Below, in pieces: positions 1 through 41,068 of a stretch of 41,068 nucleotides of DNA. The DNA is taken from contig CANRCR010000011.1 in the NCBI GenBank assembly GCA_947629165.1, positions 1 through 41,068 of the forward strand. The letters run 5' to 3'. Position 1 is the first letter of the stretch, and every line of letters begins with the position of its first letter. The stretch is from an uncultured Bacilli bacterium (GTDB lineage: Bacteria; Bacillota_I; Bacilli_A; RF39; UBA660). Below the pieces are notes generated by a model. That model did no database searches and was not told the DNA's origin. It saw only the letters and a program-made list of their open reading frames with translations. Position numbers and translations under genes: made by a program.

Positions 1-93
1 AAATTTAGAAATCTCGTGTCTTTTTGTTGTGCATATAATATCACAAAATTTTATTCTTGACAAATCTTAGAATGTCATTTTTCCATAATAAAA

Positions 94-142
94 GCGAGAT
101 AGTAAGTAACTTTTATTTGGTTAGAATAAAGTTTTATCTCGC
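94..142 (-). terminator. Long stem-loop downstream of the spoVA operon
   Basis: An outer inverted repeat GCGAGATA / TATCTCGC encloses an inner repeat (AACTTTTATT / AATAAAGTT), giving a near-continuous hairpin of about 49 nt. Read on the minus strand it is followed by TTTTATTATGG, so it could be a second terminator behind spoVAE. The T-run is imperfect, and a structured RNA element is an alternative. Confidence 0.4.
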
Positions 143-166
143 ACATTCATTGTACCACTCTTTCTT

Positions 167-225
167 AAAAAAGAAAAGACTATTGAGTTTGTCAACAGTC
201 TGAGAGAATTAACGTATAATTCTCT
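167..225 (-). terminator. Terminator of the spoVA operon plus an adjacent hairpin
   Basis: On the minus strand GACTGTTGA-caaac-TCAATAGTC (178-200) is followed by TTTTCTTTTTT (167-177), a good intrinsic terminator for transcripts leaving spoVAE. Next to it, 203-225 is a perfect 9-bp inverted repeat AGAGAATTA / TAATTCTCT, whose T-rich flank (226-235) is on the plus strand. The pair may therefore stop transcription from both sides. Confidence 0.65.
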
Positions 226-240
226 TTTATTTTATGGTTT

Positions 241-597
241 TTAATCTTTGGGACGAAAAAACAAAGCGAAGAAAAAAGTAAAGACAATCGCTACGACGAT
301 TCCGGAAGAAGAAAAATCAAACATTCCCATCGTTAAACCGACAATTCCAAAGTCGGCCGCTTTGGCCATCGCACCATGGGTAAGTAAATGGCCAAAACTA
401 GTGATGGGTACCAAAGCCCCTGCCCCAACATAATTGACAATAATATCGTAGATGTTAAAGGTATCGAGAAATGCCCCGACAACAACAAAGATTGAGGTAA
501 TGTGACCGGCCGTGAGTTTCGTATTATCGAGAATAATTTGGGCAATCAAACAAACGGCACCCGCAAATAAGAAAGAATATAAATAGGTCATGTTCAC
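241..597 (-). CDS. spoVAE: Stage V sporulation protein AE (SpoVAEb type)
   Basis: A 118-residue, highly hydrophobic protein with about four membrane helices. The order and spacing of AGALVPITSFGHLL and the C-terminal FFALFFRPKD match the SpoVAE (SpoVAEb) subfamily. Family knowledge: with SpoVAC and SpoVAD it takes part in Ca-dipicolinic acid movement across the inner spore membrane during sporulation and germination. The chosen start is GTG at 597, because GGAGGTGG lies about 7 nt upstream; the ATG two codons later is too far from it. The GTG overlaps the TGA of spoVAD (GTGA), so the two are translationally coupled. It is the last gene of the spoVAC-D-E operon. spoVAA, spoVAB and spoVAF homologs are not next to it. 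Confidence 0.93.
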   Translation of the reverse strand: MNMTYLYSFLFAGAVCLIAQIILDNTKLTAGHITSIFVVVGAFLDTFNIYDIIVNYVGAGALVPITSFGHLLTHGAMAKAADFGIVGLTMGMFDFSSSGIVVAIVFTFFFALFFRPKD

Positions 598-1589
598 GAT
601 ACCACCTCCAAACTAATAGCATGGGCAATACTTAAAATCGATTGTTTTTGATAAGAAAAAGTAGGTGAAAACAAAGCTCCAGTAGCAACTAATAAAACAC
701 GTTTCATTTCTTTTTTCTTTAAAAGATGTAGGATATATCCATAGTTTACTAGTGCACTACAGACCGGTCCACTGCCACCCGCTAACACTTCTTTTTGATT
801 GGCTAAATTATAAAGCATCGTTCCACAATCGTTATAATTAGCTTCGATATCGATTCCGTACTCGGTCTTCATATAATCCTTTAATATCGCTTTTCCATAG
901 ACTCCCAAATCCCCTGTAAGAATCAAATCATAATAACTAGGATTCCGTTTTAAATCTGTCAAATGACGATAAATCGTATCGGCCGCCGCAGGAGCCATAA
1001 CGGCACCCATATGTAGAGGATCTTTTTGTCCTAAATCTTGAATAATTCCCATCGTGGAACTTTCAAGTCGAATGGAAGACTTTTGACGAGAAAGTAACAT
1101 ACTAGCACCACCCGTTGCCGTAAAAGTAGCCGTACTCGGTTTAGGTGCTCCATATTCGGTTGGATTTCGAAATTGTTTTTCACTTCCCATATTGTGACTC
1201 GAGGTAGCACAAATAGCATTTTCAACTTCCCCACTTTCGATAAAGTTTGCTGCAATAATTGCTCCTTCCAAAGAAGTGGCACAGGCACTGTAAATACCTA
1301 AAAAAGGAACTTTTAAAGGTTCTACAGCATAACAAGAAGAAGTAATTTGATTTAATAAATCACCCGATACAACGAGTTGAATTTGTTCTTTCGAAAGATG
1401 TGTTTTATGTAATAAAATATCCAAACTATCTTTTAACAATCGCACTTCGGCTAATTCCCAACTCTTTTCATGATTGTATAAGTCGTCGTAACTTTTATCA
1501 AAGTATTTTCCTAAAGGTCCCTTCGCTTCGTAAGGACCCGATACCGTGGCCGTATCTTGTACATACACATTTTTATATTGTTGTGTCAT
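594..1589 (-). CDS. spoVAD: Stage V sporulation protein AD (SpoVAD), thiolase-fold DPA-binding protein
   Basis: 331 residues from the ATG at 1589, which has GGGAGGATAAC just upstream; an in-frame upstream codon at 1634 lies inside spoVAC and has no ribosome site. The thiolase-like fold shows in FLGIYSACATSLEG (nucleophile-elbow region), in FTATGGASMLL, and in the glycine-rich AGGSGPVCSALV near the C-terminus. Family knowledge: SpoVAD is the peripheral inner-membrane protein that binds dipicolinic acid and is needed for its uptake into the forespore. It starts 2 nt after the spoVAC stop and overlaps spoVAE by 4 nt, so all three are one transcript. Length is near the family norm of about 335-340. 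Confidence 0.95.
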   Translation of the reverse strand: MTQQYKNVYVQDTATVSGPYEAKGPLGKYFDKSYDDLYNHEKSWELAEVRLLKDSLDILLHKTHLSKEQIQLVVSGDLLNQITSSCYAVEPLKVPFLGIYSACATSLEGAIIAANFIESGEVENAICATSSHNMGSEKQFRNPTEYGAPKPSTATFTATGGASMLLSRQKSSIRLESSTMGIIQDLGQKDPLHMGAVMAPAAADTIYRHLTDLKRNPSYYDLILTGDLGVYGKAILKDYMKTEYGIDIEANYNDCGTMLYNLANQKEVLAGGSGPVCSALVNYGYILHLLKKKEMKRVLLVATGALFSPTFSYQKQSILSIAHAISLEVVS

Positions 1590-1591
1590 TG

Positions 1592-2032
1592 TTATCCTCC
1601 CATAATGATCAATCGTAATAATCCAAAAAACCAAGCCGAAACTACCCCGTATAAAATTACACTTCCAGCAAGTTTAAAAATATTGCTTCCAATTCCATAA
1701 ATAGGCCCTTCTTTTCGATATTCGATACCAGCACTCGTCATTGAATGAGCAAATCCAGTAATCGGAATAATTAATCCACATCGTGCAAAAGTAACCCATT
1801 TATCAAAAAATCCTAAAGCCGTAAATAAAGAAGCAAAAAAGATTAAAGTGATAATCATAAAAGTAGAAGCATCTTTCGCTCCAATATGTAACCACCACGA
1901 ATAAAAATCGACTAAAAATTGTCCCAAAAGACCAACGAGTCCACCGGTAACAAAAGCAATAAAGGCATTTTGGGCTCGTGTCTCTTTCGGTTTATGTTTT
2001 TCTACCAACTCGTCGTATTTCTTTTTTTCCAT
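1592..2032 (-). CDS. spoVAC: Stage V sporulation protein AC (SpoVAC)
   Basis: A 146-residue membrane protein with a short charged N-terminus (MEKKKYDELVEKHKPK) and about four hydrophobic segments. CGLIIPITGFAHSMTSAGIEYRKEG is close to the SpoVAC family consensus region. Family knowledge: SpoVAC forms a mechanosensitive-type channel for DPA in the inner spore membrane. AGGTGA precedes the ATG at 2032. It is the first gene of the spoVA operon and carries a SigG-like promoter about 20 nt upstream, as expected for a forespore operon. Confidence 0.95.
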   Translation of the reverse strand: MEKKKYDELVEKHKPKETRAQNAFIAFVTGGLVGLLGQFLVDFYSWWLHIGAKDASTFMIITLIFFASLFTALGFFDKWVTFARCGLIIPITGFAHSMTSAGIEYRKEGPIYGIGSNIFKLAGSVILYGVVSAWFFGLLRLIIMGG

Positions 2033-2048
2033 TTAAATCACCTAATTC

Positions 2049-2078
2049 TAGTATGTATAAAAATTCGATTCCTATACC
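2049..2078 (-). promoter_or_regulatory. SigG-type (forespore) promoter of the spoVA operon
   Basis: On the minus strand a GTATA -35 (2073-2077) is separated by 17 nt from a CATACTA -10 (2049-2055). Both fit the Bacillus SigG consensus (GHATR, about 17-18 nt, CATNHTA). The spoVAC ATG follows about 17 nt further on. spoVA is a SigG regulon member in Bacillus, which supports the call; it has not been tested here. Confidence 0.75.
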
Positions 2079-2086
2079 GATTTTTC

Positions 2087-2115
2087 TTGAAAAAATAAGC
2101 ATTTTGTGCTATAAT
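2087..2115 (+). promoter_or_regulatory. SigA promoter of the two-gene operon 2148-4992
   Basis: TTGAAA (2087-2092), 17-nt spacer, TATAAT (2110-2115), followed by a strong AAAGGGGG ribosome site and the ATG at 2148. It is back-to-back with the spoVA promoter. Confidence 0.8.
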
Positions 2116-2147
2116 AAGCGAGGTATTTAAAAAGGGGGAATATAAAA

Positions 2148-3146
2148 ATGACAATCGATACGTTAAAAGCATTAGTAAATGGACAATATATCGAAGATGT
2201 AACAACCTTACTTACGCAGCAAAATTTTCAAAGTGACGAAGAAAAAATCGCATTCTTAGAATTAGTCTATACCTATAACAACCTTTTTATAAAAAATCAT
2301 GAAAAACAAATTCGTTTAGCGAAAGAAAGAGAAATAGCAAGTAAAGTCGCTATCCCGACACAAAATAGTAACCGTCAAAAAGATGCTTTACTAACAACCG
2401 AAGAAAAAGAAAGTACCATCGATCCCAAAGTTCAAGAAATATTATCGTTACTCGAAATATGTGATTTAGAAGAAGTTACTACCCTATTTCCAGAAAGAAA
2501 TAATCCTTCTTTTGATCGAATTATTAATCAAGTCATGGTCGCTTACTATCGAGAAATGGTATTTTTAAATAGTTACTTACACACACTTCAACTACAAGTG
2601 CCTAGTAAAGAAAAAGAAGAAATTCAAAATAGTTTGATTCATCGAAAACAAGTCTTTCAAATTTTAAAACAATTCCGGGCACCGGTAAGTGAAGAAAGTT
2701 ACGATTTGACATTATCCGCTCCTTGTTTGATACATTTAGAAACGCCTAAAGGAGAATCGTACTTACAAAAAGATATCGAAAGTCTTTCACCAGAACTATA
2801 TGTTCACTTTTTAAAAATTTATGAACCGCTTATTAAAGGAGAGCCGGTTGTTTCCCATTATATGAATAATAATAAATACAACAAACTAGTCGTAGTCAAA
2901 AATAAAATTCACCAAGCACGTATTTATACAGTGCATCTTACCGACAATATCCAAGTTATTTTAGGAGCATTAAATAAAAAACAAGATTGGGGAAAACAAG
3001 AAACAAACTACATCGATAATCGATACAGTAGTTTCTTTGCTCAGAAAGATAAACTATTAGAAAAAGTACAAGACGAAACTTTCTTAAAACAAAATCAAGA
3101 AAGAACACAAAAAGTACTTACCCTATTGAAAAGAGGTGCACGATAA
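2148..3146 (+). CDS. Conserved-looking cytoplasmic protein, function unknown
   Basis: 332 residues, not recognised. There is no signal peptide or membrane segment. Composition is rich in Lys, Glu and Gln, with predicted helices; a polar low-complexity stretch lies at about residues 60-95. A more structured region begins near residue 180 (around APCLIHLETPKGES) and includes a beta-rich part (NKLVVVKNKIHQARIYTVHL). The start is well supported by AAAGGGGG about 10 nt upstream and by a consensus SigA promoter. Its stop is 1 nt from the start of the next gene, so both are probably made from one mRNA. Codon use resembles the neighbours, with no sign of recent transfer. Confidence 0.75.
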   Translation: MTIDTLKALVNGQYIEDVTTLLTQQNFQSDEEKIAFLELVYTYNNLFIKNHEKQIRLAKEREIASKVAIPTQNSNRQKDALLTTEEKESTIDPKVQEILSLLEICDLEEVTTLFPERNNPSFDRIINQVMVAYYREMVFLNSYLHTLQLQVPSKEKEEIQNSLIHRKQVFQILKQFRAPVSEESYDLTLSAPCLIHLETPKGESYLQKDIESLSPELYVHFLKIYEPLIKGEPVVSHYMNNNKYNKLVVVKNKIHQARIYTVHLTDNIQVILGALNKKQDWGKQETNYIDNRYSSFFAQKDKLLEKVQDETFLKQNQERTQKVLTLLKRGAR

Positions 3147-3147
3147 G

Positions 3148-4992
3148 ATGGATATCAAAGAAAAAATCAAAGAACAAATCAAAGCACTACAAGTAGAAGA
3201 TACTCCAAGTGATCGTTTTCTTTTCTTTCAATCACTTTTCAAAAAGTATAATCCTTTAGAAATAGGCAAATTTGATCAACTTACCGAAGGAGAATGGTTA
3301 GGATTATTTTTAATCGTAAATAATGAGGATATTTCACTTGAAGAAGTAAAAGAAAGAATCGCCATCGTCGATCAATTTATTGAAAATAAGACACCCCATG
3401 ATTTAAAAAAGTTCCTACTCTATTTCGAAATCATTTTCGATAAGGTAGCTATGTACGAAGAAACAAATAATTCAATTTTTACATTCTCACTAAAATCACA
3501 AAAGATAATGGGAGAAACGTACGATGCAAAATTATTTCGTTTAATCGATTCTTGTCTAAAAAGTCACGATGAACAAGCCCTCGCCGATTGGAAAGAAATC
3601 ATTCGTTTTAAAGCAGACTATATCTATGGATTAGACTACATTTCAAATGAGAAAGATGTAGAAGCAAAAAGATTCATGGAAAAGAATTTAAAATTTAGAT
3701 TGCGAAAAGTAAAAGGTGCTTACCATTTCACTCCCTTAATCCAAAAACTTCAAGAATATCAAAACAATTACTTAAAAGAGCAAGAAAGAAGAAAAAGAAA
3801 AAGAAGAATCTTAAAGCAACAGTACGAAGAAGTATTAAAAGCGCAAGAAAGCGGAATACCCTTCAAAGAAATTAAAAAAGAATGGAAGGCCTTAGCCCCC
3901 GATATTCAAATTGCTTTAATAAAACAAGTATTAAGTACTCAAAACGAACAAGAGAAAAAGCTCCAACAAGAAGAAAGAAATTTAGAGAAACACAAACTAG
4001 TTCACACTTTATTAATTGAACACGGCGTACATCCGAGTATCCTTGCCGAACTCGAAAAAGAAAACTTTGACGAAGAAAATTTAAAAGAAGTAGTAAACGC
4101 CTTAAGTCAAGCTTGCTTCCCAATGGAAAGTATCACGAATATCGCTACTTTAACAACCTTATTACAAGCAAACAAAGAAACAGTTAGTCACCTACTTTCA
4201 TACGTAAAGACCGGTGCTATCACCATCGACTTTTTAAATAATCATCCGGAACTATTAACCGAAAAAGAAACAAATACAAAACGCGTTTTCGATTTACTTC
4301 AACAAGAAAACGGAAACTTTACGAGTGAGTACTACGATTCAAATTTACTATTGGTTGATGCTTCCATCATCGAAGAAAGAATCCGTTTAGCCAAATTTTA
4401 TGGATTCACTTTAGGAACCGATGCAGAAACTTTTAATCTTTTAAGAGAAGAAGCTCTTTTTGATTTAGTAGACTTTGCTATTGAAAAAGAATTACCACTC
4501 GAAGAAATAATTAAAATAAAAGGAACTAAAGAAGAACTACAAATGATTCAAAAACGACTCTTCATCGCTCAAAACTTCGGTCTAGAAATAATGAATGACG
4601 AAGATGAAATACGTTATAATATTTTAAATGGAAGTTCCTTTATCGTACCGAACCATCTTTTAGATGAAGTAATCGTAAATGATACTTTATTCCATCAAGA
4701 AGATACTCAAGTTAAATTACTTGATAAAACACCTAGAAGAAACATCGTTGAAACGCCATGGACAAAAGCCCTCGATGAAACCTACCTCGATGAAGAAAAA
4801 GAATGTTATAACTTCCAAGGAGTTCGAATTTCAAGAGGTAAAATCTTACGTAACTTAGCGGTATTAAAAGAGAAAGAAGAAAACGAATCTACCTTAATCT
4901 ATCAAGCCGCCCTTTATAATACTTTCCTTAGTCAAGAAGAAATAGATACCTTAAAGACCTGTTTATTTTCATCCAAACAAAAGAGAATCTAA
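3148..4992 (+). CDS. Large helical protein of unknown function with a basic coiled-coil segment
   Basis: 614 residues from the ATG at 3148 (AGAGGTG at 3132-3138); a GTG at 3136 overlaps the previous gene and has no ribosome site. Not recognised. It is almost entirely helical and charged, without a signal peptide or membrane helix. Residues about 200-290 form a likely coiled coil with a strongly basic patch (RRKRKRR near 214-220). The part after residue 300 resembles repeated short helical hairpins, with many LLxE/LLxxN motifs. The gene follows the 332-residue protein by 1 nt and is followed by a terminator, so this is a closed two-gene operon. The two products may act together; that is inference from arrangement only. 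Confidence 0.72.
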   Translation: MDIKEKIKEQIKALQVEDTPSDRFLFFQSLFKKYNPLEIGKFDQLTEGEWLGLFLIVNNEDISLEEVKERIAIVDQFIENKTPHDLKKFLLYFEIIFDKVAMYEETNNSIFTFSLKSQKIMGETYDAKLFRLIDSCLKSHDEQALADWKEIIRFKADYIYGLDYISNEKDVEAKRFMEKNLKFRLRKVKGAYHFTPLIQKLQEYQNNYLKEQERRKRKRRILKQQYEEVLKAQESGIPFKEIKKEWKALAPDIQIALIKQVLSTQNEQEKKLQQEERNLEKHKLVHTLLIEHGVHPSILAELEKENFDEENLKEVVNALSQACFPMESITNIATLTTLLQANKETVSHLLSYVKTGAITIDFLNNHPELLTEKETNTKRVFDLLQQENGNFTSEYYDSNLLLVDASIIEERIRLAKFYGFTLGTDAETFNLLREEALFDLVDFAIEKELPLEEIIKIKGTKEELQMIQKRLFIAQNFGLEIMNDEDEIRYNILNGSSFIVPNHLLDEVIVNDTLFHQEDTQVKLLDKTPRRNIVETPWTKALDETYLDEEKECYNFQGVRISRGKILRNLAVLKEKEENESTLIYQAALYNTFLSQEEIDTLKTCLFSSKQKRI

Positions 4993-5012
4993 TATTAAGG
5001 TTCTCTTTTTTT
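4981..5012 (+). terminator. Terminator after the two-gene operon
   Basis: AAGAGAA / TTCTCTT with a 13-nt loop, then seven T residues. It includes the stop codon region of the upstream gene and lies between two convergent genes. Confidence 0.75.
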
Positions 5013-5676
5013 ATGCTACTAAACGATGTTGTAATTTCGTTAAAATTTTATTTTCACTACGTGACACTTGTACTTGAGACATACCTAAATCGTGGGATAT
5101 TTCACTTTGTGTTTTATCGTCAAAATAGCGATATTCGATTAATTTTCGTTCTTCTTCCGGAAGTTTAGCAAGTTCGGTATAGAGATCTTGTATATCCGCA
5201 TCGTACTTCTTTTCCTCGAAAGAGACCGTATCGAGTAAAGCTATTTCTTTTCCATCGTTATCTTCATTCAATGTAGCGTCGAGTGACAAAACAAAGTTTT
5301 TCGTTTGATCTGACATCAGAATACTTTCTTCGGGTATTTCTAAAAATAAAGATAATTCAGTAACGGTAGGCGTCCGCATCAATTTTTGAGCAAGGACTTC
5401 TCTTCCTTTATCAATACGACGCGATAACCGAATCATATCCTTACTAATTTTAATATTTTTATCTTCGCGAACAAAACTCAAAACTTCACCCCAAATATAG
5501 GTATACGCATAAGTTGAAAACTGGTTATCATACGCCTGGTTATAATTATGAAGTGCCTTCGAAAGTCCTAACATCCCCGCTTGATACAAATCATCCTTAT
5601 CATAATATGGACAAAAACGACGAATAATCGAATAAACTAATTTTTCACAATCGACGACGGCTTGATCTGTTTCCAT
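5011..5676 (-). CDS. sigF: Sporulation RNA polymerase sigma factor, SigF/SigG type
   Basis: 221 residues from the ATG at 5676 (AAGGAGAAAG upstream); a longer reading frame reaches 5715 but overlaps the STAS gene and lacks a ribosome site. Region 2 is clear (DDLYQAGMLGLSKALHNYN, then FSTYAYTYIWGEV). Region 4 ends with a helix-turn-helix containing GMSQVQVSR, which is typical of the SigF/SigG/SigB group. It is slightly shorter than Bacillus SigF (255). The preceding gene is a SpoIIAA-like STAS protein, so the arrangement matches spoIIA, and SigF is more likely than SigG. The anti-sigma gene spoIIAB, normally in between, is absent. SigG remains possible. Confidence 0.85.
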   Translation of the reverse strand: METDQAVVDCEKLVYSIIRRFCPYYDKDDLYQAGMLGLSKALHNYNQAYDNQFSTYAYTYIWGEVLSFVREDKNIKISKDMIRLSRRIDKGREVLAQKLMRTPTVTELSLFLEIPEESILMSDQTKNFVLSLDATLNEDNDGKEIALLDTVSFEEKKYDADIQDLYTELAKLPEEERKLIEYRYFDDKTQSEISHDLGMSQVQVSRSENKILTKLQHRLVA

Positions 5677-5689
5677 TTTTCTTTCTCCT

Positions 5690-6010
5690 TTACAATTGTA
5701 CGACTGAAAAAACATTTAATTCATCTTTGACCCATTGCTTTGGCTTTTGCTTAAAACAAGATTCAAAAGCATTCCCGCCACATAAGATTAGTTCACCACC
5801 TTTAGCTTGAAGATGTTGATCAAGTAAATCAATTAATGTGATCCCCGTTTCATTAATCGATGTCACCTGTGAAAGATTGAGGCTAATATAACGAATCCCT
5901 ACTTCCTCGATGAGATTTAATAAATAAGAAAAAACTTCTTTGGTCTCAAAACAATTCCCTTTTAATCGAAAAAATAACACACCTTTACGAAACTCCACTG
6001 TCTCAATCAA
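5690..6010 (-). CDS. spoIIAA: STAS-domain anti-anti-sigma factor, SpoIIAA-like, with Glu at the phosphosite
   Basis: About 106 residues from a TTG at 6010, chosen because GAGGTGA lies 5-6 nt upstream; a GTG at 6019 would lie inside that ribosome site. The protein aligns without gaps to Bacillus SpoIIAA in its core: IRYISLNLSQVTSINETGI corresponds to the SpoIIAA segment ending in the FMDSSGL phosphosite motif. The residue equivalent to Ser58, which SpoIIAB phosphorylates, is Glu (residue 54 from TTG), followed by Thr where SpoIIAA has Ser59. The gene ends 13 nt before the sigma factor start. Family knowledge: SpoIIAA frees SigF from SpoIIAB when unphosphorylated. Here the kinase gene is missing from the locus, so the wiring must differ or SpoIIAB is elsewhere. 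Confidence 0.82.
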   Translation of the reverse strand: MIETVEFRKGVLFFRLKGNCFETKEVFSYLLNLIEEVGIRYISLNLSQVTSINETGITLIDLLDQHLQAKGGELILCGGNAFESCFKQKPKQWVKDELNVFSVVQL

Positions 6011-6057
6011 GGAAATCACCTCGCATTTAAATATAGAACAAACAAAGAAAAGAAGAT

Positions 6058-6077
6058 ACTACTTCGACAAAAGTAGT
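6058..6077 (-). promoter_or_regulatory. Spo0A-box-like site within a palindrome upstream of spoIIAA-sigF
   Basis: On the minus strand TTGTCGAA (6063-6070) is a perfect match to the Spo0A box core. It sits in the middle of the inverted repeat ACTACTT / AAGTAGT. A possible -10, TATATT (6030-6035), lies 27 nt downstream, placing the box at about -40 to -47, comparable to Spo0A-activated promoters. No convincing SigH promoter is visible. Confidence 0.55.
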
Positions 6078-6103
6078 CAAAAAAAGAAAAAGACAAAAAG
6101 TGA

Positions 6104-6130
6104 CAAAAAAAGAAAGAAATAATTTCTTTC
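6104..6130 (-). terminator. Terminator of the PRPP synthetase gene
   Basis: Minus strand GAAAGAAA-tta-TTTCTTTC followed by seven T residues. It separates the upstream gene from the spoIIAA-sigF unit. Confidence 0.8.
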
Positions 6131-7248
6131 TATTGATGGGTGGGATATTTCCCTAAACTTTTCATTTTTGAAACAATTTTTGATCGTCCTTCTTGATACT
6201 GGCGAATAGATTCTTTTTCATAAATGGCATTAATAATTCGAGCTAAATACTTAGAACAATCGACTTCCCGGTACCACGGTTTTTGTTTAATTTCTTCAGG
6301 AACATAAGTAACGTTCGTCGTATAAAGTTTTTGAAATTGTCCTTTTTGATACGCTTCATCGAAAGCCGTAACACTTTTTGCTCCTTCTGTAAACAAAGGA
6401 AACGTTGCTACTAAATAAATTTTATTAGCACCACTTTCTTTCATGCTAGAAGCGACTTCTAAAATCGAAGACCCACTAGCAATCATATCGTCGGTAATAA
6501 TTAAATCTTTCCCCCGTACATCCGCTCCTAAAAAACGATGATCGACAATCGGATTTTTACCATCGACTACTTTGGTAAAATCTCTTCTTTTGTAGAAGGC
6601 ACCTACATCGACGCCCAAAGCACTCGCATAATAAATAGCACGGTCCATCGCGCCCGTATCCGGTGCTACAATCATTAAATTATTGGGATCGTAATTTTCT
6701 TTTTCAATAAAACGACTCAAGATAGAATACGTAGGATACAAATTATCAAAAGAACAATTTTCAAGTGCATTTTCAATACCTGGATTATGGACATCGAAAG
6801 TAATAATCCCATCGACTCCCCGCGACTCTAATTCACGTAAAGCATCCGCACAATCGAGTGACTCACAACCTTTTCTTTTATCTTGTCGAGACTGATATAA
6901 AAGTGGCATAACGACATGTAAACTGTTCTCTTTCCCATTCATGGCAGAAATAACACGTTTAATATCTTGAAAGTGATCATCCGGACTACGTAAATAACTT
7001 TGATTACGAACCGTATAAACAGATTCTGGTCCATAATTACCAACATCGGATAACAAGAAAATATCTTTGCCACGAACCGAATCGACTAGTGTTGCTTTCC
7101 CTTCTCCATTGCTAAATCGATCGAGTTTAACATTTACAATGTTAGAAGTATTTTCATTACGTATTGTTTTTAACTTCTTGCCAACTAAATTTCCAAACGT
7201 CGTGATATTAGGCATGATAATTAACTTTAAATTATTCTCTTTACTCAT
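6130..7248 (-). CDS. prs: Divergent ribose-phosphate pyrophosphokinase (PRPP synthetase)
   Basis: 372 residues; AGGTG precedes the ATG. The family shows in YQSRQDKR (residues about 118-125, ATP/Mg site), FDVHNPGIENA (151-161, equivalent of the VDLHAxQIQGFF region) and the PRPP loop LIITDDMIASGSS (249-261). Reaction: ribose 5-phosphate plus ATP gives PRPP and AMP, feeding nucleotide, His and Trp synthesis. It is about 55 residues longer than standard bacterial Prs (about 315), with an extended N-terminal half and a C-terminal basic tail, and the VDLH motif is altered to FDVH. A consensus SigA promoter and its own terminator make it monocistronic. Whether a canonical prs also exists cannot be seen here. 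Confidence 0.87.
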   Translation of the reverse strand: MSKENNLKLIIMPNITTFGNLVGKKLKTIRNENTSNIVNVKLDRFSNGEGKATLVDSVRGKDIFLLSDVGNYGPESVYTVRNQSYLRSPDDHFQDIKRVISAMNGKENSLHVVMPLLYQSRQDKRKGCESLDCADALRELESRGVDGIITFDVHNPGIENALENCSFDNLYPTYSILSRFIEKENYDPNNLMIVAPDTGAMDRAIYYASALGVDVGAFYKRRDFTKVVDGKNPIVDHRFLGADVRGKDLIITDDMIASGSSILEVASSMKESGANKIYLVATFPLFTEGAKSVTAFDEAYQKGQFQKLYTTNVTYVPEEIKQKPWYREVDCSKYLARIINAIYEKESIRQYQEGRSKIVSKMKSLGKYPTHQ

Positions 7249-7271
7249 AAAACACCTACCTTCACAAGCCT

Positions 7272-7300
7272 ATTCTACCATTTAAAGGCAAACAATTCAA
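7272..7300 (-). promoter_or_regulatory. SigA promoter of prs
   Basis: Minus strand TTGAAT (7295-7300), 17 nt, TAGAAT (7272-7277), about 25 nt ahead of the start codon. Confidence 0.65.
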
Positions 7301-7313
7301 TCTAGTTTACACA

Positions 7314-7339
7314 TAAAAAAATCTAGTAAACTAGATTTT
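7314..7339 (-). terminator. Terminator of the 7344-7874 gene
   Basis: Minus strand AAAATCTAG-ttta-CTAGATTTT followed by T residues. The stem shares its sequence with a further copy (ATCTAGTTTAC) at 7300-7310, so an alternative pairing is possible. Confidence 0.8.
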
Positions 7340-7343
7340 AATA

Positions 7344-7874
7344 TTAATAAGTCTCTTTCTTGATAGCTACCTTAGAAGGAGGAGAAACATAGATAGAAAG
7401 CGTTTCTTGAAGTGGACTCATACCTTCCAAAGTCGGATCAAAATCCAATAAAGGTAACACTTCTGGGAAATCCTTTTTACCTCGATATGAAAAAGAACCG
7501 ACACTAACCATATCAAACTTTCCTAAAATAAACGCATCGTTTAAAATTTTTCGATATAAATTAGAAGAAATATACTGCTGTTCCGGTAAAGCAAGTAAAC
7601 AAGAAACATTTAAATTACTAAAAATCGTACTTCCTAAGTTGGAAAGATAAGCCATTTGAATTACCATTTTAGAAGCATCCATAGGATCTGTAAAAACAGG
7701 TCCATTTAAATGATGTCGATTAAAATAATCGTTAAAAGCTTGAATATGAAGGGTTAATTCTTCCCCATTGGCAAGTCTTTGTCCTTTTTGATAAGAAGTC
7801 ACTTCAAAACCCCGAGCACTTGTTAGGCTTGGTGTAACAATAGTTAAAAAAGAATCAAATAGACCTGTCGTCAT
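7344..7874 (-). CDS. Protein of unknown function (176 residues)
   Basis: Not recognised. It is a soluble-looking 176-residue protein without a signal peptide or clear membrane helix, with a mixed alpha/beta pattern. Hydrophobic strands such as SCLLALPE and DMVSVGSFSYRG alternate with polar helices; the C-terminus (SIYVSPPSKVAIKKETY) is basic. GGAGAGGG lies upstream of the ATG, and a SigA promoter with TATAAT is about 35 nt before it. It has its own terminator, so it is a single-gene unit between prs and the Ham1-type pyrophosphatase. Nothing in the context fixes a function, though both neighbours act on nucleotides. Confidence 0.65.
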   Translation of the reverse strand: MTTGLFDSFLTIVTPSLTSARGFEVTSYQKGQRLANGEELTLHIQAFNDYFNRHHLNGPVFTDPMDASKMVIQMAYLSNLGSTIFSNLNVSCLLALPEQQYISSNLYRKILNDAFILGKFDMVSVGSFSYRGKKDFPEVLPLLDFDPTLEGMSPLQETLSIYVSPPSKVAIKKETY

Positions 7875-7906
7875 AGGAATAACCCTCTCCTTTTTTACGT
7901 TTCTTC

Positions 7907-7935
7907 ATTATACCACAAAAGTGAAAAAAATGCAA
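7907..7935 (-). promoter_or_regulatory. SigA promoter of the 7344-7874 gene
   Basis: Minus strand TTGCAT (7930-7935), 17 nt, TATAAT (7907-7912). Confidence 0.75.
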
Positions 7936-7948
7936 CTAAAACCAGTGC

Positions 7949-7975
7949 ATAAAAAAACTAGTTTCAAAACTAGTT
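7949..7975 (-). terminator. Terminator of the Ham1-type gene
   Basis: Minus strand AACTAGTTTT-g-AAACTAGTT followed by TTTTT, about 40 nt after the stop at 8018. Confidence 0.75.
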
Positions 7976-8017
7976 CCTTTTAATTGCATTCATTTTCGTA
8001 AATCAAACATAACTAAA

Positions 8018-8578
8018 CTAATCTTTCTTATCTTTTAAATAGTTTGCTAATTCCCGGTAAGCATCGGTATTCCAAACTAAACATCTTTCATCATCCGGAT
8101 AATTTCCCATGGTTTTATTATAACCTTCTGGAATAAAGATAAAGTCCCAACTCCAACCATAAGTTCCTGACTTTTTCTTGGCTATTTTACCTTTTGTAAT
8201 CGACTTAAAAACAATCGGTTCCTTGCCATATTCGCAATAAGCAAAAGCTTCCATGAAACAAGCATTTCGGTTTTCGACACCTTTTAATAATTTCAAAAGT
8301 CCATCTTCGCCAATACGTTCATCAACATAATGCGTATATGGACCCGGGAACCCACCTAAAGCCTCTACATATAAACCCGTATCATTTTTTAAAACCGTTG
8401 CCTTTAATTTGTCACTGGCTTCTTTGGCGGAATGCATGGCTACTTCTTCGACCGTATCGGCCTGAATCTCCGTCGTTTCCATTTTTACCTGTTCTACTTC
8501 AATACCTAAAGGTTCTAAGATTTGCTTAGCACTCAAAATTTTAGACCAATTTCCTGTAACATAAATAATCTTTTTCAT
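8018..8578 (-). CDS. Ham1/RdgB-type non-canonical purine NTP pyrophosphatase
   Basis: 186 residues. The N-terminal YVTGNWSKILSAKQIL (5-20) is the family's TGNxxKxxEA-type nucleotide site. LKNDTGLYVEALGGFPGPYTHYV corresponds to the DSGLxVdaLxGxPGvySary catalytic segment, with Asp at the active site and Thr replacing Ser. Reaction in the family: (d)ITP or XTP to the monophosphate plus pyrophosphate, clearing deaminated purines. AGAGGTGG precedes the ATG and TATAAT lies about 26 nt upstream of it. The substitution of SARY by THYV places it nearer the eukaryote/archaea-like ITPase side than Bacillus RdgB. Exact substrate range is not visible from sequence. Confidence 0.85.
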   Translation of the reverse strand: MKKIIYVTGNWSKILSAKQILEPLGIEVEQVKMETTEIQADTVEEVAMHSAKEASDKLKATVLKNDTGLYVEALGGFPGPYTHYVDERIGEDGLLKLLKGVENRNACFMEAFAYCEYGKEPIVFKSITKGKIAKKKSGTYGWSWDFIFIPEGYNKTMGNYPDDERCLVWNTDAYRELANYLKDKKD

Positions 8579-8640
8579 AGGCCACCTCTTTTGCTATATT
8601 ATATCATACATTTTTAATTTTCTTCACTTTTTTATAGAAA

Positions 8641-9852
8641 TTAGCAAGCGCCTATCATCCCTTTTAAAATTCGACCAAAAATCGAAAAGAAGCCAAGCGG
8701 TTGAACGGTTTCTTTTACGGTCACATCGTAAGTCCCTAACACTTCCCCGTTCGATTTTAATAATACTTTACCGACAATATCTCCCGGTTGAACAGGAAGC
8801 GAAAAACGATCTAATTGTAACTCGGTAGTAAGTTGATCTAAAGTGTCACTTTTTTTAGTGACTACACCAATATCCTGCGTAGCGACAATTTCGATTTTAT
8901 CCCGATTTGCCATTTCCATTTGAACTTCCGTTAACACTTCTCCTTTTTGTTTTACTAACTGCATTTTATAAAGATTAAATCCATAATCGAGTAAAGCTGC
9001 CGTCTCACTATTACGTACTTTACTATTTTCTTCTCCAAATACTAAAGCGACTAAACGGAGCCCATCTTTTTTAGCGGTTACTGCCATACAGTAAAGTGCA
9101 TCATCCGTATGTCCCGTTTTGAGTCCATCGGCACCCGGATAAGTACGAATCAATTTATTGGTATTGACGAGCCAAAACTTATTAGGTGTATCCGCTCTTA
9201 AATAGTCTTCATAAACCGAAGAAAATTCAAAAATTTGATCATGTTTTAATAACTCTTTTACAATAATACTCATATCACGTGCCGAGGAATAATGGTTTTC
9301 TTCATCTAATCCCGTACTATTCATAAAATGCGTATTCGTAAGTCCCAACGCTTGAGCCTTATCGTTCATCATTTGAACAAAAGCTTCTTCCGTACCACCG
9401 ATACGCTCTGCCAAAGCAACGGTCGCATCATTGGCACTGGCCATCGAAAGTCCTTTCATTAAATCGCGAACACTCATAATTTCACCGGTTTCTAACCAGA
9501 TTTGACTTCCTCCCATACCAGATGCATTACTACTGATGGTTAATTTCTCATCCCAAGAAAGATTCCCCGCTTCGATAGCTTCCAAAATTAAAATCTGACT
9601 CATCATTTTAGTCATCGAAGCAACACTAATACGTTCGTCTGGATTTTTTTCAAACAATATTTTTCCCGTAGATGCCTCCATTAAAATTCCACTTCTGGCA
9701 TTCGCAATTAAATTCTCTTCCGCATTCGTAGTAGCCATCTCCTCATCCTCTGAAATCAACATAATATCCGAAGTGGTATCCATCGCCAAAACAGTTAAAA
9801 AAGGATACCAAAATAAACAAAAAGAAAAACATAAACACACTATCTTTTTCAT
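8641..9852 (-). CDS. D-alanyl-D-alanine carboxypeptidase, peptidase S11 (PBP5/DacF type)
   Basis: 403 residues with an N-terminal signal peptide (about 1-23). All three penicillin-binding motifs are present: SMTK at 79-82 (catalytic Ser79, Lys82), SAN at 139-141 and KTG at 245-247. A C-terminal beta domain and a terminal amphipathic helix (FFSIFGRILKGMIG) would anchor it to the outer face of the membrane. It trims the terminal D-Ala from peptidoglycan pentapeptides. AGGAGG precedes the ATG. In Bacillus, dacF heads the spoIIA operon; here the spoIIA-like genes lie 2.6 kb downstream on the same strand but behind other genes and terminators. A DacF role is possible, but vegetative DacA cannot be excluded. 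Confidence 0.92.
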   Translation of the reverse strand: MKKIVCLCFSFCLFWYPFLTVLAMDTTSDIMLISEDEEMATTNAEENLIANARSGILMEASTGKILFEKNPDERISVASMTKMMSQILILEAIEAGNLSWDEKLTISSNASGMGGSQIWLETGEIMSVRDLMKGLSMASANDATVALAERIGGTEEAFVQMMNDKAQALGLTNTHFMNSTGLDEENHYSSARDMSIIVKELLKHDQIFEFSSVYEDYLRADTPNKFWLVNTNKLIRTYPGADGLKTGHTDDALYCMAVTAKKDGLRLVALVFGEENSKVRNSETAALLDYGFNLYKMQLVKQKGEVLTEVQMEMANRDKIEIVATQDIGVVTKKSDTLDQLTTELQLDRFSLPVQPGDIVGKVLLKSNGEVLGTYDVTVKETVQPLGFFSIFGRILKGMIGAC

Positions 9853-9878
9853 ATATTCCTCCTAGTTATCCCTATGCG

Positions 9879-9909
9879 ATAGTAAAAGGAATCATGCTCA
9901 ATTTGTCAA
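9879..9909 (-). promoter_or_regulatory. Possible promoter of the S11 carboxypeptidase gene
   Basis: Minus strand TTGACA (9904-9909), 19 nt, TACTAT (9879-9884). The spacer is long, and the -35 lies inside the T-run of the upstream terminator. The same stretch also holds GCATG and GGGATAACTA, faintly like SigF/SigG elements but badly spaced. Confidence 0.35.
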
Positions 9910-9936
9910 AAAAAAAGAAACGGTTGCTCGTTTCTT
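9908..9936 (-). terminator. Terminator of the surface protein gene
   Basis: Minus strand AAGAAACG-agcaac-CGTTTCTT followed by a run of T residues. Confidence 0.85.
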
Positions 9937-9950
9937 AAAATAATACGAAT

Positions 9951-11990
9951 TTAATTTATTTTATTTTGTTTTTTTAAAAGAACGAAAGAACAAGTAACGC
10001 CTATAAAACTGATTACAAAGCAATAAAGCATTTTATCTAAAGAGTCAAAAGTATGTGGTGGGTCGATAACCGGTTCATCAACTACTTTCTCAAACTTTCC
10101 GACGATAGTAATATTATTGGCAGGCATAACAAATTTACCATCTTTTAAAAGAACATCTTGTACCGTCCAACCTAAAAATTTATAAGTGTCAAATGTTTCA
10201 TCTCCTACGGTTGTATCGAGTGTAACCACATCTCCAACACGATATTCTGTTTCCAAAGGAAAAACAAAATCATTAGGCATATCTCCCTCAATTAAATAAG
10301 TTACCGTATAAAGTGGTTCAAATTCTCCTGTAATTACAACGTCGTGATCAGGCATAACAAACGTATTATCTTGAAGTGTTACAGAATTTGTACTCCATCC
10401 TTTAAAATAATAATGTTCTTTTGTTAAGTCCTCTTCTAAAGTAACCGTTTCTCCTTCTTTATAAAGAATTGCTTTAGGAACAGTAACATCGGATGGAACA
10501 TCGCCATCAAGTTGATAACGTACATAATGTGTTTTAACAGCAGCTACTTGATAAGGATTTGCTTCCGTACCATTACCAGTAGTAAAAATAGCATCATTAG
10601 GTAACACGACTACTGGACGTACACTATATTGGTAATTAGGATCACTATCATGTCCACTTGCAAAAGTATCTTTTGTATCGCGCCAATCAAGATTACCTGT
10701 CCGTTCGATATTAAAGGTTGTAGTTCTACTATCCGAATCAAAATAATAAGGACTCATCAAGAAATAATAATGACCATTGTTAAGATAATAATCGTTATTG
10801 TTTGTATTATGTTTTCCACCAGCTAATATAGCTTCATCACTCGTAAGTAAACCAACCGGATATTGTAATTTTTCATTTCCATTTTTATTTCCTGTAACCG
10901 AAAAATTATCATTTAAATTCGTACAAGAAAGATTTGGTTGCGCTGAAACAGCACGTTGATAAGTACTAAAATACAAGTATTCCTGACTAGAATCCCCATT
11001 TAAAGGATCCCATCCATTATAAGTAGCAATCGTTCGATCATTACAAAAGGTAGCATTCGAATCAAGATAATCGGTATATGCGGTCATATGTTCCCGATAC
11101 CATTCATCGACAGCCGTTTTAGCAAGTGAATTATTTTCGTTAGCAAACATATTATTAATAGCCGTCTCAATAGTTTCACCATTTTTCAATTCGATATAGA
11201 ATGCAGAACGACTATCATTGGTATAAACAATATAATATACTGGATTACCTGCTCCACATTCATGACTCGTCGTAAAACAAGTGTAATGATGATTTTTAAT
11301 CGTCTCACGATCTTTTTCCCAATTATCACGCCAATTACTATTCGCATCCGGATCGTCATGACCTGCACCATTTACAGTCGTCTTTAACGTATAACCTGTC
11401 GATTCATCATAAGTAACAGTAGTTCCAAACTTGTAATACCCATCACTATCCGATTTGCTTAAGTCATCGACATTTCGTTTATTAACAGAATACAAGTTTC
11501 CAAACATGTAACCTGCATAAGCTAAATTCCAATTATCACTTTGATAAGCAGTTAAAATATCGGCAGAATTCGTATTTTCACAAGTATATTTATCTCCATC
11601 TAGAACAGCTTCACCATTATAAATAAGTTTAATGCCACCATCTTCTGTTGTTCTAACTACTTGCCAACATACATTTCCAAATAAAACATTATTATTATCT
11701 ACCTTACCACGATAATAATATACCGGATGCTCATCTTCTTTAGTAGAAGACATTAAATAAAGACCTCTTCCATTCGTCTCAGAAGAAATAGCACTAAAAT
11801 CGATTTCGTCATCTAATTTTGCATCCTTTATCAATTCCTCATAAAGGTTAAAATATTTTTCCTTTGTAAGAAGCGATTCTTGATAGTTTATCCGTCCCGA
11901 TTCCAACGAAAGTTTTTCAAAATAAGAAGCACTTGGAAGTAAAGCAAGGGATAAAGCGAAAAGAAAAGTTCCAATTTTTTTCATCATCAT
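9951..11990 (-). CDS. Large surface protein with two InlB-type (Flg_new) repeats and a C-terminal anchor
   Basis: 679 residues. Signal peptide about 1-22. A large Asn/Asp/Tyr-rich extracellular region spans residues about 60-480; it contains NVCWQVVRTTEDGG and ends with SVRPVVVLPNDAIFTTGNGT, a type seen in many gut Bacillota surface proteins. Two InlB B-repeat (Listeria-Bacteroides) units follow at about 490-560 and 561-632, each ending in FVMPxxxxxIxGxFE. The C-terminus has PPHTF (644-648), a hydrophobic segment (about 655-672) and KKQNK, the layout of a sortase signal with a non-standard motif; plain membrane anchoring is the alternative. Six or more Cys residues in the ectodomain hint at disulfides. 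AGAGGTGA precedes the ATG. Ligand or substrate unknown. Confidence 0.82.
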   Translation of the reverse strand: MMMKKIGTFLFALSLALLPSASYFEKLSLESGRINYQESLLTKEKYFNLYEELIKDAKLDDEIDFSAISSETNGRGLYLMSSTKEDEHPVYYYRGKVDNNNVLFGNVCWQVVRTTEDGGIKLIYNGEAVLDGDKYTCENTNSADILTAYQSDNWNLAYAGYMFGNLYSVNKRNVDDLSKSDSDGYYKFGTTVTYDESTGYTLKTTVNGAGHDDPDANSNWRDNWEKDRETIKNHHYTCFTTSHECGAGNPVYYIVYTNDSRSAFYIELKNGETIETAINNMFANENNSLAKTAVDEWYREHMTAYTDYLDSNATFCNDRTIATYNGWDPLNGDSSQEYLYFSTYQRAVSAQPNLSCTNLNDNFSVTGNKNGNEKLQYPVGLLTSDEAILAGGKHNTNNNDYYLNNGHYYFLMSPYYFDSDSRTTTFNIERTGNLDWRDTKDTFASGHDSDPNYQYSVRPVVVLPNDAIFTTGNGTEANPYQVAAVKTHYVRYQLDGDVPSDVTVPKAILYKEGETVTLEEDLTKEHYYFKGWSTNSVTLQDNTFVMPDHDVVITGEFEPLYTVTYLIEGDMPNDFVFPLETEYRVGDVVTLDTTVGDETFDTYKFLGWTVQDVLLKDGKFVMPANNITIVGKFEKVVDEPVIDPPHTFDSLDKMLYCFVISFIGVTCSFVLLKKQNKIN

Positions 11991-12014
11991 ATACTCACCT
12001 CTATTATATATAAG

Positions 12015-12044
12015 ATTATAATATGTACCTTGTCATAAAGTCAA
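12015..12044 (-). promoter_or_regulatory. SigA promoter of the surface protein gene
   Basis: Minus strand TTGACT (12039-12044), 18 nt, TATAAT (12015-12020), about 25 nt before the start codon. Confidence 0.8.
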
Positions 12045-12104
12045 CTTATTGTTAATGAATAAACTATTATTCTTAAATAAATTAAATGAATTTTTAAAGA
12101 TGAT

Positions 12105-12132
12105 TTGAAATAAATTATGATATGATTATAGT
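12105..12132 (+). promoter_or_regulatory. Promoter of the VanY-type gene
   Basis: TTGAAA (12105-12110), 16 nt, TATAGT (12127-12132). The leader is very short before the AGGTGA ribosome site. The region 12045-12104, between the divergent promoters, is AT-rich with no further feature seen. Confidence 0.5.
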
Positions 12133-12146
12133 AGGTGAAAATAAAT

Positions 12147-13097
12147 ATGAAAAAAAGAAGAAAGCGATTAATTTTGTTACTAGCTATTATACTCTTACTC
12201 ATAGGAGGAGGATTTCTAGTAGTAAAATTGTTACCAAATAATACTCAAGAGAAAGAATCTCAAACAGAAAATAGTCCTAATCCTCAAACGGAAAGTACTC
12301 CTACTCCTCAAATAGAAGATAGTTCTACTTCGCAAACACAAGAAGATAAAGTTTTAAAAGAAAAACTAGCAAAACTAGAAAACATTAATGAAAAAATAGA
12401 TTATTTTAATATGGACTATCTCGATCGTTATCTTGCCTATTTAGAGAAAAATCCAACTATGGATAAAAAAGATATCGTCACAAGAGTGAACATCGGTCTC
12501 GATTACGACTATTATACCCATACAAAAACGACTCCTTATCAAAACAAAATCTATATTTTAAGTAATAAATATATCTCGATGGGAGACTATGTTCCAAACG
12601 ATTTAGAAAAAGTTTCCTCATCATGTAGTACAGGAACAAGACTCATGGTAAAAGAAGCAAGAGTTGCTTTCGAAAACATGTGCAATAAAGCAAAAAGTGA
12701 CGGTTATACGATTCGAGCTATGTCGACGTATCGCAGTTACGAATACCAAGTAGGACTTTACCAACGATATGTCGATCAAGATGGGGTCGAAGAAGCGGAT
12801 ACCTATTCAGCGCGTCCTGGTTTTTCAGAACATCAAACAGGACTTGTTGCCGATATCGACAACGGTTCCACCGTCTACACCCAGTTCCATACGACCAAAG
12901 AATATCAATGGATGAAAGATAACGCATACAAGTACGGATTTATTGAACGGTATCCCAAAGGTAAAGAAAATATCACTGGTTATACGTATGAATCATGGCA
13001 TTATCGCTATGTCGGAAAAGAAATTGCAACCTACATTCACGAACACAATATTACTTTTGACGAATACTATGTACAATTTATTGAAGGAAAAAAATAA
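12147..13097 (+). CDS. Membrane-anchored D-Ala-D-Ala carboxypeptidase, VanY/LdcB type (peptidase M15B)
   Basis: 316 residues from the ATG at 12147 (AGGTGA 8 nt upstream; a GTG at 12135 overlaps that site). One N-terminal membrane helix (about 8-28) is followed by a Ser/Thr/Pro/Gln linker with repeated PQTE/PQIE-like units (about 35-66) and an extracellular catalytic domain. Zinc ligands are His229 and Asp236 in SEHQTGLVAD, and His285 in ESWHYRY with catalytic Glu282; STYRSYEYQ is the usual upstream motif. It trims D-Ala or other D-residues from peptidoglycan stem peptides. It is divergent from the surface protein gene and close to the S11 carboxypeptidase, so three cell-envelope genes cluster here. 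Confidence 0.92.
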   Translation: MKKRRKRLILLLAIILLLIGGGFLVVKLLPNNTQEKESQTENSPNPQTESTPTPQIEDSSTSQTQEDKVLKEKLAKLENINEKIDYFNMDYLDRYLAYLEKNPTMDKKDIVTRVNIGLDYDYYTHTKTTPYQNKIYILSNKYISMGDYVPNDLEKVSSSCSTGTRLMVKEARVAFENMCNKAKSDGYTIRAMSTYRSYEYQVGLYQRYVDQDGVEEADTYSARPGFSEHQTGLVADIDNGSTVYTQFHTTKEYQWMKDNAYKYGFIERYPKGKENITGYTYESWHYRYVGKEIATYIHEHNITFDEYYVQFIEGKK

Positions 13098-13122
13098 AGT
13101 GCCAAAAGGCACTTTTTATTTG
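13097..13122 (+). terminator. Bidirectional terminator between the VanY-type gene and pdp
   Basis: AAGTGCC-aaaa-GGCACTT followed by TTTATTT on the plus strand. On the other strand it closes pdp, whose stop codon lies in the T-run. Confidence 0.85.
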
Positions 13123-14348
13123 AAAGTATAATATTCGTTCGGATCCACAAACGGAAGAAGTGCTTCTTCTTTTCCGTACATTGTAAATAAGACATCCCCT
13201 TTTTGAACCTTTTCACCGACAAGATGATGAAGCATAATTCCCGTTCCAGGATCAATTTCATCCTCTTTTTGAAGACGACCGGCACCTAAAGAAATAGCTA
13301 ATTCTCCCATTTTAAGAGCACTGATCGAATCAATTTCTCCATCGCAAGGAGCAAGGATATCCACTTTGTTGGAATTCAAAACAACTTGATCCAAATCGCC
13401 TCCTTGATCGTGAACGAAATCGACAAACTTTTGATAAGCCGATCCATCTTCTAAAGCAGCAAGGACTTCATCCCGCGCTACATCGTAGGAAAGATTTTTT
13501 CCCATCGAAACCATATGCGAGGCAAGCTGAACACATAAATCCGTCAAAGGAGATTTACTTTCCCCTTTTAAAACTGCCATTGCTTCTAATACCTCTACTC
13601 GATTTCCAATCGCATAACCTAAAGGCGTATCCATCGGAGTCAACAAAGTACGAACTTCTTTTTTATACTTTTCTCCGATTTTCTTCATGATATCCGATAA
13701 TTTAATCGCCTCGGACATCGTTTTAACAAGTGCACCCTCACCTACTTTAATATCAATTAATATTTTATCTGCACCTCCAGCAATCTTTTTAGAAAGAATA
13801 CTAGAAGCAATCAAAGGAAGGGATTCGGTCGTTCCCGTAACATCACGCAAAGCATAAATCTTTCGGTCCATCGGTACTAAATTGGATGTTTGAGAAGTTA
13901 CAGCAAAACCATTCTTCTTTAGTAATGATAAAAATTCATCTTCCTTTAAATTGGTTCGAAATCCGGGAATACTTTCTAATTTATCAATCGTACCTCCCGT
14001 AATTCCTAATCCGCGACCACTCATCTTCGGTACGACCACTCCGAGAGATGCAACAATCGGTCCAATAATCATAGTTGTTTTATCACCGATTCCTCCCGTC
14101 GAATGTTTATCCACTTTCGGAGCATCAATCGAAGATAAATCAAGTGTATCACCACTACGTAAAAACAAATCTGTCAAATGAGTTGTTTCATCATAATTCA
14201 TTCCATTAATACAAATAGCCATTAATAAAGAACTCATTTGATAATCCGGTATTTTCTCATTTAAATAATTTTGAAAAGCATAATCAATTTCTTCATCCGT
14301 TAAAGCATACCCATTCTTTTTCTTTGTAATTATCTCGATAATATTCAT
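13116..14348 (-). CDS. pdp: Pyrimidine-nucleoside phosphorylase
   Basis: 410 residues, slightly shorter than the family's 430-440. The N-terminal helical domain is followed by the phosphate-binding DKHSTGGIGDKTT and by KMSGRGLGITGGTIDKLESI, the hallmark of thymidine/pyrimidine nucleoside phosphorylases. The C-terminal barrel-sandwich domain carries GAGRLQKEDEIDPGTGI. It splits uridine, thymidine or deoxyuridine with phosphate into base and (deoxy)ribose 1-phosphate. GGGTGATAAG precedes the ATG. It is a single-gene unit with a consensus promoter; no deoC, cdd or drm lies beside it, unlike many Bacilli. Confidence 0.95.
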   Translation of the reverse strand: MNIIEIITKKKNGYALTDEEIDYAFQNYLNEKIPDYQMSSLLMAICINGMNYDETTHLTDLFLRSGDTLDLSSIDAPKVDKHSTGGIGDKTTMIIGPIVASLGVVVPKMSGRGLGITGGTIDKLESIPGFRTNLKEDEFLSLLKKNGFAVTSQTSNLVPMDRKIYALRDVTGTTESLPLIASSILSKKIAGGADKILIDIKVGEGALVKTMSEAIKLSDIMKKIGEKYKKEVRTLLTPMDTPLGYAIGNRVEVLEAMAVLKGESKSPLTDLCVQLASHMVSMGKNLSYDVARDEVLAALEDGSAYQKFVDFVHDQGGDLDQVVLNSNKVDILAPCDGEIDSISALKMGELAISLGAGRLQKEDEIDPGTGIMLHHLVGEKVQKGDVLFTMYGKEEALLPFVDPNEYYTFK

Positions 14349-14370
14349 CTTATCACCCTACTCTAAAATA

Positions 14371-14399
14371 ATTATAACGATTTTCTATAAATTATGCAA
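14371..14399 (-). promoter_or_regulatory. SigA promoter of pdp
   Basis: Minus strand TTGCAT (14394-14399), 17 nt, TATAAT (14371-14376). Confidence 0.75.
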
Positions 14400-14404
14400 T
14401 CAAA

Positions 14405-14430
14405 CAAAAAAAGATATCTTACCGTATCTT
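14405..14430 (-). terminator. Terminator of the XRE regulator gene
   Basis: Minus strand AAGATA-cggtaaga-TATCTT followed by TTTTTTG. The stem contains the stop codon of the regulator. Confidence 0.65.
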
Positions 14431-14772
14431 CTTTTCAATTAAGGACACAAACCGTTTCGGATCTTCCATCACTTTTTTATACAATTCTTCATTTTTTCGA
14501 AGTTCTAAAATTAGTTCGATTTCTTCATTTGCCATCGACAAAGCATGTTTTTTATTTGGCGATTTAACAAAACTATCGCCTCCTAAAAAATAACTGTAAT
14601 CCACATTAAAAACATTCGATAAATCAATTAATGTATCCACCGTAGGTGTTCTTGTACCTTTTTCATAACAACAGATACTCACTTTGGTAACATTAATCTG
14701 CTCTCCAAGTTCCTGTTGTGTCAGACCCTTTGCGAGTCGAAGCTCTTTTAAACGCTTCCCAAACAATAACAT
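14419..14772 (-). CDS. XRE-family transcriptional regulator
   Basis: 117 residues from the ATG at 14772 (GGAGTGG 7 nt upstream; the GTG at 14781 lies in that site). Residues about 4-60 are a Cro/CI-type helix-turn-helix: LKELRLAKGLTQQELGEQIN, then VSICCYEKGTRTPTVDTLIDLSNVFNVDYSYFLG. The C-terminal 50 residues are charged and helical, probably for dimerisation. The gene is monocistronic with TATAAT about 30 nt upstream. An imperfect palindrome, ACCTAAAACGTTTGGT (14818-14833), lies over the -35 region and may be its own operator. Target genes are unknown; there is no phage or conjugation context. Confidence 0.88.
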   Translation of the reverse strand: MLLFGKRLKELRLAKGLTQQELGEQINVTKVSICCYEKGTRTPTVDTLIDLSNVFNVDYSYFLGGDSFVKSPNKKHALSMANEEIELILELRKNEELYKKVMEDPKRFVSLIEKKIR

Positions 14773-14817
14773 AAATACCACTCCATTTGTTAGTTTGTAC
14801 CCTTATTATAGAAAAAT

Positions 14818-14833
14818 ACCAAACGTTTTAGGT
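14818..14833. promoter_or_regulatory. Possible operator of the XRE regulator
   Basis: A 16-bp imperfect palindrome with AAACGTTT at its centre and ACC / GGT ends. It is about 10 nt upstream of the TATAAT of the XRE gene, in the position where an autorepressor would block polymerase. Confidence 0.35.
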
Positions 14834-14843
14834 CGAAGTTAAC

Positions 14844-14880
14844 CAAAAAGAAACAAAGACAGAGTTTTTCACTCTGCCTT
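14844..14880 (-). terminator. Terminator of ssb
   Basis: Minus strand hairpin CAGAGT-gaaaa-ACTCTG followed by TCTTTGTTTCTTTTT. It overlaps the last codons of ssb. Confidence 0.6.
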
Positions 14881-15207
14881 TGCTTTGGACTGATTAGAAG
14901 TTAAAAAAGTAACTTTTTCGGCAATGATTTCGGTTAGATACTTCTTTTCTTTCTCGGACGTGGCAATCCGTGATTGAAGTCTACCTTTAATTCCTATAAT
15001 ATCACCTTTTTTACAATATTGTGCTGTATTGGAAGCAACGACATCCCAGAGAACACAATCGATAAAATCGGTATCATATTCACCGTTCATATTTTTATAA
15101 CCGCGAGGTATCGCCAAAGTAATAAAAGTCATTTTTTTCCCTTGTTCGGTATCTCGTAATTCTGGATCCTTGACAAGTCGTCCAACCAAAACCACATTAT
15201 TTAACAT
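14869..15207 (-). CDS. ssb: Short single-stranded DNA-binding protein
   Basis: 112 residues, an OB fold with the SSB signature: MLNNVVLVGRLVKDPELR, then FITLAIPRGYKN and FIDCVLWDVVASNTAQYCKKGD, and IKGRLQSR. It lacks the Gly/Pro-rich linker and the acidic DDDIPF-type C-terminal tip that recruits partner proteins in replicative SSBs. The length matches Bacillus SsbB (113), the competence-linked short form, better than SsbA (172). The gene stands alone, not between rpsF and rpsR where replicative ssb usually lies, so a second full-length SSB is expected elsewhere. AGGAGGG precedes the ATG. Confidence 0.92.
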   Translation of the reverse strand: MLNNVVLVGRLVKDPELRDTEQGKKMTFITLAIPRGYKNMNGEYDTDFIDCVLWDVVASNTAQYCKKGDIIGIKGRLQSRIATSEKEKKYLTEIIAEKVTFLTSNQSKAKAE

Positions 15208-15228
15208 TTTTCCCTCCTTTCTAAACTC

Positions 15229-15257
15229 ACTATAACAAAAGAAAAATAGTCTTGCAA
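15229..15257 (-). promoter_or_regulatory. SigA-type promoter of ssb
   Basis: Minus strand TTGCAA (15252-15257), 17 nt, TATAGT (15229-15234). No ComK-box pair was recognised. Confidence 0.6.
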
Positions 15258-15294
15258 ATCGCTCTTTTTAAGTTTTGAAAAGGAAAAATGAGCA

Positions 15295-15331
15295 TAAAAA
15301 AAGAATTTTCCAAGATAAAATTCTTTTTTTG
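15295..15331 (-). terminator. Terminator of the suf operon
   Basis: Minus strand AAAGAATTTT-atcttgg-AAAATTCTTT followed by T residues, about 40 nt after the sufB stop. Confidence 0.85.
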
Positions 15332-15367
15332 TTTCTTAGTATATTTTATTTATAAAAAAGTAAACTT

Positions 15368-16678
15368 TTATAGATTTTTTTTCAAAAGTTGATTTAATTC
15401 CACCGCATATTCCATCGGTAACTCTTCACGGAAAGCTTCGAGAAATCCTAAAACGATTAACTCTTGGGCACGATCACGACTAATTCCACGACTCATCAAA
15501 TAAAATAAGTTTTCTTCACTCACCTTCGAAACAATTGCCTCGTGATTAATAGAAGAGGAAGTATTCTGACAACGGTTCACAGGAATCGTATCACTTTTAG
15601 ATAATGAATCCAAGATTAAAGTATCACATTTTACTAATGCTTCACTCGAAATCGCTTCCGGTTTAATATCGACCTTTCCCCGATAAGTAGCATTCCCTCC
15701 ATTTCCAGCAATACTCTTCGAAATAATTTTACTCTTCGTATGCTTTCCTAAATGAATCATGCGAGCACCGGTATCTTGCATTTGATCTTTCGTTGCAACA
15801 CTGATGGTAACACAAGTTCCAGAAGCGTAATCCCCTTTTAAAATGCAAGCAGGATACTTCATTGTCACATAGGATCCGATATTTCCGTCAATCCACTCCA
15901 TCGTTCCATTTTCTTCGACGAGTGCTCTTTTAGTAACCAAATTGTAAACGTTATGTGCCCAATTTTGAATCGTCGTATACCGACACTTACTGTTCTTACC
16001 AACAAAGATTTCGACGACTGCTGCATGAAGACTAGACTCACTGTAATCAGGAGCGGTACACCCTTCAATATAATGAAGTTCACTATCGTGATCGACAATA
16101 ATCAAGGTACGCTCAAATTGACCCATATTACGACTGGCAATACGGAAATAACTTTGAAGTGGACGATCTAGTTTTGTATGAGGGGGAATATAAATAAAAC
16201 TTCCTCCTGAAAAAACCGCGCCATTTAAAGCTGCAAATTTATTGTCGGCATTCGATACGATTTTTCCAAAATATTTTTGAACTAAATCCGGATATTTTTG
16301 CATAGCATCTTCGATTGAAGTAAAAATAATATCCTTTTTTTGAAGTTCCTCAATCATATTGTGATAGATGACTTCGCTTTCGTATTGGACGCCCATACCA
16401 TCCATATGACTTTCGCTTTCCAAAACACCTAAATCATCCAATTCGTTTTTGACTCTTTGATTAATTTTATCCCAACTGTTTTGAATACGTTCTTCTTCAC
16501 TCGTTTTATAGTAGATAATCGAGTCGAAGTTCAAATGAATGGGAGGTCCAAAAGAAGGCATCTTGAGAGAATCGAAAAGTTGATACGACTTTAATCGATA
16601 ATTTTTTACCCACGCAGCTTCTTTTTTTTGTTTGGAAAGTTGTAATATATGTTCTTTCGATAGTCCTTTGATTTCCAT
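15368..16678 (-). CDS. sufB: Fe-S cluster scaffold protein SufB
   Basis: 436 residues from the ATG at 16678, preceded by GAGGTG; a longer frame to 16720 overlaps sufU and has no ribosome site. SufB is identified by IYYKTSEE near the N-terminus, GGSFIYIPPHTKLDRPLQSYFRI, the beta-helix core with GCTAPDYSESSLHAAVVEI, and the C-terminal NHEAIVSKVSEENLFYLMSRGI. It is shorter than the typical 465 residues. With SufC and SufD it forms the SufBC2D scaffold on which Fe-S clusters are built. It is the last gene of sufCDSUB, 16 nt after sufU. Confidence 0.95.
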   Translation of the reverse strand: MEIKGLSKEHILQLSKQKKEAAWVKNYRLKSYQLFDSLKMPSFGPPIHLNFDSIIYYKTSEEERIQNSWDKINQRVKNELDDLGVLESESHMDGMGVQYESEVIYHNMIEELQKKDIIFTSIEDAMQKYPDLVQKYFGKIVSNADNKFAALNGAVFSGGSFIYIPPHTKLDRPLQSYFRIASRNMGQFERTLIIVDHDSELHYIEGCTAPDYSESSLHAAVVEIFVGKNSKCRYTTIQNWAHNVYNLVTKRALVEENGTMEWIDGNIGSYVTMKYPACILKGDYASGTCVTISVATKDQMQDTGARMIHLGKHTKSKIISKSIAGNGGNATYRGKVDIKPEAISSEALVKCDTLILDSLSKSDTIPVNRCQNTSSSINHEAIVSKVSEENLFYLMSRGISRDRAQELIVLGFLEAFREELPMEYAVELNQLLKKNL

Positions 16679-16694
16679 CGAAAACACCTCGGTT

Positions 16695-17129
16695 CTATTT
16701 TTCAAATAAGGATGGATCATCTAATATCTGATGAATCGCCCGGAATGGTAATAACGCACATTTTTTTCGATTCGGTTGCTTATAAATTTCTTCATAAACA
16801 ACTAATTCGTTCAATTTTTCTTCATCGTAAGGTTTTTCATCAATCATCGCTTCGTACTGTTCTAATAGCGATTTTGCTTCCTCGTAATTCTTCCCAATAA
16901 AGTTACGAATCATAATCGACGTTGCCGAAGTAGAAATTGCACAAGCTTCTCCATCGAAACGGATATCCTCGATACGACCATTCACCACTTTAATTAAAAT
17001 CGTCAAATCATCGATACAAGATTCGTTATTCGTTCGTATCCGAATATAACCATCGTCATTAACCAATCCTTTATGCATCGGATTTTGATAATTATCAAGG
17101 ATAATAGTTCTTCTTAAATTAGCATCCAT
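16695..17129 (-). CDS. sufU: Sulfur-relay zinc protein SufU
   Basis: 144 residues, IscU-like fold. The zinc/sulfur ligands are visible: Cys38 and Asp40 in SCIDD, Cys63 in GEACAISTSATS, and Cys124 in RKKCALLPF, the SufU-specific arrangement rather than IscU. Family knowledge: SufU exchanges its zinc ligand with SufS and takes the persulfide sulfur to the SufBCD scaffold. It is in the fixed order sufS-sufU-sufB, 19 nt after sufS. Confidence 0.95.
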   Translation of the reverse strand: MDANLRRTIILDNYQNPMHKGLVNDDGYIRIRTNNESCIDDLTILIKVVNGRIEDIRFDGEACAISTSATSIMIRNFIGKNYEEAKSLLEQYEAMIDEKPYDEEKLNELVVYEEIYKQPNRKKCALLPFRAIHQILDDPSLFEK

Positions 17130-17148
17130 AAAGGTTCACTTCTTTCTT

Positions 17149-18345
17149 TTATAGTACGACATCAAAAATATGTTCCGCGTCTTTAAGTACGCGTATCAAT
17201 TCGTCTACTTCTTCTTTCGTGTTATAAAAATAGAAACTGATACGACAGGTATTTTTGACTTTTAACTCATCTTTTAAGATTTTAGCACAATGATTTCCTG
17301 CCCGAACACAGATATGATAATGATTTAAATAAACCGCCGTATCTTGACTAAAGACCCCTTCGATATTGAAAGCGACAATAGCACCTTCCGTCGTTTTATT
17401 ATAAACAATCACTTTAGGCACTTCTTCTAATCGTTTTAAAAGATAACGTTTTAATTCTTGCTCGTGGGCATGAATTTTATCAAGTCCAATAGCCATAATA
17501 TAATCAATTGCTTCCCCTAATCCGATTACTTCGGCAATCGGAGGCGTTCCAGCATCAAATTTAGTTGGCACTTCTTTTAGTTCAAATTCTCCCGTCGATT
17601 CAAAAGTAGTATTCATACCGCCTCCATAACAGAGCGGTTTGGTCTCTTCCAAAAGTTCTTTTCTTCCCCAAAGGACACCTACCCCAGTAGGTCCCACCAT
17701 CTTATGACCGGAAAAAGCTAAAAAGTCCGCCTTCATTTCCTGTACAGAAACTTTCATATGAGGAACACTTTGTGCGCCATCGACGACAAAATAGATACCT
17801 TTTTCTTTACAAAGTTGTCCGATAGCTTGAACTGGACGAATATCTCCAATTACATTGGTAACATGGGCAATCGAAATGACTTTAGTACGCGGACTAAGTG
17901 ATGCTTGCACGTTTTCCATCGTCACTTTATTTTCCTCATCCAAAGGAATATATTTGATAACGATGCCTTTTTCTTTTTCGAGTTCCATCCAAGGAAGAAC
18001 ATTCGAGGCATGTTCACTCTTCGTAATTAAAACCTCATCTCCAGGATTTAAATGATCTTTCATAAAACCAAAAACCACTAAATTTAAAGACTCGGTAGTT
18101 CCTTTCGTAAATACAACTTCAGAAGCATCCGGTGCATCGATTAATTGCCGAACTTTTCCACGAACACCTTCGTACAAAATATCAACTTTTAAACTGTTAT
18201 CATAATCACCACGATGGGCATTCGCTGTATAGTTACTATAATAATCTACGAGTGCATCAATCACACATTGTGGTTTCATGGTAGTTGCCCCATTATCAAA
18301 ATAAATTAAAGGTTCTTTAAAAATAGGAAAATCTTCACGATTCAC
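17149..18345 (-). CDS. sufS: Cysteine desulfurase SufS
   Basis: 398 residues, PLP-dependent class V fold. The Schiff-base lysine is Lys215 in FSGHKMVGPTG and the persulfide cysteine is Cys353 in RAGNHCAK; YFDNGATTMKP starts the cofactor domain. It releases sulfur from cysteine as enzyme persulfide, giving alanine. The start is GTG at 18345, set by GGAGGTG, which lies in the last codons of sufD. Sits between sufD and sufU, as in Bacillus. Confidence 0.96.
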   Translation of the reverse strand: MNREDFPIFKEPLIYFDNGATTMKPQCVIDALVDYYSNYTANAHRGDYDNSLKVDILYEGVRGKVRQLIDAPDASEVVFTKGTTESLNLVVFGFMKDHLNPGDEVLITKSEHASNVLPWMELEKEKGIVIKYIPLDEENKVTMENVQASLSPRTKVISIAHVTNVIGDIRPVQAIGQLCKEKGIYFVVDGAQSVPHMKVSVQEMKADFLAFSGHKMVGPTGVGVLWGRKELLEETKPLCYGGGMNTTFESTGEFELKEVPTKFDAGTPPIAEVIGLGEAIDYIMAIGLDKIHAHEQELKRYLLKRLEEVPKVIVYNKTTEGAIVAFNIEGVFSQDTAVYLNHYHICVRAGNHCAKILKDELKVKNTCRISFYFYNTKEEVDELIRVLKDAEHIFDVVL

Positions 18346-18349
18346 TTCC

Positions 18350-19093
18350 CTACACCTCCATTACTTTTGTCATAGATGAATAAAAAAGTTGCTTCTCTTC
18401 TTCTCGAAGTGACATTTTACCAAACAAGAAACTCTGAATCAATAACTGATAACAAGTTGTTTGATCTAATCCTCGAGACATCAAATAAAAAAGTTCATCT
18501 AAAGAAAATTTACCGATAAAAGCAGCATGATTAGCAACGACATCGTAATTATCAATTCTTAAATTGGGAAGAATCGTACAGTCACTCGTACCGAGATTGA
18601 TAATTTTATTATCTTGATTACAAACACAGGCATTTATATCTTTAGGAACAATTCCATCGACATCTAAAGTAGTAGCTCCTTTTAACACTACGACATGTTG
18701 ATACATATTACTAATAGAATGAGGAGCCAAATGATGAACAGCGGTCTTTAACGAAACATCACAATCATTAATAGCCGCATAATGATAAGTAAAGGATGCC
18801 TTTTCCCCTTCTAAATAACAAGCAATCGTTCCTTTGGTCGAAAGTGCAAAACACCGAACGATAAGGTGACTTCCCTTCCCTAAATGATAAGAAATTTCTA
18901 AATCACTTTGTTCCCCAAAAAGGATAACTTCCGCATCCGTTTCTTCAGGAACTGAAAAATCTAAATTCACTTTTTCCTTTTCAAAAGAAAGAAATAATCG
19001 TTTTGCATCTTGAAATGTATAGTTCGAAGACAAGAAAGGAACTTTTTCGATTCGATTTTCCTCATTACTATCAGTTACTATTATTTTATTCAT
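18350..19093 (-). CDS. sufD: Short SufD-type Fe-S scaffold subunit
   Basis: 247 residues against about 430 for typical SufD. The right-handed beta-helix and the C-terminal NHAAFIGKFSLDELFYLMSRGL, shared by SufB and SufD, are intact; the long N-terminal helical domain is missing. The reading frame is open and the start is supported by GGAG and by an 8-nt overlap with sufC, so this is a compact form rather than a broken gene. Family knowledge: SufD pairs with SufB and SufC, and its conserved His near this region helps cluster formation. The shortened form is unusual beside a near-normal SufB. Confidence 0.9.
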   Translation of the reverse strand: MNKIIVTDSNEENRIEKVPFLSSNYTFQDAKRLFLSFEKEKVNLDFSVPEETDAEVILFGEQSDLEISYHLGKGSHLIVRCFALSTKGTIACYLEGEKASFTYHYAAINDCDVSLKTAVHHLAPHSISNMYQHVVVLKGATTLDVDGIVPKDINACVCNQDNKIINLGTSDCTILPNLRIDNYDVVANHAAFIGKFSLDELFYLMSRGLDQTTCYQLLIQSFLFGKMSLREEEKQLFYSSMTKVMEV

Positions 19094-19850
19094 GAGAAAC
19101 CACTCCGCCTATAGCATTCTCACTAAGATAACCTTCTTTTTCGATTTTTTGTGCAAGAGAAAAGTCACCCGTCTCAACAATACGACCCGCTTGCATCCGA
19201 TGCACATAATTTAAAGGAAGATATTCTAAAATACGTGGATAATGCGTAATTACTAATACTGAAGTCTTGGGATGTTCTTTTAAATAGGTAGCAATATTTT
19301 CACAACAGATACGTAAACTGTCGACATCGAGTCCAGAATCTAATTCATCTAATATAATAAATGAAGGTTGTAAAAGTTTCATCTGTAAGATTTCGTTCTT
19401 TTTCCGTTCTCCACCGGAGAAATCTTGATTGATTGAACGAAGCATCATATCTTCATCCATATGTAAATCCTTTAAGGCTTGACGCATTTCTTGCATGAAA
19501 GGAAATAAACCGATTGCTTCTTCACGACGAGTATTGATAGCCGTTTTTAAAAACTCGGTATTCGTTACTCCCTCAATACTAATTGGTGATTGAAACGAAA
19601 GAAAAAATCCTAATTTTGCCCGTTCGTCAGTAGATAATTTCAAAATTGACTTGCCATCGACTAAAATATCTCCTTTTACGACTTCGTATTCAGGACTTCC
19701 TAGTAACACTTTTGATAAGGTACTCTTCCCTGTTCCATTCGGTCCCATAAGAGCATGAACTTCGCCCGCTTTAATCGTTAACGAAAAATCTTTTAATATC
19801 TCTTTTTTATCTTTCGTTACAACGGTTAGATTATTAATTTCAATTTTCAT
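19086..19850 (-). CDS. sufC: Fe-S assembly ATPase SufC
   Basis: 254 residues from the ATG at 19850 (GGTGA 5 nt upstream; the GTG at 19859 is part of that site). ABC ATPase with Walker A GPNGTGKST, Q-loop region FQSPISIEGV, signature FSGGERKKNE and Walker B FIILDELDSGLD, plus the H-loop THYPRIL. The DELDSGLD and GERKKNEI forms are typical of SufC. It powers the SufBD scaffold. First gene of the suf operon, behind a SigA-type promoter. Confidence 0.96.
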   Translation of the reverse strand: MKIEINNLTVVTKDKKEILKDFSLTIKAGEVHALMGPNGTGKSTLSKVLLGSPEYEVVKGDILVDGKSILKLSTDERAKLGFFLSFQSPISIEGVTNTEFLKTAINTRREEAIGLFPFMQEMRQALKDLHMDEDMMLRSINQDFSGGERKKNEILQMKLLQPSFIILDELDSGLDVDSLRICCENIATYLKEHPKTSVLVITHYPRILEYLPLNYVHRMQAGRIVETGDFSLAQKIEKEGYLSENAIGGVVSHE

Positions 19851-19873
19851 ATAGCTCACCGCTTTCGTCTATT

Positions 19874-19902
19874 ATTTTACCACTTTTTAAAAGGTTACAC
19901 AA
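19874..19902 (-). promoter_or_regulatory. Promoter of the suf operon
   Basis: Minus strand TTGTGT (19897-19902), 17 nt, TAAAAT (19874-19879). No recognisable IscR/SufR-type operator was seen in the 150 nt upstream; that stretch is AT-rich. Confidence 0.6.
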
Positions 19903-19994
19903 ATAGAATATGAGTTACAAATAAAATATTTTGTCAAATTTAGTGAAAAAAACATTTTTGTATAAAAAAAATGAAAAGAAACATAATAAATAAC

Positions 19995-20011
19995 GAATAC
20001 ACGCTGTATTC
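19995..20011. other. Small perfect palindrome between the suf operon and its neighbour
   Basis: GAATACA-cgc-TGTATTC, a 7-bp perfect inverted repeat with a 3-nt loop and no T-run. It lies just beyond a terminator and about 95 nt upstream of the suf promoter. It could be an operator or an RNA hairpin. Confidence 0.35.
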
Positions 20012-20013
20012 AC

Positions 20014-20047
20014 AAAACAAAAAAACCGTTAAAACGGTTTTTCTTTT
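20014..20047 (-). terminator. Terminator of the 20050-20418 gene
   Basis: Minus strand AAAACCGTT-tt-AACGGTTTT followed by T residues; T residues flank both sides, so it may act in both directions. Confidence 0.85.
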
Positions 20048-20049
20048 TT

Positions 20050-20418
20050 TTAATCTTTTTCTAATATTTTTGTCTCGGCAACAGCATCGGCATAGATTCC
20101 ATTAAATTGCATACCGCCTCCAGAAGACTCATAGTCGATGGTATAACGTTTTAATATATTTTCCGAACTTTCAAAAAAATATTTAACGGCTTTCTCTATA
20201 TCCGAAGATTCAATCGGTACGACATAAGGAACTTCACACTCGTGCAAAGTATCTTTTCCATGACCTTTTGCCTCTAAGACAATACGATTTAAAAAACCAT
20301 TCTCATAGCAATGAAAATGAATATTGGAAATAGCAATATTAAAATTATCATGATAATAATCAATAAGAACGCGTCTTACTAAATCAGGATTCATAAAATA
20401 ATTTTTAACGGTTCCCAT
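20050..20418 (-). CDS. Small protein of unknown function (122 residues)
   Basis: Start at the ATG at 20418, chosen for AAGGAGAG about 8 nt upstream; the open frame runs to 20475 but that part overlaps the promoter. Not recognised. It has a mixed alpha/beta pattern, no signal peptide or membrane helix, and a possible beta-meander (NIAISNIHFHCYENGFLNRI). The second half includes a SSGGGMQFNGIY glycine turn. A consensus SigA promoter drives it, divergent from the HIT gene. Its own terminator makes it monocistronic. Confidence 0.65.
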   Translation of the reverse strand: MGTVKNYFMNPDLVRRVLIDYYHDNFNIAISNIHFHCYENGFLNRIVLEAKGHGKDTLHECEVPYVVPIESSDIEKAVKYFFESSENILKRYTIDYESSGGGMQFNGIYADAVAETKILEKD

Positions 20419-20446
20419 AAAGCCATCTCTCCTTGGAATGGTTCCT

Positions 20447-20498
20447 ATTATAACAATAAGAAAAGCAATTGTCAAAGAAAGCCTTTTTTTGATACAAT
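20447..20498. promoter_or_regulatory. Overlapping divergent SigA promoters
   Basis: Minus: TTGACA (20470-20475), 17 nt, TATAAT (20447-20452), driving the 122-residue protein. Plus: TTGTCA (20469-20474), 18 nt, TACAAT (20493-20498), driving hit. The two -35 boxes occupy the same bases, so only one polymerase could bind at a time. Confidence 0.7.
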
Positions 20499-20516
20499 GA
20501 TAGAGGAGATGAAAAA

Positions 20517-20912
20517 ATGGAAGATTGTTTATTTTGTAAAATTATAAAAGGAGAAATACCAAGTTACACCATCTATGAAGACGATTTAGTAAAAGTTTTT
20601 TTAGATATTAATCCATCGACCAATGGCGATTGCCTTCTAGTACCTAAAAAACATATCGTTACCGTCGAGGATTTAGATCAAGCATTGCTTTTACATCTAC
20701 ATGAAGTAATTTTAAAAATGAAAAAATTACTCGAAGATAAAATGCATTGTCAAGGATTAACAATTTGTCAAAACAATGGTCATGGTCAAGATATTAAACA
20801 TTTTCATATTCATTTGACCCCTCGTTATTTAGACGACAATGTAACACATGATTTTAATAAAACGATATTAATTGACTTAGAAAAAGTATCAGAACAACTT
20901 AAAGAAGAATAG
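20517..20912 (+). CDS. hit: HIT-family nucleotide hydrolase/transferase
   Basis: 131 residues. The histidine triad is HFHIHL (His95, His97, His99). A zinc site is formed by CLFC (Cys4, Cys7) with the downstream histidines, and the N-terminal IIKGEIPSYTIYED and NPSTNGDCLLVPKKH are typical of Bacillus Hit/HinT-like proteins. Family knowledge: hydrolysis of AMP-lysine or other purine phosphoramidates; the cellular role is poorly known. AGAGGAGA precedes the ATG. Single gene with a strong terminator. Confidence 0.94.
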   Translation: MEDCLFCKIIKGEIPSYTIYEDDLVKVFLDINPSTNGDCLLVPKKHIVTVEDLDQALLLHLHEVILKMKKLLEDKMHCQGLTICQNNGHGQDIKHFHIHLTPRYLDDNVTHDFNKTILIDLEKVSEQLKEE

Positions 20913-20940
20913 GAAAAAGAGGAAAATTTTCCTCTTTTTT
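20913..20940 (+). terminator. Bidirectional terminator between hit and the histidine kinase
   Basis: Perfect palindrome AAAAAGAGGAAAA / TTTTCCTCTTTTT followed by T; the core and flanks recur exactly at 24723-24753. Confidence 0.9.
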
Positions 20941-20944
20941 AGTT

Positions 20945-22816
20945 TTAATCTTTTTCACCAGTAATTACGTATTCAGGGACTTCATCCCAATTCACTCCGG
21001 AAGAAGTAGAAGTAAAAATTTTATCTAACTTTTCTTTAATTTGATCTCTCGTAAAAGGTTTAGAAATATAGTCTTGAAAACCTATTTCTAAATAATGTGC
21101 TTTCGCACCTTGTATGGCATCTGCCGTTAAAGCAATCACTGGAGTATGAAAATTAGGATTTTCTTTTAATTTTTTTAAAGTTGTTTCTCCAGACATTTCT
21201 GGCATCATAATATCCATTAGAATCAAATCATATTTGTTGTTTGCATTAATTTTATTAAGACAGTCTGCACCACTTTCACACGCATCTACCATAATACCTA
21301 ATTTTTCAAGAACTCTTTTTGCTACTTTGATATTCAATTTATTATCATCGACAACAAGGACCTTCTTATCTTGATAAATAACCGGTTGAGAAATGCTCTC
21401 CATGGTTTTAGAAAGATTCGTTATAGTAGTTCGTGGTTTTATTTTTTGAGGAATAGTTGCTACAAATAAAGATCCTTTACCAAATTCACTTTGAACATTA
21501 ATCTTACCATTCATTTTGTCTATCAATGCTTTCGTAATAGCAAGTCCTAAACCAGTTCCTTCAATCGTTGTATTTCGATCCATATCAAGTCGTTCAAATT
21601 TCGAAAAAAGTCGTTCGATTTGCTTTTTTTTTATTCCTCGTCCCGTATCTTCAACACTAATCATTAAAAGGCAATTAGTTTCTTTATTTATGCACTTTAT
21701 ATTTAGATTAATATGTCCTTGTTCAGTATATTTAATAGCATTAGTAAGTAAATTATTAATAATTTCTTTGACGTGAATTCTATCCCCTATTAATTCTTCT
21801 GGAACGTCTTCCTGAATATTCAACCTAAAGTCAATAGGCTTATCCCCAATACGTGTAGTAGTTACTTTTACTAATTTAGTAATTTCTTCTCGAAAAGCAT
21901 AAGGTTCTTCGACAATATCCATTTTATCACTTTCAATTTTATTAATATCTAAAATATTGCCTACAATTTCTAATAATGTTTGAGAAGCATTTTGAATATC
22001 TTTAGCATCTTCAATAACTTCTTGAGGAAGGTTCCCTTGGTAAGAAGTAATAGACTCCGATAAACCAACGATAGCATTTAATGGGGTTCTTATTTCATGC
22101 GACATAGAACTTAAAAAATCAGATTTTACACGATTGGCTTTTTCGGCTTGATTTTTAGCAATAACCATTTCATTTAATAACTTTACATCTGGATTTTCAA
22201 TCGTAAAATACATAATTATAATAGTTAAACAAAATAAATAACCAATTAAAAAAGTAGAAGGAAGCAATATATTAATCACCAAGTTTAATATTCCTAAAAC
22301 CATAAACGAGTAAAATGGAGTAAATTTTTGCCGAGCAATTTGTTTTCGATAACGGATACATAAATATATCTGGTATAAAATATGGATAAAGCAAAAGCCA
22401 AAAGCCAAATAAATAGAGGGCCCTCTCGGAACAATACTACCCGCATCCGATACAAATTCAATCGGAAGAAGCATAATTAAAATGACGGTTATAGTAGTAA
22501 CTACAGTAAGTATTTTAAAGTTTGCTTTTTCATTTTTACAAACGGATAATAGATATCTTCCAAAAAGACTATTTAAAAGGACATAACAGGTAGGTACTAA
22601 TTTCGCTCCTAATTTGTAAAAAATAGTTTCAATATCATTTCCCATACTAAAATAAATAGCTGTTGCGATTTCTAATATGGTCATGATAATAGAAACAATG
22701 AGAAGCCAACCATAAATTTTGGTTTCTTCATTTTTTACTTTCTTTTTACCAAAAAAGACAACCGCAAAAATTATCATAATAATAAGGGTACATAATGAAA
22801 AATAAAAACCTATCAT
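20945..22816 (-). CDS. Seven-TM hybrid histidine kinase with C-terminal receiver
   Basis: 623 residues. The N-terminal 205 residues hold about seven membrane helices without a large outside loop, like a 7TM or sugar/lipid-sensing module. A HisKA domain follows with His240 in SHEIRTPLN, then an HATPase with NNLLTNA (N box), DTGRGI (G1) and GTGLGL (G2). A receiver occupies about 483-600 with acidic pair Asp490/Asp491, phosphoacceptor Asp535 in LILMDIMMPE and Lys586. The last 20 residues are a polar tail. Phosphate would pass from His240 to Asp535, but there is no HPt domain or response regulator nearby, so the output partner is unknown. It is monocistronic with an extended -10 promoter. Confidence 0.93.
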   Translation of the reverse strand: MIGFYFSLCTLIIMIIFAVVFFGKKKVKNEETKIYGWLLIVSIIMTILEIATAIYFSMGNDIETIFYKLGAKLVPTCYVLLNSLFGRYLLSVCKNEKANFKILTVVTTITVILIMLLPIEFVSDAGSIVPRGPSIYLAFGFCFIHILYQIYLCIRYRKQIARQKFTPFYSFMVLGILNLVINILLPSTFLIGYLFCLTIIIMYFTIENPDVKLLNEMVIAKNQAEKANRVKSDFLSSMSHEIRTPLNAIVGLSESITSYQGNLPQEVIEDAKDIQNASQTLLEIVGNILDINKIESDKMDIVEEPYAFREEITKLVKVTTTRIGDKPIDFRLNIQEDVPEELIGDRIHVKEIINNLLTNAIKYTEQGHINLNIKCINKETNCLLMISVEDTGRGIKKKQIERLFSKFERLDMDRNTTIEGTGLGLAITKALIDKMNGKINVQSEFGKGSLFVATIPQKIKPRTTITNLSKTMESISQPVIYQDKKVLVVDDNKLNIKVAKRVLEKLGIMVDACESGADCLNKINANNKYDLILMDIMMPEMSGETTLKKLKENPNFHTPVIALTADAIQGAKAHYLEIGFQDYISKPFTRDQIKEKLDKIFTSTSSGVNWDEVPEYVITGEKD

Positions 22817-22839
22817 AACAAACCTCTCTTATTATTTAC

Positions 22840-22848
22840 ATTATAACA
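22840..22848 (-). promoter_or_regulatory. Extended -10 promoter of the histidine kinase gene
   Basis: Minus strand TG-T-TATAAT with no good -35; about 25 nt before the ATG, which follows an AGAGAGG ribosome site. Confidence 0.5.
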
Positions 22849-22867
22849 CACTTACCAATAGTTCTAC

Positions 22868-22895
22868 AAAATAAAAGAGTCCTTTTAAAGACTCC
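22868..22895 (-). terminator. Terminator of the AMP-forming ligase gene
   Basis: Minus strand GAGTC-tttaaaag-GACTC followed by TTTTATTTT, immediately after the stop. Confidence 0.7.
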
Positions 22896-24619
22896 TACAT
22901 ATTTTTTAAACGAACTTTTTTACTTTCTTCTAAACGAAGTTTCCCCTCTTTTAAATCTTGCTTATCTTTTTCTTGATAATAAGCAATATCTAATTTAGAA
23001 TTCATCATACGTTTAAGTGGCTCATCATAATAAGTAATATCGCAAGGGAGCCAGTTAGGACTTAATTTTGTAGTAATTAAAGCTTTGAGGCGTTCTTCGA
23101 AAGAAGTGTAATCAATATTTTTATCGTATAGAGAAATGTGATAGCGAGGAACATATTGAACAATGTCATCGGGAATTGGAGTTACAACGACTTCTTTTAC
23201 TTCTTTAAAGGTCGAAATTAATTCTTCCAATTCTTCAGGATAAATATTTTCAATGCCACTTACAAAATTTCTTTTTAATCGTCCGACATATTTATAAGTA
23301 TTAGGCCCTACTTTTTGAAGATAATCTCCTAAATTACACCATTTAGTACCATCTTCGTCATAAGAAATAACTTTGGCAGTCTCTTCCTCATTTTGATGGT
23401 ATCCTAGCATGACAGACGGTCCTGAAATATAAAGAAGTCCCGGTTGATCTCCTTTGATTTCCTTTTGTGTTACCGGATCAACCAATTTCATTTTAATGGT
23501 AGAAATAGGAGACCCAATAGTTCCAGGGGTATAACATTTACCACTATTAAGTGTAATAACAGACCAAGCTTCGGTCGCTCCAAGCCCATCTCCTAAAACT
23601 GTTTTACTACCACAATACTTTAAAGCTTGATTAATCGCATCATCAGTAGAAGTTTTCTTTGCTTCTCCTCCAGAAGTAGCTAAATCCAAATTAGCAAGAG
23701 AACCCTTTTTCAAATCGCTTCGAGGAACAAATTCATCTCCCCGCTTTTCAATTAACGAAGTCCAATGAGGAGGTCCCCCAACAGCACAATTAGCCTTGGT
23801 TCGTACTAATTCACTATAAAAATCAGAAGGCAAAGCTTTTACCGTTAAGGCATAGGTCATATTATTGGTCAAAGCAATATGCATTATAACGCGTCCATAG
23901 ACCATGTGCCCAAACGGAATATTTCCTAAATAGGTTTTCCCTGTCCAATCATAATCATACATGTAACGCATTCCTTCAACCACATGATTGATACCCTCTC
24001 CAGAAAGTTCTACTCCTTTATGAACTCCGGTCGATCCTCCAGTAAAGAGAATATCCGTAAGTGTTTCTTTTTCAAAAGATGCTTTAGGAACAATTACATC
24101 ATCCGTATTTTGTTTAAGTAAGTGTCCTAATTTTTTATCTCTCGATAATGTAAAATTACCATTTTTCAACTGTAATAGTTGATAACCTACTTTTAGTTTT
24201 AAATCGTCACTAGACATCAAAGGGGAATATAAAATAGTCGAAAAATTAAGTGCTTTTTCACTTTCTTTAAAGTTACTATAATTCATATCAACCGATATTA
24301 CCATTTTTGGATTAGTCATAGCAATATCTTGCTTTATACGTTCCTTGCTATCAAAAGGACTATAACCGACGACAATCGCTCCAATCATATCTAAAGCATA
24401 TAACAAATAGACCGATTCTGGTGTATTTAAAGTACAAACACCAATAACATCATTCTCTCTTATCCCTTTTTGATATAGCATCTTAGCATATTTTTGGATA
24501 CGATCATGTAACTCTTCATAAGTTATGGTACGATCACCAAAAGTTAAAGCGGTTAAGTTCATGTATTTTTCGTTTTGTGCTAATAAATAGTCATATTTTC
24601 GATTATTAGGATTGGCCAT
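22895..24619 (-). CDS. AMP-forming acyl-CoA synthetase/ligase family protein
   Basis: 574 residues of the ANL superfamily. Core motifs: FTGGSTGVHKG (phosphate loop, about 191-201), GDGLGATEAW (A5), NLGDYL (A7) and GRLKRNFVSGIENIYPEELE (A8 hinge and Gly loop). The C-terminal Lys motif is probably MMNSKLD. Reaction: carboxylate plus ATP to acyl-AMP, then usually transfer to CoA or a carrier; the substrate cannot be read from sequence. The N-terminus (YDYLLAQNEKYMNLTAL) and position suit a soluble acyl-CoA or carrier ligase. AGAAGGA precedes the ATG. It has its own promoter and terminator, so the link with the kinase gene next door is only adjacency. Confidence 0.88.
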   Translation of the reverse strand: MANPNNRKYDYLLAQNEKYMNLTALTFGDRTITYEELHDRIQKYAKMLYQKGIRENDVIGVCTLNTPESVYLLYALDMIGAIVVGYSPFDSKERIKQDIAMTNPKMVISVDMNYSNFKESEKALNFSTILYSPLMSSDDLKLKVGYQLLQLKNGNFTLSRDKKLGHLLKQNTDDVIVPKASFEKETLTDILFTGGSTGVHKGVELSGEGINHVVEGMRYMYDYDWTGKTYLGNIPFGHMVYGRVIMHIALTNNMTYALTVKALPSDFYSELVRTKANCAVGGPPHWTSLIEKRGDEFVPRSDLKKGSLANLDLATSGGEAKKTSTDDAINQALKYCGSKTVLGDGLGATEAWSVITLNSGKCYTPGTIGSPISTIKMKLVDPVTQKEIKGDQPGLLYISGPSVMLGYHQNEEETAKVISYDEDGTKWCNLGDYLQKVGPNTYKYVGRLKRNFVSGIENIYPEELEELISTFKEVKEVVVTPIPDDIVQYVPRYHISLYDKNIDYTSFEERLKALITTKLSPNWLPCDITYYDEPLKRMMNSKLDIAYYQEKDKQDLKEGKLRLEESKKVRLKNM

Positions 24620-24655
24620 AAAAATTCCTTCTTTCGTGCTTCAAAATTTATTGCT

Positions 24656-24684
24656 ATTTTATCACAAAAATAAGTTTTTGTCAT
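24656..24684 (-). promoter_or_regulatory. Promoter of the AMP-forming ligase gene
   Basis: Minus strand ATGACA (24679-24684), 17 nt, TAAAAT (24656-24661) with an extended TGA in front of the -10. Confidence 0.55.
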
Positions 24685-24721
24685 CTTCTTTCGAATAATA
24701 TTTATCAATCATATAAAATAT

Positions 24722-24753
24722 AGAAAAAGAGGAAAATTTTCCTCTTTTTTAGT
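24722..24753 (-). terminator. Terminator of the YjcZ-type gene pair
   Basis: Perfect AAAAAGAGGAAAA / TTTTCCTCTTTTT palindrome, identical with that at 20913-20940 including the following TAGT. The stop codon of the 39-residue gene is in its flank. Confidence 0.88.
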
Positions 24754-24868
24754 AAGATGCTACACATCCACCTAAGATGATAGCGAGTAAGATATATAAT
24801 ACGACAATGATAACAAAACCGGTGCCACCTTTTGAAGTAGTCGTATTTTCATTATTTTGACATGACAT
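24749..24868 (-). CDS. Tiny membrane protein, YjcZ family sporulation type (39 residues)
   Basis: Reading: MSCQNNENTTTSKGG, then a single hydrophobic helix GFVIIVVLYILLAIILGG, ending in CVASY. The GFxxIVVLxILLxIIxG pattern is the signature of YjcZ-type tiny TM sporulation proteins. GGAGGTG lies upstream of the ATG at 24868. It follows the 26-residue gene by 22 nt and is presumably on the same mRNA. Family knowledge: such peptides are made in sporulating cells and spores; their action is unknown. Confidence 0.82.
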   Translation of the reverse strand: MSCQNNENTTTSKGGTGFVIIVVLYILLAIILGGCVASY

Positions 24869-24890
24869 TTTTACTACACCTCCTTATTAA

Positions 24891-24971
24891 TTAAATCCAA
24901 GCACCAAGTATGATAACTAATAAAATAAATAATACTAAAACGATTGCTGCCGATGATACATTATTTCCCAT
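24891..24971 (-). CDS. Tiny membrane protein, YjcZ family sporulation type (26 residues)
   Basis: Reading: MGNNVSSAA followed by IVLVLFILLVIILGAWI, one membrane helix ending in GAW. This matches the C-terminal core of YjcZ-type proteins. A very strong ribosome site, AAGGAGGAAT, precedes the ATG at 24971. A SigK-like promoter lies about 30 nt upstream, and the 39-residue relative follows. The two share the V-LxILLxII-G core, so they are likely paralogs. Confidence 0.82.
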   Translation of the reverse strand: MGNNVSSAAIVLVLFILLVIILGAWI

Positions 24972-25001
24972 AATCGATTCCTCCTTTTTCATGACTCACA
25001 T

Positions 25002-25029
25002 TATTTTATGGGAAAGAACGTATTTTGGT
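25002..25029 (-). promoter_or_regulatory. SigK-type (late mother-cell) promoter of the YjcZ-type pair
   Basis: Minus strand ACC (25027-25029), 16 nt, CATAAAATA (25002-25010), fitting the SigK consensus AC / CATANNNTA. The first tiny gene starts about 30 nt downstream. Confidence 0.6.
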
Positions 25030-25061
25030 GCTACTTCTTTCGGAAATTTCTTTGCTTAGTG

Positions 25062-25090
25062 TTGTATTTTAATTTGTTTTTTGTTATGAT
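25062..25090 (+). promoter_or_regulatory. SigA promoter of prsA
   Basis: TTGTAT (25062-25067), 17 nt, TATGAT (25085-25090) with TG one base before the -10. Confidence 0.65.
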
Positions 25091-25116
25091 ATTCTTGTAT
25101 TTTGAAGGAGGAAATT

Positions 25117-26106
25117 ATGAAAAAAATACTACTTTGTTTATGCCTCTTGTTACTCGTAACAGGATGTGGAAACGCCCCTAAATTAGAAAACGGACAGGAT
25201 GCGGTGGTAACATTATCAAAAGCAAATTCGATTTCAGTAGATGATCTCTATGCCGAAATGAAAGACTCATATGCGATTGGAGTTCTATTAGATATGATGG
25301 ATACTAACATTTTAAATGATAAATATCCTGCTTCGGATGAAGAAACCGATCAAGTAGAAGGACAAATCAATACTTGGTTAAGTGCTTTTGGTAGCGAAGA
25401 AGTTTTATTACAACAAGTACAAAGTGCTTTTGGAGTTACTTCGATGGACGAATTAAGAAGTTACCTCTCACTTCAATATAAAAGAGGAAAAGCGGTAGAA
25501 GATTATACAAAAGGATTAGTAAGCGACGATGAAGTAAAGAAGTATTACGATGAAGAAGTATTCGGAGATATTCATGCCCGTCACATTTTAATTGAAGCAG
25601 ATATCACTTCTGATATGTCGGAAGAAGAAAAAGCAACCAAAGAAGAAGAAGCACTTCAACAAGCCAAAGATGTAATTACCCGTCTTAACAATGGTGAAGC
25701 TTTCGATGCCATCGCCAAAGAATTATCGGATGATGAAGATACCAAAGATGATGGTGGAGATTTAGGATTCTTTGTCAAAGGCGAAATGACCAAAGAATTT
25801 GAAGAAGCTGCTAAAAAACTAGCTGTTGGAGAATACACTAAAGAACCAGTAAAAACAACTTATGGATACCACATTATTTTAAAAGTAGAAGAAAGAGAAA
25901 AAGCACCTTTCGAACAATGGCAAGAAAAAATCAAAGAGACTTTAGCAAGTGATAAATTAACCGATGATCCAACATTACAAATAACAGCATTAATGGAGTT
26001 AAGAAAAGAATATGGTATGTACATCGAAGATGAAACATTAAGAAATCAATACGATGCCTTAATGACACAACAAAAAGAATCACTTACTACTTCCAGTGGA
26101 TACTAG
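25117..26106 (+). CDS. prsA: Foldase lipoprotein PrsA (parvulin-type peptidyl-prolyl isomerase)
   Basis: 329 residues from the ATG at 25117 (AAGGAGG upstream; a TTG at 25102 lacks one). Lipoprotein signal with lipobox VTGC (Cys17). The parvulin (PpiC) domain begins at IHARHILIEAD and includes LSDDEDTKDDGGDLGFF and TTYGYHIILKV. The flanking N- and C-terminal helical regions form the chaperone part. It helps exported proteins fold outside the membrane. It is followed by a strong terminator and is divergent from the YjcZ-type genes. Confidence 0.95.
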   Translation: MKKILLCLCLLLLVTGCGNAPKLENGQDAVVTLSKANSISVDDLYAEMKDSYAIGVLLDMMDTNILNDKYPASDEETDQVEGQINTWLSAFGSEEVLLQQVQSAFGVTSMDELRSYLSLQYKRGKAVEDYTKGLVSDDEVKKYYDEEVFGDIHARHILIEADITSDMSEEEKATKEEEALQQAKDVITRLNNGEAFDAIAKELSDDEDTKDDGGDLGFFVKGEMTKEFEEAAKKLAVGEYTKEPVKTTYGYHIILKVEEREKAPFEQWQEKIKETLASDKLTDDPTLQITALMELRKEYGMYIEDETLRNQYDALMTQQKESLTTSSGY

Positions 26107-26111
26107 AATTT

Positions 26112-26143
26112 AAAAAGAGCGAAATTCAATCGCTCTTTTTTTT
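26112..26143 (+). terminator. Bidirectional terminator between prsA and the membrane protein
   Basis: AAAAAGAGCGA / TCGCTCTTTTT hairpin with a 7-nt loop, followed by T residues. It contains the stop codon region of the opposite gene. Confidence 0.88.
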
Positions 26144-27514
26144 GTATAAACAAACGGAAGAATCATAAAGTTTTTCATAAGAAGAGTCTTCCAAATATTG
26201 TGCTAAAGGAATTGTTTTAGGAATTAAGTAATAATCAAATTGATACTTTTCAATAATGTTTTCATAACCGGAAGATAGATTCATTAATTGATAAAAATCT
26301 TTTAAATTGTAATCGGAATAGACGTCGGCACGACCATCGACAAAGACAGGTATATCACAATAAATTAAATAGCCCCCATAATCATAATAATTATAAAGTC
26401 GTTCGGGTTGTTCACTTTTTAATAGACGAATCACATTATCATCTAATAAAGGTTGATTGGTCTTTAAATACGCAAGCTTACCATTAGAAAACAAAGTCAT
26501 ACAAATTAAGAAAGTACAAGCAAGGGATAAAATAGGATACGTTACAAAAGCCACCTTCTTTTTCGAAAGACAAGGAAAGAAAACAAAGCCGAAAAGAAAA
26601 TACAAATAAGGAGCAAAACGCATACTACGTAAAGTTAAAAAAGAAAAAAGAATCGTTAAAATCCAGGAAACCAATGGAATTTTTTTTCGGAAATAGATTA
26701 CTCCGATAACAAAAGAAATCAACAACACAAAAATAGACCAATGTGAAACTTGAAAAATAGAAGGTGGTTGCCATTCAGTAATAATCTGTTGCATGAAATG
26801 ATTTCCCATATTCTGATAAGGATAAATAAGTAAAGTGATCCCCTGTGGATTAAATAGTAAAGCAAACAACGATAGAAATCCTACTTTCAAAAAGGTATTC
26901 CCCACTTCTTTTTTAGCATTTATATAGTTACTTACTGCAAACACAAGACAAAGAAGATACGACAGATTCGAAGAACCTCCATGTAGATTTGCCCACAAAA
27001 GCGCAATTACCGGAAGAAAATAAATGCGTTTATGTTGGGAAAAACGATCGTAATCATAAAGTAAATAAAGAGTTACTAAAAAAAGAAAATTACTAATCAT
27101 ATGCGGTCTTGGAAGAAGTCCTAAACCAAAAATAAAAACACCTAAAAATAAATAACCTAAGGAAAAGAGTACATTCTTTTCCATTTCTTTATGCCAAATA
27201 TAATAAATAAAAAAATAAGAAAGTGCCAAAAAGAATAAGCAAAAGAAAATAACGTGGTAGGAACCAAAAAGATGCGCCATGACAGCTAAAAGGACTTCGC
27301 TCAACCACTCGTGACTTACCCAAGGCAAACTTCCTTGCCGGTACCAAGAAAAAGGATCAACCGAAGGAATCGTACCATGACTTAATATATAGTTTCCGGT
27401 TTTAAGATGCCACCAATAATCGAACCCTAATGAAATAACCGGTAACAATAAGACAATAAAAGCAATAATTAAAAGAATAAAAGTAATCTTTTTAACCGTA
27501 GATTCCTTAATCAT
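26126..27514 (-). CDS. Polytopic membrane protein, GT-C glycosyltransferase-like
   Basis: 462 residues, about 10-12 membrane helices in the first 350 and a soluble C-terminal part. Between the first two helices is FDYWWHLKTG (31-40), a first-loop acidic-aromatic motif as in GT-C type polyprenyl-phosphate sugar transferases. The soluble part has YNYYDYGGYLIY and PVFVDGRADVYSD, found in related uncharacterised bacterial membrane proteins. A sugar transferase on the outer face is a reasonable guess, not proven. Its ATG overlaps the recX stop by 8 nt (ATGATTAA), so it is translated with recX. Confidence 0.75.
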   Translation of the reverse strand: MIKESTVKKITFILLIIAFIVLLLPVISLGFDYWWHLKTGNYILSHGTIPSVDPFSWYRQGSLPWVSHEWLSEVLLAVMAHLFGSYHVIFFCLFFLALSYFFIYYIWHKEMEKNVLFSLGYLFLGVFIFGLGLLPRPHMISNFLFLVTLYLLYDYDRFSQHKRIYFLPVIALLWANLHGGSSNLSYLLCLVFAVSNYINAKKEVGNTFLKVGFLSLFALLFNPQGITLLIYPYQNMGNHFMQQIITEWQPPSIFQVSHWSIFVLLISFVIGVIYFRKKIPLVSWILTILFSFLTLRSMRFAPYLYFLFGFVFFPCLSKKKVAFVTYPILSLACTFLICMTLFSNGKLAYLKTNQPLLDDNVIRLLKSEQPERLYNYYDYGGYLIYCDIPVFVDGRADVYSDYNLKDFYQLMNLSSGYENIIEKYQFDYYLIPKTIPLAQYLEDSSYEKLYDSSVCLYKKKSD

Positions 27515-28250
27515 ACGAAGTAAATCCCTTCTGATACATTTTCTGGCGAATTTTAAGTTCCAATTCCTTTCCTTCGTATTTGCGACTCAACTTTTGATAT
27601 AGTTTTTCGTATTCCTTTTTTCGAATAGCCTCATCATCCTCTATTTTAAAATCATCTAATATCGATAAAATAAGAGAACGACTGTATCCTAAATGAATAA
27701 GATGTAAAACAATTTTTTGAAATAGTGCATTTCGACTCTTGGTTCGATTTGTTTTAATCTCCTTTTGAATTAATTTCGTCAATTTTTCTTTTTGCAAATC
27801 GATCGAAAAATCAGGCATTATTTCCCGAACAATCTTTTGATCGACTCCATTTTTTAAAAGTTGCATTTCAATTTTTTCAGGACCATCGTAACTTAAAAGA
27901 AGACGATCGTGCAAATACGAAGTTGCATATTGTAAATCGTTGATATATCCTTGCTCTTCTAACAAGTCAAGTGCAGCTATAACCGCTTCTTTCGCATACC
28001 CTTTTTTAGTTAAAGAAAGATATAACTCCTTCCGACTATAAATACGTCGACCTAACATTTTAAGAGTAAGATTGTAAATTACATACATTTGATTTTCTTG
28101 TTCAATTTGCTCCCATAAAGAAAAATCAAGTTCTTTTTTGATCAGTAAATTATATTTTAAAATTAAATTCTCATGAAGCGTATAATTCCCTTCATCGGTA
28201 ATAAGTTCATACTGTCCATTTTTTAATTTTTTAAACTTTTGTATTTGCAT
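27507..28250 (-). CDS. recX: RecA regulatory protein RecX
   Basis: 247 residues from the ATG at 28250, with AGGTGA 5 nt upstream. RecX shows three-helix repeats; ALDLLEEQGYINDLQYATSYLHDR is the family core, followed by KIEMQLLKNGVDQKIV. It is long because of an N-terminal 75-residue extension with a beta-type start, as in Bacillus RecX (264). It controls RecA filaments. It is coupled to the downstream membrane protein. Confidence 0.92.
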   Translation of the reverse strand: MQIQKFKKLKNGQYELITDEGNYTLHENLILKYNLLIKKELDFSLWEQIEQENQMYVIYNLTLKMLGRRIYSRKELYLSLTKKGYAKEAVIAALDLLEEQGYINDLQYATSYLHDRLLLSYDGPEKIEMQLLKNGVDQKIVREIMPDFSIDLQKEKLTKLIQKEIKTNRTKSRNALFQKIVLHLIHLGYSRSLILSILDDFKIEDDEAIRKKEYEKLYQKLSRKYEGKELELKIRQKMYQKGFTSYD

Positions 28251-28267
28251 GTCCATCACCTATTTTT

Positions 28268-28276
28268 ATTATATCA
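28268..28276 (-). promoter_or_regulatory. Extended -10 promoter of recX
   Basis: Minus strand TG-A-TATAAT with no clear -35; about 18 nt before the ATG. It lies just beyond the rpoZ terminator. Confidence 0.45.
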
Positions 28277-28281
28277 AAAGA

Positions 28282-28319
28282 CAAGAAAAAAGACTTAATC
28301 TTTTTTGACAACGATTAAG
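28282..28319 (-). terminator. Terminator of rpoZ
   Basis: Minus strand CTTAATC / GATTAAG, 12-nt loop, followed by TCTTTTTTCTT. It includes the end of the rpoZ frame. Confidence 0.65.
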
Positions 28320-28495
28320 CCTGCTTCCACTTCTTCTAAAGAACGTCCGATTGGTTTCTTTGAAGTATATTCGTTCTCTGGCATTTGATAATGCCCTGTT
28401 TGAGCCATTTCTTTACTTCTTTTAGCAACAATATGAACTAACTCATACTTGGAATCAACAATATTTAATATTTTATCGATTGATGGAAATAACAC
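28295..28495 (-). CDS. rpoZ: RNA polymerase omega subunit
   Basis: 66 residues, GTG start at 28495 with AAGGTGAT upstream. MLFPSIDKILNIVDSKYELVHIVAKRSKEMA is the conserved N-terminal half, and KKPIGRSLEEVEAGLIVV the C-terminal part. It binds the beta-prime subunit and helps assembly of RNA polymerase. In Bacillus it follows gmk; here it stands upstream of recX instead. No strong promoter was recognised upstream. Confidence 0.94.
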   Translation of the reverse strand: MLFPSIDKILNIVDSKYELVHIVAKRSKEMAQTGHYQMPENEYTSKKPIGRSLEEVEAGLIVVKKD

Positions 28496-28603
28496 GTTTT
28501 TATCACCTTACCCTTTTCTATTTTAAGAATAACCCTATTTACACATTTGTGCAACAGATATGACAAAATTAGACAATAATTGACAATGTAAACTTTTATC
28601 TTA

Positions 28604-28630
28604 CAAAAAGAAAAGATCGAAAAGGTCTTA
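28604..28630 (-). terminator. Weak terminator behind mazEF
   Basis: Minus strand AAGACC-ttttc-GATCTT followed by TTCTTTTTG, about 65 nt after the mazF stop. The stem has one mismatch. Its sequence resembles the better terminator at 29336-29364, suggesting duplication. The rest of 28496-28692 shows nothing else. Confidence 0.45.
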
Positions 28631-28692
28631 ACAAAATGAATATATATTACTACAAATAATTTTCATATCAAATGTTATCTCTTTTTACTAAA

Positions 28693-29034
28693 TTATTCCT
28701 CAATACAAGCATTTAGTAAGGTAATTACACTTATGAAATCATTATCCGTTAACTTTTCAACGAACTTTATTTCTCTTATCTCATAATCGATACTTCGAAT
28801 ATGCTCACACAGTACAGACCCATGTACAATTTTCGTATTTTCCAACTTATAATGCGTTGGAAAATCCTTATCATTAGAGGTAATGGGACATACAATAGCC
28901 ATTTTGGTATTTTGATTAAAAACATTATTGCTAATTACCACAGCCGGTCGAAATCCAGATTGCTCATAACCTTTGATGGGATTAAAATTTAAGAAAACAA
29001 CATCTCCTTGTTTGGGTATATATTTCTTTACCAT
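28693..29034 (-). CDS. mazF: MazF/PemK-type endoribonuclease toxin
   Basis: 113 residues. IPKQGDVVFLNFNPIKGYEQSGFRPAVVIS carries the conserved basic and GxRP elements, and MAIVCPITSND the second core strand with its Thr. Family knowledge: sequence-specific mRNA cleavage, inhibited by MazE. Its ATG overlaps the mazE stop by 7 nt (ATGGTAA). It appears complete and is likely active when free. Confidence 0.95.
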   Translation of the reverse strand: MVKKYIPKQGDVVFLNFNPIKGYEQSGFRPAVVISNNVFNQNTKMAIVCPITSNDKDFPTHYKLENTKIVHGSVLCEHIRSIDYEIREIKFVEKLTDNDFISVITLLNACIEE

Positions 29035-29270
29035 ATTTCTTTTCCTACACTTTCATCCCAAGAAAAAGTTTTAGCTAGATTTTCACCATGATATTCACTA
29101 AATCTTTTCTCTAACGATATCTTCTTTTTTTGAGGTACACTAATAACTATTTTGTTATCAGCTAGTTCTATATTTAATAGATCATTCGTCTTTAAATTTA
29201 AAGATTTTAAAATATTACAAGGAATTCTTATCCCCATAGAATTTCCCCACTTTTGAAGTTTAACTTCCAT
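29028..29270 (-). CDS. mazE: MazE-type antitoxin (AbrB-fold)
   Basis: 80 residues. An N-terminal SpoVT/AbrB DNA-binding domain, LQKWGNSMGIRIPCNILKSL, is followed by a flexible acidic C-terminal region, ending KTFSWDESVGKEIW, which normally occupies the MazF active site. GGAGATG precedes the ATG. It would repress the operon from the repeats around the -10. Confidence 0.93.
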   Translation of the reverse strand: MEVKLQKWGNSMGIRIPCNILKSLNLKTNDLLNIELADNKIVISVPQKKKISLEKRFSEYHGENLAKTFSWDESVGKEIW

Positions 29271-29292
29271 AGAATCATCTCCATTTGTTTAT

Positions 29293-29321
29293 AGTATATA
29301 CATTGTTTATACATTTGTCAA
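29293..29321 (-). promoter_or_regulatory. Promoter/operator of mazEF
   Basis: Minus strand TTGACA (29316-29321), 17 nt, TATACT (29293-29298). The spacer and -10 hold TGTATA repeated 11 nt apart and the palindrome GTATATAC, likely MazE operator sites. Confidence 0.75.
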
Positions 29322-29335
29322 TTGTTATTAGTTTT

Positions 29336-29364
29336 AAAAAAAAAGAAAAGACCTAAAAGGTCTT
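29336..29364 (-). terminator. Terminator of the CotD-like gene
   Basis: Minus strand AAGACC-tttta-GGTCTT followed by TTCTTTTTTT. Confidence 0.8.
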
Positions 29365-29701
29365 AACGAAATTGACAACATGATCCACATTGCATATTGC
29401 TACAAACATTTTCTTCGGAACAAGTGTAGCAAGGACGATATGTATGTTTATAAATATGATGATTTACAACACGGGTATGAATAGGACATACATGAGGCAC
29501 TTCATGAACGAAAGTACGATTTACGACTCTTTCTTGAACAGGTCCAACGATTGGATTTTGTGCCATAGCACTATTCATTCCCATCATAGGCATATCTCCA
29601 AAATTGGAATCTACATTCATATCGATATCAACCGTATTATTATTTCCAACAAATTGTGTCGTCATATCATTGTCTCTATCATAACAACGATCTTGAAACA
29701 T
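29363..29701 (-). CDS. CotD-like spore coat protein
   Basis: 112 residues. The central HEVPHVCPIHTRVVNHHIYKHTYRP parallels the His-rich VPHIHPxHTxxVNHxxxxHxHYFPH region of Bacillus CotD. It has an acidic Asn/Met-rich N-terminal third, which includes MPMMGM, and a Cys-rich end (CYTC, NVCSNMQCGSCCQFR), typical of cross-linked coat proteins. AGGAGG precedes the ATG. A CATATTCTA element upstream resembles a mother-cell sigma -10. It is expected in the inner spore coat. Confidence 0.8.
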   Translation of the reverse strand: MFQDRCYDRDNDMTTQFVGNNNTVDIDMNVDSNFGDMPMMGMNSAMAQNPIVGPVQERVVNRTFVHEVPHVCPIHTRVVNHHIYKHTYRPCYTCSEENVCSNMQCGSCCQFR

Positions 29702-29723
29702 TTTTCATTCCTCCTATCTAACA

Positions 29724-29732
29724 TAGAATATG
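29724..29732 (-). promoter_or_regulatory. Possible SigE/SigK -10 of the CotD-like gene
   Basis: Minus strand CATATTCTA fits CATANNNTA; no good -35 AC or ATA lies at the proper distance. The start codon is 22 nt downstream. Confidence 0.4.
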
Positions 29733-29796
29733 AAAGATGAAAAAAGATACCTATCATGTTTGCCTAAATATTAGCGAAAAGTCCAAATCCTTTCCA

Positions 29797-29818
29797 CAAA
29801 AAAATCCCAAAAGGGATT
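29797..29818 (-). terminator. Terminator of the SRP cluster after ffh
   Basis: Minus strand AATCCC-tttt-GGGATT followed by TTTTTTG, about 40 nt after the ffh stop. The rest of 29733-29855 shows no gene. Confidence 0.8.
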
Positions 29819-29855
29819 AGTTTTAAAAACGGAACAATAGCTACTTGTATAAGCA

Positions 29856-31163
29856 TTAGAAAGGAAATTTCATCTTTCCACTTTGCATTTGTTTCATCAT
29901 TAATTTCATTTGATCAAACTGTTTTAAAAGTTTATTTACTTCGGCAACCGAAAGCCCACATCCGTTTGCAATACGGGTTTTGCGACTTGCTTTAATGATT
30001 TCAGGATGACGACGTTCTTCCGGTGTCATCGAAAGAACAATAGCTTCTGTTCGAGCCATCAATTTCGGATCAATTTGAACGTTGTTAAGGCCCATTTTTT
30101 GTGCACCTGGGAGTAACTTTAAAAGATTTTCGATAGGTCCTAACTTTTTCATCTGTTTCATGGTACTTAAGAAATCTTCCAAGTCAAACTTTCCATTTTG
30201 CATACGTTTTGCCGTCTTTTCAGCTTCTTTCTCATCGATCGCTTCGGTCGCTTTTTCGACAAGAGAAACAATATCGCCCATGCCAAGGATACGACTCGCC
30301 ATACGTTTTGGATCAAATAAATCGAGTCCATCTAATTTTTCAGAAACACCAATAAATTTGATAGGTACCTGTGTCAAATGACGAACAGATAACGCCACTC
30401 CACCACGGGTATCGCCATCTAATTTCGTTAAAATAACCCCCGTAAGTGGCAACTGTTCATTAAATCCTTGAATGACATTAATTGCATCTTGTCCCATCAT
30501 AGCATCGATTACTAAAAGAATTTCCTGAGGATGTAAAAACTCGTTAATACGTTGTAATTCGAGCATAAGTTCATCATCGATATGAAGACGTCCAGCCGTA
30601 TCGATTAAAACGTAGTCATGATGATTTTCGGAAGCATAGGCCAAAGCATTTTTGATAATTTCAACCGGATCTTTTTTGCCCTCTTCATAAACTTCGATAT
30701 TAAGTTGTTTTCCAATTTGTTTCAACTGATCAATCGCTGCAGGACGATAGACATCACATGCCACTAAAAGTGGTTTCTTACTATGCTTTTTTCGTAAAAA
30801 ATTAGCTAATTTACCAATCGTTGTCGTTTTACCAGAACCTTGTAGACCAACTAACATTAAAGTCGCAGGATGTCCCGTTATATTGAGTGGTTCACTTTCT
30901 CCGCCCAATAACTCGGTCAATTCATCCTGAACAATTTTAACGAATAATTCTCCTGGTTTGATACTCTTTTGGACTTCTTCTCCAAGGGCTTTTTCTTTTA
31001 CCGTATTAGTAAACTCTTTTACGACTTGATAGTTTACATCCGCTTCTAATAAAGCAAGTCGTATTTCACGCATCATTTCGGAAATATTTTCTTCGGTAAT
31101 TTTTCCATACCCTTTTATTTTATGAAGTGCATTTTGTAAATGTTCTCCTAAACTTTCAAACAT
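29856..31163 (-). CDS. ffh: Signal recognition particle protein Ffh
   Basis: 435 residues. N domain, then G domain with G1 GLQGSGKTT (about 106-114), the DVYRPAAIDQL loop, DTAGRLHID (G3) and TKLDGDTRGG (G4). The Met-rich M domain contains SRKTRIANGCG and ends with KLMMKQMQSGKMKFPF. It binds signal peptides on ribosomes and the SRP RNA and docks on FtsY. AGGTGAG precedes the ATG. In this cluster ftsY and ylxM lie upstream, but two other genes are placed between. Confidence 0.97.
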   Translation of the reverse strand: MFESLGEHLQNALHKIKGYGKITEENISEMMREIRLALLEADVNYQVVKEFTNTVKEKALGEEVQKSIKPGELFVKIVQDELTELLGGESEPLNITGHPATLMLVGLQGSGKTTTIGKLANFLRKKHSKKPLLVACDVYRPAAIDQLKQIGKQLNIEVYEEGKKDPVEIIKNALAYASENHHDYVLIDTAGRLHIDDELMLELQRINEFLHPQEILLVIDAMMGQDAINVIQGFNEQLPLTGVILTKLDGDTRGGVALSVRHLTQVPIKFIGVSEKLDGLDLFDPKRMASRILGMGDIVSLVEKATEAIDEKEAEKTAKRMQNGKFDLEDFLSTMKQMKKLGPIENLLKLLPGAQKMGLNNVQIDPKLMARTEAIVLSMTPEERRHPEIIKASRKTRIANGCGLSVAEVNKLLKQFDQMKLMMKQMQSGKMKFPF

Positions 31164-31215
31164 ATTCTCACCTAGTCCTTATAATCTTTATTATATAATA
31201 AACCATTCAAAAAGC

Positions 31216-31241
31216 AAAGAAAAAGAGCGATTATCGCTCTC
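31216..31241 (-). terminator. Terminator of the 132-residue protein gene
   Basis: Minus strand AGAGCGAT-a-ATCGCTCT followed by TTTTTCTTTG. A possible ffh promoter lies in the same space: TTGCTT, 16 nt, TATAAT ending near 31190. Confidence 0.8.
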
Positions 31242-31249
31242 TTTCACCC

Positions 31250-31648
31250 CTATTTATTCGAAGATTTAACTCTTGAAACATAACATTTCGTAGGAATATC
31301 TTCTACCGAACTATCTTGACTAAAAGTAAGATTTCCAGTAGCAATTCCTAACGCAAGTAATTTATCGACAGGATCATAATAATGAGTCCAAGGTGTTTTA
31401 TCATTTCGAAAACCGAGATCAGAAACACGGAAAGGTGCGCTTTTCTCTCCTTCAAAATGAGCCGTTAAACCAATTTGATCCAAATATAATCGAACATAAT
31501 TACCAACTTGAGTCAACGTTGATTGACAAAAGGTATAAGTACCAAGTAATCCTTTTACTTTTAATGTTGTATCATTTGCATAACGTTGTGCATCCATAAA
31601 AAGTGATTGTACATTATCGATAGAGATATTTTGCATTTTATCTTCCAT
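31250..31648 (-). CDS. Protein of unknown function (132 residues)
   Basis: Not recognised. 132 residues, no signal peptide or membrane helix. The first 60 residues look helical (SLFMDAQRYANDTTLKVKGLL), the rest mixed. AAGGAGG is placed ahead of the ATG at 31648, and a near-perfect SigA promoter overlaps the terminator of the HerA-like gene upstream. It is a single-gene unit inside the SRP cluster; a functional tie to SRP or to the ATPase is not shown. Confidence 0.65.
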   Translation of the reverse strand: MEDKMQNISIDNVQSLFMDAQRYANDTTLKVKGLLGTYTFCQSTLTQVGNYVRLYLDQIGLTAHFEGEKSAPFRVSDLGFRNDKTPWTHYYDPVDKLLALGIATGNLTFSQDSSVEDIPTKCYVSRVKSSNK

Positions 31649-31675
31649 ACCAATAACCTCCTTAAAACGCTACTA

Positions 31676-31704
31676 ATTATAGCACAAAAAAGAGAATCTG
31701 TCAA
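31676..31704 (-). promoter_or_regulatory. SigA promoter of the 132-residue protein gene
   Basis: Minus strand TTGACA (31699-31704), 17 nt, TATAAT (31676-31681). The -35 is within the loop of the preceding terminator hairpin. Confidence 0.8.
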
Positions 31705-31713
31705 GAATTCTCT
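31684..31713 (-). terminator. Terminator of the HerA-like gene, overlapping the next promoter
   Basis: Minus strand AGAGAAT-tcttgacag-ATTCTCT followed by TTTTTTG. Confidence 0.75.
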
Positions 31714-31721
31714 CTTTTTAA

Positions 31722-33800
31722 CTAAATTGCTGGTTCCGTTTCTAAAGAAGTAGCACTTGCTTCTACAGGTTCCGAAGGGGCTACTGATGGAGTCGTATCA
31801 GAAGAAGCCTCTTCTTCTTTCGGAGGCGCACTTGGCTCTTCTTGTTTTGGTACACTTTCTTCTTGGATAAGTGGAATATCAATATTTTCTTCCGTCACAT
31901 TGGCCGTAACTAACGATACCGGAGGTAAATCCTCTTCCCCGTCCGAAGAAATAAACTTTCGAACAGGAGCTTGCTTTTCAGGTGCCGGTGCAGGGGTAGG
32001 CGCTACCTTTACTGGTGCCGCCGTTGCAACCGGAGTTGCCTGTTGGAAAGTCCAACGATTATAAACATCCGCATTAGCACTATAAGGAGCGGGACTTGGC
32101 ATTTCCATATGAACAATTAATGGAATCTTAAAGGCTGTTCCAAAAGCCATACAGTTACCAGGTTGTAAAGTCTTTTGCTTTTCAACAATTTCTTCACTAA
32201 TATTAGGAACCATCTTCTTAATATATTCAATATCACGAGGGTGATTCATTTTAAAAATTAAGAAATTAGAGCACTGTGAAATAACGGTTTCACTAATTTC
32301 AACGGGACGTTGTGAAATAAGATTCAAAATAATACCATATTTACGTCCCTCTTTAGCAATACGATCGAAAATATTATAACCTAAAATAAATTCGTCGGTA
32401 TCGTGTTGAATGTAACGATGGGCTTCTTCCAAGAAAATATTGAATGGAAGACTTCCTCTCTCTTTTAAAGATTTAGTAAATTCAAACAAAATACGAGAAT
32501 AAATTTTAGTTAAAGTTTTCGCAAAACTATCGTCGACATCATCTAAGTTAAAGTTAACTACTTGACACTTGTATTTACCATCACTTGACATAATCAAAGA
32601 TGAAATAAATTGTTGGGTAGTCATATAAGTACGACATTCAAAATACTTCGCATAGTTTCCTGTAATAAGTGAATGAAGACGTACTCGAATCGTTACGGCG
32701 TCACCATAGGTATTTTCATTACGTAACCACCCTTCGGAAATTAAAGTAAAGTTTAACGCTTTCTCTAAATCTTCCAAAGTAAAGAAGCATTTTTCTTGCG
32801 GTTCATAATTATCGAGTTCCGGTTGAATAAAGTTAGCAATATATTGCGTAATGAGAACACTTTCAGAGAATTGTCCGTTAGAATCGATAGCAAAGCATTC
32901 CCGGAATTTACGAACATATCCGATTCCTTGTACTTCGGATTCAAGATTAAATTCTGGAGTAGAACAACTTCCAATAATAGAGAAAATATCATTTCGTTTA
33001 CTCGTTGACGTTTCATTCGAATACAAAACAGTCATAATAGCTTTGGCAATCAAATGGTTTTTATACATGTTGGCATTGACATTCTTTTGATTAAAGATGT
33101 AAACCAATTTACACATACGCTCAATAATTGGTAATTGCGAATGGGCAGTAACACCTAATAATAAAGCAAAGTCATCCGTATTAAGTAACCAAAGAGGAAC
33201 TTTTAATTGTTCTGTATTCGGTTCATTATAGTTCGTCGTATAAAATTTAAAATGATAATTTGGATTAAGGTTATTGATATCTTTAAAAGCATTACGATAT
33301 TCACCAGAAGAATCAAAGATAAAGAAATTTGACCGGAAAGGTATAAAAGAAGGATCGTTAAAAACATTTTGTAAAAGGCGTGCTACTCCACAAGATTTAC
33401 CACTACCACTGTTTCCAAAAATCGCCATATGATTACTAAACAAATCATTGATATTAACACGAATAGAGCAATCATCATACAATGGACTAACACCTAATTT
33501 CATATTATCCGGACGTTCGACTCCGACAATTAACAACATTTCTTCCGGCGTAATAATACGTACCTTGGAATTAAGATTTGGTTTCCGAATAACACCACCG
33601 ACAAAATGATCTCCTTGTAATTCGCCAAGGAAGTGCACCTTTACAGAATCATCCGTAATGTCGTCTACTTCCCCTAGTATCTTCTTCTTATCGTCTTCAA
33701 ACACAACGTGTAAATTCATTAGATTGGTAGCTAATTGCGCATCTTTGGCCACTTGAACAGTAGCACCATCATTACTGATATAAGTAATTCTTTCAAACAT
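31722..33800 (-). CDS. HerA-like ATPase (FtsK-HerA superfamily, DUF87) with disordered tail
   Basis: 692 residues. An N-terminal beta-barrel (HAS-type, about 1-95) leads to a RecA-type ATPase with Walker A GNSGSGKS (129-136), FIFDSSGEY (161-168), Walker B NIFLEEAHR (454-462) and LISQRP (494-499), as in HerA translocases. From about residue 588 on, the tail is Pro/Ala/Val- then Glu/Ser/Thr-rich and acidic, probably disordered. Family knowledge: HerA hexamers pump DNA, with the NurA nuclease in archaea or with other partners in bacterial defence. No NurA, Sir2 or nuclease gene is adjacent. It lies between ylxM (15 nt upstream) and ffh, which is not the usual place. Substrate unknown. Confidence 0.88.
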   Translation of the reverse strand: MFERITYISNDGATVQVAKDAQLATNLMNLHVVFEDDKKKILGEVDDITDDSVKVHFLGELQGDHFVGGVIRKPNLNSKVRIITPEEMLLIVGVERPDNMKLGVSPLYDDCSIRVNINDLFSNHMAIFGNSGSGKSCGVARLLQNVFNDPSFIPFRSNFFIFDSSGEYRNAFKDINNLNPNYHFKFYTTNYNEPNTEQLKVPLWLLNTDDFALLLGVTAHSQLPIIERMCKLVYIFNQKNVNANMYKNHLIAKAIMTVLYSNETSTSKRNDIFSIIGSCSTPEFNLESEVQGIGYVRKFRECFAIDSNGQFSESVLITQYIANFIQPELDNYEPQEKCFFTLEDLEKALNFTLISEGWLRNENTYGDAVTIRVRLHSLITGNYAKYFECRTYMTTQQFISSLIMSSDGKYKCQVVNFNLDDVDDSFAKTLTKIYSRILFEFTKSLKERGSLPFNIFLEEAHRYIQHDTDEFILGYNIFDRIAKEGRKYGIILNLISQRPVEISETVISQCSNFLIFKMNHPRDIEYIKKMVPNISEEIVEKQKTLQPGNCMAFGTAFKIPLIVHMEMPSPAPYSANADVYNRWTFQQATPVATAAPVKVAPTPAPAPEKQAPVRKFISSDGEEDLPPVSLVTANVTEENIDIPLIQEESVPKQEEPSAPPKEEEASSDTTPSVAPSEPVEASATSLETEPAI

Positions 33801-33815
33801 GATATCGACCCCTTT

Positions 33816-34109
33816 TTATAATAGATTTTCGATTTTTTGAACAAGCTCCTTGTCATTAATTTTTTCTAATAATTGACTTATTTTTATTCTTTTTTGATAA
33901 AGCTGTAATAACGATTCAAAGTGAAGCAGCTTTTCCTCCACTTGTTTTAATTGATGATGAACTGCATTACGACTGACGCCATAATTGAAAGCAATTTCAC
34001 TTAACGAAAAATCATGAAAGTAAGAAGCCTCAAAATAAGCTCTTTGCTTTTCGGTTAACAATTCTCCGTAATAATCGTAAAGATTATTCAAATAGATTTT
34101 CTGATCCAT
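33816..34109 (-). CDS. ylxM: SRP-associated helix-turn-helix protein YlxM
   Basis: 97 residues. YDYYGELLTEKQRAYFEASYFHDFSLSEIAF, followed by GVSRNAVHHQLKQVEEKL, is the YlxM/p13 signature, a sigma-70 region 4-like helix-turn-helix. Family knowledge: in streptococci and Bacillus it modulates SRP activity. It starts 8 nt after the ftsY stop, so it is in the same operon, and it ends 15 nt before the HerA-like gene. Confidence 0.95.
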   Translation of the reverse strand: MDQKIYLNNLYDYYGELLTEKQRAYFEASYFHDFSLSEIAFNYGVSRNAVHHQLKQVEEKLLHFESLLQLYQKRIKISQLLEKINDKELVQKIENLL

Positions 34110-34117
34110 ACGAACTC

Positions 34118-35284
34118 CTATAAGATATCTTTAAAAAGGCCATAAATATATTTTTCGATATCGAATACTTGCAAATCTTCTTTGCGTTCTCCTAAACCGA
34201 TATATTTAACCGGCAACTTTACTTCTTCTTTAATAGCTAACACAATACCACCTTTCGCGGTTCCATCCAATTTCGTTAGGACAATTCCCGTTACAGGTGT
34301 AATCTCTTTAAAACTCTTCGCTTGACTAATTCCATTTTGACCAGTCGTCGCATCGATAACTAATAATGTTTCTTGCGGTGCCCCTGGAATCAAATTAGAA
34401 ATAACTTTACTGATTTTTTCTAATTCTTTCATCAAATTCACTTTATTCTGTAAACGTCCAGCTGTATCTACGAGTACAACATCAAAGTTTTCTTCTTTCG
34501 CTTTCGTTACACCATCAAAAACAACGCTCGCAGGATCGACTCCTTCCTCTTTTCCACAAAAGGAAACACCGACCTTTTCACTCCATTCTTTTAACTGCAT
34601 CGTAGCGCCAGCTCGAAAAGTATCGCCCGCAACTAACAAAACTTTTTTCCCTTCTTCTTTAAGTTTCCAAGCAAGTTTTGCAATCGTTGTCGTCTTTCCT
34701 ACTCCGTTAACACCAACAAAAAGAATAACCGTTGGTCCTTCTTTCGCATATTGAATTTTATTAACCAACACTTCATCGTTAACATAAATGATAAACAGTT
34801 CATCGACAATAACTTCTTTTAAGTATTCCGGATCATCGATTTTTTCTTGTTGAACTCTTTTTCGTAGCCGATCCATAAATCCCATGACCGTATGAACACC
34901 AATATCCGCCATAATGAGGATTTCTTCTAATTCATCAAAATAAGCATCATCGATTTTCTTCGTTCGTGAAGTAAGATCAATGAGACGGGAAACAAAATTT
35001 TGTCTTGTCTTAGTAAGTCCTTTTTCGTAAACTTTAACTTGTTTTAATTCTTCCTGTCGCTTATTTTCTTCACGTTTTTCTTTCGCTTTTTTTAATCGTC
35101 GAAGTTCTCGGTCTTCCTCTTCTTGTTTAAACTCTTTTACAATAAGATCAACATCGACTTCTTCCTCTTTTACTGGAGAAGAAAGTTTAACCGCAACCGG
35201 TTCTTCTGCTTCCGAGGGAGAATCTTCGATTTGATCGATTTCTTCTTTATTAAATAACTTCTTTATCTTTTGAAAAAGTCCCAT
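34118..35284 (-). CDS. ftsY: SRP receptor FtsY
   Basis: 388 residues from the ATG at 35284 (AGGTGAT upstream; a TTG at 35299 lies before the ribosome site). An acidic, Glu/Lys-rich N-terminal A region (about 10-100) leads into the NG GTPase: G1 GVNGVGKTTT, DTAGRLQNKV and TKLDGTAKGG. The MGLFQKIKKLF start would form a membrane-binding amphipathic helix. It receives the Ffh-ribosome complex at the membrane. First gene of the cluster, behind a consensus promoter. Confidence 0.97.
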   Translation of the reverse strand: MGLFQKIKKLFNKEEIDQIEDSPSEAEEPVAVKLSSPVKEEEVDVDLIVKEFKQEEEDRELRRLKKAKEKREENKRQEELKQVKVYEKGLTKTRQNFVSRLIDLTSRTKKIDDAYFDELEEILIMADIGVHTVMGFMDRLRKRVQQEKIDDPEYLKEVIVDELFIIYVNDEVLVNKIQYAKEGPTVILFVGVNGVGKTTTIAKLAWKLKEEGKKVLLVAGDTFRAGATMQLKEWSEKVGVSFCGKEEGVDPASVVFDGVTKAKEENFDVVLVDTAGRLQNKVNLMKELEKISKVISNLIPGAPQETLLVIDATTGQNGISQAKSFKEITPVTGIVLTKLDGTAKGGIVLAIKEEVKLPVKYIGLGERKEDLQVFDIEKYIYGLFKDIL

Positions 35285-35317
35285 AAAATCACCTAGCAAT
35301 CGAATGATACTATTATT

Positions 35318-35346
35318 ATTATATCGTATTAGATAAGAATAATCAA
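35318..35346 (-). promoter_or_regulatory. SigA promoter of the ftsY cluster
   Basis: Minus strand TTGATT (35341-35346), 17 nt, TATAAT (35318-35323). Confidence 0.8.
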
Positions 35347-35388
35347 TTTAAAACAAAAGAAAAATTAAATACGTTTAGACGGTTTAAA

Positions 35389-35417
35389 TTGACTTTTTAA
35401 GGTTTTTGTGATATAAT
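35389..35417 (+). promoter_or_regulatory. SigA promoter of the 35445-36551 gene pair
   Basis: TTGACT (35389-35394), 17 nt, TATAAT (35412-35417) with TG one base before the -10; a strong AGAGGGGG ribosome site follows at 35431-35438. Confidence 0.8.
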
Positions 35418-35444
35418 TATGCAAATATAAAGAGGGGGATAAAA

Positions 35445-35700
35445 ATGGAGTTAGAAAAAAAGTCGTACGATAGCCGATATTCTTTTTCGAACACATCAAG
35501 ACTGGAAAAAATTGTTCCATCGATATCGGTATAAAAAACACGAAGATAAGACGACAGAAGAACTAATTCATCTGGTAACTCCACTTATCAAAGAAATAGG
35601 CTTGCTGAACAATAACATAAGATATTCCTATATCAGTGATGTTCTCTTAAAAGATAGTTTCTTTTATATTGAAACTAGAAGTAAGAGAAATGCAAAATAA
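35445..35700 (+). pseudogene. Short gene split by a frameshift in an A7 run, relative of the next gene
   Basis: From the ATG at 35445, with good promoter and ribosome site, the frame reads MELEKKSYDSRYS and stops at 35534. The adjoining frame is open to 35700 but has no own ribosome site. Removing one A of the run at 35455-35461 joins both into an 84-residue protein: MELEKSRTIADILFRTHQDW, then KKLFHRYRYKK and so on to RSKRNAK. Its part LIKEIGLLNNNIRYSYISDVLLKD matches LVQELGLPDNSISYSYVIKWLIDD in the following gene, so it resembles that gene's N-terminal domain. It may be a decayed copy, a sequencing slip, or a programmed frameshift. Confidence 0.65.
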
Positions 35701-35732
35701 AACTTTATATTAAAAAAAGGAGGAAATCTCAA

Positions 35733-36551
35733 ATGACTAATCAAAAAGAAATTATTACTATTCCTGAAGAAATTATAAAACTTAGAGAACGTGAAGAAAA
35801 AAATAGAAAAAAAGAAATTGCTTATTTTAAAGATACGATTGATTCTTATTTTCCATTAATGAGAATGGCATCAAAACTAGTTCAAGAGTTAGGACTACCC
35901 GATAACAGTATCAGTTATTCTTATGTAATCAAATGGCTGATAGACGACGGAGTTTTTTCATACCAAGGATCTTTCCGTCATCAAGAAGATATCGACGATA
36001 CGAGATATAGTACGGTCTTACGAGGAGCCCAAGTGTTATTAGGATATGGTTGTTGTAGACACGTAGCCAAACTCCATGAAGATATATTTAATCAGTTATG
36101 GTTACAAGGAGATGCTACTACTTGTGTAACTGAAAATGAAAAAGATGATTCTTTTCTTATAACTGGAAACCATCAAGTAAATGTAATAAATTATTTAGGT
36201 GTCAATTATATAAATGATATCTATAATGGCTTTTTTAGTTATTTTAAGGATGGTAAAACAATGGTATCGTATCGTCAAGGTTATTACCCACTTATTTACT
36301 GTCCTTATGGAGACATGGTAATCGATGGAAAAACCGAAGAAGAAATAAGAGAACAAATGATTCAATTTGAACAAAGTAGTAAACAAGTGCCAATCGATTA
36401 CAGTCAAGTACTCGATATCATCCAAAGTACAAGTGATCGGTACAATCAAGGAAAATCGCTCATTAAAGACTTCAAACAAGAGTCAAAACCTTATGTCAAA
36501 AAGATTGTAAATGGTTTAACTAATCCTGAAAGAAACACTCGTCATAGATAA
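35733..36551 (+). CDS. Unknown protein with possible transglutaminase-like Cys-His-Asp set
   Basis: 272 residues, AAGGAGG 10 nt before the ATG. Residues 1-80 are a helical domain, shared with the frameshifted gene upstream. Residues about 90-200 contain GYGCCRHVAKLHEDIF (104-119), NHQVNVINYLG (146-156) and YINDIYN (159-165). The order Cys107/108, His147, Asp162, each at the start of a helix or strand, resembles transglutaminase/papain-like folds (GxCRxxA, GxHAxNxV, DxTN). The Gln/Glu-rich last 60 residues are helical. No signal peptide, so it would act in the cytoplasm. Fold and activity are inference. RNase J follows but from its own promoter. Confidence 0.6.
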   Translation: MTNQKEIITIPEEIIKLREREEKNRKKEIAYFKDTIDSYFPLMRMASKLVQELGLPDNSISYSYVIKWLIDDGVFSYQGSFRHQEDIDDTRYSTVLRGAQVLLGYGCCRHVAKLHEDIFNQLWLQGDATTCVTENEKDDSFLITGNHQVNVINYLGVNYINDIYNGFFSYFKDGKTMVSYRQGYYPLIYCPYGDMVIDGKTEEEIREQMIQFEQSSKQVPIDYSQVLDIIQSTSDRYNQGKSLIKDFKQESKPYVKKIVNGLTNPERNTRHR

Positions 36552-36561
36552 TTTTAGGGAT

Positions 36562-36590
36562 AGACAAAAACGAAAAACAAGCGTATAATC
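36562..36590 (+). promoter_or_regulatory. SigA promoter of the RNase J gene
   Basis: TAGACA (36562-36567), 17 nt, TATAAT (36585-36590). A leader of about 45 nt precedes the ATG. Confidence 0.65.
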
Positions 36591-36645
36591 AAGTACGGTT
36601 AGTTCTTTTAATTATGAACAAAAGAAAGGAGTTATTTATATTATT

Positions 36646-38331
36646 ATGAACAACAAAACCAGTGAAACAAAGATTATTGTTTTAGGTGGTTTGGGAGAAG
36701 TCGGAAAAAATATGTATTGTGTAATGCATAACGACGATATTGTTATTATAGATGCCGGTATTTGTTTTCCGGTAGGAGAACTTTTAGGAATCGATTACGT
36801 TTTACCTGATTTTACATTTTTAAAACAGAATCAAGAAAAAATTAGAGCACTTGTAATTACGCACGGACATGAAGACCATATTGGAGGAATTCCGTTTCTT
36901 TTACAAACGATTGATATTCCCGCTATTTATGCGCCTAATCAAGCCAAGGAATTAATTGCTTTAAAATTAGAAGATCGTAATATCCGCTATGATAATCTTT
37001 TTGTATACACGGACCAAACCAAACTAAAACTCAATTCGATCGAAGTTGAATTTTTCCGGACGACACACTCTATTCCAGATTCCCATGGAATTGCCATTAC
37101 TACCGAAGATGGAACCGTAGTTACGACCGGAGACTTTAAATTCGACTTAACACCGATTGGACCAATGGCAGATTTACATAAAATGTCTGCACTTGGAAAA
37201 CGAGGCGTTGACTTACTAATTAGTGATAGTACCAATGCCCTAAACGAAGGAATGTCAATTAGTGAATCGAAAGTCGACAATGCCCTATCCGATATTTTTG
37301 ATAAGTACACGACCAACCGAATCATTATTGCTACATTCGCCTCGAATATTTATCGCTTAAAACATATCGTCGAAACCTGTTACAAACACAATCGTAAAAT
37401 ATGTGTATTCGGTCGTTCGATGGAAAACAATATTCAAATATCAATTAATGGTGGCTACATCGACCATAAAGAACTAATTATTACCCCGGAAGAAGCCAAC
37501 CATTTAAAACCCGGAGAAGTATGTCTTCTTTGTACCGGTAGTCAAGGAGAACCACTCGCTGCCCTTTCACGAATTGCTGACGGAAGTCATAAACAGATCA
37601 AATTAAGACCGGACGATATCGTTATATTTTCTTCGAGTGCTATTCCAGGAAATGCCCTCAGTATCTCGAGAACCATCAATAAACTTTATCTCAAAGGAGT
37701 CAAAGTATTTACCAATACTTCCCTTTCGGAATTACACACCTCCGGACACGCCAACCAAGAAGAATTAAAATTGATGATTCGTTTAATTGAACCGAAATAT
37801 TTAATGCCTTTCCACGGAGACTATCGTATGTTAAAACAACATGCCAACGTCGGAATCGAATGTGGTATTCCAAAAGAAAACACATTTGTCATTAAGAATG
37901 GTGACATACTATCGATGAAAAATCACGTGATTACTAAATCGACGGAAACTGTTCCTGCCGGAGACGTCTATGTCGATGGAAATCGGATTGGTGAAATCGG
38001 AAGTGCCGTACTTCGCGACCGGAAGATTATGTCAAGCGATGGTATTTTAGTAGTAATTGCCAATATTGACAATGAAAAACAAGAACTACTCATTCGTCCA
38101 AACATCACCACGCGCGGTTTTATCTTAATTAATGAAAATGAAGATATTATTCACAGTATTGAAAATCAATCGACGGAAATTATCAATCGTTGCCTTGCGC
38201 AACACGCAACACACACAGATATAAAAGCAACTTTGATAAGCGAATTAGTACCTTACATTCAAGAATTAACTGGAAGACGTCCAATTATTCTACCTGTCAT
38301 TTTAGACATTAAAAAGCCCGTTACTATGTAA
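36646..38331 (+). CDS. rnjA: Ribonuclease J
   Basis: 561 residues, metallo-beta-lactamase/beta-CASP fold. Zinc motif HGHEDH (73-78), then TTHSIPDSHGI, GDFKFD and SDSTNA, and the late GHANQEELKLMIRLIEPKYLMPFHGD, all typical of RNase J1. The C-terminal domain is complete. It removes RNA 5' ends by 5'-to-3' exonuclease action and by endo cuts. AAAGGAG lies about 15 nt before the ATG. No rpoY (ykzG) gene lies upstream, unlike in Bacillus. RNase Y is encoded 2 kb away in the opposite direction. Confidence 0.95.
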   Translation: MNNKTSETKIIVLGGLGEVGKNMYCVMHNDDIVIIDAGICFPVGELLGIDYVLPDFTFLKQNQEKIRALVITHGHEDHIGGIPFLLQTIDIPAIYAPNQAKELIALKLEDRNIRYDNLFVYTDQTKLKLNSIEVEFFRTTHSIPDSHGIAITTEDGTVVTTGDFKFDLTPIGPMADLHKMSALGKRGVDLLISDSTNALNEGMSISESKVDNALSDIFDKYTTNRIIIATFASNIYRLKHIVETCYKHNRKICVFGRSMENNIQISINGGYIDHKELIITPEEANHLKPGEVCLLCTGSQGEPLAALSRIADGSHKQIKLRPDDIVIFSSSAIPGNALSISRTINKLYLKGVKVFTNTSLSELHTSGHANQEELKLMIRLIEPKYLMPFHGDYRMLKQHANVGIECGIPKENTFVIKNGDILSMKNHVITKSTETVPAGDVYVDGNRIGEIGSAVLRDRKIMSSDGILVVIANIDNEKQELLIRPNITTRGFILINENEDIIHSIENQSTEIINRCLAQHATHTDIKATLISELVPYIQELTGRRPIILPVILDIKKPVTM

Positions 38332-38343
38332 CTGGCTTTTTTA
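38311..38343 (+). terminator. Terminator of the RNase J gene
   Basis: AAAAGCC-c-GTTAC / GTAAC-t-GGCTTTT hairpin, then T residues. It spans the stop codon and probably serves the opposite gene as well. Confidence 0.88.
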
Positions 38344-39264
38344 ATTGAATTTTTGAAGAAACTTCTTTTGATAAGAAGAGACTTGTTTCTCTACCTGTGG
38401 ATAAGTCATTAAATCATAATCCGTTAAGACTTGTGCAATCATTGTTTTACGCATCGTATCGTCATTTGCTAAATACGAATACATATCCATCTCAGTCATA
38501 ACTTCTAAATCGTCTACCCAACGTTTCGCTTCTTCGTCCAAAGGTAATGACTGTAAAACCTTTTGTTTATTAATCGTGTAATAAAGCGTTAAAAATTCCT
38601 TGGCACAGGCACGAAATAAAACGGGATTTTCTTTTCCTAAATCTTCTAGTTTATCCGCTAATATTTGAGTTGCTTCCGTTAAAGATCCACCCTGTTCTTG
38701 AAACGTTTTTCCAAAAAGATAAAATTCCAAAAAATGATTTAATGAATAAGCAATCAGTTGATCTCGAATATGTTCTTTTTTCATCCAATGCTGATACATT
38801 AGATTTTCTTTTTCATAGAAAGGATGATAGGCCTGATATAAATCTTTTCCCGTTGGATACAATTCACTTTCAAGGGGTTGTTTTAAAAAAGAAGATAAAA
38901 GTTCGTAAGGAAATGGTTCATCCGTACTATAACATTCTATTTCATTTTGCACGAGCGTTTCAAGTATCGTCTCATCATCCAAAGCTAATAAAACAAATTG
39001 AGAAGGTGGATACTGTAAAATAAGTGGTGCTAACGAAGCCTTTTCCTGGTCGTATAAATTTAGCATATAATTAAGTGCCATCAAAGAAATATACTGATAA
39101 CAATCCTCTTCTTTTTCCTCATCGGTTTCCATCGTTTTAAGCATTTGAACCACATTCCAACTTAAATCATCGTCGATAGGTAAACTTAAAACGCCATCCA
39201 CTTCCTTTTCAAAAGGAGAAAATAAAAGTTTGCCAAGCATATCAAAATAAGAAACTTCATCCAT
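38341..39264 (-). CDS. Helical protein of unknown function, paralog of its upstream neighbour
   Basis: 307 residues, not recognised. Acidic, helical, Tyr/Leu-rich, with no signal peptide or membrane segment. The C-terminal third (LTLYYTINKQKVLQSLPLDE, then LEVMTEMDMYSYLANDD) lines up with IPLYYSIVKNQEFLNVPVTS and LCEMKSKEEIFAFLEVDEN of the next protein, so they are distant paralogs. The ATG directly follows the stop of the upstream gene (TAAATG), with GGGGG inside that gene as ribosome site, so they are co-translated. Confidence 0.7.
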   Translation of the reverse strand: MDEVSYFDMLGKLLFSPFEKEVDGVLSLPIDDDLSWNVVQMLKTMETDEEKEEDCYQYISLMALNYMLNLYDQEKASLAPLILQYPPSQFVLLALDDETILETLVQNEIECYSTDEPFPYELLSSFLKQPLESELYPTGKDLYQAYHPFYEKENLMYQHWMKKEHIRDQLIAYSLNHFLEFYLFGKTFQEQGGSLTEATQILADKLEDLGKENPVLFRACAKEFLTLYYTINKQKVLQSLPLDEEAKRWVDDLEVMTEMDMYSYLANDDTMRKTMIAQVLTDYDLMTYPQVEKQVSSYQKKFLQKFN

Positions 39265-40197
39265 TTAATATTCCCCCTTCATCTTCTGTTGCATCGTTTT
39301 AACATAGGAAGTAACCGAGGAATTCGCACTCGAAGCAAGCTCTTTTCCTTCGTAATGTAAAACAGCCGTTTTTAACATTTGATTTACGTAAGGCATATTT
39401 TCATCCACTTCGAGAAAAGCAAATATTTCCTCTTTTGATTTCATTTCACAAAGCGATAATAAATCGAGATCGAGCGAAGTAACGGGTACATTTAAAAATT
39501 CTTGATTCTTAACAATCGAGTAATAAAGCGGAATTAAATGAGTCAATAAATCCGTTCGAAGCGAAGGATTACCATCTTTATAACCATCAAATTTAAAATA
39601 GAGTTGATCGAGCGCATCTACTTCATCTTGAAGTGCAAAAGATAATACATGATAACTGAGAAATAAGGAAGCTAAATCCGGCGTATCTAAATCATTAAAA
39701 GCTTCAATTTTTTGGTTTCGATCTTGATAAGCTTTAAAAGAATCGAAAAAAACTTCCGGTTCGGGATGATATATTTGGGCAATATCCGTAATTAAACTAG
39801 GATTTTGTTGATAAACGTCATTAAAAAATTCAAAAGAGTACGGATCTTCATAATCATCGATAATTTCATCGAGCAAAAGAAGAAAATACATCTTTCCATT
39901 TTCCGGATCTAAAAAGAAATTACTAATTTCTTCCAAATCACGCATCTCTTCGATCAACTCAATCAAATCATTGTCATCGATAAAGTTTTTATATTTAACA
40001 TAGTAGTCAAAAACTAAAGTGCCTACCTGTTCGTAATAAGTTTCCATTTCGATAGCCGCCGTATCCATCATTGATTCGTAAACGAAATTAAGTAACTTTT
40101 CACGATCGATATCAGGATGTTCTTCCTGAAAAGAAGTGTAAACTTCATAAAGACAACGGCGGGTAATCGTTGCAATATCTTCTGGTATTTTTTCCAT
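39265..40197 (-). CDS. Helical protein of unknown function, first of a paralogous pair
   Basis: 310 residues, not recognised. Strongly acidic, rich in Asp, Glu, Tyr, Phe and Leu; helices throughout, with no signal peptide or membrane segment. AGAGGGA precedes the ATG. TATAAT lies 26 nt upstream, right behind the rny terminator. It is followed without gap by its paralog. The pair lies between genes of RNase J and RNase Y, the main mRNA-decay enzymes; a link is only suggested by position. Confidence 0.7.
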   Translation of the reverse strand: MEKIPEDIATITRRCLYEVYTSFQEEHPDIDREKLLNFVYESMMDTAAIEMETYYEQVGTLVFDYYVKYKNFIDDNDLIELIEEMRDLEEISNFFLDPENGKMYFLLLLDEIIDDYEDPYSFEFFNDVYQQNPSLITDIAQIYHPEPEVFFDSFKAYQDRNQKIEAFNDLDTPDLASLFLSYHVLSFALQDEVDALDQLYFKFDGYKDGNPSLRTDLLTHLIPLYYSIVKNQEFLNVPVTSLDLDLLSLCEMKSKEEIFAFLEVDENMPYVNQMLKTAVLHYEGKELASSANSSVTSYVKTMQQKMKGEY

Positions 40198-40227
40198 AGT
40201 AATCCCTCTTTAAATGGTTATTATAAC

Positions 40228-40262
40228 TAAAAAGAGCGAAAAACGAAAGTGTTTTTGCTCTT
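40228..40262 (-). terminator. Terminator of rny
   Basis: Minus strand AAGAGCAAAAAC-actttc-GTTTTTCGCTCTT, one bulge, followed by T residues. Confidence 0.85.
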
Positions 40263-40285
40263 TTATTACAATTATTTAATAACTT

Positions 40286-41068
40286 CTATCTTGCTTCTTC
40301 TTGAGCCCTAGTCTCACGAACGACTGTAACTTTAATCGTACCTGGATACTGCATCGTCGATTCAATCTTCTCTTTGATATCACGAGCAATTTTATGCGAA
40401 GTCAAATCGTCTACTTCTTCTGGTTTTACAATAACACGTAATTCACGACCTGCTTGAAGGGCATACGTTTTATCAATACCCGGCATATCGGCACCAATTT
40501 GTTCTAATTGCTCTAACCGTTTAATGTAGTTTTCAAGAGAATCGTTACGTGCACCTGGACGAGACGCAGATAAACTGTCGGCAATAGCTACGATTACGGC
40601 AATTGTACTCTTTGCCTCGGTATCGCCATGATGAGATGCAATCGAATTGATAACCACTTCATTTTCATGATATTTTTTCGCAAGGTCGACACCAATCTCG
40701 ACGTGGCTTCCTTCGACTTCGTGATCGATGGCCTTTCCGATATCATGTAAAAGACCAGCACGTTTCGCCAACGCAACATTCTCGCCTAATTCACTGGCAA
40801 TGATACCCGATAATTCGGCAACTTCAATCGAATGTTGTAAAGCATTTTGACCATAACTTGTACGGAAATGCAACTTACCGATCACTTCTACTAAATTAGG
40901 ATCAATTTTAGTAATTCCTAATTGGAACAAAGCATCATTACCATACTCGATAATTTTCTCTTTCATTTCCTTACTTACTTTGTCATATAACTCTTCAATT
41001 CGTGTAGGATGAATTCGTCCATCCTTAATTAACGTCTCCAAAGTTACGCGAGCAATTTCTCGACGTAA
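40286..41068 (-). CDS. rny: Ribonuclease Y, C-terminal part (cut by the window edge)
   Basis: The frame is open to the right end of the window, so 260 C-terminal residues are seen. [20 protein letters not shown] is the conserved start of the HD domain region. The HD metal site is [14 protein letters not shown], with [13 protein letters not shown] and SIASHHGD following, and [15 protein letters not shown] completes the match. The missing part would hold the membrane helix, coiled coil and KH domain. RNase Y is a membrane-bound endonuclease that starts mRNA decay. Confidence 0.96.

Follow-up and report, generated by a model that had tools for sequence, protein, structure and literature searches.

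The window analyzed here is a 41,068-nucleotide stretch of DNA, contig 11 of the genome of an uncultured Bacilli bacterium in the order RF39 (G000; 1.09 Mb, 94% complete). Its minus strand carries a gene cluster with the Bacillus order dacF-spoIIAA-[spoIIAB]-sigF-spoVA minus spoIIAB, in which a STAS gene stands in the spoIIAA position directly before a sigF-like sigma factor gene (Table 1). Just upstream of dacF, positions 9951-11990 (-) encode a large protein that looks secreted and contains InlB-type B repeats (PF18998, PF09479). The two plus-strand ORFs inserted on the other side of sigF have no Pfam or NCBIfam match, and none of the 16 sigF loci compared holds a relative; for these reasons they were rejected as candidate replacement regulators.

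Table 1. Features of the STAS-sigF locus and its surroundings, in window positions
Feature	Position	Strand	Basis or remark
spoVAE(B)	241..597	-	TIGR02839, 131 bits
spoVAD	594..1634	-	TIGR02845, 414 bits, above cut-off
spoVAC	1592..2032	-	TIGR02838, 157 bits; downstream, matching the dacF-spoIIA-spoVA order of canonical loci
Two overlapping ORFs (332 and 618 aa)	2148-4992	+	Inserted between sigF and spoVAC
sigF-like sporulation sigma gene	5011..5676	-	PRK05572/TIGR02885, ~180 bits; ORF reaches 5715
STAS gene in spoIIAA position	5690..6010	-	PF01740, 37 bits; ORF 5690-6019
Shine-Dalgarno GAGGTG of STAS gene	6017..6022	-	Sequence; spacing similar in relatives
-10-like TATATT	6030..6035	-	0A box lies 27 nt upstream; similarly placed element in relatives
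Exact 0A box TGTCGAA (predicted Spo0A~P site)	6063..6069	-	~50 nt upstream of STAS start
prs-like phosphoribosylpyrophosphate synthetase gene	6130..7248	-	NF005299, 440 bits; between dacF and STAS-sigF
Two ORFs between dacF and prs	8018-8578, 7344-7874	-	
dacF-like D-Ala-D-Ala carboxypeptidase gene	8641..9852	-	Upstream of STAS-sigF, as in Bacillus

The functional start codon of the sigma gene is the ATG at 5676, separated from the STAS stop codon (TAA) by a 13-nt gap that contains an AGGAG Shine-Dalgarno sequence. The STAS gene probably starts at the TTG at 6010, giving a protein of ~106 aa, since a GAGGTG Shine-Dalgarno sequence lies at 6017-6022 and homologs start at the matching codon. The sigma protein matches SigF models best (PRK05572, 182 bits; TIGR02885, 178 bits; compared with 127 bits for SigG and 116 bits for SigB) and scores below the curated SigF (equivalog) cut-offs. 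The STAS protein scores 37 bits against PF01740 but reaches 17.8 bits against the SpoIIAA model TIGR02886, short of its curated cut-off of 114.75. SpoIIAA genes are directly linked to spoIIAB-sigF; the STAS gene is linked to sigF, spoIIAB being absent.

In textbook accounts, gene expression in the forespore begins with the compartment-specific activation of SigF by SpoIIAB, SpoIIAA and SpoIIE. With the canonical spoIIA locus of Bacillus and Clostridium, the family to which the window belongs (f1) shares the dacF ... spoIIAA ... sigF - spoVA order, the SpoIIAA fold, the SigF family, the upstream Spo0A box and, further down the cascade, spoIIR and sigG, but it differs in having neither SpoIIAB nor SpoIIE nor the conserved phosphosite Ser58, and in the relaxation of the residues that face SpoIIAB.

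An earlier note on this DNA had described the STAS gene as running into the sigma gene across a 13-nt gap with no spoIIAB. Both ORFs are as described and no SpoIIAB lies between them, nor was one found elsewhere in G000 by profile search at the TIGR01925 cut-off; the genome also has no second STAS, and the combination named in the note as refuting its reading, a spoIIAB elsewhere with a second SpoIIAA bearing Ser, is not found in G000. The GHKL matches listed for G000 sit in ORFs of 408-627 aa, the size of histidine kinases, and none comes near the SpoIIAB cut-off; the GHKL ORF in the window itself (20945-22816) resembles, by eye, a membrane-located sensor kinase that also has a receiver domain.

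The absence extends to the whole family. In a first set of 59 relatives, comprising 36 f1 genomes plus relatives from the class, SpoIIAB (TIGR01925) scored above cut-off in 0/36 f1 genomes and in all eight class relatives with a SigF locus, and the SpoIIE PP2C domain (PF07228) was likewise found in 0/36 f1 genomes and in the same eight SigF-bearing outgroups. A wider set of 394 genomes from the class (completeness ≥90%; SpoIIAB positives counted at E ≤ 1e-12) showed SpoIIAB in no f1 genome, although 55 f1 genomes are spoIIR-positive, and in 41 of the 43 spoIIR-positive genomes outside f1. The corresponding Fisher p of 1e-25, for f1 against the rest of the spoIIR-positive genomes, measures consistency and does not count independent losses, one ancestral event probably lying behind it. 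Two genomes outside f1, G233 (which has 6% contamination) and G320, carry spoIIR and gave no SpoIIAB match.

A few short GHKL matches do occur in f1 and score best as histidine-kinase HATPase_c, not as SpoIIAB; among those examined, one adjoins a HisKA-domain ORF and one runs off the start of its contig. In G032 (L092 1488-2486), a histidine kinase gene apparently split into adjacent HisKA and HATPase ORFs imitates a GHKL protein of SpoIIAB size. All f1 genomes examined appear to be uncultured metagenome-assembled genomes (MAGs), in which sporulation is predicted from genes, and those of the first set are 69-97% complete. That SpoIIAB and SpoIIE are missing just because such genomes are incomplete or badly binned is nevertheless extremely improbable, since dozens of genomes have an assembly that runs unbroken through the site where spoIIAB would lie and puts STAS next to sigF, and since the absence of SpoIIAB holds for every f1 genome sampled in the class-wide set at ≥90% completeness. 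The kinase and anti-sigma factor SpoIIAB and the phosphatase SpoIIE are thus gone from f1, with the caveat that a very diverged anti-sigma factor could escape a profile search. With both proteins absent family-wide, there is strong support for the proposal of the earlier note that the partner switch is no longer the canonical one.

Some of this has precedent in the literature. The genes spoIIAA, spoIIAB, sigF and spoIIE were reported in all spore-forming bacilli and clostridia by Galperin et al. 2012 (PMC3533761). Field, Bowerman and Hugenholtz 2024 (PMC10868615), in the part of their paper available to us, place spoIIAB and spoIIE among the genes that are reduced or missing in the order RF39 and predict RF39 spores with markedly different regulation; the gene content of f1 fits the RF39 gene set given there. 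Their analysis is one of gene presence and absence, and the available part contains nothing that we found on the STAS protein, its phosphosite, Spo0A boxes, promoters or repeated STAS loss (PMC10868615). A literature search of incomplete coverage returned no paper that deals with the STAS site, with the Spo0A boxes or with the promoters. The bare gene absence is therefore already in print, while the drift of the site, the promoter architecture and the fate of STAS appear to be new. RF39 is also among the taxa passed to chicks via eggs, a route by which mainly spore-formers were transplanted (PMC7028958), and this transfer may be taken as indirect support for spores.

The SpoIIAA phosphosite of B. 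subtilis, Ser58, is the earlier of the two Ser residues in MDSSG, and the window STAS reads N57-E58-T59-G60 at this place, so the alignment by which the earlier note put Glu at the Ser58 position is correct. In loci with SpoIIAB, the residue is Ser in 52/52 cases; in SpoIIAB-less loci it is drawn from 13 residue types (39 family sequences, duplicates removed: N 8, S 5, E 4, M 4, I 3, T 3, L 3, C 3, K 2, and A, Q, D and G in a single occurrence each). Because of this wide range Glu is not fixed, and its reading as a selected phosphomimic, which the note had put forward, is rejected; Ser persists in a few relatives and is not the rule. The further suggestion that another kinase acts on the STAS protein is weakened, because no conserved acceptor residue is left.

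The relaxation is not confined to the phosphosite. Residues that are invariant or near-invariant in canonical SpoIIAA, namely E21, D23, H25, F55, S59, G62, G66, R67, S94 and G95, are also relaxed without SpoIIAB, and the family STAS proteins retain D57 (85%), G20, N49, G76, C81 and E106. Taken on the aligned sequences, the pattern at site 58 and its neighbors is that of a lost kinase interface. STAS domains without a SpoIIAA-type phosphosite have precedents, for example in some stressosomes. The non-phosphorylatable stressosome STAS proteins are scaffold partners of RsbT-type kinases, unlike the f1 STAS beside sigF, and we know of no STAS of this type next to sigF.

Several properties of the STAS protein suggest that it is more than a remnant. 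In an AlphaFold model of a family member (not the window protein), the STAS domain is predicted at pLDDT 95-98 and best matches SpoIIAA among STAS structures (1th8_B and 1tid_B, also 1thn; TM 0.89-0.91, ~2 Å rmsd), and the family protein is accordingly modeled as keeping the SpoIIAA fold. Substitution rates could be compared in five family pairs of sufficient closeness, and in these STAS evolves under purifying selection, with dN/dS of 0.05-0.19, similar to that of sigF in the same pairs; the window's own STAS, whose close relatives have no STAS, lies outside these pairs. An N-terminal beta-hairpin motif, approximately EFRKGILFVRLxG, was matched as a pattern in 31/43 family STAS proteins and in 0/52 canonical proteins, and E8, G12 and F15 are conserved positions specific to the family. 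A genome-wide profile search gave a strong STAS match, without in-frame stops, in 27/36 f1 genomes. The intact frames, the low dN/dS, the confidently predicted fold and the family-specific positions all argue against the view that the STAS gene is a decaying, functionless leftover. We consider that view quite unlikely, although it would account for the loss of conservation in the SpoIIAB-facing residues and for the repeated loss of the gene, whose presence and absence on the sigma tree require at least six changes. It would also account for the lack of STAS in the four other members of the window's genus (G001-G004), in one of which (G004) dacF adjoins sigF directly; because these congeners lack it, STAS could be on its way out in the window's species.

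The same losses bear on the idea that STAS now regulates SigF directly and independently of phosphorylation, as either an anti-sigma factor or an activator, so that the operon would form a new two-part switch. In its favor are the purifying selection in the tested pairs, the new conserved hairpin absent from SpoIIAA, and the arrangement of the genes: where both are present, STAS and sigF are nearly always adjacent, and most loci have them about -40 to +17 nt apart. However, STAS is absent from 8/35 SigF-bearing f1 genomes in which sigF stays, and in G005 another gene separates the two, and we regard a switch of this kind as rather doubtful. Since several lineages have lost it, STAS is dispensable. 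When a natural in-frame STAS-stop-sigma read-through was predicted with AlphaFold and an alignment, the domains were well folded and the pTM was 0.40; because the SpoIIAB-SigF positive control also scored low (0.48), this value carries no weight for or against the direct STAS-sigma contact suggested in the earlier note.

Upstream of the operon, the transcriptional input of the canonical locus appears to be preserved. An exact 0A box (TGTCGAA) precedes 49/59 of the family STAS-sigF or sigF operons (expected, 0.87), mostly 25-90 nt before the start codon, and about a dozen operons have a second 0A box, nearly always exactly 26 bp away. When the loci are aligned on their 0A boxes, a -10-like element appears ~27-31 nt downstream. 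These predicted sites support direct activation of the operon by Spo0A~P, as for the stage II operons of Bacillus.

The sigma factor itself and the cascade below it are also retained. All 59 SpoIIAB-less SigFs, the window sigma among them, form one clade (support 100/100) apart from SigG, SigE/K-like and SigA, and the SigG of f1 groups normally with other SigG. In the first set, spoIIR is present in 34/36 f1 genomes and SASP genes in 28/36. Two classical SigF targets are spoIIR and sigG; upstream of these, the forespore-type element G[ACT]ATA-N15-18-CA[ACT][AT]A was found in 18/21 and 7/8 regions, respectively (0.87 and 0.27 expected from shuffles; 5/136 control upstream regions), an enrichment that is partly post hoc, the element having been first noticed and then counted in the same regions. 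A scan for the strict B. subtilis SigF promoter, GYWTA-N15-GGNRANANT, showed no enrichment (1/21 regions), and by the ratio of SigF to SigG rates the family could not be told apart from the outgroups. Sequence comparisons of this kind suggest that the SigF of f1 is diverged yet apparently working. A separate SigG was not found in G000, probably through an assembly gap, since all four congeners have sigG; the alternative is that SigF took over the role of SigG in this species.

Since the inhibitor, the phosphatase and the conserved phosphosite are all gone, f1 bacteria must restrain SigF by other means. The explanation that we favor, and consider fairly probable, is an ancestral dismantling of the switch that left SigF mainly under Spo0A transcription and STAS in a role independent of phosphorylation. 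The window locus would then be a relic of a spoIIA operon, the SpoIIAA/SpoIIAB/SpoIIE switch having been taken apart in the family's common ancestor, with loss of SpoIIAB and SpoIIE and retention of sigF, spoIIR, sigG and the spoVA genes. Disappearance of the kinase would have released the constraint on Ser58 and the SpoIIAB-facing residues, whose conservation is lost, and the level of SigF synthesis may be set mainly by Spo0A~P acting at the boxes of the STAS-sigF promoter. Where it is kept, STAS probably acts by phosphorylation-independent binding, possibly on SigF or on an RNA polymerase partner. Weighing against this explanation, five of the 39 family STAS proteins still carry Ser at the phosphosite and three carry Thr. 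A bolder form of this explanation, in which a family of endospore-formers activates SigF without the partner switch, through Spo0A~P timing and a SpoIIAA remade by means of its hairpin as a partner of SigF or RNA polymerase, is offered tentatively, as somewhat unlikely in all its parts.

A different possibility, in line with the earlier note's suggestion of a different anti-sigma factor, is that a non-homologous or highly diverged anti-sigma factor restrains SigF and that the switch has merely changed parts. In Bacillus, SigF activity before septation would normally be harmful, and f1 genomes contain many genes of unassigned function from which such a factor might come. Among these are exported-looking proteins (family F4) encoded directly upstream of the STAS gene, with a member in nine sigF loci (for example L109 4275-5855, L097 6523-7878 and L098 1504-2613), no Pfam match above cut-off and no representative in the window. 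Against it, f1 has no GHKL protein that resembles SpoIIAB in size and type, a search for Fin as a possible substitute inhibitor returned none above cut-off, and in the loci compared only the spoVA genes accompany STAS-sigF consistently. We judge this exchange of parts to be rather improbable, and retain the dismantling of the switch as the preferred explanation.

The existence of a lineage with the remainder of the cascade but no switch of SpoIIAB, SpoIIAA and SpoIIE suggests that the switch is dispensable, and raises the testable question of where forespore specificity comes from without it. It is also a warning that spoIIAB is unsuitable as a universal sporulation marker, because one predictor in which spoIIAB is found in all predicted spore-formers scores RF39 at 0% (PMC12536801).

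A second small STAS-like ORF (~90 aa) with a similar N-terminal hairpin was seen in G020 (L238 ~1736-2000 (+)), G005 (L237) and G010 (L239), and none was seen in the window genome. In G020, this ORF lies just upstream of apparent yqfC and yqfD genes.
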